From: Cryomorphaceae bacterium
GTDB lineage: Bacteria > Bacteroidota > Bacteroidia > Flavobacteriales > Schleiferiaceae
NCBI GenBank assembly: GCA_020832345.1
Contig: JAFIEY010000197.1
Location: 1 to 56,916 of the forward strand
Direction: 5' to 3'
Length of the DNA: 56,916 nucleotides
Shown: in pieces, positions 1 to 56,916 of the stretch
How the letters are laid out: each line of letters starts with the position of its first letter
Position numbering within the stretch: position 1 is the first letter of the stretch
Notes under the pieces: generated by a model
What the model was told of the DNA's origin: nothing
Seen by the model: the letters and a program-made list of their open reading frames with translations, nothing else
The model's database searches: none
Translations under genes and position numbers: made by a program

Positions 1-139
1 TCCACTCTAAAAAGGATGATTTCAATCAAAATCGACGCGGAGGGGATTTTTGAACCGGAGCTAACCAGCTGTTAGTGAGGATTCAAAAATCTACCGACAA
101 GGAAGATTTTGGCAGAAAGGGACTTTTTAGAGCAGACTC
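1..139 (+). repeat. R1 palindromic element, copy 1 (cut by window edge)
   Basis: This copy of the dispersed R1 element lacks only its first three bases (gag), which fall outside the window. The right end reads ctttttagagcagactc at 123-139. It matches the complete copy at 2908-3049 almost base for base. It overlaps the 3-prime end of the minus-strand gene at 83-511 and supplies its last 18 codons and stop. Confidence 0.9.
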
Positions 140-511
140 AAACTTGTAAATATTGTACATGCTTATACTGCTAGTGTCATTATTGGAAATGAGGATTTTA
201 AAATATGACAATGTATCGTTTATGTGTTGTAATTCCATTACTTGAGTATGGTAGAAAGTATTTATTTGTTTGGGCGACATCGTTCGCCAAATCCAGTCAA
301 AACCATGGTTTATGTTTTTCACTTTGAGATCACGGTATTTAGGATGCCAAAACAACGGATTGTCCACCACGGTATCGTTCATAAAAGACTCGATAAAAAA
401 AAGGTATTCTCGATTTTTAGTATCAGAGGTGTCGATTTTTAGAGAAATCGTTTGCGCTATGCTGAGATTGGAAAACGCGAAAAGTAAATAAACCAAAATT
501 TGAGATTTCAT
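83..511 (-). CDS. Small secreted protein of unknown function, C-terminus rewritten by R1
   Basis: Reads as a protein of about 142 residues with a signal peptide (MKSQILVYLLFAFSNLSIAQ) ending in a plausible AQ cleavage site. The start at 511 is chosen over the ATG six codons upstream (529) because it gives a normal signal peptide. No family is recognised; the mature part is polar with several Asn-Asp-Thr stretches. The last 18 residues (ESALKSPF...SVDF) are coded by the R1 element at 1-139, so the original 3-prime end has been replaced and the natural protein was probably longer or different at its end. It may be a broken gene. Confidence 0.5.
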   Translation of the reverse strand: MKSQILVYLLFAFSNLSIAQTISLKIDTSDTKNREYLFFIESFMNDTVVDNPLFWHPKYRDLKVKNINHGFDWIWRTMSPKQINTFYHTQVMELQHINDTLSYFKILISNNDTSSISMYNIYKFESALKSPFLPKSSLSVDF

Positions 512-670
512 GTTTTCAGGGTGATGCATTTGTCGGTTTACAAATTCAAAAATACATAATATCCATGAGAAGAATCAAGCGTTTTTTGTGGTTTTGTTTT
601 GACATCAAAACGATTCAAAATATAAGCATTTTCAAATTTCAAGGATAAAATACTGCGCTCAATAAAAAGT

Positions 671-812
671 AAGTCCACTCCAAAAAGAAAGATTCCAATC
701 AAAATCAACGCGAAAAAAATTTTTGAACCTGAGTTAACCAACCTTTAGTGAGGATTCGAAAGTCTGCCGAAGTTGAAGGTTTTAGCAGAAAGGAACTTTC
801 TGGAGCATACTC
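671..812 (+). repeat. R1 palindromic element, degenerate old copy
   Basis: This copy has the full 142-bp length and the same orientation as copies 1 and 2908, but many substitutions. Both ends are still visible (aagtccactccaaaaag at the left, ctttctggagcatactc at the right). No clean target duplication remains, so it looks like an ancient insertion. A 67-codon frame at 538-741 runs into it and is not accepted as a gene. Confidence 0.8.
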
Positions 813-849
813 TTAGTTTATCGGTTTGGTCTATTTTTTATATACCCTA

Positions 850-1008
850 TTATACTGACAGATACACGCCCATGGCAATTAGAAATAGTGAAAGCATAAA
901 CAGATTATAGCCGCCCCAAACAAGACTTAGCTTTTTCTTTATAATGGTTTTATACGTGAGCATGGCAACCATTAATCCTCCACAGATAAGGGTAATTCCA
1001 ATAAGCAT
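850..1008 (-). CDS. Small two-helix membrane protein, 52 residues
   Basis: A short frame: ATG at 1006-1008 and TAA at 850-852. It codes for 52 residues: a hydrophobic N-terminal segment (MLIGITLICGGLMVAML), a basic loop (YKTIIKKK) and a second hydrophobic segment (NLFMLSLFLIAMGVYL). This is the pattern of a small two-helix inner-membrane protein with the positive loop on the cytoplasmic side. No family is recognised. It stands alone between a degenerate R1 copy and the lipoprotein gene at 1179-1973. A promoter-like sequence lies 36-66 bases upstream. Confidence 0.5.
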   Translation of the reverse strand: MLIGITLICGGLMVAMLTYKTIIKKKLSLVWGGYNLFMLSLFLIAMGVYLSV

Positions 1009-1043
1009 ATTACTTTGAATTAAGGCTATTAAACTTTTTGCGA

Positions 1044-1074
1044 TGAATATACTTATTTATGTTGAGTTTGTCAA
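1044..1074 (-). promoter_or_regulatory. Possible promoter of the 52-residue membrane protein
   Basis: On the minus strand TTG (1072-1074) and TATATTCA (1044-1051) are 20 bases apart. This matches the Bacteroidota pattern TTG-N17-23-TAnnTTTG with one mismatch in TTTG and one good spacing. Confidence 0.35.
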
Positions 1075-1178
1075 ATTTGACTAAATCATACTGTAAAGTT
1101 TGCTATTTATTTCAAAAACATCATATTTGGGCTAAGGGTTTATTCTACATAAAAATTCAATCAGATTTTTGAATTAAC

Positions 1179-1973
1179 TTACTCAACATCAAACTCCTTG
1201 TCAATTTCTTGAATGAGCTTATACGATTCAAAAAAGGAGGTAACTTTGGCGTGTACTTTGTAACGCCCGGGCGGCAAAGAATCCCAATATACTTCACCGA
1301 AAATATGTCGATCACGAAATGAATAATTGAATGTATCAAGAATACCATTTCGTGTGATGGATTCAATCTCAACTATGAAATTGTCGAACTTGCTATAGGT
1401 TGAGGATTCAAGTAAAAGTGCCGACTGAGAACCCAGTTGTGAAATATCTGCTACGGTTAAGGTGTCTCCACCAAAATTACATAAAATGCCAAAGGACACA
1501 GGACGCAACACGATGTCCAAAACATCATTTTTAAGTATTCTAATGTATTGTTGTAAGCTCAATTTTAACAAACTATCTGACAAATGTTTAGGCTGAAACA
1601 AATAATCCTCTAAAGCACAAAAAACGTCAAACGATTTTAAAGTTGAATCTGAAAACGTCTTAAGATTTTCCCACATTTGCAAAAGTTGCTGTTTGTGTTT
1701 ATTGGAAATTGAGCCGCGGTGGTCTGTAATCTCTTTTTCCAAAGCATCTATCTCACTTTCAATCGATAAAAAGGCATTGTAAAACTTCTTTACACGCTCA
1801 GGGTTTTCAAAAGACTTTATCATTAGATCATTCTTTTTTTCAATACACAATCTTTCAAGTACCTGATTACTTTGTATTAGTATTTCAGCAATTTCATCAT
1901 TTTGCTGTTGCTGTGAAAAAGTGCATCCGAGTGCAAAAAAAAGCAGTGAAAAATATTGGACTACAATTCTCAT
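1179..1973 (-). CDS. Putative lipoprotein of unknown function
   Basis: 264 residues. The N-terminus (MRIVVQYFSLLFFALGC) ends in a possible lipobox LFFALGC with Cys17, so the protein is probably lipid-anchored. Residues 20-125 are rich in Glu, Lys, Leu and Gln with heptad-like spacing and may form helices or a coiled coil. The C-terminal ~70 residues look like a beta-sandwich ending in PPGRYKVHAKV, a phrase common in carbohydrate-binding or Ig-like folds. No family is recognised. It is transcribed alone and divergently from the beta-barrel gene at 2064. Confidence 0.65.
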   Translation of the reverse strand: MRIVVQYFSLLFFALGCTFSQQQQNDEIAEILIQSNQVLERLCIEKKNDLMIKSFENPERVKKFYNAFLSIESEIDALEKEITDHRGSISNKHKQQLLQMWENLKTFSDSTLKSFDVFCALEDYLFQPKHLSDSLLKLSLQQYIRILKNDVLDIVLRPVSFGILCNFGGDTLTVADISQLGSQSALLLESSTYSKFDNFIVEIESITRNGILDTFNYSFRDRHIFGEVYWDSLPPGRYKVHAKVTSFFESYKLIQEIDKEFDVE

Positions 1974-2063
1974 TTGGCTTTTGTGTTGATTTATAAATAT
2001 TTCTATCCTAAGTTTGTAACGTCAAATTATCATTTTTAGTAAATTTGTTTAAAAATTTTTCCT

Positions 2064-2645
2064 ATGCATAAGTTTTTATTCCCAATTGCCTTGTTTTTTC
2101 TTTGTTCTCATTCCTACGCCCAATCCTACTCACTTCGCGGCGACATCGGTATTTTAGGCTCCAACAACCCGGGTTTCAATTCAGATTTTAATCCTCAATT
2201 TTCCATAAGTGGCGGATTGCAATTTCACCAAAATCTCAATGAAAAATCCGCTATTAGTGTCGGTATGTATCATTTATTGGATGTTCATCCTTACACAAAT
2301 TATAGTGAAATTCGCAAAAATATAATGGCCATCCCCGTAAATTGGCATCGCAAATTAGGCGTCAATAAGCGATTTGAATTTTCATCCGGACTGTATTATG
2401 CAAGAGAATTTGGATCGCGAGAGATTCTCCCTGAAAATGAATGGCATTTTGAAACACAAGGCAAGGCCAGCCGAATGGGGATAAATATTGGAATTCAATA
2501 CGCATTTTTTAAATCCGATAAACTGGATATTTCCATGGCTTACCAAGGCTTTTTGCAATTATATGTTTTTCAAAACCAGGTAACTTGGGAAACAAGATAC
2601 CTAGCGTCTCTACTTTCTTTACAATGCACTATCCCAATTAAATAA
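2064..2645 (+). CDS. Outer-membrane beta-barrel protein (PorT-like fold)
   Basis: 193 residues with signal peptide MHKFLFPIALFFLCSHSYAQ. The mature part shows alternating hydrophobic and polar residues in repeated short strands (for example FSISGGLQFHQNL and MGINIGIQYAFF), as in small 8-strand barrels of Bacteroidota. It lacks a final aromatic residue (ends TIPIK), which is slightly unusual for a barrel. It stands alone, followed by the GC-rich island and an R1 copy. The call is from pattern only; the specific role is unknown. Confidence 0.6.
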   Translation: MHKFLFPIALFFLCSHSYAQSYSLRGDIGILGSNNPGFNSDFNPQFSISGGLQFHQNLNEKSAISVGMYHLLDVHPYTNYSEIRKNIMAIPVNWHRKLGVNKRFEFSSGLYYAREFGSREILPENEWHFETQGKASRMGINIGIQYAFFKSDKLDISMAYQGFLQLYVFQNQVTWETRYLASLLSLQCTIPIK

Positions 2646-2659
2646 TCATTTTTAGATCG

Positions 2660-2880
2660 CTATTTTTAGCGCACCTGCCGCCCCAATTAACCCCTTGCCA
2701 GTATTAAACATATAGATGGGGCGGCATCGGGCCGTCCGCTATAGTCCTCGTCGCTGTGCCCACAGCGGAAGGGGCGTACGGGGTCTGGCTCGTTGCCTCA
2801 CCAGCCTCCGCCGCCCACTCCGCTGTAAGGGCTCTTGCGACTGCGGGCTGCCGCTTCCGTCCCTGGTGCATTTTACCCGA
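2660..2880. other. GC-rich island, probably a degenerate dispersed element
   Basis: About 220 bases, strikingly richer in G and C than the flanks, with runs such as ggggcggcatcgggccgtcc and cgggctgccgcttccgtccc. It has no credible coding frame; the 66-codon minus frame across it has skewed Arg/Pro composition. Its wording resembles GC-rich repeat modules that recur in other Bacteroidota genomes. It has no second copy in the window and ends 28 bases before an R1 copy. Confidence 0.5.
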
Positions 2881-2907
2881 AAAAACAAACCCTGAAATTC
2901 AAATTTT

Positions 2908-3049
2908 GAGTCCACTCTAAAAAGGATGATTTCAATCAAAATCGACGCGGAGGGGATTTTTGAACCGCAGCTAACCAGCTGTTAGTGAGGATTCAAAAGT
3001 CTATCGACAAGGAAGATTTTGGCAGAAAGGGGCTTTTTAGAGCAGACTC
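2908..3049 (+). repeat. R1 palindromic element, complete copy
   Basis: This is a reference copy of 142 bp. The ends are gagtccactctaaaaag and ctttttagagcagactc, inverted repeats of each other with two mismatches. It is flanked by a perfect 6-bp direct repeat aatttt (2902-2907 and 3050-3055), as expected for a target-site duplication. It lies in the leader of the TonB-dependent receptor gene, ending 53 bases before its start codon. Confidence 0.9.
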
Positions 3050-3102
3050 AATTTTTTTTCTCCCCAATATGTAATATTTTTGAGCACCATATAAGCCTAA
3101 AA

Positions 3103-5424
3103 ATGCGCACATCTATTCTATTGTTTTTTTTGCTGGGGTTGCAAAACCTTCTTTCGGCACAAAACCACCAAATCACAGGAATGGTTTTGGATCAAAACGA
3201 TAATCCTTTACCCGGCGCTACCGTAGAAATTTTTGCCGAAAACAATCGCCGAATTGCAGCTACCACCACCGATCATGTCGGGAAATATTTTCTGGAAGTC
3301 GAACCGGATGATCAACCCCAAAACACAACTATCGTAGTCAAGTTTTTGGGCATGGAAACGGTGCGAAAACCTTTGGCATTAACGACAAATAAAAAAATCG
3401 AACACTCATTTAAATTGAAAGAAAGTCACGCTGCCCTGCCCGGTGTGGTTGTTTCTGCTTCTAAAACAGCCCAGCGAATGGAAGAAACCACGGTGTCTGT
3501 TAGCATTATGACACCCGATCTGGTCATCAATAAAAATCCCACCGACCTTCAGCAGACTGTAGATCAAATGCCCGGGGTCAACGTCACCGAAGGGCAGGTC
3601 AATATTCGCAGCGGAAGCGGTTGGTCATACGGTGCGGGAACACGAGTTTTAACCCTGGTGGATGATTTGCCACTAATCTCCCCCGATGCCAATCAAGTTT
3701 TGTGGCCAATCATTCCCTTTGAATCCATCGATCAGGTTGAAATCATTAAAGGCGCTTCTTCAGCTTTGTACGGCAGCGCTGCGCTCAACGGGGTCTTAAA
3801 TGTCCGCACACGCTCTCCTTTTTCAAAACATACTTCTGCCAATCTCTTTGCCGGATTCTACGACGCCCCGGCTAGAGAAGAACTGCACTGGTATCGCGGA
3901 AACACCCAACTCATACAAGGTGCACAGTTTTCCCATAGCAATTTTTTTAAATTGGGAAAGGGGAAATTTGGATACCTCCTCGGGGCAAATCAACTCAACG
4001 ATCAGGGTTATGCCTGGCGATCCCACGACCAACGCGCCCGAATCCACTGGAAAACAGCCTACAAAATTCCCCTGTCGAAAAACAATCTGCTGGAATTTGG
4101 ACTCAACGGAACTTTTTCGCACCGAAACAGTGGGCAAGCTTTAATTTGGAATGGGACGAATCAAGGCTATATCGCTTTTGACAGTTCGGTAACCACCACC
4201 ACCGGAATTACTTACTTCCTCGATCCGTATATCTCACTACATTTCAACAAAGGAAAAATCAAACACCATGGAAAAATGCAGGGTCGATTTTTAAACATCG
4301 ACAATGTTTCTGCCGATGAGGTTAATAGCTTCGACAATGCATCCCGGTCGGCATTATTACAATATCAACACCAGGCCACTTATAAAAAAGCCGTTTTTAC
4401 AGGTGGCTTGTTTGGTTTAACCGCATCTACAAATTCCCAAATTTTTGGCAACCACAACAGTTCCAATCAGGCTGTTTTCATTCAGGCCGATGTGCCGTAT
4501 AAGCGATTTAAATTTTCGGGTGGTGCGCGGTACGAAGCATTTCGAGTAGATGAAATGGAAGAGGCAAGACCCGTTTTTCGCGCGGGTGTCAATTACATGC
4601 TAATGGCCCACACCAATCTATACACATCTTATGGACAAGGCTTTAGATTTCCATCCATCGCAGAATTATTTACCCAGACCAACGTGGGTATGATCAATAT
4701 TTTTCCCGCCGGAGAACTTCGCCCGGAATTGGGTCAGACCTTCGAATTGGGTATTAAACAAAACATTGGCATTGGCGAAGTGCTTAAGTCGCGATTGGAA
4801 GTGGCCGGATACATCATGCATTTTGATGAAATGATCGAATTTACCTTCAACAACTGGGGCAATTCCGGGGGAGGTTTTAACCTTGATGATCTTGGTTTTC
4901 GTTCCATCAATATCGGAGAAGTCATGATCAGTGGTATTGAGGTCAATTATACGGGCGTGGTCAATTATCGGAAAACCGAATGGCAATTTTTAGCCGGATA
5001 CACCTACGCCAACCCGGTGGTTCGAGATCCCGAAGCAAACATACTCTCCGAACCCAATCCCCGAAACTACATCGACCTTTCGAGTGATACAACCAATACC
5101 CTAAAATATCGCTTTCGTCATTTGGCAAAAGCCGATTTGCAATGCATCATTTCCGAAAAATACCGCATTGGTGGCAGTCTGCGATACAACTCATTTATGC
5201 AGGCCATCGACCTGTTTTTTAATTCAATAAACGGCGTTAGAAACTTCCGGGAAGAAAATAATTCCGGTGATTTCTTTGTTGACCTCCGCATTGGCTATGT
5301 CATTCACAAAAACCTAACGGTAAATATTATTTGCGACAATGTATTCAATCGCGAGTATATGATTCGCCCGGCCATGTTGGGCATGCCAAGACGTTATATG
5401 CTCCAATTAAACGCACGTTTTTAG
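3103..5424 (+). CDS. TonB-dependent outer-membrane receptor
   Basis: 773 residues. Start chosen at 3103 because it gives signal peptide MRTSILLFFLLGLQNLLSAQ; the frame is open back to 3019, but that extension is coded by R1. Domains in order: carboxypeptidase-regulatory-like domain (about 24-105, with ITGMVLDQNDNPLPGATVEI), plug (about 115-240, with LQQTVDQMPGVNV and the plug end IKGASSALYGSAALNGVLNV), then a 22-strand type barrel to the terminal Phe (LQLNARF). The family imports siderophores, vitamin B12 or nutrients using TonB energy. The substrate cannot be told: no SusD partner is adjacent, which argues against a glycan system. R1 inserted just upstream may affect its expression. Confidence 0.9.
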   Translation: MRTSILLFFLLGLQNLLSAQNHQITGMVLDQNDNPLPGATVEIFAENNRRIAATTTDHVGKYFLEVEPDDQPQNTTIVVKFLGMETVRKPLALTTNKKIEHSFKLKESHAALPGVVVSASKTAQRMEETTVSVSIMTPDLVINKNPTDLQQTVDQMPGVNVTEGQVNIRSGSGWSYGAGTRVLTLVDDLPLISPDANQVLWPIIPFESIDQVEIIKGASSALYGSAALNGVLNVRTRSPFSKHTSANLFAGFYDAPAREELHWYRGNTQLIQGAQFSHSNFFKLGKGKFGYLLGANQLNDQGYAWRSHDQRARIHWKTAYKIPLSKNNLLEFGLNGTFSHRNSGQALIWNGTNQGYIAFDSSVTTTTGITYFLDPYISLHFNKGKIKHHGKMQGRFLNIDNVSADEVNSFDNASRSALLQYQHQATYKKAVFTGGLFGLTASTNSQIFGNHNSSNQAVFIQADVPYKRFKFSGGARYEAFRVDEMEEARPVFRAGVNYMLMAHTNLYTSYGQGFRFPSIAELFTQTNVGMINIFPAGELRPELGQTFELGIKQNIGIGEVLKSRLEVAGYIMHFDEMIEFTFNNWGNSGGGFNLDDLGFRSINIGEVMISGIEVNYTGVVNYRKTEWQFLAGYTYANPVVRDPEANILSEPNPRNYIDLSSDTTNTLKYRFRHLAKADLQCIISEKYRIGGSLRYNSFMQAIDLFFNSINGVRNFREENNSGDFFVDLRIGYVIHKNLTVNIICDNVFNREYMIRPAMLGMPRRYMLQLNARF

Positions 5425-5492
5425 TTTTTAGGCATCCTCACATCACTACAACCCATCACCCTACACCCATTCATCATTCACCACTATTCCCG

Positions 5493-5500
5493 TATCTTTG
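5493..5500 (+). promoter_or_regulatory. Promoter -7 element of gpmI
   Basis: TATCTTTG matches the Bacteroidota -7 element TAnnTTTG exactly, 25 bases before the gpmI start. No clear TTG is seen at the -33 position. Confidence 0.5.
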
Positions 5501-5525
5501 TCGCCTAAATTTTTAACCAACCCGC

Positions 5526-7067
5526 ATGGCGCCAAAAAAAACTCTACTTCTCATTCTCGATGGTTGGGGCATTCCAAAAAACCCAAATGTATCGGCCATT
5601 GAAAAAGCAAATACCCCTTTTATCGACAGTCTGTACCACCTGTATCCCAATAGTCGTCTGGAGGCTTCCGGACTGCAAGTGGGACTACCCGAAGGTCAAA
5701 TGGGAAATTCCGAGGTAGGCCACATGAATCTCGGAGCCGGCAGAATTGTCTATCAGGATTTAGTTAAAATCAACAAAGACATCGAAGAGGGTGGATTTTT
5801 CGATAATCCGGTGCTGCAAAAAGCCATGCAAAAAGCCGCCAGTCGTGAACGACCGCTGCACATTATGGGTTTGCTTTCCGACGGCGGGGTACACGCACAT
5901 ATTGGGCATATTAAAGCGCTGATTACGGCTGCCCGAAAGGCTGGCGTAAAGCGGGTAAACGTACACGCATTTACCGATGGTAGAGACACGGATCCCAATG
6001 GAGGTCTGGGTTATACCCGGGATTTACAAATGCATCTCCTACGTGAAGGCGGCAAACTGGTTTCCATTGTTGGCCGGTACTTTGACATGGATCGCGATAA
6101 TCGTTGGGAACGGGTAGCTAAAGCCTATAACCTCCTCGTTCACGCAAATGGAAAACCCGCCACTGACGCATTGGCCGCCCTTCGTGAAAGTTACAACAAC
6201 CAAATCACCGATGAGTTTGTGGAGCCAATATGGTTGGGCGCAGATGATGATGTCATACGTAATGGCGATGTCGTCATCAACGCAAATTTCCGTACCGACC
6301 GCGGACGACAAATTTCCATCGCCCTCACACAAAGAGAAATCCCCGAACATAACCTCACGCCCCTAGATATCACGTATTTTACCCTCACCCGTTACGACGA
6401 ATCATTTAAAAACATTGAGGTATTATATGAAAAGGACAACCTTAAAAACACCCTGGGTGAGGTTTTGGCCCAACACGGCAAAAAACAAATCCGCATTGCG
6501 GAAACCGAAAAATACCCGCACGTAACCTTCTTTTTTTCCGGGGGTAGAGAAGCCGCCTTTCCCGGAGAAAAACGCATTCTTTGTCCTTCCCCAAAGGTGC
6601 CAACCTACGATCTCCAGCCCGAAATGAGCGCTAGAGATATCGTCGATGCCATAGTTCCAGAACTCAACAAACGCGAAGCCGACTTCATTTGCCTCAATTT
6701 TGCCAATCCCGATATGGTGGGTCATACCGGTGTATTTGAAGCTGCAGTAAAAGCATGCGAAACCGTGGACGCTTGCGCCAAAGAAGTGATAGAAGTCGCC
6801 CTGCAAAACGAATATACCTGTTTGGTTTTGGCCGATCACGGCAATGTTGACTGTATGGTCAACAGCGATGGCAGTCCAAATACGGCGCACACCAACCAGC
6901 CCGTGCCTTTCTTTTTTATCGACAATACATTAAGGCCTAAATTGAAAGACGGAAAACTCGGCGATATTGCGCCCACCATACTTTCCTTATTGCGTGTATC
7001 TTTGCCGCCGGAAATGACGGGCAAAATCCTTATTTCCACCAACAGTGAACAAACCTACACGGCATGA
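5526..7067 (+). CDS. gpmI: 2,3-bisphosphoglycerate-independent phosphoglycerate mutase
   Basis: 513 residues, the normal length. The enzyme interconverts 3- and 2-phosphoglycerate in glycolysis and gluconeogenesis in the cytoplasm, using two Mn ions and a phosphoserine intermediate. Visible features: metal-binding start LLLILDGWG (Asp12), catalytic Ser62 in GQMGNSEVGHMNLGAGR, substrate-binding FTDGRDTDP, and metal sites in CLNFANPDMVGHTG and LADHGNVD near the C-terminus. It has its own -7 promoter element and overlaps the following HAD gene by 4 bases (ATGA), so the two are translationally coupled. Confidence 0.97.
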   Translation: MAPKKTLLLILDGWGIPKNPNVSAIEKANTPFIDSLYHLYPNSRLEASGLQVGLPEGQMGNSEVGHMNLGAGRIVYQDLVKINKDIEEGGFFDNPVLQKAMQKAASRERPLHIMGLLSDGGVHAHIGHIKALITAARKAGVKRVNVHAFTDGRDTDPNGGLGYTRDLQMHLLREGGKLVSIVGRYFDMDRDNRWERVAKAYNLLVHANGKPATDALAALRESYNNQITDEFVEPIWLGADDDVIRNGDVVINANFRTDRGRQISIALTQREIPEHNLTPLDITYFTLTRYDESFKNIEVLYEKDNLKNTLGEVLAQHGKKQIRIAETEKYPHVTFFFSGGREAAFPGEKRILCPSPKVPTYDLQPEMSARDIVDAIVPELNKREADFICLNFANPDMVGHTGVFEAAVKACETVDACAKEVIEVALQNEYTCLVLADHGNVDCMVNSDGSPNTAHTNQPVPFFFIDNTLRPKLKDGKLGDIAPTILSLLRVSLPPEMTGKILISTNSEQTYTA

Positions 7068-7471
7068 TCAACCCAGATGCAAAAATTATAGCCGTAGATT
7101 TTGACGGCACCATTGTAGAGGATCGCTATCCCAAAATTGGCAAGCCTATGCCCTTTGCGTTTGACGTATTGAAAAAACTGCAACAAGACGGTCATCGACT
7201 GATTTTATGGACATACCGTCACGGTTCTAAGCTTCGTGAAGCCGTGGAGTTTTGTGAAACCAACGGAATGACCTTTTACGCGGTAAACAAGAGTTTTGCC
7301 GAGGAAGACTACAGAAGCGATAAGATGTCTCGAAAAATAATGGCAGATGTTTTTATCGATGACCGCAATTTGGGCGGCATGAAAGGTTGGGGAGAAATTT
7401 ACCAGCTGATCAGCGGAGAAATGAAGGAAGAGTACACCGCCACCAAAAAGAAAAAATGGAAATTATTTTAA
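7064..7471 (+). CDS. Small HAD-superfamily protein (putative hydrolase)
   Basis: 135 residues. HAD motif I is clear (VDFDGTIVED, Asp12 and Asp14); motif II is likely LWTYRHG; the acidic motif IV is FIDDRNLGG near residue 104. The core is small, with almost no cap, like the BT0820-type proteins of Bacteroidota. The substrate is unknown. It starts inside the gpmI stop (ATGA overlap) and is one base from map, so gpmI, this gene and map form one operon. The Lys-rich tail (KKKKWKLF) is unremarkable. Confidence 0.8.
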   Translation: MINPDAKIIAVDFDGTIVEDRYPKIGKPMPFAFDVLKKLQQDGHRLILWTYRHGSKLREAVEFCETNGMTFYAVNKSFAEEDYRSDKMSRKIMADVFIDDRNLGGMKGWGEIYQLISGEMKEEYTATKKKKWKLF

Positions 7472-7472
7472 A

Positions 7473-8285
7473 ATGATTCACTACAAAACACCCGAGGAAA
7501 TTGAAATCATGCGGGCGTCTGCGCTTTTGGTTTCCAAAACACTTGGCATGTTGGCCAAAGAAATAAAGCCTGGGGTTTCCTCACTTTATCTCGATCGCCT
7601 GGCCGAAACTTTTATCCGCGATCACGGTGGTGTTCCGGGATTTTTGGGCATGTATGATTTTCCCAACTCACTTTGCACCTCGGTAAACGAGCAGGTTGTA
7701 CACGGCATTCCCTCCAAAAAACCGCTGGAAAACGGCGATATCATCAGCATAGATTGCGGTGTATTTATGAATAATTTTTACGGTGATCACGCCTATACCT
7801 TTGAAGTAGGCGAGGTTGATCCCGAAGTTAAGCGTCTGCTGAAAGTGACCCGGGAATGTTTGGAGCTGGGCATAGACGCCTGTCGGGTTGGCAACCGCAT
7901 TGAAGACATCGGATATTTTGTGCAACAACATGCCGAGCAGCACGGATACGGCGTAGTCCGCGAACTGGTGGGTCACGGTTTGGGCCGCAGCATGCACGAA
8001 GATCCCCAAGTTCCGAATTACGGAAGGCGCGGACGGGGCAAAAAGATAAAAGATGGACTGGTGGTGGCCATCGAACCCATGATCAATTTAGGTACTCACA
8101 GGGTAAAACAATTATCCGACGGCTGGAGCATTGTCACGCTGGACGGAAAACCATCTGCACATTACGAGCACGATGTGGCCGTAGTCAATGGCAAACCTGA
8201 AGTGCTCTCTACCTTCGCTTATATTTATGAAGCTTTAGGCGAAACCCCGGAATCTCCGGTCACGGGTTCTGTGCCTTTGCCGTAA
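7473..8285 (+). CDS. map: Type I methionine aminopeptidase
   Basis: 270 residues. Removes the initiator Met from nascent proteins. All key residues are present: His77 (VVHGIP), metal ligands Asp94 (ISIDCG), Asp105 (GDHAYTF), His168 (LVGHGLGRSMHE), Glu201 (AIEPM) and Glu232 (YEHDVAV). Length is typical of type Ia; there is no N-terminal zinc finger. Third gene of the gpmI operon. The C-terminal ~20 residues (ALGETPESPVTGSVPLP) are a short low-complexity tail. Many Bacteroidota keep map beside secY and the ribosomal operon, so this placement may be a second copy. Confidence 0.95.
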   Translation: MIHYKTPEEIEIMRASALLVSKTLGMLAKEIKPGVSSLYLDRLAETFIRDHGGVPGFLGMYDFPNSLCTSVNEQVVHGIPSKKPLENGDIISIDCGVFMNNFYGDHAYTFEVGEVDPEVKRLLKVTRECLELGIDACRVGNRIEDIGYFVQQHAEQHGYGVVRELVGHGLGRSMHEDPQVPNYGRRGRGKKIKDGLVVAIEPMINLGTHRVKQLSDGWSIVTLDGKPSAHYEHDVAVVNGKPEVLSTFAYIYEALGETPESPVTGSVPLP

Positions 8286-8314
8286 ATATTATAAACCCCT
8301 TCGTGGATTCCCCC

Positions 8315-8665
8315 AACCACATAGACACATAGAGTACATAGATTTTCACATAGAGGTTATTTTAAACGCTAAAGCGTTTTGGTTTTTTAACCACAAAGGG
8401 CGCAAAGGAGGCGCAGAGCTTCGCAAAGCGGTTTTTCAAAAAAACTTATGTTTTCTATGTGCCTATGTGGTAAAAAAAGAACCACTTCGGATATCCCCAA
8501 CCACATAGACAAATAGAGTACATAGATTTTCACATAGAGGTTTTTATAAAGCGTTTTTCAACCGCAAAGGGCGCAAAGGAGGCGCAGAGTTTCGCAAAGC
8601 GTTTTTTTGAAAAAACTTATGTTTTCTATGTGCCTATGTGGTAAAAAAAGAACCACGAAGTGGTT
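8315..8665. repeat. R2 repeat block A (two units)
   Basis: Two head-to-tail units with a 184-base period (starts 8315 and 8499). Each unit has a left arm of spaced acatag words (aaccacatagacacatagag), a middle with cgcaaag words, and a right arm complementary to the left (ctatgtgcctatgtggt), so a unit can fold into a long hairpin. A short hairpin accacgaagtggt closes the block. It lies between convergent genes (map and a T9SS cargo). The 300-plus bases here hold nothing else visible. Confidence 0.9.
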
Positions 8666-8727
8666 TTCCCTACCCCTCGAAGTGATTCCTTTCAACAGTT
8701 TTTAACCAAAGCTTTCCCGTTTGCGCT

Positions 8728-10314
8728 CTAACGCACCCTCACCTTCACCACATACCGTTTCTCCCCCACTACCTCAATGGTATATATGCCCGCGGGCAGA
8801 CCTTGAATGGACAACAAAACATGACGCTCTTGTACCCCGGTTTCTTCCATACGGGAGCGGCGGACTTCCCGGCCTTGCATATCGCGTAAGATGATTTCGT
8901 AATTACCGGCGGCTTTTTCCAGTTTTACATTGACCTCATTTACCGCCGGATTGGGATACACCGACAACCCCGTTTCCAGCGCAGGCAACTCCTCCACCGA
9001 AAGCCAGCTATCGTGACAATGATTGGGACCAAAGCAGCCGTTACTGTCCAAGCGGAAGGCATACGCAAATTGATGGGGGTCTGTTGGGTGATTGCGGAAA
9101 GATGGTATGGTCGCTGTGCCTACACCCACAAAACCATTATCTATAGTGGGGATTACCGTTTCCGCAACAACAACATCACCTCCACTTCGCCGACCATCTT
9201 CAAAATAGGGCTCTTTCCACCAAAGACTATCGCCTTGTTCGCTTACCCGTAATACCACCGTATTATAACCTGGCAAAAAAATGGCTGCCGAAAAAACAAA
9301 ACCCCCACTTTTTACAGGTTCCAAACTTCCAGGGCCTGCTTGTTCTATATCCGGTGAACCAATAAGTTTATCAATTAAAATATTGCCATCCCAATCAAAC
9401 TTCACAAAGCGGTAATCGCCTTTCCACCACTGGTCTGTACACCAAAAACCATTGGGACCGCAATCCAAAACCCGAGAATACATGACCACTACGTTGCTGT
9501 CTTGAGCCAAGGCCAAATACGGTTGACCTCCCTGAATATTATAATTATCTCCCGGTGCCTTCTGAATATATGTTGGAAAAAAATGCTCCCAAATAATGGC
9601 TCCGGCACTATCAATTCGCGCAACATACTCATATTTATCGTTACCGACTCCCCGAATTCTTGCTGATCCCGAGATAAAAAATGTACCATCAGCTTTTGGT
9701 ATGATATCATTAATTATTCTTGCTTTATTATCAGGTTCTTCCAATACTGCCTCCCAAATTATATCAAAATTGGGCGTAATTTTTGCGATATACCCTTGTA
9801 ATGTCCAGGGGGTGGGTTGATATAAATATCCTGACAACAAAATATTGCCATCCTCTAGAGTTTTAATTTTTGACATGCTAAATCCTTCCCAACGGGTATT
9901 ACCCGAATCAGGGTAAAACTGTCGAATTAATAAAGTATCTAGTTGAGGAAAAACTTGCCATCGAATAAGATATGCCTTGTCTGGTGCATTAAAAATATCA
10001 TCTCTAACAAATGAAACAACAGTGCTGTCTGGTAAAGTAGCCATAGCTCCTCTTCGGCCCATAAAAGGATAATTAAATCTCGTAATGCTTAATGAATCAA
10101 TCACATTACCATTCTTATTTATATGATAAAGTCGTATCCCATTATTCTCTTGAAAGTAGTTGTGGTTAGAATCAAAAACATAGGAGGTATCTGGAAGTTC
10201 TGTCACTGAATTAGCCCAAAACCCTGGATACACCTCAATAAACCCGTTCTCAAATTGCGCGTGCGCAAAACTGCAAAGTATGGACAAAAATACTGTTATA
10301 TTAATAAGTTTCAT
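8728..10314 (-). CDS. Secreted protein with T9SS C-terminal sorting tail
   Basis: 528 residues. Signal peptide MKLINITVFLSILCSFAHAQ. The body holds repeated stretches of the type GNILLSGYLYQ and GFVGVGTATIP, spaced like a beta-propeller (Kelch/WD-like) of the kind common in Bacteroidota cargo proteins. The last ~85 residues are a T9SS type A sorting domain: LSVYPNPAVNEVNVKLE, a middle strand YEIILRDMQGREVRRS, and the end LPAGIYTIEVVGEKRYVV. It would be exported by Sec, then by T9SS, and attached to or released from the surface. The function of the body is unknown. Upstream is another T9SS cargo gene with a hairpin between. Confidence 0.85.
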   Translation of the reverse strand: MKLINITVFLSILCSFAHAQFENGFIEVYPGFWANSVTELPDTSYVFDSNHNYFQENNGIRLYHINKNGNVIDSLSITRFNYPFMGRRGAMATLPDSTVVSFVRDDIFNAPDKAYLIRWQVFPQLDTLLIRQFYPDSGNTRWEGFSMSKIKTLEDGNILLSGYLYQPTPWTLQGYIAKITPNFDIIWEAVLEEPDNKARIINDIIPKADGTFFISGSARIRGVGNDKYEYVARIDSAGAIIWEHFFPTYIQKAPGDNYNIQGGQPYLALAQDSNVVVMYSRVLDCGPNGFWCTDQWWKGDYRFVKFDWDGNILIDKLIGSPDIEQAGPGSLEPVKSGGFVFSAAIFLPGYNTVVLRVSEQGDSLWWKEPYFEDGRRSGGDVVVAETVIPTIDNGFVGVGTATIPSFRNHPTDPHQFAYAFRLDSNGCFGPNHCHDSWLSVEELPALETGLSVYPNPAVNEVNVKLEKAAGNYEIILRDMQGREVRRSRMEETGVQERHVLLSIQGLPAGIYTIEVVGEKRYVVKVRVR

Positions 10315-10327
10315 ATTGTATTATATA

Positions 10328-10356
10328 ATAGCACCCCGAAAATTTCGGGGTGCTAT
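10328..10356 (-). terminator. Terminator-like hairpin downstream of the 1240-codon T9SS gene
   Basis: Perfect inverted repeat with 14-base arms (atagcaccccgaaa and its complement) and a one-base loop. It lies between the stop of the gene at 10372 and the start of the gene at 10314, both on the minus strand. The following minus-strand sequence is A/T-rich but is not a pure T tract. Confidence 0.65.
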
Positions 10357-10371
10357 AAAATTAACAAATTA

Positions 10372-13300
10372 TTATTTACGTTGCTGAATTTGGAGCTTTT
10401 CCGTACCCAACAATTCGCCGTTTTCTCTGAAGAGTTTAAGCACATACATGCCTGTAGCCAATGATGGCAACTCGATGAGTTCTGCGCCTTCTACTTTGGC
10501 TTCAAAGCTGGAAGCGCATACCACCCTACCACTCATATCAAAAATTTGGTAGGTGGTTTTTCCACCAATACCGGTCGTTTGATAATGCAATGTGGTAAAA
10601 TCATTTGCCGGGTTGGGGTACAACCTTAAATGATTAGGCGATTTTTTCTCCACTTTAGCCGGATCTTGTACATTTCGCTTATGTGGCGGACTGCCCATGG
10701 GATAATAGGTGGGGTCAACCAAAAGAGAATCTTGCAATCCTTCTAAGGCAAGCATAAAGTGTGCTGTAGCTGCTGCCGCATTTTGGCTTCCACTTTCGAT
10801 GGCTTTTAGTGCTGCAATTTGCCCACTGCTCAGTGTATCATCTTTGGCAAATATAATTTCATACACTTCTTTGATGGCATCAAATTCATCTTTAAGAAAA
10901 CCATTCCCTACGGCAGGATGTTCCACCATATCGTCCAATGCTTCACTCACACCGGATAAGCCTTCTGCATGGAGCAACAACGCTTTTTGCAAATAATAAT
11001 GGGGCATATCCATCAGATCGTAAATGGCAATGGCACTATCTACGGCAGTTAATAATTCACCACTGGCGTAATCTTCGCCGAGCATGTCAATCAATTGGTT
11101 GGCCATGCGTTCAGCCTCCAATTGCTTGCCCACAATACGGGCTTGCAGTAATTGTTTGGCACCAATATAATCGGAACCGTTAAGAATATCATCAATCATA
11201 AACTGAGGCAGTGGAGGGGTGCGGTTGAGAACTTCATCCCAAACCGCCTGATTTATGTACGATTCCGGATTCTCAATAAGGATATTGCGCAAAAGAATAT
11301 CCGGAAATCCCTCTCTATGAATGATTTCTATTAAGGCTTCCTCAGATAAATATGGAGATTCAGCCATGAGGTTGATGTATAAATCATAAAATTCGGATTC
11401 GGGCGTTGTGAAAATTTCTGCGATGAGTTCCGGTGTGCTTCCTCCATCTATTAAATCCCCAAGAAAAACTCGATCGCTTTCAATTTCTTCCATTTGTACG
11501 CGCAAGGAAGCCAGATCGGAAATGGTTACTCCGCCCTGATTTAAGTTAGATGGGCAAGAAATATGTTCAGAAAAATCGACATCAGCTGGAGAATTCACCA
11601 CATCATGAATATGATCATACCTCGGCTCTACCCTTGGTTCTGAGATTGGGTCATGCGAAAAATAGATAATATCATAACTGCCGTCGGCATTGTACTCAAA
11701 ATCATAATACCCACTGGTGCTGTTGGTATGGCTAAAACGATTTCCCGCAAGCAAATGGTTGATGATTTCATTTTGTTCATTTCGCTGAATCCGTCCCTGA
11801 TATCCCGCCAGCGTATTCTGCTTGCTATTTATGGGTTCCGGAGCGTAAATATCGTACTCGCCATCCGTAAAGTCATTGCACCGCAATTGCAAGCCTTCGC
11901 GTGAATAATAATTATTACCATTATTATCCACCCCTACCCTATTGAATTCCAACGCTAGGATACCGAGATCGAGTTCTTCAAAGGTGTTTTTATAGATTTG
12001 GTCGGAGGCCGTGAGTGTATTATTAACAATTAGACCAATGGGTTCGCGAATTACACTGGGATTGGGATTGGGAATGGGAACTAGAAGTGGAGGTGGAGGC
12101 ATCACCATTGCAGAGGCAATAGTAAATAAGTTTTCCTCAATGGTAAATGACCGGGAGTTGTGCACATACAGACCATAAGGATGGTTTGACATAAATGGGC
12201 TTTCTGTATTAACACCTTCCGGAATAATCAATGTGTTTTGTGTAAAAGTCAAATTATTTGATTGATCATTGAAATACGCACCATAGAAATTATTATAAAA
12301 AGTGGTGTTATTTACCCTTATTGACTTCAAAGGATGGCTTTTTTTACTTGAGGTAATCCCTCTTTGGTAACCGGCAATTATTGAAGGAAACGGCTCCATA
12401 CACTCCGGATCATCACAAAATATATTAAGCGTGTAAGTTGCATCAATAGACACAATCGCATCTCCCCTATGTCCGTGAAAACCTTCTACATCGGTAATGG
12501 TGTTGATGAACTCACAACCGCGAATTTGGATACCGTTTACTTTATACATAGTAATACCCAGTGGTTTACTGGGAAAAGGATAATCATCATCGTGAATGAT
12601 TTTACATTTTCTAAAGTATGACAAATCATTTGCAAGGTGGGTTCCGTGATTATTATAGTACCTTAGAAACTGAGCCGTTCTTCTACAATTAATAAACTCT
12701 GTGTCCTCAGCAAAAATAATAGAACCCATGCTGGAATAATCACCCACTTCCTCAGTACCAAAGTCTCTATGAAAATTATTGAAGGCATTGTGGGCTTTTA
12801 CAATTTTAGCGTTTTTTAATTCAATCACTGCTTGATTTTGAAATGTCTGAGGAGCGCTTGAATTTCCTTGCCCATGAATCCCCTGCCAAGGCCAATAAGA
12901 ATAATATCCCTCAAGGGATGTGTTTTCAACCAACAACTTGCTTCCAGCTTCCACACTTATTCCCGGTAAAAATTTACTATCGTCAAAAATAATTTCATTG
13001 TTGTAACCACTAGAAAGATCTTGGGTTCTCAAAATACCCTGAAAATGACCCTGAAAATAAGAAGGCCCATAAATCAATCCTGGAGCAAAATCAATCCTGT
13101 TATTTACGGTAAATGTGGCATTGTCTTTTACAACAATTCTTAAAGTTGCTGCCGGTTTATCCCAGGTAGTATTTGAATTAATTTCTGCAAACATTGGAAC
13201 CAACATAAAATTATCAAAATCCAAGGTCGAGTTACTGGTTAAGCAATTATATAAATCCGCGTCATTAGCAAAATTATATCGAATTTTTCTTGCTTGCTCC

Positions 13301-14094
13301 TCCGTCAAGTTCCTTGTTAAAGTAATATTAGGATTATTTATGGTCATAATGTTTTTTAAATCAGCCACCATGTTTCCACCGGAAGTTTGACAAATAAAAT
13401 CTCCCGAATAGTTACAGTTGTTTTCTTCTTCAACAAAATACCCAATTGACCCAGGCACTAATAAATGGAAATTAGTAGGGAAAAGACCCATTTGAATGCC
13501 TAACACCCCCCCTGTTGCACCAGTTAGGATTTCTTCAACGTTAGATTGATCGGGAAAAGCAATTGATGCGAGTAAAGCAGGAATACTTTCAAAATGGATG
13601 TGAACACCATTTGAAGAAGGATAACTGAAAAATGGACCATTGGTTAAAACAAGAACTGGATCAAAAATCGCAATATTTAAGGCATTTGGAGCTATGTTTC
13701 CAGATTGATTTGTAAAATAATCATGATGTAGCTCATCTAAATAATTCAAGCCTCCATAAACCTGATGGTTTATTTGATTTAAAAAATTGATTTGTATGTC
13801 CTGATCACCGTAAATTTCCTCCACCTCGCTAATGACGTTATCAATAACTGTGGCAGGCACAGAGTTTGTATTCAAGTGTACATAATGTATTTGTACATTT
13901 ACTTCTATGATTCCGGGAATAAAGGGTACTGGCCAACGATATATATAGTTTTCTTGTAAGGCACTTTCAATTTCAGTGTCATAGGACACTCCATTACCAA
14001 TTAAACTTTGGTCATGATAGGATAAATCCTCTGCGCCTCCGCTTCCATGTGGATGAATTAAATTATTAAAATTTGATGAAGACCTTTGACTCAT
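10372..14094 (-). CDS. Large T9SS cargo protein, pseudo-M43 domain plus beta-helix; probably phase-variable
   Basis: 1240 codons from the internal ATG at 14094, which lacks a signal peptide. The same frame stays open upstream to a stop at 14197-14199 and codes a signal-peptide-like segment (FRKALCIAGSFLALFCL), but without a start codon. An ATG at 14216 (MKKFYF), just below a promoter, is out of frame by two because of an 8-bp repeat tract at 14164-14198. Domains: M43-like region (about 60-275) with the zinc motif replaced (196-206), a long right-handed beta-helix-like region (about 310-790), a helical region (860-1130), and a T9SS tail (LRLYPNPANDFTTLHY to LQIQQRK). Likely a surface or secreted protein, here in an OFF state. 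Confidence 0.8.
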   Translation of the reverse strand: MSQRSSSNFNNLIHPHGSGGAEDLSYHDQSLIGNGVSYDTEIESALQENYIYRWPVPFIPGIIEVNVQIHYVHLNTNSVPATVIDNVISEVEEIYGDQDIQINFLNQINHQVYGGLNYLDELHHDYFTNQSGNIAPNALNIAIFDPVLVLTNGPFFSYPSSNGVHIHFESIPALLASIAFPDQSNVEEILTGATGGVLGIQMGLFPTNFHLLVPGSIGYFVEEENNCNYSGDFICQTSGGNMVADLKNIMTINNPNITLTRNLTEEQARKIRYNFANDADLYNCLTSNSTLDFDNFMLVPMFAEINSNTTWDKPAATLRIVVKDNATFTVNNRIDFAPGLIYGPSYFQGHFQGILRTQDLSSGYNNEIIFDDSKFLPGISVEAGSKLLVENTSLEGYYSYWPWQGIHGQGNSSAPQTFQNQAVIELKNAKIVKAHNAFNNFHRDFGTEEVGDYSSMGSIIFAEDTEFINCRRTAQFLRYYNNHGTHLANDLSYFRKCKIIHDDDYPFPSKPLGITMYKVNGIQIRGCEFINTITDVEGFHGHRGDAIVSIDATYTLNIFCDDPECMEPFPSIIAGYQRGITSSKKSHPLKSIRVNNTTFYNNFYGAYFNDQSNNLTFTQNTLIIPEGVNTESPFMSNHPYGLYVHNSRSFTIEENLFTIASAMVMPPPPLLVPIPNPNPSVIREPIGLIVNNTLTASDQIYKNTFEELDLGILALEFNRVGVDNNGNNYYSREGLQLRCNDFTDGEYDIYAPEPINSKQNTLAGYQGRIQRNEQNEIINHLLAGNRFSHTNSTSGYYDFEYNADGSYDIIYFSHDPISEPRVEPRYDHIHDVVNSPADVDFSEHISCPSNLNQGGVTISDLASLRVQMEEIESDRVFLGDLIDGGSTPELIAEIFTTPESEFYDLYINLMAESPYLSEEALIEIIHREGFPDILLRNILIENPESYINQAVWDEVLNRTPPLPQFMIDDILNGSDYIGAKQLLQARIVGKQLEAERMANQLIDMLGEDYASGELLTAVDSAIAIYDLMDMPHYYLQKALLLHAEGLSGVSEALDDMVEHPAVGNGFLKDEFDAIKEVYEIIFAKDDTLSSGQIAALKAIESGSQNAAAATAHFMLALEGLQDSLLVDPTYYPMGSPPHKRNVQDPAKVEKKSPNHLRLYPNPANDFTTLHYQTTGIGGKTTYQIFDMSGRVVCASSFEAKVEGAELIELPSLATGMYVLKLFRENGELLGTEKLQIQQRK

Positions 14095-14163
14095 GCCTTC
14101 ATGAGGGCTAAGACAAAATAAAGCGAGGAATGAACCTGCAATGCAGAGTGCTTTCCTAAATTT

Positions 14164-14198
14164 GCTGGTGAGCTGGTGAGCTGGTGAGCTGGTGAGCT
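14164..14198 (-). repeat. 8-bp tandem repeat (4.4 units) in the 5-prime end of the T9SS cargo gene
   Basis: Four perfect units gctggtga plus gct on the plus strand. Eight is not a multiple of three, so gain or loss of one unit shifts the reading frame. The distance from the upstream ATG (14216) to the in-frame internal ATG (14094) is 122 bases; losing one unit gives 114, a multiple of three. The tract sits between the start codon and the signal-peptide coding segment, the usual place for a contingency repeat. Confidence 0.9.
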
Positions 14199-14250
14199 AA
14201 AATAAAACTTTTTCATGATTAAAAAAATTAAAAGATTAAAAAACTGTGTT

Positions 14251-14279
14251 CAAATTTAAAATATAATTTTGAAAATCAA
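14251..14279 (-). promoter_or_regulatory. Promoter of the phase-variable T9SS cargo gene
   Basis: On the minus strand TTG (14277-14279) is 18 bases from TAAATTTG (14251-14258), matching TTG-N17-23-TAnnTTTG. The start of transcription would be near 14246, about 30 bases before the ATG at 14214-14216. This supports that ATG as the true start rather than the internal one at 14094. Confidence 0.55.
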
Positions 14280-14550
14280 CGTGTTTTTGGTAAAAAATAT
14301 ATTAATTCATAGAAAGCCTTTAATAACGGTGGGTTGAGCGCAAGGCTAATAGGGAAAATTTGCGTGATTTGAAATTTTTTTACGCCCAAAAAAGTCGAAT
14401 TTTTTCCTAAAATTAAAAATCTACGTTTCAAAATGGACAATTTTTACCTTGTGTGCTCATCTTAACCACCTATCATGAAAATTTATCCTCAATAGCAATC
14501 TGCACTCAAATCAGCTTTTTTTATATTAAGTCATATTACACGCGTGCAAA

Positions 14551-14758
14551 AACACTAAAGCGTTTTGTTTTTTAACCGCAAAGGAGGCGCAGAGTTTCTC
14601 AAAGCGTTTTTTCAAAAAAACTTATGTTTTCTATGTGTCTATGTGGTAAAAAAAGAACCACGAAGTGGTTTCCCCAACCACATAGACACATAGAGCACAT
14701 AGAGGTTCACATAGAAGTTATTATAAAGCGTTTTTTAACCGCAAAGGGCGCAAGGGGT
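14551..14758. repeat. R2 repeat block B (about one unit, split around the junction)
   Basis: Begins in the middle part of a unit (aacactaaagcg), runs through the right arm and accacgaagtggt hairpin (near 14658), then a new left arm (aaccacatagacacatagag) and half of the next middle part. It ends immediately before the toxin fragment's stop. The bases from 14280 to 14550 hold nothing recognised. Confidence 0.85.
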
Positions 14759-14760
14759 TT

Positions 14761-15562
14761 TTAAATTAAACTGCGTTTAACCCAATTGATAAAATCTTCT
14801 TTAATAAAAGCCCATTGTTTCTCCTGCAAACAAACAGGATCAAAGTCTTCATCAGCTTGATTAAAATTTGTGAAATTCTGAATAATTAATTCACGATCAT
14901 GTGTATATGAATACCTTTTTTTGTGCAATTCCAGCATTCTTTCAAGTGTAAACATGGAATTAAGAGCATGCAAATCCCAAAAATCTTTTTTTCTACCTAT
15001 GCGCTGTATTACATCTATCTTCATAGCAACAATTTCCTCAATACTTGCCATTCTAATTGAATCTTCAACTTTGAGTCTGCTCTAAAAAGTCTCTTTCTGC
15101 CAAAATCTTCCTTGTCGGTAGATTTTTGAATCCTCACTAACAGCTGGTTAGCTGCGGTTCAAAAATCCCCTCCGCGTCGATTTTGATTGAAATCATCCTT
15201 TTTAGAGTGGACTCAACTTTTAATTTTGAAACAAAAGCATCCGTATATTAGACATCTAACTTTATGTTTTTTTCTTTGCTTTCTCCCACAAAATACAAAC
15301 GTCCTAATGCAGGCTCAATATCAAGAAAATCAACGTATTTGAAGTGGCTTTTTAAAAACCTGTTTATGGAATTAAAATCAACACTGCCGTATGTCACATC
15401 CGTAAAAAGGTCAATATCTACAGATTTCCGATGACCAATTTGCAAGCTTAGGGCTGTTCCTCCAACCAAACGAAAGGAATTCAACGATGTTGCCGTCATA
15501 AGCCTATATAAACATTCCAGAAGAAACGGATCAACAGTATGATAATAAAGCATGTTAGTCAA
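14761..15562 (-). pseudogene. AbiEii/AbiGii-type nucleotidyltransferase toxin, disrupted by R1
   Basis: Two halves of one gene. The N-terminal half (15248-15562) carries the nucleotidyltransferase core LVGGTALSLQIGHRKSVDIDLFT. The C-terminal half (open from an ATG at 15051) carries MASIEEIVAMKIDVIQRIGRKKDFWDLH, the conserved second block. They are separated by an R1 element at 15073-15214 with 6-bp duplications; removing it restores one frame (...VSKLKVEDSIRMASIEE). A TAA at 15248-15250 also interrupts the frame (LDV-stop-YTDAF), so the gene is doubly broken. The family transfers nucleotides, in some members to tRNA, and is paired with the antitoxin upstream. It is almost certainly inactive here. 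Confidence 0.88.
15073..15214 (-). repeat. R1 palindromic element, complete copy inside toxin gene
   Basis: 142 bp, in the opposite orientation to the copy at 2908. Ends gagtctgctctaaaaag and ctttttagagtggactc. It is flanked by a perfect 6-bp duplication aacttt (15067-15072 and 15215-15220). Because the interrupted gene can be reconstructed exactly, this copy fixes the element's boundaries and target duplication length. Confidence 0.95.
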
Positions 15563-15568
15563 AAAAAA

Positions 15569-16024
15569 TTACACCTCTGATTGTTCGCCTGTAATGGTAG
15601 CATTTATCTTTTCTCTGCCATAAAACCGCAATATTTCCTTTTTCTCTTCGGCATTACCTCGCTCAAAGACTCTATTAATAACAGCTTTATACTTCCTTTC
15701 CCAGTCTAAATTTTTAAAATCAGTATCCCAAAACAACGATGGCCTCAACAAAGAAAGATTCGGTTTATTAAGTTGATTTTTTTTGCGATTTTTTTCAATC
15801 TCATAATAGACCTGCAATACCGCTAATTCCCCTTCCTCAATATTTAATTTTTTTTCAATCTTAATTGCCAATGATGGATTCAAGGCCCGCTTTCCTTTTA
15901 TAATTGCATTTATGGTTTGTGGGTGCTCATCAATTGACAAAGCAAAAGTTCGCTGCCTAATATTCCGTTTTTTAAGCAGTCGGGCTAAAACAAACCCCGG
16001 GTGTATTCCTCTATAACTTCTCAT
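15569..16024 (-). CDS. HTH (XRE-type) antitoxin partner of the AbiEii-like toxin
   Basis: 151 residues from ATG at 16022-16024 (the frame is open further upstream, but this Met begins the typical MRSYRGIHPGFVLARLLKKR, seen in HigA-like antitoxins). A helix-turn-helix spans about residues 10-65 (RQRTFALSIDEHPQTINAII followed by LAIKIEKKL). The C-terminal part (LFWDTDFKNLDWERKYKAVI, then EIL.FYG) is the segment seen in antitoxins encoded next to nucleotidyltransferase toxins in Bacteroidota. It ends six bases before the toxin start, one operon. It stays intact although the toxin is broken, as expected if loss of the toxin came first and is tolerated. Confidence 0.8.
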   Translation of the reverse strand: MRSYRGIHPGFVLARLLKKRNIRQRTFALSIDEHPQTINAIIKGKRALNPSLAIKIEKKLNIEEGELAVLQVYYEIEKNRKKNQLNKPNLSLLRPSLFWDTDFKNLDWERKYKAVINRVFERGNAEEKKEILRFYGREKINATITGEQSEV

Positions 16025-16028
16025 TGTG

Positions 16029-16036
16029 CAAATATA
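16029..16036 (-). promoter_or_regulatory. Promoter -7 element of the antitoxin gene
   Basis: TATATTTG on the minus strand matches TAnnTTTG exactly, only four bases before the chosen ATG. If used, the transcript would start at or next to the start codon, a nearly leaderless mRNA. No TTG is seen at the right distance. Confidence 0.4.
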
Positions 16037-16133
16037 AGCAAATTTGTTTACTTTTAGATTCTCGTCATAAAGTCTATGAAAGGCGCGGATTTTAAACGAA
16101 GCATCATTAAACTGCACGCTAGCAACGCAAACA

Positions 16134-16166
16134 TCAACGCACCCTCACCACAAACCGTTTTCCCCC
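16134..16166 (-). pseudogene. 3-prime remnant of a T9SS cargo gene
   Basis: The minus strand reads GGKRFVVRVR then stop, matching the end of the intact T9SS cargo at 8728 (GEKRYVVKVRVR). The DNA also matches: aacgcaccctcacc, then a 6-base gap, then near identity through the C run. Upstream of these ten codons the sequence switches at once to R2 repeat, so the rest of the gene has been lost or replaced. Confidence 0.55.
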
Positions 16167-16800
16167 AAAGAGCGCAGAGTTTCGCAAAGCGGTTTTTCAA
16201 AAACACCTATGTTTTCTATGTGTCTATGTGGTAAAACAAAGAACCACTTCGGAGATCCCCAACCACATAGACACATAGAGCACATAGATTTTCACATAGG
16301 GGTTATTATTAAACGCTAAGCTTTTTGCGCAAAGTAGGCGCAGAGTTTCGCAGAGCGGTTTTTAAAAAAATACTTATGTTTTCTATGTGCCTATGTGGTA
16401 AAAAAAGAACCACGAAGTGGTTTCCCCAACCACATAGACACATAGAACACATAGATTTTCACATAGAAGATATTATTAAACGCTGAAGTGTTTTGTTTTT
16501 TTAACCGCAAAGAGCGAAAAGGAGCCGCAAATTTTCGCAAAGGGGTTTTTCAAAAAAACTTATGTTTTCTATGTGCCTATGTGGTAAAAAAAGAACCACT
16601 TCGGAGATCCCTAACCACATAGACACATAGACACATAGAGCACATAGAGGTTCACATAGAGTTTTTATTAAACGCTAAGGTGTTTGCTTTTTTAACCGCA
16701 AAGGGCGCAAAGGAGGCGCAGAGTTTCGCAAAGCGTTTTTTTGAAAAAACTTATGTTTTCTATGTGCCTATGTGGTTAAAGAAAGAACCACGAAGTGGTT
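16167..16800. repeat. R2 repeat block C (half a unit plus three units)
   Basis: Starts in the middle part of a unit, at the T9SS remnant, then three complete head-to-tail units of about 180 bases. The right-arm closing hairpin alternates between accacttcgg and accacgaagtggt. One left arm has an extra 9-base word (acacatagacacatagacacat near 16621), showing slippage within the arm. The block ends seven bases before the recX stop. Nothing else is seen in these 630 bases. Confidence 0.9.
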
Positions 16801-16807
16801 CCCCCGA

Positions 16808-17284
16808 CTACTGAAAAACCTCCTCCACTACCTCCCGAACCAATTCGTACTCAAAACCCCGACTGAATAAAAAACCTATTAATTTTTGCTTCCGGGTATA
16901 GGGGTTGTTGTCTTTTATTTTGGGGTATTTCCACTCCGCAATCCTGCGAAGTTGGGACATATATTCTTCATCGTCAATTCCCGCCAAGGCAATATCAATA
17001 CATGGCTGGGAAACATTTTTTAATCGAAGCCTATCCTTGATTTTCATCCGCCCCCAACCCTTTATCCTAAACTTTCCACTCGCAAAGGTTTCTGCAAATC
17101 GCAACTCGTTGACGTAATTGTTTTCAATCAACTCCACCATCAACAAATCAATCACCATGGGAATAAGTCCCATCTGCTCCAGCTTTTTCTTCACCTCCGA
17201 TTGCGAACGCTCCTGATAAGCACAGTAACGCATGATGGCCTCACGGGCTTCCTGAATGTCATATTTTTTATAGGATTGCTGCAT
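16808..17284 (-). CDS. recX: Regulatory protein RecX
   Basis: 158 residues, the typical length. RecX binds RecA filaments and restrains recombination and SOS induction. The three tandem three-helix repeats of the family are visible: AIMRYCAYQERSQSEVKKKL near residue 15, VNELRFAETFASGKFRIKGWGRMKI (about 58-82), and NPYTRKQKLIGFLFSRGFEYELV near the end. It stands alone, divergent from the prolyl oligopeptidase gene, with R2 repeats directly downstream. No recA neighbour is in view. Confidence 0.9.
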   Translation of the reverse strand: MQQSYKKYDIQEAREAIMRYCAYQERSQSEVKKKLEQMGLIPMVIDLLMVELIENNYVNELRFAETFASGKFRIKGWGRMKIKDRLRLKNVSQPCIDIALAGIDDEEYMSQLRRIAEWKYPKIKDNNPYTRKQKLIGFLFSRGFEYELVREVVEEVFQ

Positions 17285-17399
17285 GGTTTTCTTTTACGGT
17301 CGAAATATAGTTATTTTTTTAAGAATGCTCCAAATACTCGGCAAAAAATCCCAAAGACTTTTGTAATTTCGCCCCTCATCTTTAAAAAAATCAATCCCT

Positions 17400-19523
17400 A
17401 TGCGGAATACAGCTACTTTTCTCGGATTGGCAATCGTTGCAATTTCTTGTACCGAAAAACCCAAATCTCCCAAAGGCATGATTGTAGAATACCCGGAATC
17501 GCCAATTGTTGAGGCTGCCGACACCCTTTTTGATCAGGTTGTACCAGACCCATACAGATGGCTGGAAGATGACCTCAGTGAGGAAACAACAAACTGGATG
17601 GAAGCCCAAAACGAGGTGACTTTTGCCTACCTCGACCAAATCCCCTACCGGGAAAAGTTGCGAAAACGATTGGAAGAACTCAACGATTACGAAAAAATCG
17701 GAGCGCCTTTTGTCCGGGGAAATTATACCTATTTCTTCCGCAACGATGGCCTGCAGGATCAAAGTGTGCTGTATCGCCAAAATGAAAACGATAAAGACGA
17801 GGTGTTTATCGACCCGAATACTTTCTCGGAAAAAGGCACAACCTCACTCGGTGGTTTACACTTTACCAAAGACGGACAATTTCTCGCTTACCAAATTTCC
17901 GAAGGCGGTTCGGATTGGCGAAAAGTTATCGTTATTGATGTGGATACCAAAAAGGAAATTGACGACACCCTTACCGGAATTAAGTTTAGCAATATTTCCT
18001 GGAAAGGCAATGATGGCTTTTATTATTCCACCTACGAAAAGGTCGAGGGAAGCGAATTAAGCGCAAAAACAGATAACCACAAATTGTTTTATCACAAACT
18101 TGGCACCCCACAGTCCGAAGATAAAGTTGTGTTTCAAGGCGCTGATGGCCCCCGCAGATATGTCAGCGGATCCATTTCCGAAAACGGGTATTTTCTCATC
18201 ATTACTGCTGCCGTGTCAACCACGGGAAATGAATTGTATATTAAAGACTTGAGAAATCCCCGGTCTTCCATCGTTAGGCTGGTTGACAACTTCGACAACA
18301 ACCACCGGATTGTTCACGTGGAGGGCGAAACGCTCTACATTTCTACCAACCTCGATGCGCCAAACCGCCGATTGGTAAAAGTTAATGCCAGGGTTGGAAC
18401 CCCCGACAATTGGGTCGATTTTATTCCCGAAGGTGACCTGCCGCTTAATGTTTCTTCCGGTGCGGGAAAATTCTTCGCTACTTATCTAAAAGACGCCACC
18501 TCGCAAGTCATGCAGTACGATTTGAAATCGGGACTGGAATGGGAAATTGAACTGCCCTCAATCGGGACTGCCGGTGGGTTTTCAGCCCGTTGGGAAGACG
18601 ATATCATTTATTACAGTTTTACCAATTACGTGTATCCCTCTACCATTTTCACCTACAATCCGAAAACCGGAGATTCGGAACTTTTCCGCGCTTCAAAGGT
18701 CATGTTTGATCCTTCGGCATTTGAATCACGTCAGGTTTTTTACCACAGTAAAGACGGCACCAAAATACCCATGGTCATAACCTACAAAAAAGGCCTTGAA
18801 CTCGACGGCAACAACCCCACGATGCTTTATGGCTACGGCGGTTTTAACATCAGTTTGACGCCCACATTCAACACCTCCATCGTAGCGTGGCTAGAACAAG
18901 GCGGTGTGTATGCGGTGGCCAACATTCGCGGTGGAGGAGAATACGGCAGGGCCTGGCACGATGCGGGCATCCGTACCCAAAAGCAAAATGTATTCGACGA
19001 CTTTATCGCCGCAGCCGAATATCTCATCAAAATGGATTATACCAAACCCGCCCGATTGGCCATTAGTGGTGGCAGCAATGGCGGACTTCTGGTAGGCGCA
19101 TGTATGACCCAGCGTCCCGAATTGTTTGCCGTGGCTCTTCCTGCAGTGGGTGTACTCGACATGATCCGTTATCACACATTTACCGCAGGTGCCGGATGGG
19201 CTTACGATTACGGAACCGCTGAAGACAGCGAGGAGATGTTGAACTACTTACTCGGGTACTCTCCCTATCACAACCTAAAAAACGGTCAAAACTATCCTGC
19301 AACCTTAGTCACCACTGGCGACCACGACGACCGGGTGGTGCCTGCGCACTCATTTAAATTCGCGGCAAGACTGCAATCCGTAAATGATGGCCCCAATCCG
19401 TCACTCATCCGAATTGACATGGATGCCGGACACGGCGCGGGAAAATCCACTTCCATGTCGATCAATGAAACGGCGGATAAATTTGCTTTTGCACTCTTCA
19501 ATATGGGGATAAAAGATCTGTAA
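17400..19523 (+). CDS. Prolyl oligopeptidase family serine peptidase (S9A), lipoprotein
   Basis: 707 residues. Starts MRNTATFLGLAIVAISC: a lipobox with Cys17, so it is exported and lipid-anchored. The S9A N-terminal signature (PYRWLEDDLSEETTNWMEAQN) is followed by a seven-bladed propeller and a C-terminal alpha/beta-hydrolase. Catalytic Ser559 is in AISGGSNGGLLVG, the Asp is in GDHDDRVVP and the His in MDAGHGAGKS. It cleaves small peptides after proline. It overlaps dtd by one base (TAATG), so they are co-transcribed. Confidence 0.95.
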   Translation: MRNTATFLGLAIVAISCTEKPKSPKGMIVEYPESPIVEAADTLFDQVVPDPYRWLEDDLSEETTNWMEAQNEVTFAYLDQIPYREKLRKRLEELNDYEKIGAPFVRGNYTYFFRNDGLQDQSVLYRQNENDKDEVFIDPNTFSEKGTTSLGGLHFTKDGQFLAYQISEGGSDWRKVIVIDVDTKKEIDDTLTGIKFSNISWKGNDGFYYSTYEKVEGSELSAKTDNHKLFYHKLGTPQSEDKVVFQGADGPRRYVSGSISENGYFLIITAAVSTTGNELYIKDLRNPRSSIVRLVDNFDNNHRIVHVEGETLYISTNLDAPNRRLVKVNARVGTPDNWVDFIPEGDLPLNVSSGAGKFFATYLKDATSQVMQYDLKSGLEWEIELPSIGTAGGFSARWEDDIIYYSFTNYVYPSTIFTYNPKTGDSELFRASKVMFDPSAFESRQVFYHSKDGTKIPMVITYKKGLELDGNNPTMLYGYGGFNISLTPTFNTSIVAWLEQGGVYAVANIRGGGEYGRAWHDAGIRTQKQNVFDDFIAAAEYLIKMDYTKPARLAISGGSNGGLLVGACMTQRPELFAVALPAVGVLDMIRYHTFTAGAGWAYDYGTAEDSEEMLNYLLGYSPYHNLKNGQNYPATLVTTGDHDDRVVPAHSFKFAARLQSVNDGPNPSLIRIDMDAGHGAGKSTSMSINETADKFAFALFNMGIKDL

Positions 19524-19978
19524 TGCGCGCCTTGGTTCAGCGGGTAAAAAATGCGAAAGTGGTGATTGATACCAAAACGGTGGGAGAAATCAATGCCGGT
19601 ATGCTCATATTTTTGGGTATTGAGTCGGAGGATTCCGAAGCCGATGTGGCGTGGTTGAGCCATAAGTTATCCGGCTTGCGAATTTTTTCAGATGACCAAG
19701 GGAAAATGAATCTCTCGCTGATGGACTGTGGTGCTTCGGCACTTATTGTGAGCCAATTTACCCTTCATGCATCCACCAAAAAAGGCTTTAGACCATCATT
19801 TGTAAAAGCCGCCCACCCAGATCATGCATTGCCAATATACCAAAAATTTATTTCCGATATGCAGCACTCATTAGGCGAAGACAAAGTGGCTTGTGGTGTT
19901 TTTGGTGCCATGATGGACGTACATTTGTGCAACGATGGCCCGGTAACAATTATGTTGGATACCAAAACAAAGGAATAG
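19523..19978 (+). CDS. dtd: D-aminoacyl-tRNA deacylase
   Basis: 151 residues, full length. Hydrolyses D-amino acids (and mis-charged glycine) from tRNA. Both active-site motifs are present: SQFTL at 77-81 and the NxGPVTI motif as NDGPVTI at 137-143. Start MRALVQRV is the typical N-terminus. Its ATG overlaps the stop of the prolyl oligopeptidase gene by one base. A short gap of 38 bases leads to the M1 peptidase gene, which may belong to the same transcript. Confidence 0.96.
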   Translation: MRALVQRVKNAKVVIDTKTVGEINAGMLIFLGIESEDSEADVAWLSHKLSGLRIFSDDQGKMNLSLMDCGASALIVSQFTLHASTKKGFRPSFVKAAHPDHALPIYQKFISDMQHSLGEDKVACGVFGAMMDVHLCNDGPVTIMLDTKTKE

Positions 19979-20016
19979 GTTTTACGATGACGGCGAATGC
20001 CTTAAAACAATAGGAA

Positions 20017-22353
20017 ATGACGAAATTCTTTCAGTGCGCTTTTTTGGTTCAACTCACAATAGTTCCATTTTTAATCTTTGGTCAGCAAACGGATCGAAGT
20101 GCAAAATTTAAGCAGTTGTACGAAGAGCTGCCTACCGCCAATAGTTACCGAACTGCGGCTGGTGCGCCCGGCCACGAGTACTACCAGCAAAAGGCCGACT
20201 ATGATATGGACATCCGCCTTGACGACGAAAAGCAGCGTATTTACGGGGAGCAAACCATAACCTATCACAACAATTCCCCGGATGAGCTCACTTACCTTTG
20301 GGTACAGCTCGACCAAAATATGCGTGCCCGAAACTCCATGACCAAAAAGATTGAAACCAATGCCTTGAGCGAAAGGGTTTCCACGGCACAACTCAAGCGC
20401 ATGCTCAACGATTTTGACGGCGGATTTAAACTGGAATATGTACAACAAACCAATGGTCGGGAATTGCCCTATACGGTAAACCACACCATGATGCGTATCG
20501 ACTTACCCCAACCCCTAAAATCCGGGGGCAAATTTTCCTTTAAAGTCAAATGGTGGTATAACATCAACAACAGAATGGAAATCGGTGGTCGCTCCGGATA
20601 CGAATACTTTGAAGACGACGACAATTACCTGTACACCATTGCCCAGTTTTTCCCAAGAATGGCAGTTTATAATGAGGTAGATGGCTGGCAAAACAAACAG
20701 TTTTTGGGCACCGGAGAATTTACCCTTCCTTTTGGGGATTATAAAGTCAACATCACCGTGCCGGCAGACCATGTGGTTACCGCAACCGGTGTTTTAAAAA
20801 ACGAGAGTTCCGTGCTTACCCGCACACAAAGAAACCGCCTGAGTGAAGCCCGAAAAAGCAATACCCCGGTTTTGATTATCACAGAATCAGAGGCGCTGGA
20901 AAACGAGAAATCACGGGCCAAAGACAACAAAACCTGGACTTTCGAAGCCGAAAACGTTCGGGATTTCGCCTTTGCCTCTTCCCGAAAGTTTATTTGGGAC
21001 GGCATGAATCAAACGGTGGGCAATAAAAACGTGCTCTGTATGAGCCTATACCCCAAAGAAGGAAATCCCCTTTGGGAAAAATACTCCACCAAAGTAGTCG
21101 CCCATACCGTACGGGTTTATTCCGATCACACCATCGACTACCCATATCCTGTGGCCATTTCGGTCCACACCAAGTGGATTGGGATGGAATACCCCATGAT
21201 TTGTTTTAATGGCGGTCGTCCTGAACCCGACGGCACCTATTCCGAAGCCACAAAATACGGAATGATTGGGGTGATCATTCACGAAGTGGGTCATAATTTC
21301 TTTCCCATGATCATCAATAGCGACGAGCGCCAATGGACGTGGATGGACGAAGGTTTAAACACCTTTATGCAATTTATCACCGAGCAGGAATGGGACGTCA
21401 ATTACCCTTCACGCAGGGGGCCATCTCACAAAATTGTGGACTACATGAAAGGGGATAAAAACGGAATGGTTCCCATCATGACCAATTCCGAAAGTATTTT
21501 GCAATTTGGCAACAACGCTTATGGAAAAGCAGCTACAGCCCTAAATATTTTGCGAGAAACCATAATGGGTAGGGAACTCTTTGATTACGCTTTTAAAGAA
21601 TACGCCCGAAGGTGGGCATTTAAACATCCCACGCCTGCGGATTTTTTCAGAACCATGGAAGATGCCTCCGCGGTAGATTTAGACTGGTTCTGGCGGGGCT
21701 GGTTTTACTCTACCGACCACTGCGACATCGCCCTCGACGATGTGCGTTGGTACCAAATAAACACCAAAAACCCCGAAGTTGAATTTCCCATTGCGCGGCA
21801 AAACACCGAAACCGAAAACCGGGGCATTACCTTCAATCGCAATGCGAAAAACCCCGATCGGACCGTTGTAGCCCGCGATCCCGAAACCCGTGACTTTTAT
21901 ACCGATGTAGATCGGCACAAAGTCACAGCCTTGGATCAAAAAGACTATCAACGTTACCTCGCAACCTTAGACGATGATGAACGAGCATTATTGGACACCA
22001 ATCTGCATTTTTACGAATTGCATTTTCGCATGGTTGGTGGATTGGTCATGCCCGTAATATTGGAGTTCACCTTTGAAGATGGAAGCCGTGAAGTCGTTCG
22101 CATCCCTGCGGAAATTTGGCGAAAAGGCGACACCTCTGTTTCTAAGGTGTTCTTTTTTAAGCAAGAAGTCGTTGCGGTCGTTCTCGATCCTTTTTTAGAA
22201 ACCGCCGACACTGACCGCAGCAACAATTACTGGCCACCAAAAGTACAACCCACCCGATTCGAGCTTTATAAAAGCCAAGGTTCAGGGAGATACGGTCGTC
22301 GTCCTGCAGAAAATCCCATGCAACGCGCCAAGCGAAATGAGGACTTAGAGTAA
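20017..22353 (+). CDS. Secreted M1 family zinc metallopeptidase
   Basis: 778 residues, signal peptide MTKFFQCAFLVQLTIVPFLIFGQ. Zinc site HEVGH at 422-426 with Glu445 exactly 19 residues later (WTWMDEGLN), the HExxHx18E pattern of gluzincins. N-terminal beta domain with YWQ-like text (LTYLWVQLDQN). It lacks the usual GAMEN exopeptidase motif; the equivalent region reads WIGMEYPMICFNGG. So it may be a divergent M1 protein, not a classic aminopeptidase. The C-terminal Arg-rich tail (RRPAENPMQRAKRNEDLE) is unusual. Likely periplasmic or outer-membrane associated. Confidence 0.9.
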   Translation: MTKFFQCAFLVQLTIVPFLIFGQQTDRSAKFKQLYEELPTANSYRTAAGAPGHEYYQQKADYDMDIRLDDEKQRIYGEQTITYHNNSPDELTYLWVQLDQNMRARNSMTKKIETNALSERVSTAQLKRMLNDFDGGFKLEYVQQTNGRELPYTVNHTMMRIDLPQPLKSGGKFSFKVKWWYNINNRMEIGGRSGYEYFEDDDNYLYTIAQFFPRMAVYNEVDGWQNKQFLGTGEFTLPFGDYKVNITVPADHVVTATGVLKNESSVLTRTQRNRLSEARKSNTPVLIITESEALENEKSRAKDNKTWTFEAENVRDFAFASSRKFIWDGMNQTVGNKNVLCMSLYPKEGNPLWEKYSTKVVAHTVRVYSDHTIDYPYPVAISVHTKWIGMEYPMICFNGGRPEPDGTYSEATKYGMIGVIIHEVGHNFFPMIINSDERQWTWMDEGLNTFMQFITEQEWDVNYPSRRGPSHKIVDYMKGDKNGMVPIMTNSESILQFGNNAYGKAATALNILRETIMGRELFDYAFKEYARRWAFKHPTPADFFRTMEDASAVDLDWFWRGWFYSTDHCDIALDDVRWYQINTKNPEVEFPIARQNTETENRGITFNRNAKNPDRTVVARDPETRDFYTDVDRHKVTALDQKDYQRYLATLDDDERALLDTNLHFYELHFRMVGGLVMPVILEFTFEDGSREVVRIPAEIWRKGDTSVSKVFFFKQEVVAVVLDPFLETADTDRSNNYWPPKVQPTRFELYKSQGSGRYGRRPAENPMQRAKRNEDLE

Positions 22354-22355
22354 TC

Positions 22356-22962
22356 ATTAAAACGTTAAATTGTTTGCTTTTTTAACCGCAAAGGGCGCAA
22401 AGGGGACGCAGAGCTTCGCAAAGAGGTTTTTCAAAAAAAACTTATGTTTTCTATGTGCCTATGTGGTAAAATAAAGAACTACTTCGGAGATCCCCAACCA
22501 CATAGACACATAGAGCACATAGATTTTCACATAGAGTTTTTATTAAACGCTAAGGTGTTTGCTTTTTCAACCGCAAAGGGCGCAAAGGAGGCGCAGAGCT
22601 TCGCAAAGGGGTTTTTCAAAAAAAACTTATGTTTTCTATGTGTCTATGTGGTAAAAAAAGAACCGCGAAGTGGTTTCCCCAACCACATAGACACATAGAG
22701 CACATAGATTTTCACATAGAAGATAATATTAAACACTAAAGCGTTTTGTTTTTTAACCGCAAAGGAGGCGCAGAGTTTCGCAAAGGGGTTTTTCAAAAAC
22801 ACCTATGTTTTCTATGTGTCTATGTGGTAAAAAAGAACCACGAAGTGGTTTCCCCAACCACATAGACACATAGAGCACATAGATTTTCACATAGGGGTTT
22901 TCAAAAAACCCCTATGTTTTCTATGTGCCTATGTGGTAAAAGAATAAACCACGAAGTGGTTT
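22356..22962. repeat. R2 repeat block D (three units plus one hairpin-only unit)
   Basis: Head-to-tail R2 units starting in the middle part right after the M1 peptidase stop. The last unit has lost its middle: the left arm meets the right arm through cataggggttttcaaaaaacccctatg (about 22889-22915), a tight perfect hairpin. This shows that the arms are the core of R2. From 22963 to 23088 nothing is recognised. Confidence 0.9.
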
Positions 22963-23088
22963 CCCCTGAATACCGAGGTAACAAAAACACAACATTCAAC
23001 CCTTAACCTTAACAATACGGTTATTTTAATCCCCATAATTTTATCCCCTGAAAAATGTGCAAAACAAAGAATCTGTTTTTTTGGAAAA

Positions 23089-23385
23089 ATGAAGAAGAAC
23101 ACCGCACTTGCTTGTTTTTTTACAGCGTTAATCGTTCAGGCCGGAATCTCTGCCCTGTACTTTTTCCAACGTCAGCCATTTCTGTTTACCAAAAAGGATG
23201 TCCTGGCTTTTGTGGAAACACCGGATTTTAAACTGAAAATCGCCACCATTGGGGCCATCACCCTGTTTGTGTTCTTGCGGTATTTATCACAAAACCTCCT
23301 CGGCGTTTTTGTTATGGTTCTGCTGATTTTTACCCTACAATTGGCTCAAGTTCTGGATCTGTTATTATTCGTTGCGTTTGATTGA
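23089..23385 (+). CDS. Small integral membrane protein, three predicted helices
   Basis: 98 residues. Helix 1 about 7-26 (ALACFFTALIVQAGISALYF), helix 2 about 51-66 (IATIGAITLFVFLRYL), helix 3 about 70-96 (LLGVFVMVLLIFTLQLAQVL). Between helices 1 and 2 is a polar loop with KKD and TPDFKLK. No family is recognised. It is isolated after the R2 block and before the promoter of the M20 peptidase gene. Confidence 0.55.
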   Translation: MKKNTALACFFTALIVQAGISALYFFQRQPFLFTKKDVLAFVETPDFKLKIATIGAITLFVFLRYLSQNLLGVFVMVLLIFTLQLAQVLDLLLFVAFD

Positions 23386-23464
23386 GGTTTCCGGAAAACC
23401 AGCCGCTCCACAATATTTTGCAGATTTATCCCGCCAAAATAAAATATCCGGGTAAAATCGCGCT

Positions 23465-23494
23465 TTGTAAATTCTCCCCCTACCCTTACCTTTG
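23465..23494 (+). promoter_or_regulatory. Promoter of the M20 dipeptidase gene
   Basis: TTG at 23465-23467, a 19-base spacer, then TACCTTTG at 23487-23494: an exact match to TTG-N17-23-TAnnTTTG. Transcription should start near 23500, leaving a leader of about 60 bases. Confidence 0.7.
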
Positions 23495-23559
23495 CTTTTT
23501 TACAAATAAAAACCGGGTAATGGCCAATCCGCCATTTCTTCGACAATCAACATTTAAGC

Positions 23560-24948
23560 ATGAGTAAAGCATATCTCGAACAAAACAAACAACGCTTTTT
23601 AGACGAACTGATTGAACTGTTAAAAATCCCGTCCATCAGTGCAGATTCTGCCTATGCCAAGGATGTTAGAAAAGCTGCCGAGATGCTTGCAAAACGCGTT
23701 GGGGAAGCCGGAATTCCAACAGTCGAAATTGTCGATACGCCCGGTCATCCCATTGTGTATGGTGAAAAAATTATCGACCCCGATTTGCCCACCGTTCTGG
23801 TCTATGGACATTACGATGTTCAACCCCCCGATCCGGTCGATCTGTGGGACTCCCCACCATTTGAACCGGTGATTAAAAAAACGGACATCCATCCCGATGG
23901 GGCAATTTTTGCCCGCGGCGCCTGCGATGATAAAGGTCAAATGTACATGCACGTTAAAGCTTTGGAAATTCTCAACCAAACCAATAGCTTGCCCTGCAAT
24001 GTTAAACTTATGATTGAAGGTGAAGAAGAGGTGGGTTCTGTCAATCTGGCCTGGTTTCTCAAAAATCATAAATCCCGCTTGGGCTGCGATGTGATTCTCA
24101 TTTCCGATACCGGCATTATTGCCAACGATACACCTTCTGTTTGTGTTGGACTGCGCGGTTTGAGCTATGTTGAAGTGGAGGTAACCGGTCCAAATCGCGA
24201 TTTACACTCCGGATTATACGGCGGTGCTGTTGCCAATCCACTTAATATGTTGGCCAAAATGATTGCTTCCCTTCACAACGAAAAGGGACAAATTACCGTC
24301 AAAGGTTTTTACGATGATGTAGAAGTGCTGAGCGACGATATGCGGGCCGAAATGGCCAAAGCGCCTTTCAGCTTGGAGCGCTATAAAAATTCCATTGGTA
24401 TTCCTGCTGTATTCGGAGAGGAGGGATTCAGCGTAAACGAACGCACTTCCATTCGACCTACTTTAGATGTAAACGGAATGTGGGGCGGATACATCGGCGA
24501 AGGTGCCAAAACGGTGATTCCCTCAAAAGCTTATGCCAAAATTTCCATGCGTCTGGTACCCTTTCAAGATCCCGAAAAAATCACCCAGTTGTTTACAGAC
24601 CACTTCAAAAGCATTGCGCCTGAAGGTGTCACCGTTAAAGTCACGCCGCATCACGGAGGTATGCCGTATGTGGCACCTACTGACACACCCGGATACCAGG
24701 CAGCCAGTGATGCCATGGAAGCGGCGTACGGAAAAAAACCCATACCAGTCCGCTCGGGTGGAAGTATTCCCATCGTTTCGCTTTTTGAGCATGAACTTGG
24801 GGCAAAATCTATCCTCATGGGCTTTGGCCTCGACTCCGATGCCATTCACTCACCCAATGAACATTACGGGCTTTTTAATTACTTTACAGGCATCGAAACC
24901 ATCACCCGGTTTTATCCGAATTTTGTAAAATACAACCGTGAAGGGTAA
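23560..24948 (+). CDS. M20 family metallodipeptidase
   Basis: 462 residues, no signal peptide, so cytoplasmic. Di-zinc peptidase of the PepV/CNDP type, releasing amino acids from dipeptides. Metal ligand His84 in VYGHYDVQPP; bridging Asp in RGACDDKGQ (123-124); catalytic Glu in IEGEEEVGS near 157; the dimerisation lid follows from about 195 (RGLSYVEVEVTGPNRDLHSG), and the final metal His is in DSDAIHSPNEHYGL. Length and motif spacing fit the family. It is monocistronic with its own strong promoter. Confidence 0.94.
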   Translation: MSKAYLEQNKQRFLDELIELLKIPSISADSAYAKDVRKAAEMLAKRVGEAGIPTVEIVDTPGHPIVYGEKIIDPDLPTVLVYGHYDVQPPDPVDLWDSPPFEPVIKKTDIHPDGAIFARGACDDKGQMYMHVKALEILNQTNSLPCNVKLMIEGEEEVGSVNLAWFLKNHKSRLGCDVILISDTGIIANDTPSVCVGLRGLSYVEVEVTGPNRDLHSGLYGGAVANPLNMLAKMIASLHNEKGQITVKGFYDDVEVLSDDMRAEMAKAPFSLERYKNSIGIPAVFGEEGFSVNERTSIRPTLDVNGMWGGYIGEGAKTVIPSKAYAKISMRLVPFQDPEKITQLFTDHFKSIAPEGVTVKVTPHHGGMPYVAPTDTPGYQAASDAMEAAYGKKPIPVRSGGSIPIVSLFEHELGAKSILMGFGLDSDAIHSPNEHYGLFNYFTGIETITRFYPNFVKYNREG

Positions 24949-24979
24949 ATTACATTATTGGGAAACTCGAAACCGACCA

Positions 24980-25567
24980 TTACAGCCGCTTTCGCAAACT
25001 ACTGAAAAACTCGGGGGTAATGCCGAGGTATGATGCAATGTGCTTTTGTGCCACCATCAATTCAAGCTTGGGAAAACGCGTTCGAAAAGCCTTGTACTTC
25101 TCCTCTGCATTGGCCGAAATTTGGCGCATGACTCGTTTCTGATTTGAAACCAAACTGTTTTGAAAAATCTTTCTAAAGTACCTTTCAAAAACGGGATGTG
25201 CCTCGCAAAGGGTTTCAAATTGATTTTTGGAAAACATATACACCTCGGTATCTGCCAGTGCTTTAATGGAATAATCTGAGGGTATCTCATTGGTAATGCC
25301 TTTGATGTCCCCAGTCCACCAACCTGAAAACCCAAACATCAAAACATGGTCGTAGCCGTTATCGTCGGTTAAATAGGTCATCAGGCAACCCGACTCGATA
25401 AAAACAAATGAACAGGGTTCTTCTCCCTGATGAATGACAAAACTGTTCTTTTTAAAATGGCGCTTTTCAGCCTGACCAAATAAATCATTTAATGCCTCAT
25501 CCGAAGCATCAACATAACTTTTGACAACGGCCCGCAGATCTTTGGGATCAAAAAGATCAATGGTCAT
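24980..25567 (-). CDS. Crp/Fnr family transcriptional regulator
   Basis: 195 residues. An N-terminal cyclic-nucleotide-binding-like beta-roll (about 20-115; VIHQGEEPCSFVFIESGCL) is followed by a dimer helix and a C-terminal helix-turn-helix (LMVAQKHIASYLGITPEFFSSLRKRL). No N-terminal cysteine cluster is present, so it is not a classic iron-sulphur FNR; the usual cAMP-binding Arg/Ser pair is not evident either. It overlaps the end of the SPFH gene by one base and is co-transcribed with it. It could act on the Crp-type palindromes at 31296 and 44322, but that is inference. Confidence 0.88.
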   Translation of the reverse strand: MTIDLFDPKDLRAVVKSYVDASDEALNDLFGQAEKRHFKKNSFVIHQGEEPCSFVFIESGCLMTYLTDDNGYDHVLMFGFSGWWTGDIKGITNEIPSDYSIKALADTEVYMFSKNQFETLCEAHPVFERYFRKIFQNSLVSNQKRVMRQISANAEEKYKAFRTRFPKLELMVAQKHIASYLGITPEFFSSLRKRL

Positions 25568-26574
25568 TAGTGTCCAAAATTGCGGTTTTCTTCACTATCT
25601 GATTCCGACTTCTTTTTCTTGATTTGGGCAGATTTTTTGGCCATTTCCTTTTCATGAGCTTCCTCCCCTGCATTCGCATAATCGCGAAGTTTATTCCCCA
25701 CAAAGGTGCCTTCAATAATCTGACTTTGGAAGTCCTTCATGGCAGAAGGAGAATGTGGAATCAAAATGGAGGTGTTTTTAGAATGCGCCCCAACATTGTT
25801 GAGGGTGTCAAAGTATTGGGTCAGCAATACAAACTGCATAACTTCCTCGTGGGTTACATCTTTTAAGGTGCGCTGGAAATCTTCAACCGATTCTTTAAAA
25901 CCCCGGACAATTTCCAGACGTTGGTTGGCAATTCCCTCCCCGGAAAGTCGTTTGCTCTCCGCCTCAGCTTCGGCCTCCTTCACCACACGAATTTTATATC
26001 CCTCAGCCTCTTCCATGGTGGCGTATTTTTCGCGCTTGGCAGCATTGATTTTGTTCATGGCCACCTTGACGCGATCGTCTGGATCGATATCGGTAATCAG
26101 TGTTTTTACAATTTTAAACCCGTACTCCTCCATGGCATCGCGTAAATTCTGAGCCACGGCCAGGGCGATGTCTTCCTTTTTGGCAAATACATCGTCCAAA
26201 TCCATTTTGGGTACTTCGGAGCGCACATCATCAAATACATAAGAAGAAATCTGGTTGCGTGGATTGTCAAGACTGTAAAACGCCTCACGAACTCGTTCGG
26301 ATTTGACTTGAAACTGTACACTTACTTTCAATTTGACAAATACATCATCTTTGGTTTTGGTTTCAACCTCCACGTCCAATTGCTGCACACGAAGATTAAC
26401 AACCCCGGCTTTTCGGTCAATAAACGGTATGATCAGACCTATCCCCGGTCTGGCAATTCGGGTGAATTTGCCCATTCTCTCAATGGCCACTGAGGTTTTT
26501 TCCTTTACGATAATCACCGCCTTAAAGATGACAATTATACCAACGAAAACGTAAATTAAATTATAGTATTCCAT
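25567..26574 (-). CDS. SPFH/Band 7 membrane protein (stomatin/prohibitin family)
   Basis: 335 residues. One N-terminal membrane segment (YNLIYVFVGIIVIFKAVIIV), then the SPFH domain (about 22-190; ARPGIGLIIPFID and LRVQQLDVEVETKTKDD), then a Glu/Ala-rich coiled coil (EAEAEAESKRLSGEG). Such proteins form large membrane-bound rings and organise membrane domains. The C-terminus ends in a Lys-rich, charged tail. No NfeD partner lies next to it; instead it is followed by a Crp/Fnr regulator with a one-base overlap. Confidence 0.9.
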   Translation of the reverse strand: MEYYNLIYVFVGIIVIFKAVIIVKEKTSVAIERMGKFTRIARPGIGLIIPFIDRKAGVVNLRVQQLDVEVETKTKDDVFVKLKVSVQFQVKSERVREAFYSLDNPRNQISSYVFDDVRSEVPKMDLDDVFAKKEDIALAVAQNLRDAMEEYGFKIVKTLITDIDPDDRVKVAMNKINAAKREKYATMEEAEGYKIRVVKEAEAEAESKRLSGEGIANQRLEIVRGFKESVEDFQRTLKDVTHEEVMQFVLLTQYFDTLNNVGAHSKNTSILIPHSPSAMKDFQSQIIEGTFVGNKLRDYANAGEEAHEKEMAKKSAQIKKKKSESDSEENRNFGH

Positions 26575-26685
26575 GCTTTTCTGTTTTAAATTAAAACTGT
26601 TTTGGTGTTTTACAATAACTTGTCAAAAATACAAGCCGTTAACCTAAAGTCCAAGGGTTATTTTTTCGACAGCGATTTGGCGTGG

Positions 26686-29574
26686 CTAGTTCATTAATTC
26701 CAACAACAAATCAGCATCCACCAATTTGGTGTTCTGGTCTTCGGCCATTTGTAAAATGTCATCGGCCAGCTTTTGCTTTTTCTGTTGAAGTTGATAAATC
26801 TTCTCCTCAATCGTGTCGATTGATAAATACTTTCTAACCGTTACACTTTCTTTACGTCCCATCCGGTGTGCCCGGGCAATGGCTTGCGCCTCAGCCTGTG
26901 GATTCCACCACGGATCGGCGAGCAAAACATAATCTGCCGCCGTGAGATTTAACCCCACTCCACCGGCTTTTAAACTCATGAGTAAAACCATCCCTTCCTC
27001 GCTATTCGAGAATTCGTCCACGGCTTGCTGACGCCGATTTGCAGACATGCTTCCGGTGTATTTCAGGGTGGGAATGGACTCAAGCGATTCCTCAATTAAA
27101 TCCAAATAAACCGTAAACGAAGAAAACACAAGGGCCTTTTTTCCCGACTGACAAATTTGCGTAATGTCGTTTATCAGCTGATCATGCTTCCCAGAACCGC
27201 CTTCTTCCCCAACCATTTTTGGATGATTGGCGATTTGACGAAGTTTGGTAAGTCCATTTAGAATGTAAATATTCAGATTGGATTTTACACTTGTGTCGCC
27301 ATCTTTGGCCTCTAAAATAATATTTCGAACCTTGCTTTTGGTTTCCTCGTACGCGCGATCTTGTTCGGCATCCATTTCACTATAAACAACTTGCAGGTCG
27401 AGTTCCGGCAGATCTTTAGCCACCATGTTTTTGGTCCGACGCAGCAAAAACGGTCCCAATGTCAACTTTAATTGGGCCAACGCATCCTCATTGCTTTCTC
27501 GTTCGATGGGATTCCTGTAATTGGCGGCAAACACCTCTTGTTTTCCAAAAATTTCGGGTTGTAAAATCGAAAAAACACTCCACAAATCGTTTAGGCTATT
27601 TTCAACCGGTGTGCCCGATAAAGCGATGAAAAATTCCGCATAGAGTTTTTTAACTGCGTGGTAAATCTGCGACTGCGGGTTTTTCACCAATTGTGATTCG
27701 TCGAAAACCACAAGGGGGAAATGCGTTTTTGAAAAAACCTGAACATCAGAACGCAGGGTATGATAGGAAACAATAATCAAGTGGTAATCTGAAAGGTCAT
27801 CCACAGAATCGGCGCGATTAGGACCCGCGTGTATGACAGATTTTAATTGTGGGAAAAACTTCTGTACCTCCCGTTGCCAATTGATGGACAAAGCCGGTGG
27901 AACCACAATAAGAGCCGGGGAAAACCTATCATCCCCGGAAGTCATCGGTTCGTCAAAAAGGGAGAGTTGTAACGACTGTCTAATTTTTTTTGATCCGGTT
28001 TTGATGATTTCCGCATGGTGAAGCGCAGCAACAAGTCCCAATACCTGAAGGGTTTTGCCCAATCCCATTTCGTCCGCCAATAAAAACCCCTTTTGTCTGG
28101 AAAAAACATGAAGCATCTGTGCAATGGCTTGCATTTGATATGTCCGATAGGAAAAGGAATTGGGGTGGATCAGGGTAAGTTTTTCGGGTAAGGTAATCGG
28201 TATTTCTTTGGGATATTCCTCAAGCAGATGTTCCAAACTTCGGTGTATTTTAATGCCCTTCCGACTTTTAACCCCATGGTTGTACAAGCGTTCGGCGCGG
28301 GCCTTCCAAGCTTCGGGGATGAGGAACATTTCGCCATTGGGTAGTTTCAAAAAATCCCAACCATTTTTTATCGTCTCGGCCAAAGTGGCAAAGGCAATTT
28401 CATAATCGCCAACCACTATAACAATTTCTACATCAAACCAATCCATGCTTCCTTCCCCTGTGGAAACATTAAATTTTGCTTTGGACATATTAACTGATTT
28501 CCCCTTAAATGTCCAGCGTTTTAATTCAATTTCGGGATGTTTTTTATTCCGAAAATCATCTATCCAAAACCGGATATCTTGTAAATTTTGATTTTTAAAG
28601 ACTTTAAAACTGCCCTCCAACGGTGTTCCTGTGTTAACCAACGATTGATGTGCAGCCTCCACTTCATGATTCCGAATAATTTGCTGAATTTTCCGAATAC
28701 CACCTTCCTCGATTATCCGCGAGAATTGGTTTTTTTGCAAATCGGGGTCGATTTTTTTAGGTCCGTATTTATGCGCAAAATGACAGCCCCATTTTCCGGT
28801 GAGAATATGTTTCTCAATAGTGAGAATGGTTTTTTCCGGTCGATCTATGCGCTGTGTTTCCAGGCCGTCCGTAAAAATATCCAGCGCATCCCTTTCGGTC
28901 ATGGGCGCAATGAATTTTTCGAGATAATTGTCGAAGCTACGCTCCGGAATGTTGACGGTTTCCTTTTTTGTGAAAGGCAAAAGAAAACTGGCTTTGGCAT
29001 CGGGGATATGTAGAAGTAGATTGTCCACAACACACCAAGCCGGGCTGTTGACCAAAATTCGCAAATCTTTTCCCAACAAGAAAACCTTTTTACCGTAAAC
29101 CATTAGTTGAAGTCGGTAGGTGATATTATTTTCCGCTTTGACAAAAAATGCTTGCAAACTTGTGTCGGGCGCATAAACACACCGCATTTTATCCACGGGT
29201 TCGTCTCGCATCACATCCTTTCCAAAAGCAAGGTTTTCCCGGGCAATGATTTCCAACAATTTGGCTATTCGTCCTTTTCTTTTTTCCAAGAGATAATCTA
29301 CTTGAGGTTTATTTTTCTCTTTGGAAAGAAAGGTTTTTAATTTGTCCGAAGAAATATTGAGATGCCCGAGAAAATAGGGCAATTCCAATTTTTCAATCAG
29401 GGCAAAACATCGCTGGAGGGGTTCAATATTCTCACTTATGGATAATTCATCGAGGTGATGGGAATGAATTTGCCGAACCACATAACCGGTTTTTTCATCA
29501 ACCCAGTAAGCCACGGGAATTTTTTCCAGTATTTCGTGATTTTGCAAAGAAAAAATAATGGACATATTGGGCAA
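26686..29574 (-). CDS. SNF2-family DNA translocase/helicase
   Basis: 962 residues. The C-terminal half is a Swi2/Snf2 ATPase: Walker A LLADEMGLGKTLQVLG near residue 500, Walker B VVFDESQLVKNP, motif III ALSGTPVENSLNDLWSV, then helicase C with VFSSFTVYLDLI, LLMSLKAGGVGLNLT and QAIARAHRMGRKESV. Residues 1-450 are not recognised; HepA-like bacterial SNF2 proteins carry SWIM zinc fingers there, but no clear CxC...CxH is seen. Likely remodels protein-DNA complexes. Its start is five bases from the stop of a lipoprotein gene, suggesting joint transcription from the promoter at 31127. A start three codons later (29565) is possible. Confidence 0.92.
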   Translation of the reverse strand: MPNMSIIFSLQNHEILEKIPVAYWVDEKTGYVVRQIHSHHLDELSISENIEPLQRCFALIEKLELPYFLGHLNISSDKLKTFLSKEKNKPQVDYLLEKRKGRIAKLLEIIARENLAFGKDVMRDEPVDKMRCVYAPDTSLQAFFVKAENNITYRLQLMVYGKKVFLLGKDLRILVNSPAWCVVDNLLLHIPDAKASFLLPFTKKETVNIPERSFDNYLEKFIAPMTERDALDIFTDGLETQRIDRPEKTILTIEKHILTGKWGCHFAHKYGPKKIDPDLQKNQFSRIIEEGGIRKIQQIIRNHEVEAAHQSLVNTGTPLEGSFKVFKNQNLQDIRFWIDDFRNKKHPEIELKRWTFKGKSVNMSKAKFNVSTGEGSMDWFDVEIVIVVGDYEIAFATLAETIKNGWDFLKLPNGEMFLIPEAWKARAERLYNHGVKSRKGIKIHRSLEHLLEEYPKEIPITLPEKLTLIHPNSFSYRTYQMQAIAQMLHVFSRQKGFLLADEMGLGKTLQVLGLVAALHHAEIIKTGSKKIRQSLQLSLFDEPMTSGDDRFSPALIVVPPALSINWQREVQKFFPQLKSVIHAGPNRADSVDDLSDYHLIIVSYHTLRSDVQVFSKTHFPLVVFDESQLVKNPQSQIYHAVKKLYAEFFIALSGTPVENSLNDLWSVFSILQPEIFGKQEVFAANYRNPIERESNEDALAQLKLTLGPFLLRRTKNMVAKDLPELDLQVVYSEMDAEQDRAYEETKSKVRNIILEAKDGDTSVKSNLNIYILNGLTKLRQIANHPKMVGEEGGSGKHDQLINDITQICQSGKKALVFSSFTVYLDLIEESLESIPTLKYTGSMSANRRQQAVDEFSNSEEGMVLLMSLKAGGVGLNLTAADYVLLADPWWNPQAEAQAIARAHRMGRKESVTVRKYLSIDTIEEKIYQLQQKKQKLADDILQMAEDQNTKLVDADLLLELMN

Positions 29575-29579
29575 AAAAA

Positions 29580-30218
29580 TTATAACACAGGCGTCATAGT
29601 TGTATCACTTGAACCAACAGAAAACTGGAATCTACCTACCTGCCACTGATTTAAAGTATCCATATAATTCACCTCCAACTCATAACCTATATTTCGAATT
29701 ACAGCAAAGTCAAATATAAACCCAAAACTCGCCCCGGCATCAAAACTTCCCACATTTAAATTACCGCATTCAAGCAAATTACACTGTGCATTATTTGCCT
29801 TTTGCTGATCTAAAAAAGGCTCCATGTTAAAAGTGATATTTCGAGTAGCTTTTGAGCGCTGCAAAATAAAACTATTTATTTTATCCTCATAAATTCTTCT
29901 CCTAAAATTACAATTTGGTGTTGTCTCATCTTCCTGAAAAACGCCGGACACCTTAAAATGCGTGGTATTATATTCCTCACTAAAAATATATTCTTCTACA
30001 TATCCTTGTTCATTTGTCTCAATCTGATAAATTGTGGTATAATCTGACCCGCTAATGAAGTCACTCCTATACCGTTGAATATGGACGATTTGATTTGGAA
30101 TGGGGGTTTTACCATCTTTCTCGTACAAGGTAACTTCCAATTTGGTGAGCTTGTCTCCTTCATCACAAGAAGAAAAACAAACTAGAGTGGTCAAAAGAGC
30201 AAAAAATGTTTTTTTCAT
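29580..30218 (-). CDS. Putative lipoprotein of unknown function
   Basis: 212 residues. MKKTFFALLTTLVCFSSC carries a lipobox with Cys18. Residues 25-110 look like a transthyretin-like or Ig-like beta-sandwich: LTKLEVTLYEKDGKTPIPNQ then TNEQGYVEEYIF, as in carboxypeptidase-regulatory-like domains. The C-terminal part has two close cysteines (AQCNLLECGNLN). No family is recognised. It is flanked on the same strand by a beta-barrel gene (43 bases upstream) and SNF2 (five bases downstream). Confidence 0.65.
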   Translation of the reverse strand: MKKTFFALLTTLVCFSSCDEGDKLTKLEVTLYEKDGKTPIPNQIVHIQRYRSDFISGSDYTTIYQIETNEQGYVEEYIFSEEYNTTHFKVSGVFQEDETTPNCNFRRRIYEDKINSFILQRSKATRNITFNMEPFLDQQKANNAQCNLLECGNLNVGSFDAGASFGFIFDFAVIRNIGYELEVNYMDTLNQWQVGRFQFSVGSSDTTMTPVL

Positions 30219-30261
30219 GAAAGCATGGTTTTATTTAGTGTAAAACGACCTTTTTCGATCA

Positions 30262-30975
30262 TTAATAAAAGCGATAGCTCATTCCAAATTGCAACATGGG
30301 TGCAAAGTGAGTTTGGTGGTTAAACAATCCAAAAGAGCCCATTTGCCGCAAAGTGGAACGCGAGTCTTCAAGGCTTAAACGTCGAGTGCAATGTTCGTGT
30401 ACGCCCGCGTTGTTATACCCCATACGCAAATAACCAAAAAAACCTGCTTGTGCCCAAATGTCTAACTTTTGGTGCTTGCCAAAAAGGGGAATTACAGAAC
30501 CAATACGGTAATGAAATCCGGCCCGCATATTATATGAGTTAAATTCCCGGTTTTCTACTTCAGCACAACGACAAATACTTCCAACCATTTCCGGTTCTAT
30601 GCATAAAATCTGATTATGCCTAAAGGGTAAATATCCAATACTGCCGTTCCAACTGTAATATGATTTGCTTTTTGGATATCTGGTTTTTCGCAAGCCATAG
30701 GTCAACTCCAAACTTGGCATGGCCTGTACTTGGGCATCAAAATAATTGAGGGTAATATTTTCTGCATTTCGCATAACAACCCCAACACCTATATCGAGAC
30801 TTAATTCACGAACTCTATCATCAAAATTCTGATGAACAGAGATATTGACCGCCGGATGACTTCGGGCAAAGGAAAGCAAATTGGTTTGAAAACTGAATTT
30901 TTCCCCCGAATGAATTTGCCCTTGAACAAATAAAATAGAAGTACTAAGGGCTAAAGTTAAAATAAAATGTTTCAT
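30262..30975 (-). CDS. Outer-membrane beta-barrel protein
   Basis: 237 residues from ATG 30973-30975; the frame is open 13 codons further up, but this start gives signal peptide MKHFILTLALSTSILFVQGQ. Repeated amphipathic strands and the end MLQFGMSYRFY (terminal aromatic) mark a beta-barrel. The Cys pair SICRCAEVE and EHCTRR may lie in loops. First gene of a minus-strand set with the lipoprotein and SNF2. The leader holds a duplicated 32-base segment that includes the start codon. Confidence 0.65.
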   Translation of the reverse strand: MKHFILTLALSTSILFVQGQIHSGEKFSFQTNLLSFARSHPAVNISVHQNFDDRVRELSLDIGVGVVMRNAENITLNYFDAQVQAMPSLELTYGLRKTRYPKSKSYYSWNGSIGYLPFRHNQILCIEPEMVGSICRCAEVENREFNSYNMRAGFHYRIGSVIPLFGKHQKLDIWAQAGFFGYLRMGYNNAGVHEHCTRRLSLEDSRSTLRQMGSFGLFNHQTHFAPMLQFGMSYRFY

Positions 30976-31089
30976 TAGTTCTATATGGTTTTTCAGCGGT
31001 CTAATGGAACCCACTATTGATCATTTTTCTGTGTGTGAACGTTTTTCTCATGTGGGTTTCATTAGTTCTATATGGTTTTTCAGCGGTCT
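30971..31089 (-). repeat. 32-bp direct repeat in the leader of the beta-barrel gene
   Basis: The segment ttcattagttctatatgg... is identical over 32 bases at 30971-31002 and 31058-31089 (period 87). The first copy holds the real start codon; the second, upstream on the minus strand, holds a decoy ATG that opens only a four-codon frame (MKPT, stop). Between them ggaacccac and gtgggtttc are near-inverted. Confidence 0.85.
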
Positions 31090-31126
31090 CCCAATTGTTG
31101 TCTGGATGAACTCATTTGTGCCGTGG

Positions 31127-31157
31127 CAAACATATAATAAAAATCTTACATTGACAA
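31127..31157 (-). promoter_or_regulatory. Promoter of the beta-barrel/lipoprotein/SNF2 gene set
   Basis: On the minus strand TTG (31155-31157), a 20-base spacer, then TATGTTTG (31127-31134): exact Bacteroidota consensus. The transcript would start near 31122 and include both copies of the duplicated leader. Confidence 0.75.
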
Positions 31158-31295
31158 GACATTTTTACACCGTAGTGAAATTTTAATTACTTTATTCCAG
31201 TGTTTAACGAATTAATCGTAAATTTTACATCAAAATAAAAATAGTTTTTTAAAAAAATGCATCAATAAGCCTTCGTAAACTTTAAAACGATCAGC

Positions 31296-31309
31296 GTGAC
31301 AGTAGTCAC
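31296..31309 (+). promoter_or_regulatory. Crp/Fnr-type palindrome upstream of the universal stress gene
   Basis: gtga-cagtag-tcac, the GTGA-N6-TCAC core of Crp/Fnr-family operators. A near-consensus -7 element (AATCTTTG, 31332-31339) lies downstream, which puts the palindrome centre about 41-43 bases before the likely transcription start, the position of a class II activator site. Confidence 0.5.
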
Positions 31310-31383
31310 TGTGGGTGGAGTGGAGCGTTTCAATCTTTGCATTGTGAAAAGATTAGCCTTTTCACCAACAAAAATAATACAAT

Positions 31384-31438
31384 GAGTTTGTTCCAAAAAG
31401 CCCTTTTCTGCCAAAATCATGCTTTTTGGAGTGGACTC
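31384..31438. repeat. R1 minimal derivative, 55 bp
   Basis: Only the two ends of R1 remain: gagtttgttccaaaaagc and gctttttggagtggactc, joined by ccttttctgccaaaatcat. Flanks tacaat and aacaat differ by one base, as in an aged 6-bp duplication. It lies between the promoter and the start codon of the universal stress gene, so it is transcribed and can fold into a hairpin in the leader. Confidence 0.85.
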
Positions 31439-31455
31439 AACAATTGAACATCAAA

Positions 31456-32283
31456 ATGGAACCAATAAAAATTCTATTACCAACAGACTTTTCTCCCCAG
31501 GCTGAGCACGCTTTGGTGTTGGCTAGGAAAATTGCCGAAAAAGTCCCTGCAAACCTCGAACTTTTACACATCATCCCCTGTCGGACGGAAGCCAGGCTAA
31601 ACGAAAGCGGACAAGTGGAAGTAGAAGAGGACAGTGTACAGGGCTACCTTAATGCACAAGTTGTGGCTGCTCGCAAAGGATTTGAGATGTACAACACCTC
31701 CGCGTTTTCGTCAGTCAAACACGATATCGTTTTTGGCCCCATCGCTTCTACAATTGTAATGAAAACCCCAAAAGGTGCGTATGACCTAATCATTATGGGC
31801 ACCAAAGGAGCTTTCGGAATGAAGGAGTTTTTTAGTGGATCCAGTACCCAACAAGTGGTTCGAGGTTCCCAAACCCCTGTTCTCAGTTTAATGTGTGATC
31901 GTTCCGACTGGGATGTAAAAAATGTTTTGCTCATTCATCAATTGGACAACAAACAGGCGCAAATTCCCAAAGCCTTGAAAGCGCTGGTCAAGGCTTTCGG
32001 ATCCACTTTACATATTTTTAGCAACAATGACCCCAAGTCGGCGGTTAGCGAATCCGCTATGAAGGACTTTCTGGAGAAAGAAGGACTTTCGGAGGAAAAT
32101 ACCGTTATTCATCCAAATGGAATTAGTGAGCAGCAGATTATCCACTTCGATCAACGCTACCAAATGGACCTAATCGCTGTAGCTACTGAAGGACGTTCTG
32201 CACTATCGCAGATTTTCCGCGCCGATGTTGCTGAAAAACTAGTAAATCACATGTACAAACCCATTATGTCCTTCCACATCTAA
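31456..32283 (+). CDS. Tandem universal stress protein (UspA family)
   Basis: 275 residues from ATG 31456; the upstream extension of the frame is R1 sequence. Two Usp domains: residues 1-145 (MEPIKILLPTDFSPQAEHAL) and about 152-275. The first has a full ATP-binding motif G-2x-G-9x-GSS (IIMGTKGAFGMKEFFSGSS); the second is degenerate (VATEGRSALSQIFRADVAEKL). Usp proteins help survival under oxygen, energy or oxidative stress. It lies upstream of YeeE/YedE and cbb3 assembly genes and has a Crp/Fnr-type site, a setting that suggests redox control (inference). Confidence 0.9.
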   Translation: MEPIKILLPTDFSPQAEHALVLARKIAEKVPANLELLHIIPCRTEARLNESGQVEVEEDSVQGYLNAQVVAARKGFEMYNTSAFSSVKHDIVFGPIASTIVMKTPKGAYDLIIMGTKGAFGMKEFFSGSSTQQVVRGSQTPVLSLMCDRSDWDVKNVLLIHQLDNKQAQIPKALKALVKAFGSTLHIFSNNDPKSAVSESAMKDFLEKEGLSEENTVIHPNGISEQQIIHFDQRYQMDLIAVATEGRSALSQIFRADVAEKLVNHMYKPIMSFHI

Positions 32284-32429
32284 AATGGCTTTGTAAAAAC
32301 GCAATAAGGATTTTTCGTTTATTCAACAAAGCATTCTAAATGCCTTAATTGTCAATTATTTGCTTTCTCCTATAGGATGAAAGTACCGATGGCTTTTTTC
32401 CAAATTCAAAAATAAAAACACACAAAACA

Positions 32430-32987
32430 ATGATCGATTTCTTGATAAAACCTTGGCCCTGGCATTTCTCGGGCCTTGTAATTGGCCTCATAATGATGGT
32501 GCTGTTATTTTTCGGAAAATCTTTTGGTTTTTCTGCAAACCTTCGCACCATTTGCACCATTGCCGGCGGTGATAAAATTGCCGACTTCTTTAAATTCGAC
32601 TGGAAAAAACAAACCTGGAATTTGGTGTTTCTTGGGGGAGCGGTTTTGGGCGGTTTCATCGCCAATCAATTTCTCTCCGACGGATCGATTGTCGCCATTT
32701 CTGAAAACACCATTGCTGATTTGGCCGCACTGGGCATTTCGGCGCCCACGGAAATTCAGCCCACGGAAATTTTTAGTTGGGACTTTGCTACCTCATTCAA
32801 GGGTATTCTGTTTTTAATCATTGGTGGTTTTCTGGTGGGATTTGGCGCCAGATACGCAGGCGGGTGTACATCAGGTCACGCCATTAGTGGTTTAAGTGAT
32901 TTGCAATTACCCTCCCTTATTGCCGTGGTCGGATTTTTCATCGGTGGACTGCTAATGACATATCTCATTTTACCTCTCATTTTATAA
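32430..32987 (+). CDS. YeeE/YedE family transporter subunit (first half)
   Basis: 185 residues, four to five membrane helices. The conserved cysteine motif ARYAGGCTSGHAISGLS (near 150) marks the Sulf_transp family, whose full-length members take up thiosulfate or move sulfur into the cell. This is a half-size protein; the partner half follows nine bases on. Helix 1 begins HFSGLVIGLIMMVLLFF. Part of the set usp - yeeE - yedE. Confidence 0.88.
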   Translation: MIDFLIKPWPWHFSGLVIGLIMMVLLFFGKSFGFSANLRTICTIAGGDKIADFFKFDWKKQTWNLVFLGGAVLGGFIANQFLSDGSIVAISENTIADLAALGISAPTEIQPTEIFSWDFATSFKGILFLIIGGFLVGFGARYAGGCTSGHAISGLSDLQLPSLIAVVGFFIGGLLMTYLILPLIL

Positions 32988-32996
32988 AAATGCATC

Positions 32997-33413
32997 ATGT
33001 TGAAGTTATTCAAGTTTTTAATTACGGGCATTCTATTCGGAATTGTCATGACGAAATCAGAAGCCATTTCGTGGTTTAGGATTCAGGAAATGTTTCGCTT
33101 CCAATCGTTCCACATGTACGGAATAATATTTACCGCCGTCGCTATAGGATTACTGGGCGTACAAATCATCAAGCGTTTTAATGTTCGTGATATTGGCGGC
33201 AACCCGATAATCTTTAACCCCAAGGACATGAGTATCCCTCGATACCTAATTGGCGGCACCATTTTCGGCTTGGGTTGGGCCATGACCGGTGCTTGTCCGG
33301 GCCCTATGTTTGTCAACTTTGGTTACGGATATGGCATGATGGTACTCATCATTATAGGGGCACTTGCAGGCACCTTGATGTATGGCGTATTGCGGAAACG
33401 GCTACCCCACTAG
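32997..33413 (+). CDS. YeeE/YedE family transporter subunit (second half)
   Basis: 138 residues, about four helices. Signature GLGWAMTGACPGPMFVNFGYG carries the second conserved cysteine of the family. Together with the preceding gene it makes the equivalent of one full-length YeeE/YedE transporter, a split common in Bacteroidota and Proteobacteria. It ends with a basic tail (RKRLPH). The gap of 124 bases to ccoG contains a separate promoter, so expression may be uncoupled. Confidence 0.88.
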   Translation: MLKLFKFLITGILFGIVMTKSEAISWFRIQEMFRFQSFHMYGIIFTAVAIGLLGVQIIKRFNVRDIGGNPIIFNPKDMSIPRYLIGGTIFGLGWAMTGACPGPMFVNFGYGYGMMVLIIIGALAGTLMYGVLRKRLPH

Positions 33414-33493
33414 GAACTTACAAAAAACAAGAAGATTTTCGGAAAATTCCACAAACCCTGAGTAAAGTCATATATCTGTCCAACTCGTCATTT

Positions 33494-33501
33494 TATCTTT
33501 G
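33494..33501 (+). promoter_or_regulatory. Promoter -7 element of ccoG
   Basis: TATCTTTG is an exact TAnnTTTG match, 36 bases before the ccoG start. No TTG is found at the -33 position. Confidence 0.45.
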
Positions 33502-33537
33502 TCCAGCAAAATAAAAAGTTGCCCAAAATCTTATTTT

Positions 33538-34959
33538 ATGAAAGAGCAACAACCATATAGTGACGAATCATTCCGCGACTCCGTTGGGTTTATTGGCAAG
33601 GATGGACAGCGCAATTATATTTACCCGAAAAAGCCAAAGGGTGATTTTACAAAGTACAGAACCTATCTCAGCTGGGGATTATTGGTGTTTTTATTTGCGG
33701 GACCTTTTATTAGAATCGGCGGGCAACCCATGCTACTCTTGGATGTTATAGGGCGAAAGTTTGTCATTCTCGGGCAGGTGTTTTGGCCGCAAGACTTCTA
33801 CTTACTGGTTATTTTACTTATTTCACTGGTTATTTTTGTGGTGGTCTTCACAGCTGCTTTTGGTCGGATTTTTTGTGGTTGGGTTTGTCCCCAAACTATT
33901 TTTCTCGAAATGGTATTTCGTAAAATCGAATATTGGCTCGATGGGGATCGAGGACAGCAATTGCGGATTGCCAACATGCCGTGGAACGCTGAAAAAATTC
34001 GCCGCAGATTGGTAAAGTGGAGTTTGTTCTTTGTTATTTCATTTTTAATTGCCAACACCTTTCTGGCTTATCTCGTAGGAAGTGAACGGGTTATCGATAT
34101 GATTTCCTCAAACCCATCTGCCAATATGGGTACTTTCTCCGCATTGATGGTATTCACCGGTATATTCTTTTTTGTCTTCGCCTGGTTTCGGGAGCAAGCT
34201 TGCATCGTGGTTTGCCCCTATGGCAGGCTGCAAGGCGTGCTACTCGACCGAAATTCCATCGTCATTGCCTACGACAAAATTCGCGGAGAAATTCGCAGTC
34301 GATTCCGAAAAAATGAAGATCGGGAAGCCGTGGGAAAAGGAGATTGCATCGATTGTAATCAATGTGTGGTGGTTTGTCCAACCGGTATTGATATTCGCAA
34401 CGGAACACAGTTGGAATGCGTCAACTGTACTGCTTGCATCGATGCTTGCGACGAGGTAATGGATAAAATTGACCGCCCACGTGGCCTGATTCGATACGCC
34501 TCTGAAAACCAAATTTCCGAAGGAGAAAAACCGAAGTTTACACCCAGACTGAAGTTCTATACCGTTGTACTTTCGATTTTGCTCATTCTTATGGGCGGAC
34601 TGCTTTTCTCTCGCTCCACCATGCAGGCGAATATTCTGCGTCTGCCCGGATCAAAGTACCAGGTTTCCGACGACAATCGCATTACCAATTTATATCAGTA
34701 CAAAATTGTAAACAAAAGTACCCGGGAGCAGACCTTCACCATTGAAGCCGACAATTTCCCGGATGCCGAAGTAAAACCAGCCGGAAAAGAAATGCTCACT
34801 GCAGGGGTTCAGGAATTTGCCGACGGAATTTTGGTCATTACTATTCCTAAAGACAAACTTACTTCAACTAATGAAGAAATAAGATTGGTTATTAGAGGTG
34901 CTGATGGGGAAGTTTTGGGCAGAACAAAGGTGGGATTTCCCGGACCCATGATAAAGTAG
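33538..34959 (+). CDS. ccoG: Cytochrome c oxidase accessory protein CcoG (FixG)
   Basis: 473 residues from ATG 33538. Membrane-bound iron-sulphur protein needed to make cbb3-type oxidase; known to reduce copper for CuB insertion. Helices lie at about 39-60 and in the next 200 residues; two [4Fe-4S] clusters: C270-I-D-C-N-Q-C-VVV-CP and CVNCTACIDAC. The NapH-like CGWVCPQTIFLE motif is present, and a C-terminal Ig-like domain (YKIVNKSTREQTFTIEAD) follows the last helix. Followed by ccoH with a 17-base gap. Confidence 0.95.
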   Translation: MKEQQPYSDESFRDSVGFIGKDGQRNYIYPKKPKGDFTKYRTYLSWGLLVFLFAGPFIRIGGQPMLLLDVIGRKFVILGQVFWPQDFYLLVILLISLVIFVVVFTAAFGRIFCGWVCPQTIFLEMVFRKIEYWLDGDRGQQLRIANMPWNAEKIRRRLVKWSLFFVISFLIANTFLAYLVGSERVIDMISSNPSANMGTFSALMVFTGIFFFVFAWFREQACIVVCPYGRLQGVLLDRNSIVIAYDKIRGEIRSRFRKNEDREAVGKGDCIDCNQCVVVCPTGIDIRNGTQLECVNCTACIDACDEVMDKIDRPRGLIRYASENQISEGEKPKFTPRLKFYTVVLSILLILMGGLLFSRSTMQANILRLPGSKYQVSDDNRITNLYQYKIVNKSTREQTFTIEADNFPDAEVKPAGKEMLTAGVQEFADGILVITIPKDKLTSTNEEIRLVIRGADGEVLGRTKVGFPGPMIK

Positions 34960-34976
34960 AAAAAAAACATCAAAAA

Positions 34977-35417
34977 ATGGAAAAGAAAAAGAAACCGTTC
35001 ATTAACTGGGGTTGGGCTATTGTCATAGCATTTATTGGGTTTGGTGCTTTTATTATTACCCTTGTGGTGGGAACTTATGGCGAAAGAGTAGATTTAATCG
35101 AGGAGAATTATTACGAAGCGGAAATACGCTACCAATCCAGAATGGAAGAAATGCAACGCACGGAAAACATGGCCGAAAAGCCCCATTTGGTGCAAGAGGG
35201 AAAATATTTATCCATCATTTTACCTGGAGGAGAAAACACAAAAGGTACGGCTCGGTTTCTACGTCCAGACAACGCGAACTTCGACTTTGAAGTCCCGGTT
35301 ATCTCTGGTAAAAACCCGGTTGGTACAGACAAGATTTTGCCCGGAAACTGGATCATTCATTTGGAATGGGAAACCGACGGGGAGATATATTACCAGAAAC
35401 TCACGCATTACTTTTAA
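34977..35417 (+). CDS. ccoH: FixH/CcoH family cbb3 oxidase assembly protein
   Basis: 146 residues. One membrane helix near the N-terminus (WGWAIVIAFIGFGAFIITLVVG) after a Lys-rich start (MEKKKKPFIN), then a periplasmic beta domain ending in WIIHLEWETDGEIYYQ. This is the FixH layout; in the family it helps assemble or stabilise the cbb3 oxidase. The conserved YYEAEIRYQ segment after the helix is intact. Position between ccoG and a SafE-like gene supports the call. Confidence 0.88.
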   Translation: MEKKKKPFINWGWAIVIAFIGFGAFIITLVVGTYGERVDLIEENYYEAEIRYQSRMEEMQRTENMAEKPHLVQEGKYLSIILPGGENTKGTARFLRPDNANFDFEVPVISGKNPVGTDKILPGNWIIHLEWETDGEIYYQKLTHYF

Positions 35418-35419
35418 GC

Positions 35420-36124
35420 ATGTATTGGATTTTTGCCGCTTTTTTGCTTGGACTTGCCGGCAGCACACATTGCCTTGGTATGTGTGGCCCACTGGTTTTG
35501 GCCATGCCTTTCGGAAACGGAAAAACCCGGACAATTCGCATGTTGGTGTATCATTTTATGCGCGCCATCATGTACGCGCTAATGGGTTTAATCATTGGTG
35601 TATTGGGTATTGGTTTTCACCTGGCAGGGTGGCAGTCTCCCATTTCCATTGCAGCAGGTTTGATGGTCGTGGTAATCGGTATATGGCAACTTATGGGAAG
35701 GGGAAAGTTTAAGATAAACATCAATATTCCGGGGGTCAATCAGCTGCGAACCAAGCTTATCCGTCAAACCGGAGGTCCACTGCGAAATGCCTTGTTGGGA
35801 TTTATCAATGGTTTGTTGCCCTGCGGACTGGTTTACACGGCATTGGCCGCCTCTATCGCTGCGGGTGGAATTTGGCAATCTTCGGTCTTTATGTTTGTTT
35901 TTGGAACCGCAACCCTTCCGGCGCTTTTTGTTTTGGGCTGGCTTCCACAGTTATTTCCCAAATTTACCGGACAACAACTCTATCGAGTGATTCCTATTGT
36001 TACCATCATAGTCGGATTGCTATTTATCCTGAGGGGAATGGAACTTGGCATACCCTACCTCAGTCCGCCCTCAGAAGTGCTTTCTGTAGAAAATCCGGGG
36101 TGCTGCTCAAAGCCGCAACCATAA
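35420..36124 (+). CDS. Sulfite exporter TauE/SafE-like membrane protein
   Basis: 234 residues from ATG 35420, two bases after the ccoH stop. About six helices with the signature AGSTHCLGMCGPLVLAMP and LLGFINGLLPCGLVYTAL. In cbb3 clusters this protein is often annotated as SafE-like and may carry metal across the membrane for oxidase maturation. The Cys pairs in CLGMC and the C-terminal GCCSKPQP are candidate metal ligands (inference). The stop is six bases from the stop of the convergent S41 gene. Confidence 0.85.
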   Translation: MYWIFAAFLLGLAGSTHCLGMCGPLVLAMPFGNGKTRTIRMLVYHFMRAIMYALMGLIIGVLGIGFHLAGWQSPISIAAGLMVVVIGIWQLMGRGKFKININIPGVNQLRTKLIRQTGGPLRNALLGFINGLLPCGLVYTALAASIAAGGIWQSSVFMFVFGTATLPALFVLGWLPQLFPKFTGQQLYRVIPIVTIIVGLLFILRGMELGIPYLSPPSEVLSVENPGCCSKPQP

Positions 36125-36130
36125 ACGCAT

Positions 36131-37159
36131 CTACAAGTTTTTCAGATGTAACAAAGCCGCTTCGATCATATCATCCACGCCAGCACTTTGGGAGGTTGGC
36201 GACAAATTGACAAATATATCAGGTGCTATACCAAGCTCTAAAGGATAGCCTTCTCGGTCAAAGGAGCGGGAGGTGCTAAACCGGTATCTCCAACCATTCG
36301 ACAATTCTCCATCGTAAGGTGAGCCACCGCCGCCGCCCGTGCTGTCCCCCATTAGCGTAATGTGGTCGTTGTATTTTACCATGGCCGCAAAATAAGTAGA
36401 TGCACTGTAACTCTTGCGATTTGTCAGAACCACTACAGGCCCTGCATACGCGTTTTCCGAAGGTGAAATTGATGCCGTTTGTTCCGGATGGAAATCATCA
36501 TGTCCGGGCCCACTTTTCCTTTGTTCCACATACACAATTTGTTCTTCCCTGACCAAGGCCGAAGCCAATCGAAAGGCATTGTTGAGAAAACCACCACCGT
36601 TATTGCGCACATCAAAAATTAACCCTTTGGCATTTTTTGCCCGCTCTAGCATGGCGTTGAGGTTTTCAGGACTCAATCGACTGCCGAAACTTCCGTAATA
36701 CACATATAAAATAGAGTCAATCATTTGGTGGCGAAGAGGGCCACTAATTTGCGCATTTTCTCGGAGATAGTTTCGCTCCACCAGAGAGAAATCAAAATTT
36801 TCGGGAAAATCGAGGTACCACTGCCAGTTGCGACTTAAATCAAAATCGGAGACCAAATTGGTGTGCCCGTCACGAAGTTCATAAAGCATTTCGGCCAACA
36901 CATCAAAAAATTCATGATCGTCCATATCGTCAAATACCTGCGATCTGTATTTGTCTCCTACCTGATTCCAATCGATATTTTTGAGGTGAAACAATCCGTA
37001 TTTTTGATCGATATTTTCCCACATCTGTTCAAAAATTTCCGTCTTATTTGCCGATGGATTGGGCTCCATTAAAATACGCTCACAACCCAAAAGGGAAAAG
37101 CTCAAAATTAATCCGAAAAAGAATGGATGGTTGTTAAAAAGCTTCCTCCAATTTTTCAT
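36131..37159 (-). CDS. S41 family peptidase, lipoprotein
   Basis: 342 residues. Lipobox LLGC after MKNWRKLFNNHPFFFGLILSFS. The S41 protease domain occupies residues about 150-330: AKGLIFDVRNNGGGFLNNAFRLAS and the catalytic Ser segment LTNRKSYSASTYFAAMV (Ser in SYSAS). The GDSTGGGGGSP loop fits the family. No PDZ domain is visible; the N-terminal part is helical, as in the TRI/DUF-type S41 members of Bacteroidota. Periplasmic or surface protease of unknown substrate. Followed upstream by a beta-barrel gene ten bases away. Confidence 0.88.
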   Translation of the reverse strand: MKNWRKLFNNHPFFFGLILSFSLLGCERILMEPNPSANKTEIFEQMWENIDQKYGLFHLKNIDWNQVGDKYRSQVFDDMDDHEFFDVLAEMLYELRDGHTNLVSDFDLSRNWQWYLDFPENFDFSLVERNYLRENAQISGPLRHQMIDSILYVYYGSFGSRLSPENLNAMLERAKNAKGLIFDVRNNGGGFLNNAFRLASALVREEQIVYVEQRKSGPGHDDFHPEQTASISPSENAYAGPVVVLTNRKSYSASTYFAAMVKYNDHITLMGDSTGGGGGSPYDGELSNGWRYRFSTSRSFDREGYPLELGIAPDIFVNLSPTSQSAGVDDMIEAALLHLKNL

Positions 37160-37169
37160 AAGTTTTTGT

Positions 37170-37931
37170 TTAAAGCTTAAACATTAAAAACAATCCTAAC
37201 CCCTGTCCCGCCAATTGACTGAGGTTTGCCCGGCTGTCGCTGTAAAAATTCCAACGATAACTCAGCCCTACTTGATTGCCATTCATCAACATCATGCGCA
37301 TTCGAAACTCAGACTGAATCCAAAAACTTTCCCGCCAACTTCTCGACCCCACATTATCCCAAAACAATCCGGAAAATTGTGCGAATGACGGCTTGGTGGC
37401 ATAGCCCCACACCGGAACAGAAATAAATCCGTCCAAAATCCACCCCCGTTTAAATTTGGAAAAAGTATATTGTCCGGCCACCTCCGGCCCAATGGCTGCA
37501 TAGGCATTCCAAGTTTGACTGCTATTGGAAAAATTGTTGTGCTCGCGATATTGGGCAAATACCGGTAAATTTACGCCAGCCAAAATTCGCCGATTTTCCT
37601 TTTGGTAAAAAGCCCACAAAAACCTGTTATCAGACTGTCCCTGCCACAACAACAATTCCGTGCCCAAGGGATTTTTAGAAAAACCCGGTTGTAAAATACC
37701 GTAAGCAAAAGCCACATCCGTCTCGATAATCCAATTCTTTTTACTCATGCAAAAACCCAATCCCATACCGCCACTTAATCCGCTATAGTGTACCGGTGAC
37801 TGCGCCCGATCGAGGACGGTATGATATTGTCCCCGGAAGGAGGGCTGTATGTACAAACCTTCGGGAACCTGGGCCTTTATTGCTAGGGGCGCCAAAAGCA
37901 ATAACAATATCTGAAAATACTTTTTAGCCAT
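37170..37931 (-). CDS. Outer-membrane beta-barrel protein
   Basis: 253 residues from ATG 37929-37931; the frame is open further, but this Met starts the signal peptide MAKKYFQILLLLLAPLAIKA. Strand-rich, ends GQGLGLFLMFKL. Only ten bases separate it from the S41 peptidase, so the two are co-transcribed. The gene is divergent from the M1 aminopeptidase with 72 bases between starts. Function unknown. Confidence 0.65.
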   Translation of the reverse strand: MAKKYFQILLLLLAPLAIKAQVPEGLYIQPSFRGQYHTVLDRAQSPVHYSGLSGGMGLGFCMSKKNWIIETDVAFAYGILQPGFSKNPLGTELLLWQGQSDNRFLWAFYQKENRRILAGVNLPVFAQYREHNNFSNSSQTWNAYAAIGPEVAGQYTFSKFKRGWILDGFISVPVWGYATKPSFAQFSGLFWDNVGSRSWRESFWIQSEFRMRMMLMNGNQVGLSYRWNFYSDSRANLSQLAGQGLGLFLMFKL

Positions 37932-38003
37932 CAAAAAAATCTTTTGGCGAAAATACTGCAAAAGCCATTTGAGCTCGTTATCTTCGCAAAAACTTTCTGA
38001 AAT

Positions 38004-39839
38004 ATGCATCGAGTTATACTTTTTCTTTTTGCCACGGCATTTATAGCCTGTTCAACAAACCCGGAAACAACCGAAACACCATTACCCATGGACATTCACA
38101 GTCATTACCAAAAGTCCGCTGCAAGAGCACTTCATTTAAACCTCCACCTCAAGGCCAACTTTGAAAACCACACCCTTTCCGGCTCAGCAATCTGGGACAT
38201 AGAATCCAACGGTGACGATGAAATTTATTTGGACATCAACGGTTTGGAAATTCATGAAATAAAAGACGATCGAGGAAATGAACTGCCTTTTTTGGTAGGA
38301 GAAGCAGATCCCATTTTGGGTGAAGCACTTGTCATTAGTGGGATAAAAAACGCCAAACAAATCGTTATCACTTACACCACATCACCCAAAGCAGAAGCCA
38401 TTCAGTGGATGGAACCCCAAGGGCGATCCCCATTTATGTTTACCCAGTCTCAAGCCATTTTAGCCCGCACATGGATTCCTTGTCCGGACAGTCCGGGATG
38501 GCGATTTACGTACGAAGCCACCATTGAAGTTCCCGCACACCTTATGGCCCTGATGAGCGCGGAAAATCCACAAACCAAAACGGACGACGGGATATATTCC
38601 TTTCAAATGAAACAACAAATACCGTCTTACCTCATGGCTCTGGCCATTGGCGACGTAGAATTTTCGGCGGTAAGTGACCGGGCGGGTATTTATGCCGAAG
38701 CCGATGTTATTGAAGCCGCTACTTATGAATTTGCCGAAGTTGAGGAAATGATTCAGGCCGCAGAAAAACTCTACGGCCCCTACGAATGGGAACGCTACGA
38801 CATCCTCGTCCTGCCTGCTAGTTTTCCTTTTGGTGGAATGGAAAACCCCCGATTGACGTTTGCCACCCCAACCATCATCGCAGGTGACCGTTCTCTTACA
38901 GCTTTGGTGGCACATGAACTCGCACATTCCTGGTCGGGAAACCTGGTTACAAATGCCACCTGGAATGACTTCTGGATCAACGAAGGTTTTACCGTATATT
39001 TTGAACATCGCATTATGGAAGCCGTTTACGGAAGGGAGTACAGCGAAATGCTGGCCGCACTTTCCCTGCGTGATGTACAGGAGGAAGTTGAAGATTTTAT
39101 GCCCAGCAGACCCAACGATACCAAACTCAAACTCGACCTCGAAGGCCGAAATCCGGATGATGGTGTAAGTCGAATTGCCTACGACAAAGGATACTTTTTC
39201 CTCAGGCTCATTGAAGAAACCACAGGTCGAGCGCGCTTCGATACATTTTTAAAAGGGTATTTTGCCGCGCACCGTTTTGGTGTGATGACCACGGAAATGT
39301 TTCTTGACTATCTCAAAGAAAACTTGCTTTCCGCAGAAGAATGGGCAAAAATTGGCGTTCAGGAATGGGTTTACGAAACCGGATTGCCCGAAAATTGCCC
39401 AGAGGTTCACGCAACGCGTTTTGAAAAAGTTGATGAAGTGGTAAATGCGTTTATCGCATCCGGAGCGCTCCCTGACAGCAACCTTACTGCAAATTGGTCC
39501 ACGCACGAATGGTTGCGATTTATTTACAAATACAACGATCATTCGGAAAAAACCACAGCTCAAATGAAATTACTCGACGAAAACTACGGTTTTACCCAAT
39601 CCGGGAATAGCGAAATTCTCGCGGCTTGGTGGCAACCTGTGATTGCAACGCAATACCGTGAAGCATATCCGGCCATGGAAAAATTCCTCGTGGACGTGGG
39701 TCGTCGTAAATTTCTAACCCCAACCTTCAGGGCTTTAAAAGAAAGCGATCAATTGGATGTTGCCAGAGAAATTTACATTAAGGCCAGACCCAATTATCAT
39801 GCGGTTAGTCGCCAGACCATGGATGAACTTTTGAGATAA
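38004..39839 (+). CDS. M1 aminopeptidase, leukotriene A4 hydrolase-like, lipoprotein
   Basis: 611 residues. MHRVILFLFATAFIACS has a lipobox-like ending with Cys16. Complete M1 machinery: exopeptidase motif GGMENP near 276, HELAH at 304-308 and Glu327 in WINEGF. The C-terminal helical domain (LPDSNLTANWSTHEWLRFIY onward) is that of leukotriene A4 hydrolase relatives. It releases N-terminal amino acids from peptides outside the cytoplasm. Unlike the M1 protein at 20017 it keeps the GxMEN motif. It stands alone, 130 bases before porQ. Confidence 0.94.
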   Translation: MHRVILFLFATAFIACSTNPETTETPLPMDIHSHYQKSAARALHLNLHLKANFENHTLSGSAIWDIESNGDDEIYLDINGLEIHEIKDDRGNELPFLVGEADPILGEALVISGIKNAKQIVITYTTSPKAEAIQWMEPQGRSPFMFTQSQAILARTWIPCPDSPGWRFTYEATIEVPAHLMALMSAENPQTKTDDGIYSFQMKQQIPSYLMALAIGDVEFSAVSDRAGIYAEADVIEAATYEFAEVEEMIQAAEKLYGPYEWERYDILVLPASFPFGGMENPRLTFATPTIIAGDRSLTALVAHELAHSWSGNLVTNATWNDFWINEGFTVYFEHRIMEAVYGREYSEMLAALSLRDVQEEVEDFMPSRPNDTKLKLDLEGRNPDDGVSRIAYDKGYFFLRLIEETTGRARFDTFLKGYFAAHRFGVMTTEMFLDYLKENLLSAEEWAKIGVQEWVYETGLPENCPEVHATRFEKVDEVVNAFIASGALPDSNLTANWSTHEWLRFIYKYNDHSEKTTAQMKLLDENYGFTQSGNSEILAAWWQPVIATQYREAYPAMEKFLVDVGRRKFLTPTFRALKESDQLDVAREIYIKARPNYHAVSRQTMDELLR

Positions 39840-39969
39840 ATTTAAGGGCGATTATACGCAAAACCATAAAATGACGTTTTACCAAAGCATTCGGTTAAAC
39901 CATTCGATTTTACTGTTGTTTTACTGAATCTGCTATCCAAAAAATGATTAAGACAATTTACCCCGAGGT

Positions 39970-41007
39970 ATGAAAAACTTTATCCGATTGACCTTTGGAC
40001 TTATTTTCATTTTTCTGAGCGACGGTGCCCGGGGTCAGGTTGGCGGCAGATCGATTTATAATTTTCTCACCGTTACACCCGAAGCCCGACCAGCATCCAT
40101 GGCCGGGAGAAATCACGCACACAGTGAAGGCGGTTTGGAATTTGCGGTTTACAATCCAGCATTAATTCGAGAAGAAATGCACGGTCAGTTAAGCTTAAAT
40201 GCGGTATCTCACCCGGGCGGTATGTTTTTTGGCAGCACACGCTATGCCCATCACTTTGAAAAAGCGGGAACTTTTACTGCCGGCTTTTTAGTTGCCAATT
40301 ATGGCACCTTTGACGGTCGGGATCCCTTTGGAAATCACACCGGGAATTTTAGCGCCACCGATTTGGCATTCCAAATGGGTTATGCCTATACCATTAATGA
40401 AAATTGGACCCTGGGTTCAAACGTAAAGCTCATCAACTCCGCCTTTGAAACCTATAGTTCGTTTGGAATGGCCACCGACCTCGCCGTGCTTTACAGTCTG
40501 CCCGAAAAACGGCTAGACATCGCGCTTTTAGCACAGAACTTAGGTTTGGAGCTTAATAGTTACAGCGGAGATCGCGGTTCACTTCCCTTTGACTTAAGTT
40601 TATCCATCAGCAATAGGTTTGAGCACATGCCACTTCGTTGGTTTGTCACAATAGATCAATTACACCGCCCCGACGTCAGCTTTGTCAATCCGGCCAACAG
40701 CACCCGTGATCCATCTACAAATCAAATAGTGGACGAAGATATTTCCATATTAAACCGCGTGGCGCGTCATGTAGCATTTGGTGGTGAATTTGCGCCATCT
40801 AAAGGCTTTCATTTCTCCATAGCTTATGATTTACGTCGGGCAAATGAAATGCGAACAGCAGCTTTTCGCTCATCGGCGGGGTTGAGTTTGGGTGTTGGTT
40901 TTAAGGTGAAAAAAGTGAAATTTCAATACGCCAGAAACGTGATGCACATTTCCGGGGCGTCTAACCTTTTTAGTTTAAATTTGCTGCTCAACCAAAAAGA
41001 CAATTAA
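39970..41007 (+). CDS. porQ: Type IX secretion system outer-membrane protein PorQ
   Basis: 345 residues, signal peptide MKNFIRLTFGLIFIFLSDGARG. Barrel protein of the PorV/PorQ (FadL-like) group, with the conserved N-terminal text GGRSIYNFLTVTPEARPASMAGRNHA. PorQ works with PorU, PorV and PorZ in attaching T9SS cargo to the surface. Followed by cmk after one base, a pairing seen widely in Bacteroidota, which supports the call. It fits with the two T9SS cargo proteins in this window. Confidence 0.9.
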   Translation: MKNFIRLTFGLIFIFLSDGARGQVGGRSIYNFLTVTPEARPASMAGRNHAHSEGGLEFAVYNPALIREEMHGQLSLNAVSHPGGMFFGSTRYAHHFEKAGTFTAGFLVANYGTFDGRDPFGNHTGNFSATDLAFQMGYAYTINENWTLGSNVKLINSAFETYSSFGMATDLAVLYSLPEKRLDIALLAQNLGLELNSYSGDRGSLPFDLSLSISNRFEHMPLRWFVTIDQLHRPDVSFVNPANSTRDPSTNQIVDEDISILNRVARHVAFGGEFAPSKGFHFSIAYDLRRANEMRTAAFRSSAGLSLGVGFKVKKVKFQYARNVMHISGASNLFSLNLLLNQKDN

Positions 41008-41008
41008 G

Positions 41009-41710
41009 TTGACGCCAATTATCGCCATCGACGGTTTTTCGAGTACCGGAAAATCTACCATCGCCAAAGGACTTGCTAAGAAATTACAACTCATTTATAT
41101 TGATTCCGGAGCAATGTATCGGGCCATTACGCTGTTTGCCCTGCAAAATGGCTTAATCGATAACGGAAAAATCCAAACGGAAAAACTAGTGGCTGCCCTG
41201 CCTAAAATCCGCATCGCTTTTACGTTTAATGCCAAAACGCAAAAATCTGAAACCCTGCTAAACGGGGAACAAGTGGAAGATCAAATCCGTCAACCTCATG
41301 TTGCGGCTGTAGTTAGTGAAGTTAGTGCCATTCCTGAAGTTAGAAGGTTTCTGGTAGAGCAACAAAGGGCACTGGGTGAAAGAGGCGGATTGGTTATGGA
41401 TGGAAGGGACATCGGGACAGTCGTTTTTCCCAAAGCCGATGTGAAAATATTTACTACCGCTTCTGAGGAAATCCGGGTAGAACGCCGATGGACGGAATTA
41501 CAACAAAAGGGCGAAAAAATAAGCAAAGAAGCGGTACGGGAAAACTTGTTACATCGCGATCACATCGATGCCACAAGAAAAGACAGTCCGTTGATAAAAG
41601 CCGATGATGCGGTGGAATTAGATAATACAAACCTCACGCTGGAGGCACAACTCGAATGGGCCGTTCGCCTGGTTCTAGAACGCATGGGGCAAACGGTGAG
41701 TCTGCTCTAA
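41009..41710 (+). CDS. cmk: Cytidylate kinase, C-terminus supplied by R1
   Basis: 233 codons. P-loop GFSSTGKST (9-17), lid and CMP-binding text VMDGRDIGTVVFP and LHRDHIDATRKDSPL: a full (d)CMP kinase. Start is TTG at 41009, one base after the porQ stop; no ATG is suitable, so a non-ATG start and translational coupling are inferred. The last four codons and stop (S-L-L, TAA) come from the R1 element that begins at 41698, so the original end was lost. The core is complete and the enzyme should work. Confidence 0.95.
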   Translation: MTPIIAIDGFSSTGKSTIAKGLAKKLQLIYIDSGAMYRAITLFALQNGLIDNGKIQTEKLVAALPKIRIAFTFNAKTQKSETLLNGEQVEDQIRQPHVAAVVSEVSAIPEVRRFLVEQQRALGERGGLVMDGRDIGTVVFPKADVKIFTTASEEIRVERRWTELQQKGEKISKEAVRENLLHRDHIDATRKDSPLIKADDAVELDNTNLTLEAQLEWAVRLVLERMGQTVSLL

Positions 41711-41822
41711 AAAGTCCCTTTCTGCCAAAATCTTCCACGTCGGTAGGTTTTTGAATCCTCACTTGCTCCGGTTCAAAAATCCCCTCGATTTTGATTGAAA
41801 TCATCCTTTTTAGCGTGGACTC
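41698..41822 (-). repeat. R1 palindromic element, 125-bp deletion variant
   Basis: Ends gagtctgctctaaaaag and ctttttagcgtggactc. Lacks the central ctaacagctggtt hairpin and a few bases near cgcgtcg. Flanks aacggt and aactgt differ by one base, as in an aged 6-bp duplication. It supplies the stop of cmk. Confidence 0.88.
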
Positions 41823-41833
41823 AACTGTGTAAT

Positions 41834-42136
41834 TTACATTCTTCCCTCTTCTTTACTTAAGTCGATCAAAGATTTGATGTGTTTGATATACCTTTTCTTC
41901 GCCTCGTCTTTGGTCATACCTGCAAGGCGTTTCCAGGCATCGTATTTAAAGGTTTGAACCACATTGGAAGACTCTGTGGGTCGAACATCATTGTTGTCTC
42001 CTTCCGTTGCCTGTTTGAAAAAACCATAGGCAATAAGCATATTATCCGCCGTTTGCGTTGGCATTTTACTGCCTAGCGCAACATATTCCTCAAATAGTTT
42101 GTCGAGGGTTCCTTTCTCCGGGGAAACGGTCTGCAT
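41834..42136 (-). CDS. Acyl-CoA-binding protein (ACBP)
   Basis: 100 residues, the normal size. Four-helix bundle with the signature AYGFFKQATEGDNND and KYDAWKRLAGMTKDEAKKRYI. The residues that hold the acyl-CoA in the eukaryotic protein have matches: Tyr37, Lys41, Lys64, Tyr83. It binds long-chain acyl-CoA esters in the cytoplasm. ACBPs are mainly eukaryotic but occur in some bacteria. The gene is boxed between two R1 copies in the same orientation and stands alone on its strand. Confidence 0.92.
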   Translation of the reverse strand: MQTVSPEKGTLDKLFEEYVALGSKMPTQTADNMLIAYGFFKQATEGDNNDVRPTESSNVVQTFKYDAWKRLAGMTKDEAKKRYIKHIKSLIDLSKEEGRM

Positions 42137-42178
42137 AAAAATGGAGGTATTTAGTTTGACAAAGTTACACTAAATTTT

Positions 42179-42309
42179 GGGTCTGCTCCAAAAAGCCCCT
42201 TTCTGCTAAAATCTTCCTTGTTGGTAGTTATTTGAATCCTTACTTGCTCCGGTTCAAAAATCCCCTCAGCGTCGATTTTGATTGAAATCATCCTTTTTAG
42301 CGTGGACTC
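42179..42309 (-). repeat. R1 palindromic element, 131-bp deletion variant
   Basis: Ends gggtctgctccaaaaag and ctttttagcgtggactc. Shares with the copy at 41698 the loss of the central hairpin (cacttgctccggttc), so the two probably come from one recent lineage. Flanks aatttt and aattat fit a 6-bp duplication with one change. Confidence 0.88.
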
Positions 42310-42366
42310 AATTATTAAAAGTCCGAGAATTGTCCTCTGAGAATTGTGTTTTGAAAAAGTTACTAT

Positions 42367-42398
42367 AAAAAAGCCGATTTGTACAAATCGGCTTTTTT
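42367..42398 (-). terminator. Intrinsic terminator of the LPP20-like gene
   Basis: Perfect palindrome of 32 bases: aaaaaagccgattt, centre gtac at 42381-42384, then the complement ending in tttttt. It has A and T tracts on both sides and would work in both directions. It begins 12 bases after the stop of the minus-strand LPP20-like gene. Confidence 0.9.
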
Positions 42399-42410
42399 AT
42401 AGGTTAGGAT

Positions 42411-42980
42411 TTAATTCCTAAAATTTTTCATTTCTTCATTAAATGTTTCTTTGAAACGCTCGTAGTTGTAGTCGATTTTCAAAGATTCATCGGATGTAAG
42501 TGATTGGTAGTACTTATCGAAAAGTTCGGAACCACTCAACTCAAGTGCGATATAATAATTGTACGATTTAGAACCGTCAGTAGATTGCGTAAGGCGTTCG
42601 CAAACGGTTTTAACACCGCGTAATTCTTGGTTAATCACCGTGCGTCCGTTTTCCTCGAAACGCTGCATCAACTCTTCTTTGTTGTTGTAAGTTGATGATT
42701 TTACATAGTTGTCACCAACGACCTTAATGACGGTGCTCAATGCTCCGGCAAGCTCAGAGCGTGTATTCGAGAGTGCTTTTTGTTTGGCTACATTGCGATC
42801 CATACTTTGTCCGGATCCGAAGGCGCGAAAGAATTCATCGTCGGATCTAAATTCCGAACAAGGCTGAGAAATCTCAACTTCATTGGGTCCGACATTACTG
42901 ATTTTGTCTTTTTTCTTGCAAGATCCGGCGGTAAAAATAAATCCTGCCGATACGATGGTCAATAAAAACAGCTTTTTCAT
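42411..42980 (-). CDS. LPP20-like lipoprotein
   Basis: 189 residues from ATG 42978-42980; signal peptide MKKLFLLTIVSAGFIFTAGSC with a lipobox Cys21. The mature region has the LPP20/FlgT-N style helix-rich start (SMDRNVAKQKALSNTRSELAG followed by the strand-rich YNYYIALELSG). Ends with charged text KETFNEEMKNFRN. It is monocistronic, closed by a strong terminator. It is a relative of the N-terminal domain of the protein at 45399. Function unknown. Confidence 0.75.
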   Translation of the reverse strand: MKKLFLLTIVSAGFIFTAGSCKKKDKISNVGPNEVEISQPCSEFRSDDEFFRAFGSGQSMDRNVAKQKALSNTRSELAGALSTVIKVVGDNYVKSSTYNNKEELMQRFEENGRTVINQELRGVKTVCERLTQSTDGSKSYNYYIALELSGSELFDKYYQSLTSDESLKIDYNYERFKETFNEEMKNFRN

Positions 42981-43116
42981 GATAGTGAAATTTGGTTCTA
43001 AAGTTTGGAAAATTTTAAACAAAATTTCAAACTTCAAGAAACGTTAATAATTTGGCTCAAAAGTATAAAATAAATTTCAAAGGCCGTGCCAATTAAACCA
43101 GTTGATTAAAAAAAAA

Positions 43117-44253
43117 TTATGGACAGGGAACATAATCCGGATCATTGATAAATGGATCGCTAAAATCTGGGTTGGTGATAAAGTCAGGATCGGTTAAAGT
43201 TTCCAAAAATGCTTCCAACGATTCCTTTTCGTATTGCGTGAGGTTGAGCCCAACACCCACGTGTTTCATATTGGGGTCAATAGTGGCAGAAGGCTTACCA
43301 CCCTCGTTGTAGTGTTCAATGACTTCGCGCAGGGTATTAAATCTGCCGTCGTGCATATACGGGAAAGTGACGGCAACGTTCCTAAGGGTGGGCACTTTGA
43401 ATTTTCCATAATCCATAGGGTCTCCTGTAACTGCATAACGCCCCGGATTCATATCTGCATATAAATCTAAACCATTATTGGAAAACTGAAAAGCTCCATA
43501 AGCGGCAAAGGTGTGTCCACTAAAATCTGCACCGTGGCAGTGAAAACAATCACCTCTTTCGCTTTCTTCAAATAAAAAGAATCCGTTTTCTTCTAAATCG
43601 GTAAAGGTAGCCTGCTTGGGATTGCGTAATTTAGCTTTATCGTATTTTGAATTTCCCGAAATAAGTGTACGCTCAAATTGGGCTATGGCCTTGGTGATTC
43701 GCTCCTGGGTAATTTCATCGTCACCAAAAGCATCTTTAAACATGGGGGGATATAAACTGGTAGCTGAGAGTTTATCCTCAACTCTTTCCCAGGTTTCATC
43801 CATTTCATTTTCATCTATGACCGGGAAAAAGGCTTGGTGCTCCAACGAATGGCTTCGACCATCCCAAAAGAAAAAGTCCTGCCACATCATATTGATGATG
43901 GCCATGGAATTCATGTCTCCGGTTTTGCCGTCAACACCAACACTAAATTGAACACCGGGATCTGAAAATGCCCCCTCTTGTTTGTGGCAACAACCGCAAC
44001 TTATGGTGTTATCACGACTGAGTTTTTTCTCGTAAAATAAATGTCGTCCGAGTTCAACGCCTTCTGCGGTGGTCGGGTTGTCGGGCGGAATGGCTACCAT
44101 TCTACCAAACCCCTGCGGAGATTCAATTTGAATAAAGGTGGGTTCGTGTTTTTTGCCATTTCCCTTCTTTTTTTCATCGTCATCTTTACCGCAACCAATC
44201 ATTAGAATTGCAGAAAGTGTTCCCGTGGCTAAAAGTGAAACTAATTTTTTCAT
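43117..44253 (-). CDS. Di-haem cytochrome c peroxidase, lipoprotein
   Basis: 378 residues from ATG 44251-44253; MKKLVSLLATGTLSAILMIGC has a lipobox with Cys21. Two c-type haem sites: CGCCH in SCGCCHKQEGAFSD and CFHCH in RGDCFHCHGADF; the MauG/CcpA text FFWDGRSHSLEHQA is present. Reduces hydrogen peroxide to water in the periplasm with electrons from small cytochromes. A Crp/Fnr-like site and a -7 element lie upstream, which fits oxygen control seen for such genes elsewhere. Monocistronic. Confidence 0.93.
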   Translation of the reverse strand: MKKLVSLLATGTLSAILMIGCGKDDDEKKKGNGKKHEPTFIQIESPQGFGRMVAIPPDNPTTAEGVELGRHLFYEKKLSRDNTISCGCCHKQEGAFSDPGVQFSVGVDGKTGDMNSMAIINMMWQDFFFWDGRSHSLEHQAFFPVIDENEMDETWERVEDKLSATSLYPPMFKDAFGDDEITQERITKAIAQFERTLISGNSKYDKAKLRNPKQATFTDLEENGFFLFEESERGDCFHCHGADFSGHTFAAYGAFQFSNNGLDLYADMNPGRYAVTGDPMDYGKFKVPTLRNVAVTFPYMHDGRFNTLREVIEHYNEGGKPSATIDPNMKHVGVGLNLTQYEKESLEAFLETLTDPDFITNPDFSDPFINDPDYVPCP

Positions 44254-44275
44254 TGTAATTAACAATTTTCAAGGC

Positions 44276-44283
44276 CAAAGATA
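44276..44283 (-). promoter_or_regulatory. Promoter -7 element of the peroxidase gene
   Basis: TATCTTTG on the minus strand, 23 bases before the ATG; exact TAnnTTTG. No TTG at the usual distance, so an activator may be needed. Confidence 0.5.
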
Positions 44284-44321
44284 CAAAAATAATTGCTAAG
44301 TAAGATAATGCTTTCGCAACA

Positions 44322-44337
44322 TGTGATGTTTGTTACA
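44322..44337. promoter_or_regulatory. Crp/Fnr-type palindrome between divergent genes
   Basis: tgtga-tgtttg-ttaca matches TGTGA-N6-TCACA at nine of ten positions. It lies about 57 bases before the peroxidase start of transcription and about 45 before that of the gene at 44503, so it could serve either. Confidence 0.45.
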
Positions 44338-44363
44338 ATAACACTAAAGACAACTTCTTTGCC

Positions 44364-44371
44364 TATATTTG
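44364..44371 (+). promoter_or_regulatory. Promoter -7 element of the gene at 44503
   Basis: TATATTTG, an exact TAnnTTTG match; 130 bases of leader follow. No clear -33 TTG. Confidence 0.4.
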
Positions 44372-44502
44372 CTAGTTCAAAAATCGGCGAATTTAACACA
44401 AGGGAGTCCTTTCACTTAAATCACTTTCCTTGGCATATATATTGAAAGTTAACTAGTGATTTACAATTGATGATCCCGATTTTTAATGTTAATATACTAA
44501 CC

Positions 44503-45336
44503 ATGCGCAACGGAATTTTACTTTTCATTACCCTTTGGTCATTTCAAGCATCGGCTCAGTCTTTTCTTTTCGACCAGGAACTTATAAAGTCCTTCATTAC
44601 TTCCCAACGCTTTGCGCAAAAGGGAAAAATCATTTCGGCAGGAATTCCCGTTACAAACAGATACGATTTTGTGAAAACTTTGCCACCACCGGAAGACTGG
44701 AAATGGGCGTTCACTTCCGATAGTGTGAGCTTCACGGTAGAAACAAAAGATGGTTTGTATCAGTTGGTTTTTCCCAACGACATCAATTTAGTGACCGGAA
44801 CCGATAAAAAAGACCGTACCGATACCTTGGTTAAAACTTTAAAAAGGGTTTCCAACCAACCGAGCGACTACAAACCCTATCCGGCTCCAAAACCCAGCGC
44901 CCCCAACGACTCTATGTACGGCATCCTATATCAACACGACTTTTTGAGTTCGGGAAGAAAAACCTACGCCATGGGTGATATACTATTCAGCTTGTGTTTA
45001 CAATCAAACCCCGACAAAATCATAAAGGGATTTCAATTGGTTGTGCCCGGATACGGTTTTACGAGAGACACCGTAAAGGTAGGTGTTTCGGGAATGAACA
45101 ATTACTTTCAACACGATCAGTGGTTCTTTTGGTTGGCCCGCGACGGTGACGATTTTTTACTCTACGCAAAAAACGCCTTTTTTAATTTCGCCCACATGTT
45201 TTATCACAAAAGTGGCAGCCAAAATGACGATTTATTTACCATTGAATTACACGCATATATTCCCGATGGTAATGTGCGAGATTTGTTTAAAGTGTTTGAG
45301 GAAAAACCCGATGGGCGGGGCATTCGCGTAGAATAG
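44503..45336 (+). CDS. Secreted protein of unknown function
   Basis: 277 residues from ATG 44503; signal peptide MRNGILLFITLWSFQASAQ. The upstream in-frame extension (from 44467) is not needed. The mature part is mostly beta, with text such as DFLLYAKNAFFNFAHMFY and ELHAYIPDGNVRDLFKVFEE near the end. No family is recognised. First of the plus-strand run to 53275, separated from the next gene by 62 bases. Divergent from the peroxidase gene with a shared regulatory region. Confidence 0.6.
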   Translation: MRNGILLFITLWSFQASAQSFLFDQELIKSFITSQRFAQKGKIISAGIPVTNRYDFVKTLPPPEDWKWAFTSDSVSFTVETKDGLYQLVFPNDINLVTGTDKKDRTDTLVKTLKRVSNQPSDYKPYPAPKPSAPNDSMYGILYQHDFLSSGRKTYAMGDILFSLCLQSNPDKIIKGFQLVVPGYGFTRDTVKVGVSGMNNYFQHDQWFFWLARDGDDFLLYAKNAFFNFAHMFYHKSGSQNDDLFTIELHAYIPDGNVRDLFKVFEEKPDGRGIRVE

Positions 45337-45398
45337 TGTTTGGATTTTGTACCTATTAAATAATGAGGCATTAAAGGAAAATTAAATTTGAAATAGAG

Positions 45399-46856
45399 AT
45401 GATTAAGCGGACGGTTGTTTTTTTATGGTTGTTGTCATTTGGCGGTTTGCATGCACAAACATGTGATGAGATCCTAAATGATAAGGCTTATTTTAGCTAT
45501 CGGGCAACCGCCGAAACCGTGGAGGCTGCGAGGTCGGCTGCCCAAGACTTTTTACTCAATCAAATTACGACCACCGTTAAATCTGTGACGGAACTAAAAA
45601 CCAAAGAAATTTCCGGAGAGGTTAGCCAGGAATATGTTTCCACCGGACGAATGTCCTCAAATTTACGTCTAAGTGGTTTGCGACATGTCGTTTGTGAAAA
45701 CCAAAGGCGAAGAGACGATGATGTAACCGTAGTGGTGTATATCAGTTTGGATGATTTAGAAAAAAGCGCCAGAGAAGTTGAAAACCAGGTGCAACAGTAT
45801 TTGGAAATGATGGAAATGAAAAAACTCTTGGACAACGATATACTTACCGATGCCTACACTGCATATTTGCTTACCTTCCTTTCCCCCATGAACATTTCCG
45901 CAACATTTGAGGGCAATAAAATAAGAGATGCGAGATCCTTTTTAGAAATTTTATTGAAGCAACATTTGAGGGACATCGATTTAAGTCTAGCAAAACCACG
46001 TCCGGGAGGGCCGGGTATGGAAGAACAGTTTTCGGTAGAAATGAATGTAATAGGTAGCAACCAAACTGACTTCGTCTATGAGTTTTATTCCTCTACTTTA
46101 AATTCTAGGGCACAACTCCCCCGTGGAAAAGGCACTTTTCACTTTATCATTCAACCCTCTGCGCCCAAAGAAAGGTATCGCGGATATTTGTCATTTTCTC
46201 CTCTGAGAATTGACCCCAACGTAAGGGACGCCGCAGAAGCCAACGGATTTTCCAAAGAAGTTTCCATCGAATTTGACTTTTCCGATATCATAGAAGTGGA
46301 TTTTAACATCCGCGAACAGGGTGAAAACGTCATTGCATCCCCGGTTTTAAAACATTTGAGCCCCCGGACTTTTGAATGGTTTAGCAACGGAAAACTCATT
46401 TCTACCGATCAAATATTACGCGTTCCAAAAGACGAGATTCAGGGCAGCGTTAAATTGGTAGTAAACGGTTTAACTTCTCATGCAAAGGAGCAAACTGTTC
46501 GTGGTGCACCCATCCAAACCGTGCAGACCGACAAAAAACCCGAAATAACCACTGAACAAGAAGTGAGATCTGTTTCACTTTTGGGAAGCGAGCTGGGAAA
46601 ACTTCAAAACTTTTCTGATTTGCAAAATAAATTGAGGTCGTTTAGGCAAAATGGTCAGGCCACTTGGGGTCGCCAGAATGATTTTGTCAACCCCGACCAA
46701 TGCTGGGTCATCATGGTTGACGGAGAATCCCAAAAGTTAATTCACGTCCTTACCCCAAATCAAGACGGACGAAAAGATCTCAAAACCGGAAAAGTATTTC
46801 AACAGATCGACGAACAGTTTAACGGATATGCACAGATATGGATAGATTTATTTTAA
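45399..46856 (+). CDS. Secreted protein with LPP20/FlgT-like N-terminal domain
   Basis: 485 residues, signal peptide MIKRTVVFLWLLSFGGLHAQ. Residues 25-125 resemble the LPP20/flagellar assembly T N-terminal fold (SYRATAETVEAARSAAQDFL, then SGLRHVVCENQRR). The middle (150-370) has two beta domains (FHFIIQPSAPKERYRGYLSF; EWFSNGKLISTDQIL looks Ig-like). The C-terminal ~70 residues (QCWVIMVDGESQKLIHVLTP) are unknown. It overlaps the next gene by 19 bases, so both are translated together. Role unknown. Confidence 0.7.
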   Translation: MIKRTVVFLWLLSFGGLHAQTCDEILNDKAYFSYRATAETVEAARSAAQDFLLNQITTTVKSVTELKTKEISGEVSQEYVSTGRMSSNLRLSGLRHVVCENQRRRDDDVTVVVYISLDDLEKSAREVENQVQQYLEMMEMKKLLDNDILTDAYTAYLLTFLSPMNISATFEGNKIRDARSFLEILLKQHLRDIDLSLAKPRPGGPGMEEQFSVEMNVIGSNQTDFVYEFYSSTLNSRAQLPRGKGTFHFIIQPSAPKERYRGYLSFSPLRIDPNVRDAAEANGFSKEVSIEFDFSDIIEVDFNIREQGENVIASPVLKHLSPRTFEWFSNGKLISTDQILRVPKDEIQGSVKLVVNGLTSHAKEQTVRGAPIQTVQTDKKPEITTEQEVRSVSLLGSELGKLQNFSDLQNKLRSFRQNGQATWGRQNDFVNPDQCWVIMVDGESQKLIHVLTPNQDGRKDLKTGKVFQQIDEQFNGYAQIWIDLF

Positions 46857-47797
46857 CATTGGTAGTTGGGCTTTTTGCCGTCGCGGGTTTTGGGCAAAAC
46901 CGAACCCAAATTAAACTTAACAATAGCGACAACTCTGCTGTTCATCAGCGTATTGTACGAGATGTTTCGGCGCTTTTAACAGCGTGTAACGTAGCGTCGG
47001 TGCAAAACAAAGCCATTGACTGGACAGGGATTCAAATTGGTAATAACGCAAAATCCCGAATCAACGATATTTGGTCCACCAGCCCTTTTCGTTGTATAGA
47101 AACCAATTTGGACGTCAACTTGCTCCGAATCCCCGGTGGAAAATTTCAGTTGCGCCAAATCCCGGTGGTTGTGATTACCGGCGATGCCCGAAAAAACGAA
47201 GAATTGGTTTTTAACATTCGCCCCGATGGCAGCATTGAAGATTTGTATTTTGGCTTAGATCAGCACAGATACCGCCACTTACTAAGTGCCGGGGAAGGCC
47301 TTACCGATTTTCGCCGCAGACAAATGATTCTCGATTTTTTGGAAAATTTTCGCACAGCTTATAACCGAAAAGACCTCAATATGCTGGAAATGACCTTTAG
47401 CGAAAATGCCCTCATCATTGTTGGTCGCGTGGTACAAGAAACCGAAAGAGGCGTTGACGGCATGGCCTCATTAGGTCAGCAAAAAGTAGAACTCATCAGG
47501 TACAACAAGCAACAATACATGGAAAACCTCAGACGGGTTTTTAGTCGAAACGCCTTTATTGATGTAAATTTTGATGACATTGAAATCGTCAAGCACGGAT
47601 CCCGGGATGAAATTTACGGAGTTAATCTCAGGCAAAAATGGAGATCATCTACCTACGGCGATGAGGGCTACCTTTTCTTGATGATTGATTTTGAGGATGA
47701 AGAACACCCCCTAATTCACGTTCGAGCCTGGCAACCCGAAAAAGAAACGCCCATGGAGGAGGTGATTGAATTGGGGGATTTTGATATCATTAAATGA
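46838..47797 (+). CDS. Secreted protein with C-terminal NTF2-like domain
   Basis: 319 residues, signal peptide MDRFILTLVVGLFAVAGFGQ. Residues 25-150 are beta-rich and unknown. Residues 160-305 look like an NTF2/SnoaL-like cone (FLENFRTAYNRKDLNMLEMTF, FDDIEIVKHGSRDEIYGVNLRQ, then YLFLMIDFEDEEHPLIHVRAW). Such domains bind small ligands or other proteins. Starts inside the previous gene; 38 bases precede the next gene. Confidence 0.7.
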   Translation: MDRFILTLVVGLFAVAGFGQNRTQIKLNNSDNSAVHQRIVRDVSALLTACNVASVQNKAIDWTGIQIGNNAKSRINDIWSTSPFRCIETNLDVNLLRIPGGKFQLRQIPVVVITGDARKNEELVFNIRPDGSIEDLYFGLDQHRYRHLLSAGEGLTDFRRRQMILDFLENFRTAYNRKDLNMLEMTFSENALIIVGRVVQETERGVDGMASLGQQKVELIRYNKQQYMENLRRVFSRNAFIDVNFDDIEIVKHGSRDEIYGVNLRQKWRSSTYGDEGYLFLMIDFEDEEHPLIHVRAWQPEKETPMEEVIELGDFDIIK

Positions 47798-47835
47798 CCT
47801 AACTCAATAAATTAACACTGAGACAACGGTAAAAT

Positions 47836-49596
47836 ATGCGACTACTTTTATCCGGCTTGTTTTTTTTACTTTTACATGGGACTTTGGAAGCCCAACTAAA
47901 AGATTTTGTGGTAACCCCACAAAACAAACCGGAAAATCCGATAGTCCAGGGCAACACAACCTATCCCGACAACGCCATCATAATTGTCTATTCCGCTATA
48001 AAAGATGTGAATTTTCGATCGTCTTTAGGTGGCATCAATGTGCAGCGATACAATGAAGCCGCCAGTCGGTACGAAATTTTAATCACGCCACAACGTCAAA
48101 TCATTTTTGTTCAAAAACCCGGCTTTAGAGAAACCCGGTTGGGTCAATTGAACCCCTCCCCCAAGGAAGATTTTTATTTTGACCTTGAAGAAAAAATCGA
48201 TCAAAAAGTGTTGGAGGCCGCTGAACCGGGAAAAATATCCATTAAGACAAATCCAAGCGGAGCGAGTATTCTTTTTAACAAAATGCCCTTAGCCGAAAAA
48301 ACCCCATATACCATAGAGTATTTGCCGGGCTTAAAACACATCGGCGTCTCACTTCCCGGATATTTGAGCATCGACACAACCTTTGTCCTTCAATCTGGCG
48401 CTAATGTAAATTTGAATTTTGAACTTGAACTCGACCCCAAAGGGGAAATTTATCTAAGGAAAAAAGCCGAGGTGGACGAATCAAGTGCCTGGGAACTCGC
48501 CCAACAAACGGACACCAAAGTCGCTTACGAACTATTTCTGCAACGATTCCCCGCTGGAAACCATGCACCTCAAGCGAAACAGAAATTGGCGCAAATCCAA
48601 ATTTCATCTGGCGATAAAGCCCTTTTAACCCATAATTATCACACAGCAAAGGTGCATTACAACAATGCAAGGGTTTATGATCGACAGGCGCCCATCAAAT
48701 TTCGTTTAAGTGTAGCCAATGCCTGGGAGAGAATGACGGCCAATTTATTCTCCATTCACGTTGACATGCCCGTCGGGTTAAATATGGCCTCCATCAGCAC
48801 CTATGATTTCCATGCTTTTGCCTACCAAACCTCCACCACCACCCACCAAAGTTCCGGTTGGAATCACCAAAAACAAAGCAAATACACGCCAATAGTCCCC
48901 TGGGGTATTTCAGCTGATTTTCGGTTGCCCATCAGAATACCTTATATCCCGGCCATGGTAATTTCCGCAAAACCCTTTTTCAATACCTGGCAAGAAACCC
49001 ATCTCGATCGACTTCAACCATTAGATTACGAACACTATTCCGGAATATATGAGCCGACAGGCGAGGTCATAAACAAAGTGGATACCCTTTCATTTAGTCC
49101 CTTTGAAAACGCTGTCCGTCTTCGGAGATTTGGGGTCAACTTCGGGTTTTCGCCCATTTCATTTTTACAGGTATATGTACCGGCTCAATATATATCGCTC
49201 CACTATCAGCCCGGAAATGCATGTTTGGACTGTCAGGAAAATGCCATTGAGGCCGGAAGTTTTTCACTGGGTTTGGGTGTGCAAATTGGACACTCCTTCT
49301 CCTCGGGTTTTGGGATTTTTGGTTTTGCCGAGCGGTGGACAGGAAACTTTAGTGGCGACCAGCCTCTTGAAACGGAAATAAATGCCCACCCGGCTTTTCA
49401 ATCGGAACTAAATTTTCGAGCGATTGCCAGGACAATTGGACTTGAGTTCCGTTTTCCTGTACTCGACAACCATCTAACCCTGCGGTATGAAAACCCGAAA
49501 ATTAGCGGTGCCTTTGGTGATCTTTCTTCCAACTTAAACGCATTAAGAGAAATGGAAATGCATTTTCTCCAACTGAGATATAGCATTCATTTTTAA
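47836..49596 (+). CDS. Secreted protein: novel N-terminal domain, PEGA domain, C-terminal barrel
   Basis: 586 residues, signal peptide MRLLLSGLFFLLLHGTLEAQ. Order: a domain of unknown type at 21-118 shared with the proteins at 50999 and 52217 (FRSS.GGIN.QRYN, RYEILI.PQRQIIFVQK); a PEGA domain at 132-198 (ISIKTNPSGASILFNKMPLA); a TPR-like stretch (LAQQTDTKVAYELFLQRFPA) at about 215-250; then a long strand-rich part ending LRYSIHF, typical of an outer-membrane barrel. It could link cell wall and outer membrane (inference). Ten bases precede the PorV-like gene. Confidence 0.72.
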   Translation: MRLLLSGLFFLLLHGTLEAQLKDFVVTPQNKPENPIVQGNTTYPDNAIIIVYSAIKDVNFRSSLGGINVQRYNEAASRYEILITPQRQIIFVQKPGFRETRLGQLNPSPKEDFYFDLEEKIDQKVLEAAEPGKISIKTNPSGASILFNKMPLAEKTPYTIEYLPGLKHIGVSLPGYLSIDTTFVLQSGANVNLNFELELDPKGEIYLRKKAEVDESSAWELAQQTDTKVAYELFLQRFPAGNHAPQAKQKLAQIQISSGDKALLTHNYHTAKVHYNNARVYDRQAPIKFRLSVANAWERMTANLFSIHVDMPVGLNMASISTYDFHAFAYQTSTTTHQSSGWNHQKQSKYTPIVPWGISADFRLPIRIPYIPAMVISAKPFFNTWQETHLDRLQPLDYEHYSGIYEPTGEVINKVDTLSFSPFENAVRLRRFGVNFGFSPISFLQVYVPAQYISLHYQPGNACLDCQENAIEAGSFSLGLGVQIGHSFSSGFGIFGFAERWTGNFSGDQPLETEINAHPAFQSELNFRAIARTIGLEFRFPVLDNHLTLRYENPKISGAFGDLSSNLNALREMEMHFLQLRYSIHF

Positions 49597-49606
49597 CCAA
49601 ATAACC

Positions 49607-50902
49607 ATGAAATCTCATTGGATTAAAACATTTTTGCAAATCGTGATAACCGGCATGTTGGTGGGTATGCCATTGTTGTCCAATGCTCAAGCTTTTGGGT
49701 TTTTTCGGGATCGCATGTATATGCCTCAGGGCAGCAGAGCGGTTGGGCTGGGTGGCGCTTATACCGCAGTTGCCAACGACGCAACGGCGATATTCTGGAA
49801 TCCGGGGGCACTGGGACAGCTCAACGGAACTTCTATGTCTTTTACAGGAATAGGACAATCGAGAATTGCAGAATTGGAAATGAATCCCGGCAGTCAGTTT
49901 TCCGCCCTTATCAAAAACAATTCGCAATTTCACGGTGGACTAAATCAAGGGGCAATTGCCATTCCCATTTTTATTGAAAATGCTAATATTCAAATCGTTC
50001 CCGCTATTTCCTATCACCAACAGGACAATTATCAGGGCTTTCGGGAAGAGTGGATAATGGAGTATTACGAAGGTTCTGAATGGCTGGATTATAATATGGA
50101 CTTTAATTTTCGCGGCGGCATGCATTCTATTTCGGCCGGATTGGGACTTCAGGTTGGTGATCACGTTGGATTAGGCGTCGTTTACAATTCTTTTATAGGT
50201 ACCAGAAGGGAGCATCTGGATTTGGAAATGACAGGTAACACCATTTCTAACGAAACGGCCAGAGAGTATCTCAATGCAAGATTAAGAGGTGGAGGCTATA
50301 CTTTTGGGTTAAAAATAACCTCCTCTGACTTTCGCAAAAATCGGTTTCATCCCAATGACGATTACAAAGACGGTTTTGATTTTGGGCTAACCATCGATTT
50401 GCCGCACCAGCACAGGATGGATATTTGGGACGAAGACATACCCAACGACACCACATACAGAATCATGAGTCAGCCCATGAGATTGCGCACAGGTATAGCG
50501 ATAAGGGCAGACAACATCTTGTGGAGTACGGACTTTTCCTATACGAATTTTGACAAGGCACGAACCAGCGAACCCAACGCTAATGATAGTTGGAGAACCG
50601 TGCCGGAAGGCATAAATCTCATGAGTATATCTACCGGTTTAGAAATTTCCAATGTCCTTCGATTTGGCTTTATGGCCAGAAATTATCAGTTTTTAGATGC
50701 GGATAAAAAACAACCATGGACAACTTCCATCTCTATGGGACTCTCCATTGGGGAAAATGACACCTTTATCTGGGACATTACAGGATCCATGGAATTCTTT
50801 AATTGGGAAGATTTGAATGTGGGTCCTTTTGGTGATAGTTTTACCTATAAAGGGACCATGTTTACCCTTATGACAAGCTTTAGGATTTTGATTCCAAATT
50901 GA
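49607..50902 (+). CDS. PorV/UPF0164-like outer-membrane protein
   Basis: 431 residues, signal peptide MKSHWIKTFLQIVITGMLVGMPLLSNAQ. The conserved opening GSRAVGLGGAYTAVANDATA then FWNPGALGQL is that of the FadL/PorV/UPF0164 barrel group. PorV itself shuttles T9SS cargo; this protein is a relative, and its exact role is unknown. Ten bases after the PEGA protein; 96 bases before the next gene. Member of the putative envelope run. Confidence 0.82.
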   Translation: MKSHWIKTFLQIVITGMLVGMPLLSNAQAFGFFRDRMYMPQGSRAVGLGGAYTAVANDATAIFWNPGALGQLNGTSMSFTGIGQSRIAELEMNPGSQFSALIKNNSQFHGGLNQGAIAIPIFIENANIQIVPAISYHQQDNYQGFREEWIMEYYEGSEWLDYNMDFNFRGGMHSISAGLGLQVGDHVGLGVVYNSFIGTRREHLDLEMTGNTISNETAREYLNARLRGGGYTFGLKITSSDFRKNRFHPNDDYKDGFDFGLTIDLPHQHRMDIWDEDIPNDTTYRIMSQPMRLRTGIAIRADNILWSTDFSYTNFDKARTSEPNANDSWRTVPEGINLMSISTGLEISNVLRFGFMARNYQFLDADKKQPWTTSISMGLSIGENDTFIWDITGSMEFFNWEDLNVGPFGDSFTYKGTMFTLMTSFRILIPN

Positions 50903-50998
50903 TAAAACTCACAAGAGAAAGTGCATTTTACACAGGAGAATGTTCAAACGTAGGTGCTCACATTTAGGCATAAACCACTGAAAAACCATTTTAAACTA

Positions 50999-52024
50999 AT
51001 GAATAAATTCCTTTTGTCTGCCCTGTTTTTTCTCGGTGTGTTTTCCATAAATGCCCAGCTCAAAAACTTCACTATTTCACCCGTAAAGACACCCGAAACA
51101 CCCATTGTTCAGGCCAATTCTCAGTTTTCTGATAACGCCTTAATCATTGTTTTTTCGGATTTAGAAGATTTGAATTTTCGCAGTTCCATCGGCGGGATCA
51201 ACAGACAGCGTTACAATAGCCAGGCCGGCAGGTACGAAATACTTATTTCGCCTCAACGACAAATTATTTTTGTGCAAAAGTCGGGATTTAGAGAGACTCG
51301 TGTTGGAATCATAAATCCTCAAGCTAAGGAAGTGTTTTATTTTGAAGTGCAATCCGAGCAAAACCGATTTAGCAACGTGGAACTTACCGCCAATCAGCAG
51401 CGCATATTAGAACTGGAAAAAAACATCAAAACTGCTGCCGAAAAACAAGAATTTGCTTTGGCCGCCGAATACCAAAAGGAACTTAAGTTGCGTGAAGAAC
51501 TCGAAGAAGCCATAAATTCGGGCAACCTTGAAGGCGTTGTCAGGGCAAAAAAAGCACTTATAAATGATGGAAATGAAATGGTTCCGCCAATGGTCAAGCA
51601 TGAACCTTCTATCATTACCGTTCCGCGTGCTCGAAAAAGCCCCATATCCGAAGAACAACAAGCTCTAATAGATCACATAGACAAAACAATATTATACGGA
51701 AACAAACAATTAGCATACGGCATTTTTTTCTCCGCGCTCACCATTACAACCGGTTTACTCGCTACAGCTTTATGGCAGGAATATTACTATTATTCGGGTT
51801 TCGATGAAGACCTTATCAGCTCGATGGTAATGGCCGGAGGTATGGTTGGTTTTTCCATTCCAGCCTATAAAAAACTAAAAAAGTATCATGGCGCCAAAAA
51901 AGAAGTGAAGGCTGACTTAGATAAACTCGAAAAAAAATATGCCACAGAGTTAATTATCTCCTCCGGAAGCCTTCGGGTTGGAGATAGGCAAGCATTTGGA
52001 TTGGGGTTAACATTGAGATTTTAA
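50999..52024 (+). CDS. Secreted protein with novel N-terminal domain and UVR-like coiled motif
   Basis: 341 residues from ATG 50999 (the frame is open to 50954), signal peptide MNKFLLSALFFLGVFSINAQ. Residues 21-117 are the novel domain shared with 47836 and 52217. Residues 135-170 read AAEKQEFALAAEYQKELKLR, resembling the helical UVR motif of UvrB/UvrC. Two hydrophobic helices lie at about 236-258 and 272-288. The end GLGLTLRF is barrel-like. R1 minimal copy follows the stop. Confidence 0.7.
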   Translation: MNKFLLSALFFLGVFSINAQLKNFTISPVKTPETPIVQANSQFSDNALIIVFSDLEDLNFRSSIGGINRQRYNSQAGRYEILISPQRQIIFVQKSGFRETRVGIINPQAKEVFYFEVQSEQNRFSNVELTANQQRILELEKNIKTAAEKQEFALAAEYQKELKLREELEEAINSGNLEGVVRAKKALINDGNEMVPPMVKHEPSIITVPRARKSPISEEQQALIDHIDKTILYGNKQLAYGIFFSALTITTGLLATALWQEYYYYSGFDEDLISSMVMAGGMVGFSIPAYKKLKKYHGAKKEVKADLDKLEKKYATELIISSGSLRVGDRQAFGLGLTLRF

Positions 52025-52028
52025 TTTT

Positions 52029-52083
52029 GAGTCCACTCCAAAAAGTCCCTTTCTGCCAAAATCTTCCTTGTTGCAGTGGACTC
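52029..52083. repeat. R1 minimal derivative, 55 bp
   Basis: Ends gagtccactccaaaaag and gttgcagtggactc; same length as the copy at 31384. Flanks aatttt and actttt differ by one base. It sits four bases after the stop at 52024. Confidence 0.85.
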
Positions 52084-52216
52084 ACTTTTTTGATCTGAGA
52101 AAAAAATCTTGTAACTTAACCTCCGCAAAAGTATTATCAAAACCCTATAAAAGCTAAAAATATCTTAAACACATAAATATTCCAATTTTTTCCGCGATTT
52201 TTGCTTTCTTAAACAC

Positions 52217-53275
52217 ATGCACAAAATCTTATCCATAACGCTTTTTCTGTTATTCCTCGGCAACATTTCTGTCGGGCAACTCAAGCAATTGGAAGTGTTG
52301 GAAATAGAGAATCCCCAAATACAAGTTGTACAAGCCAACAACAACTATCCGGACAACGCAATGGTTATTGTGTATTCCAACGTTCGCAACCTCACCTTTC
52401 GCTCCTCCATGGGCGGTATCAATCAACAGCGGTACAATGCGCAGTCAAACCGATACGAAATATTAATTAACCCAGTTCGTCAAATCCTTTTGGTTAGTCA
52501 TCCCGAATATTTAGAAACGAGGGTAAGCACCATAAATCCACAGCCAAAAGAAGTGTTTTATTTTCAAATTAGCGGAGAAAGCAATCGTTTTGGAAACGGC
52601 CCAATGACCCGAAATCAAAAAAAGATTCTTACCCTAGAATCAGAGATTTCCACTCTTATTTCTTCGCAAAACTTTCGCGCTGCGGAACCCCTATTAATTG
52701 AACGAAACCTCCGCGATGAAATTGAAGATGCCATTATGGATGGTGATTTTACAAAAATTACGGAACTTAAAAAACAATTGTTGGACAGAGAAAGCACGGA
52801 TAGCGCATCACAGGTTTTGACCCTGAGGGATGACCCAATGGAAATTGAGGGAACCCCATTAATTCCCTTAGAAATAGAAAATGAAGAAAAAGCATCTGCC
52901 CCGGAATTCATTTTTTACCTTTCGGAAAAAGAAAAATTAGATTATGCGTATAAGGTAGATCAAATGGAGCGTCATCGAAACCTTGCAGGCTTGTTTTTCA
53001 CCCTAATGCCCATTTCATTAATGGCGGGGGCGGCTATAGCATCCGAAGACGATGATAAATCCGTTAACCGCGGCATTGCTGTTGCGAGTATAGGGTTTGG
53101 TCTTTTTGGTTTGGCAGGACTTATTCAAACCAGTAAATCAATTGAAATTCAAAATGATATTGACCGATTTAAAAAGCGCATTGAATCTGAAAACCGACCA
53201 ATTACAGTTTTGCCGTCTATGATCAATAGTCCCATGGGAAGTAATTTTGGTCTGGGATTGCGTTGGCGATTTTGA
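52217..53275 (+). CDS. Secreted protein with novel N-terminal domain (paralogue of 50999)
   Basis: 352 residues, signal peptide MHKILSITLFLLFLGNISVGQ. Same plan as 50999: novel domain (about 21-118), helical segment (TLISSQNFRAAEPLLIERNL), two hydrophobic helices (LAGLFFTLMPISLMAGAAIA; GIAVASIGFGLFGLAGLI), ending GLGLRWRF. The UVR-like motif is weaker here than in 50999. Separated from 50999 by an R1 minimal copy and about 130 bases; convergent with the next gene, 12 bases apart. Confidence 0.7.
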   Translation: MHKILSITLFLLFLGNISVGQLKQLEVLEIENPQIQVVQANNNYPDNAMVIVYSNVRNLTFRSSMGGINQQRYNAQSNRYEILINPVRQILLVSHPEYLETRVSTINPQPKEVFYFQISGESNRFGNGPMTRNQKKILTLESEISTLISSQNFRAAEPLLIERNLRDEIEDAIMDGDFTKITELKKQLLDRESTDSASQVLTLRDDPMEIEGTPLIPLEIENEEKASAPEFIFYLSEKEKLDYAYKVDQMERHRNLAGLFFTLMPISLMAGAAIASEDDDKSVNRGIAVASIGFGLFGLAGLIQTSKSIEIQNDIDRFKKRIESENRPITVLPSMINSPMGSNFGLGLRWRF

Positions 53276-53287
53276 TTACTTTCAAAG

Positions 53288-54034
53288 TTAATGATAATAA
53301 ATTCGGATTTTCACGCCAGCCATCAATAAAGGGTTTTCCGAAGCTCGCATTGGCTGAAGGTAGGTTAAGTTTGCCACCAGAAGATAGTTGTCAGAAAATT
53401 TAAAAGGGAAATCCAGCGCCAAATAGCCGCACGTATTTGGATATCTACCATAAAGGAAAAATCCACCCGCAGAAATGCTTTGACTAAATTTTTCCATTCG
53501 ATTAAATTTATACCCCGCACCAATTTGAAAATTTCCCGTATTGAATTCTTCCCTGTGTTGATCGTCATCAAAATCCGGCTCTTGCCAAAATAATACAGAC
53601 CCCATACCAAAACCATAGGTTAGATGCCATTGGTTACTTTTTCCAAACTCAATTCCAAAGTTAAACGAATAAAGTCCTGTGATACTTTCTCCAAAAGACG
53701 AAATTTGTGACAGCAAATCCATACCTAAATCAAAGTGCCGCCAATTGTCCCGCATATCAGGTAAAACCTTTGATTTTCGGACAACATCACTTTCATAAAT
53801 GATGCGGGTTCCATATCTGGGTTGACGAATTTCATAATAATTATCTGGAGAAACCCTAATCACGCGTCCGCGAAAAACCTGTCCATCTGCCAATTCAAAC
53901 TCAGAAATGGTATAATCATCATACGCATCAAAGGGAAAGTGTGATTCTTGTGCCAATAATGACAATGAACAAATGTTCACAATCAAAACAACTGCGAAGA
54001 ATTTTAGCAGACTTATGTAACCATTATCGACCAT
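53288..54034 (-). CDS. Beta-barrel protein with small N-terminal domain (type A, copy 2)
   Basis: 248 residues from ATG 54032-54034, signal peptide MVDNGYISLLKFFAVVLIVN. A short Sm-like domain (SEFELADGQVFRGRVIRVSP) leads to a barrel with a motif shared with copy 1: PDMRDNWRHFDLGM, then NRMEKFSQSISAGG. The start overlaps the previous stop by 11 bases, so the four genes are one coupled operon. Function unknown. Confidence 0.72.
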   Translation of the reverse strand: MVDNGYISLLKFFAVVLIVNICSLSLLAQESHFPFDAYDDYTISEFELADGQVFRGRVIRVSPDNYYEIRQPRYGTRIIYESDVVRKSKVLPDMRDNWRHFDLGMDLLSQISSFGESITGLYSFNFGIEFGKSNQWHLTYGFGMGSVLFWQEPDFDDDQHREEFNTGNFQIGAGYKFNRMEKFSQSISAGGFFLYGRYPNTCGYLALDFPFKFSDNYLLVANLTYLQPMRASENPLLMAGVKIRIYYH

Positions 54035-54860
54035 ACTCAAATTTATTTTTAGCCACAACCTCGGATATACGCGGTTTATAAAACCTAAGGTTTACACCCA
54101 AGATAATTCTTCCATAATTGTTTCCACTGGGAAAATATTGAAAACGGGAAAACACGCTGGCACCGGATTTTTTTCCTAAGGGAAATTCCACATCGTATTG
54201 GGCGCTAAGAATAATTGGGTCTCGAAAGCCTTCTTTTAAATTTCCGTTATTTTGACCTATTCCCCCGCCACCGGATATGCTGTGGACAATGCTTTGTTGA
54301 CGATTAAATCGATAACCGCCCATGAACTCTAAAAAGACCCCTCCATTGGCCACTTGATTCTGTTCATTGTTCCACTCCATTATCATCATAAAGGGAAGTT
54401 CAAAGAAAACGCCTGAGGGCAACTCCCAACCGAGCATAAAATTATATCCCGAGGCATAGTGGAATTGGTGGCGAAAAAAGGTAAGCCCACTCGTGCCTGC
54501 CCCAAAATAGTGCGAAAAGTCTTTGCGACCACCCGTTTCCCACACCAAATCTTCAATAGAATCATTGTGGAAAATCACCTCATCATTATTCCGCAGCCTA
54601 ATCCTTCCAAAATCTAAGGAGTCTGACGCCAAAAGTCTGCCGCGGTAAATTTGGCCATTTTTAGTGGTAATGGAAGTAACTAAAAATGGATACTTCGCAT
54701 TGACTACTTCCTGATAGGAATGTTGGAAAGGTTTCGTCTCATTTGTATCTAAAGTTTGGGGAACTTGAGCATTGGACAAAAAGGCAAATAAACAAAAGCA
54801 GCATACGGATGTCCGTAAAATCACTTTGTTTATTATTGCAATACCTATTTTATGGTACAT
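54024..54860 (-). CDS. Beta-barrel protein with small N-terminal domain (type B, copy 2)
   Basis: 278 residues from ATG 54858-54860 (MYHKIGIAIINKVILRTSVC...SNAQ); the open frame further upstream overlaps the type A gene and is not used. Sm-like domain: VTSITTKNGQIYRGRLLASDS. Barrel text shared with copy 1: GYNFMLGWELPSGVFFELPFM, and FLEFMGGYRFNRQQSIVHSI. Four bases after the type A copy 1 stop. Confidence 0.72.
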   Translation of the reverse strand: MYHKIGIAIINKVILRTSVCCFCLFAFLSNAQVPQTLDTNETKPFQHSYQEVVNAKYPFLVTSITTKNGQIYRGRLLASDSLDFGRIRLRNNDEVIFHNDSIEDLVWETGGRKDFSHYFGAGTSGLTFFRHQFHYASGYNFMLGWELPSGVFFELPFMMIMEWNNEQNQVANGGVFLEFMGGYRFNRQQSIVHSISGGGGIGQNNGNLKEGFRDPIILSAQYDVEFPLGKKSGASVFSRFQYFPSGNNYGRIILGVNLRFYKPRISEVVAKNKFEYGR

Positions 54861-54864
54861 TTTT

Positions 54865-55635
54865 TTACAATTTAAAAGTCGCAATACTCGGTAAATAAAG
54901 TCTAAGTTTAAATCCAAAAAAGAACATAGGCTCATCAATGCCTTCCCGTATTGGGTGTTGATAAGAAAACCAAGGAACAAGTAAAGCATTTGGATGAATA
55001 TTAATTGGGAAGTTCACCTCTAAAAACCCAAAAACATTACTGTAACCTCCATAAAAATAAGAGGCGCCCAGATTAAAAGACTGACTGTATTTCTCCATAC
55101 GATTGGCGGTATAACCAAACCCGGCCTGAATCAAGCCTGTACTAAGTATTTCCCTTTGTTCTGTGCTAAAGGGAGGAAGTTCCCCTGTCAGATGCGTCCC
55201 AAAACCAAAACCATAAAATGCATGGAATTGCTTTTTCTTTCCAAATTCATAAGAAGGCCTAAGTGTTATAAATCCAGAAAGCGAATTTCCCATGTTGACC
55301 ATCGATGTTAAACCAGCGAGACCAATATCATAAAAACGATGATTTTCTCGCATATCAGGCGTGGTCTTATGTTTCTTAACCACGTTTCTTTCCCAAACTC
55401 TCATGATTTTCCTGTTGGCCAATCGAACATCATAATATTGATTCGGCACCATTCGGACAACTCTTCCGCGAATGATTCGGTTGTCATCCAACTCAAATTC
55501 AGAAATAATTAAGTTGGTTGGATCTGGCAAAAAACTGGTTTGACCATGAGATGACAAGCAGATCAAAAGAAAGCAAGTCAAAAAAAGGTTTGGAAATAAC
55601 CTTTTGCCAAGAGAAGATTTGTTATTGAGCACCAT
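54865..55635 (-). CDS. Beta-barrel protein with small N-terminal domain (type A, copy 1)
   Basis: 256 residues; signal peptide begins MVLNNKSSLGKRLFPNLF. Sm-like domain SEFELDDNRIIRGRVVRMVP; barrel with PDMRENHRFYDIGL and NRMEKYSQSFNLGA, both shared with copy 2. The start overlaps the stop of type B copy 1 by 14 bases. Ends ...SIATFKL. Confidence 0.72.
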   Translation of the reverse strand: MVLNNKSSLGKRLFPNLFLTCFLLICLSSHGQTSFLPDPTNLIISEFELDDNRIIRGRVVRMVPNQYYDVRLANRKIMRVWERNVVKKHKTTPDMRENHRFYDIGLAGLTSMVNMGNSLSGFITLRPSYEFGKKKQFHAFYGFGFGTHLTGELPPFSTEQREILSTGLIQAGFGYTANRMEKYSQSFNLGASYFYGGYSNVFGFLEVNFPINIHPNALLVPWFSYQHPIREGIDEPMFFFGFKLRLYLPSIATFKL

Positions 55636-56503
55636 AAAACAAATGTGTTGTTGAGATCGCAGTAGATTCAGACATACGAATTGAATAAAACCGCCAAGTG
55701 AGACCTAATATTAAACGCGTATGCGAATTTAGCCCCGGAAAAACCTGAAATTTAGTAAATAATGCCAAACCTGAATTTGGTCCGGTGGAAATCTCATAAT
55801 CATATTGTGCACCAAAAACAATTGGAGGCTCTCTCGGCGAACCCGGGTCACTAAAAGATTCAAATAGCACACTGCCTAAACCACCTCCGAAGGAAAGACT
55901 TTGAAAATTTTTTCCACTTCTATTGAACCTATATCCACCATAAAATTCCAAAGAAAAAAAAGCTGAAACAGGATCTTCATCGCCATATAAACCATCTACT
56001 CCCATATTAAAAGGCACATATAAAAACCAATCCGATGGCAGTTCCCAACCTATATCCATTTGATAACCATAAGCTGGTAAGATGTTGCCGTTATACATAG
56101 ATAAACCGTACATTCCATATCCAAAATAAAAGCTATATTCTCTTTTGTCGCCCGTCGTCCAGGCCAATTCAGCTACAGATTGCTTTGGAATCCTTTCTGC
56201 TTTTTTGCTGCGGCCTACTATATGGTAAAAGTCTGAATTTTTTTCTGCCAAAAGTCTTCCCCTATAAGTTCGGCCATCAAAGGTTTTAATTTCAGTGACA
56301 AGAATAGGATACGATATATCCATCATCATTTGATCTCGATAAATACTGTCTGAAGGTTCCACTCCACCTGCGCTTTGAAGGGTAGAATCTCCACTTTGTA
56401 CCGGAAAATACTCAATCGATCGAATCTGGGATTTTACCGTTAGCGGCAGAAATAAAACACCTACCAAAAATGTGAATAGAAATAGGAATAGAAATTTGGA
56501 CAT
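55622..56503 (-). CDS. Beta-barrel protein with small N-terminal domain (type B, copy 1)
   Basis: 293 residues; MSKFLFLFLFTFLVGVLFLP then a signal cleavage near VKSQ. Sm-like domain: VTEIKTFDGRTYRGRLLAEKN, followed by a barrel with GYQMDIGWELPSDWFLYVPF and FSLEFYGGYRFNRSGKNFQS, both shared with copy 2. First gene of the operon. Upstream lie about 115 bases and then a tandem of R1 copies; no perfect promoter is found in between. Confidence 0.72.
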   Translation of the reverse strand: MSKFLFLFLFTFLVGVLFLPLTVKSQIRSIEYFPVQSGDSTLQSAGGVEPSDSIYRDQMMMDISYPILVTEIKTFDGRTYRGRLLAEKNSDFYHIVGRSKKAERIPKQSVAELAWTTGDKREYSFYFGYGMYGLSMYNGNILPAYGYQMDIGWELPSDWFLYVPFNMGVDGLYGDEDPVSAFFSLEFYGGYRFNRSGKNFQSLSFGGGLGSVLFESFSDPGSPREPPIVFGAQYDYEISTGPNSGLALFTKFQVFPGLNSHTRLILGLTWRFYSIRMSESTAISTTHLFYGAQ

Positions 56504-56617
56504 GCTTTACACTTTAGATGGCTAAAATAAAAATAAATTTTTATTTGTAAAAATAATTTTATGTTTTATTGCTAGCTGCTGACTTCTACATTGAAAGGGC
56601 ATAAAATTATAAAGTCT

Positions 56618-56759
56618 GTGTCTGCTCCAAAAAGTCCCTTTCGGCCAAAATCTATCTGGTCCGTATTTATTTAAATCCTCACTAACAAATAGTTAGCTCC
56701 GTCCTGAAAATCCCATCCACGTCGATTTTTAACGAAATCATCATTTTCGGAGTGGATTC
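56618..56759 (-). repeat. R1 palindromic element, divergent subfamily, tandem copy 1
   Basis: 142 bp, differs from the main R1 sequence in the middle (ctatctggtccgtatttatt). Ends gtgtctgctccaaaaag and tttcggagtggattc. It is followed by ataatt and then a second copy. Confidence 0.88.
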
Positions 56760-56765
56760 ATAATT

Positions 56766-56907
56766 GAGTCTGCTCCAAAAAGTCCCTTTCTGCCAAAATC
56801 TATCTGGTCCGCATTTATTTAAATCATCACTAACAAATAGTTAGCTCCGTCCCGAAAATCCCATCCACGTCGATTTTTAACGAAATCATCATTTTCGGAG
56901 TGGATTC
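56766..56907 (-). repeat. R1 palindromic element, divergent subfamily, tandem copy 2
   Basis: 142 bp, nearly identical to the preceding copy. Six-base spacers ataatt lie on both sides (56760-56765 and 56908-56913), then the gag of a third copy at 56914-56916 where the window ends. The period of 148 equals element plus target-size spacer. Confidence 0.9.
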
Positions 56908-56916
56908 ATAATTGAG

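Follow-up and report, generated by a model that had tools for sequence, protein, structure and literature searches.

A frame-shifting octamer repeat as a putative phase-variation switch of a T9SS cargo gene in Flavobacteriales

Why should a gene with an intact frame of 1240 codons for a secreted protein lie out of frame with its own start codon? The question is raised by a locus on the minus strand of a 56,916-nucleotide stretch of a Cryomorphaceae genome (contig JAFIEY010000197.1, positions 1 to 56,916; hereafter the window), at which a short tandem repeat lies between the start codon and the sequence coding for the protein. A first-pass annotation, made from the letters of the window alone, had proposed that the gene encodes a phase-variable T9SS cargo that is switched OFF by this repeat. 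We examined the locus, its relatives and the repeat content of the genome with this proposal in mind.

The start codon of the proposed switched gene, at 14214..14216, was assigned from the sequence and from relatives with similar MK-type openings. On the minus strand this ATG is followed by AAA AAG TTT TAT TTT, the 35-base octamer tract at 14164..14198, a signal-peptide segment and the 1240-codon frame, in that order. The plus strand of the tract consists of four perfect GCTGGTGA units and then GCT, exactly as first annotated; in minus-strand letters, the sequence and a repeat search give a tandem of 4.4 units of AGCTCACC. With up to three mismatches allowed the tract is present as a single copy in the window, and it was recovered in 0 of 100 dinucleotide shuffles. 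The signal-peptide segment (KFRKALCIAGSFLALFCLSPHEGMSQ, 14086..14163, with a maximum 12-residue mean hydropathy of 2.41) shares its frame with the large cargo open frame (P0001, 10372..14094, 1240 residues with no stop) and not with the ATG. The frame of the ATG itself stops after 41 codons (14091..14216), its TGA overlapping an internal ATG at 14094, whereas the second frame reads KFRKALCIAGSFLALFCLSPHEG-MSQ fused to the 1240-residue ORF. The 122 bases separating the ATG at 14216-14214 from that at 14094 agree with the earlier coordinates and arithmetic. Computing the frame for seven unit numbers, from -3 to +3 relative to the assembly, we found it continuous at -1 and +2 units and broken at the other five; the assembled allele of 4.4 units is OFF. 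Hence the loss of one unit does restore a continuous frame through the signal peptide into the cargo, and the forecast that three or six units are ON and four OFF holds when full units are counted, with the further value of nine following from the period. By hydropathy, charge and alignment, a Sec signal peptide is predicted in the ON frame only; the c-region of the leader of the window gene is unusual (SPHEGMSQ).

The assignment of the product to the T9SS is borne out by a type A C-terminal sorting domain (10411..10623), which scores 41.3 and 38 bits against curated cut-offs of 27 and 23, and by the presence in the genome of SprA, the component of the T9SS translocon that was searched for (SprA_N, E 1.8e-165). 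A right-handed beta-helix region (12124..12672) matches Pfam at 19.1 bits, below the cut-off of 25.9. At the N-terminus, approximately at 13165..13995, lies a domain that is best read as M43 (pappalysin)-like with its zinc site lost, judging from alignment, profile, hhalign and a weak structure model. Its roughly 280 residues keep the M43 framework C-x-x-x-GD-x-x-C-x-T and NIM...T-x-x-Q, and the HExxHxxGxxH zinc motif is missing in all six aligned members. A profile of the family reaches HExxH proteins in genomes G348 (E 7.0e-8) and G222 (5.6e-7), both of which match Peptidase_M43 above the Pfam cut-off; the G348 protein, aligned by hhalign with a probability of 94.6 %, has HEMGHFFFLSH at the position of the zinc motif. 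Pfam gave no direct M43 match for P0001 or five relatives, and PDB sequence searches with the N-terminal part of the paralogue on contig C97 (see below) and with the family alignment found nothing. The best matches of a weak AlphaFold2 model of the domain (mean pLDDT 52) are metzincins, at Foldseek E 1e-4 and VIA Z about 10 with TM-scores below 0.5, and the same weak model matches ulilysin at E 1.4e-3. The stretch that separates the cargo gene from the following T9SS-tailed gene (8728-10314) contains a perfect inverted repeat with 13-base arms and a one-base gap (10329-10355).

Using the N-terminal domain, we searched 88 genomes of the bacterial family for homologues and obtained nine loci in seven genomes. 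A short repeat directly follows the ATG at seven of these nine loci: CGGCCAAA at three of them, and GCTCACCA, CGCATCAG, TC and C10 at one each. All seven tract periods are frame-shifting, none being a multiple of three. Besides the window gene, the set comprises its two orthologues, G003:C72 with 5.75 units of AGCGCATC and G004:C75 with 12 units of TC, both OFF, and a paralogous group in which CGGCCAAA is present in 4.5 units at G000:C97, in the genome of the window itself (OFF), in 5.25 units at G002:C21 (ON) and in 4.6 units at G004:C165 (OFF). The seventh, G009:C51, belongs to another genus and is OFF with its C10 run; in the genus of the window the repeat is found at six of six loci and in four of five genomes, the family being absent from the fifth, G001. 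At every one of the seven loci, one unit number in three keeps the frame open into a hydrophobic leader whose last residue is Q; the six OFF frames terminate after 19-42 codons. The excess of OFF states is not significant, since the chance of at most one ON in seven is about 0.26 by a hand calculation in which one state in three is ON.

The first-pass annotation had named a fixed count of four in all reads and relatives as evidence against switching; the relatives, on which this was checked, carry other units in other counts. The units AGCTCACC and AGCGCATC are identical at six of eight positions, and are thus possibly one tract rewritten by homogenisation, while the TC, C and CGGCCAAA repeats look unrelated. 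Chance, or a repeat that varies protein length, was ruled out as an explanation by the non-three periods at all seven loci together with the conserved place.

Outside this set, no repeat was found at two short homologues, G016:C29 and G030:C9, with open frames of 317 and 302 aa. Likewise, no such start repeat is seen in seven beta-helix homologues of other genera with a visible 5' end (L008-L012, L015 and L016), which indicates that the habit is local; in three of the seven an A8 or T8 run lies 67-120 bases before the frame opening. A fragment at a contig end (G000:C84:2689-3036) matches residues 888-1003 of the window protein at 62% identity and may be an additional paralogue or a disrupted copy.

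The most durable of the alternatives is an error of assembly or consensus: the gene would be expressed constitutively, its real unit number never leaving the frame, and the repeat would be no more than an odd N-terminal extension. The five repeat-bearing genomes are indeed all drafts of 170 to 310 contigs, three of them MAGs, and assemblers fail at repeats. Against this, 35 bases are, as is generally known, well inside the length of a short read; the frame is broken at six of the seven loci, spread over four of the five genomes and over octamers, a dinucleotide and a C run; and a constitutive coding extension would favour periods of three, which none of the seven loci has. We regard this alternative as very unlikely.

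A second alternative starts from the overlap of the OFF-state TGA with the ATG at 14094 (ATGA): coupled re-initiation there would yield a leaderless cytoplasmic form of the 1240-residue protein, and the tract would switch the address of the product. At the window locus an in-frame ATG does stand one base before the stop, but it sits in the c-region of the signal peptide, and in the remaining five OFF loci no in-frame ATG occurs until 59 to 266 bases past the stop, a spacing which shows that the overlap is not kept. We accordingly rejected re-initiation at the overlap, as it is not conserved in relatives, and hold a switch of address to be very unlikely.

Equally, the gene might be dead, inactivated by frameshift and heading for decay, as the broken ATG frame in the assembly and the similar breaks at five other family loci could suggest. 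Comparing the window gene with its two orthologues over 1217 and 1226 codons, we obtained pS of 0.80 and 0.75 and pN of 0.24 and 0.26. Synonymous sites between the orthologues are saturated, yet the frames of about 1,200 codons are intact and constrained; with pN so far below pS and no stop in the frame, the OFF gene is not decaying. Moreover, a break of this kind recurs at the corresponding position in relatives, among which G002:C21 is ON. Death of the gene is thus extremely unlikely. That the repeat alters mRNA structure, translation efficiency or N-terminal length, the frame being incidental, is just as hard to credit: repeats near starts can act on initiation in other species, but all seven tracts stand after the ATG with periods that shift the frame, and each of the six OFF frames stops within a few dozen codons.

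We conclude that the octamer tract very probably switches a surface or secreted protein ON and OFF at the level of translation, by slipped-strand mispairing. Support for phase variation is stronger from the relatives than from the window by itself: orthologues and a paralogue bear frame-shifting repeats, mostly of other sequence, at the same place, and the protein is under purifying selection; the proposal of the first-pass annotation is supported to this extent. Repeats at the same spot, often in different letters, point to a maintained switch and not to an accident. Three species share the CGGCCAAA array despite saturated synonymous sites (pS 0.73-0.77), where a useless tract would be expected to decay. 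Since the position is conserved in most family members while the repeat has been replaced or rewritten as octamers, a dinucleotide or a C run, switchability itself appears to be what was kept, in comparisons that involve one genome per species.

During replication, slipped-strand mispairing would add or remove 8-base units. With 3.4 or 6.4 units, by the computed frames, a ribosome starting from 14216 would cross the tract and translate the signal peptide and then the complete cargo, and the product would be exported via Sec and subsequently the T9SS; with the 4.4 units assembled the ribosome would make only a 41-residue dead-end peptide. The benefit would likely be bet-hedging of a large surface protein facing phage, predators or attachment partners. 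At 4.4 units the tract is short, and slippage may be rare.

How widespread are such repeats? In a census of 255,111 bases of the window's genome (G000), with A/T runs excluded and two all-N contigs left out, two of 148 open segments of at least 200 codons have a start repeat, namely the window gene and its paralogue, in a sample that is not independent of them, as it includes the window and the paralogue's contig C97 was picked beforehand. The wider SSR survey of this genome comprised this 255 kb sample together with a G8/C8 scan. For G000 we rejected the idea that the octamer is a genome-wide element, since GCTGGTGAGCTGGTGA and CGGCCAAACGGCCAAACGG have a single location each. In a sample of 395 genomes from the order, (CGGCCAAA)3 is limited to the three family loci, and (GCTCACCA)3 occurs in three genomes, those of the window, G005 and G035. 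In G035 it lies at two places away from gene starts, the first directly behind an open frame and the second where a contig begins; the octamer by itself is thus no marker of a switch. The G005 case (C7), from another genus, concerns a different gene, whose product has a T9SS sorting domain; here 8.25 units of the window octamer follow the ATG and the frame is ON; its protein is beta-helix-like by eye, with no match to the Pfam beta-helix.

The window has repeats of other kinds. Tandem and dispersed repeats with units of about 167-191 bases and CACATAGA and TCTATGTG motifs lie outside long ORFs at 16172-16796, 22360-22901, 8318-8342 and 14679-14719. A 148-base repeat is present in two copies at 56620-56916, and a stretch near 15070-15200, beside the switch locus, resembles it by eye.

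Poly-G runs occupy a comparable position in further genes. ATGAA followed by G9 within 12-42 bases was found at 17 places in nine of the 88 family genomes, of which 6 look OFF, 3 ON and 8 unclear; nine of the 17 precede a frame of at least 100 codons, and a signal-peptide-like leader can be seen by eye in five of the nine clear ones. The pattern gave 26 matches, with overlapping ones counted separately, against 9 for a reversed control, so that part of the set is background. In the window's genome, a beta-helix T9SS gene (G000:C225, L131, 193-2916), whose beta-helix match is above the Pfam cut-off that P0001 falls below, has G7 between the ATG and the leader and is OFF; it would be ON with G6, G9 or G12. 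Two visibly similar secreted-type genes have the run inside the leader, with G11 and OFF at C41 (L087, minus strand) versus G8 and ON at C131 (L109); the visible part of the C41 protein matches no Pfam family at E 0.01. This genome has 29 G/C runs of at least 8, three of which (C41, C73 and C131) are near the start of frames of about 500 codons or longer; the remaining runs are not followed by a frame of that length, or lie deep inside a frame or near contig ends. The gene on C73 (L095, 1370-3007) encodes a PMT_2-type membrane glycosyltransferase with C8 about 12 codons past a possible ATG, in frame, and may represent a second class of phase-variable gene. Elsewhere in the family, in other genera, poly-G runs stand ahead of long frames at G021:C9 (L164) and at G010:C24 and C27 (L160 and L173), either separating the ATG from a signal peptide or inside one; all three are OFF.

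Upstream of the window gene, 42 bases 5' of its ATG, the element TAAATTTG (14251..14258) is a motif match to the Bacteroidota -7 promoter consensus, TAnnTTTG. A -7-like motif is also present 31-50 bases 5' of the ATG at G000:C97, G002:C21, G004:C165, G005:C7 and G000:C131, and at -66 at G000:C225. It is absent within 120 bases of the ATG at G003:C72, G004:C75 and G009:C51, and from the 39 bases visible at G000:C41.

Taken with the poly-G leaders, these loci make it reasonably probable that a set of T9SS cargos, among them the degenerate-protease/beta-helix proteins, has a conserved switch position in common, located after the ATG and ahead of the signal peptide, at which the repeat is replaced or rewritten over evolution, with selection on switchability and not on sequence, and forms a slippage-based surface 'phasome' in free-living Bacteroidota.

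Phase variation by repeat slippage has mostly been described in host-adapted pathogens, for example at Haemophilus influenzae SSR contingency loci such as lic and mod; in Bacteroidota, phase variation has mostly been described as DNA inversion. At the H. influenzae loci, changes in tandem-repeat length switch genes, by frame in coding cases. In the portion of the H. influenzae study drawn on here, octanucleotide SSRs are recorded, and hmw1A/hmw2A are suggested to differ between strains in their SSR class (PMC2651432). The switching of genes by short-repeat length is the likeness to the proposed window switch; however, the octanucleotide SSRs in that portion of the study are noncoding (between cmkB and pdxS, or upstream of the hmw loci; PMC2651432), whereas the window octamer is coding, stands before a signal peptide and belongs to a Flavobacteriales T9SS cargo. 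According to the consulted part of its source, slipped-strand mispairing switches the expression of NalP of Neisseria, which is secreted and surface-exposed (PMC3796261); NalP is an autotransporter and lipoprotein, in contrast to the T9SS cargo of the window. The account of Bacteroides, in the part used, concerns invertible DNA that acts on capsules, glycan use and SusC/SusD proteins (PMC11868660), which is likewise a phase-variable Bacteroidota surface, but by site-specific inversion and not by the repeat slippage proposed here. Among the matches listed for titles and abstract openings of the open-licence literature, we found neither a repeat-switched T9SS cargo nor a conserved switch place with an exchangeable repeat. 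The mechanism is of a kind known from Haemophilus, Neisseria and others, and its T9SS-cargo setting, in Flavobacteriales known from MAGs, was not found among the matches listed in that literature.

A practical consequence is that annotation may label such genes as truncated, or start them at an internal ATG and so drop the signal peptide. For the biology of these bacteria, the loci make a sequence-level case for slippage switching of a Flavobacteriales T9SS cargo, in which the differing repeats of relatives at one spot serve as natural replicates, and whether the repeat or the switching is selected is directly testable from metagenome reads.
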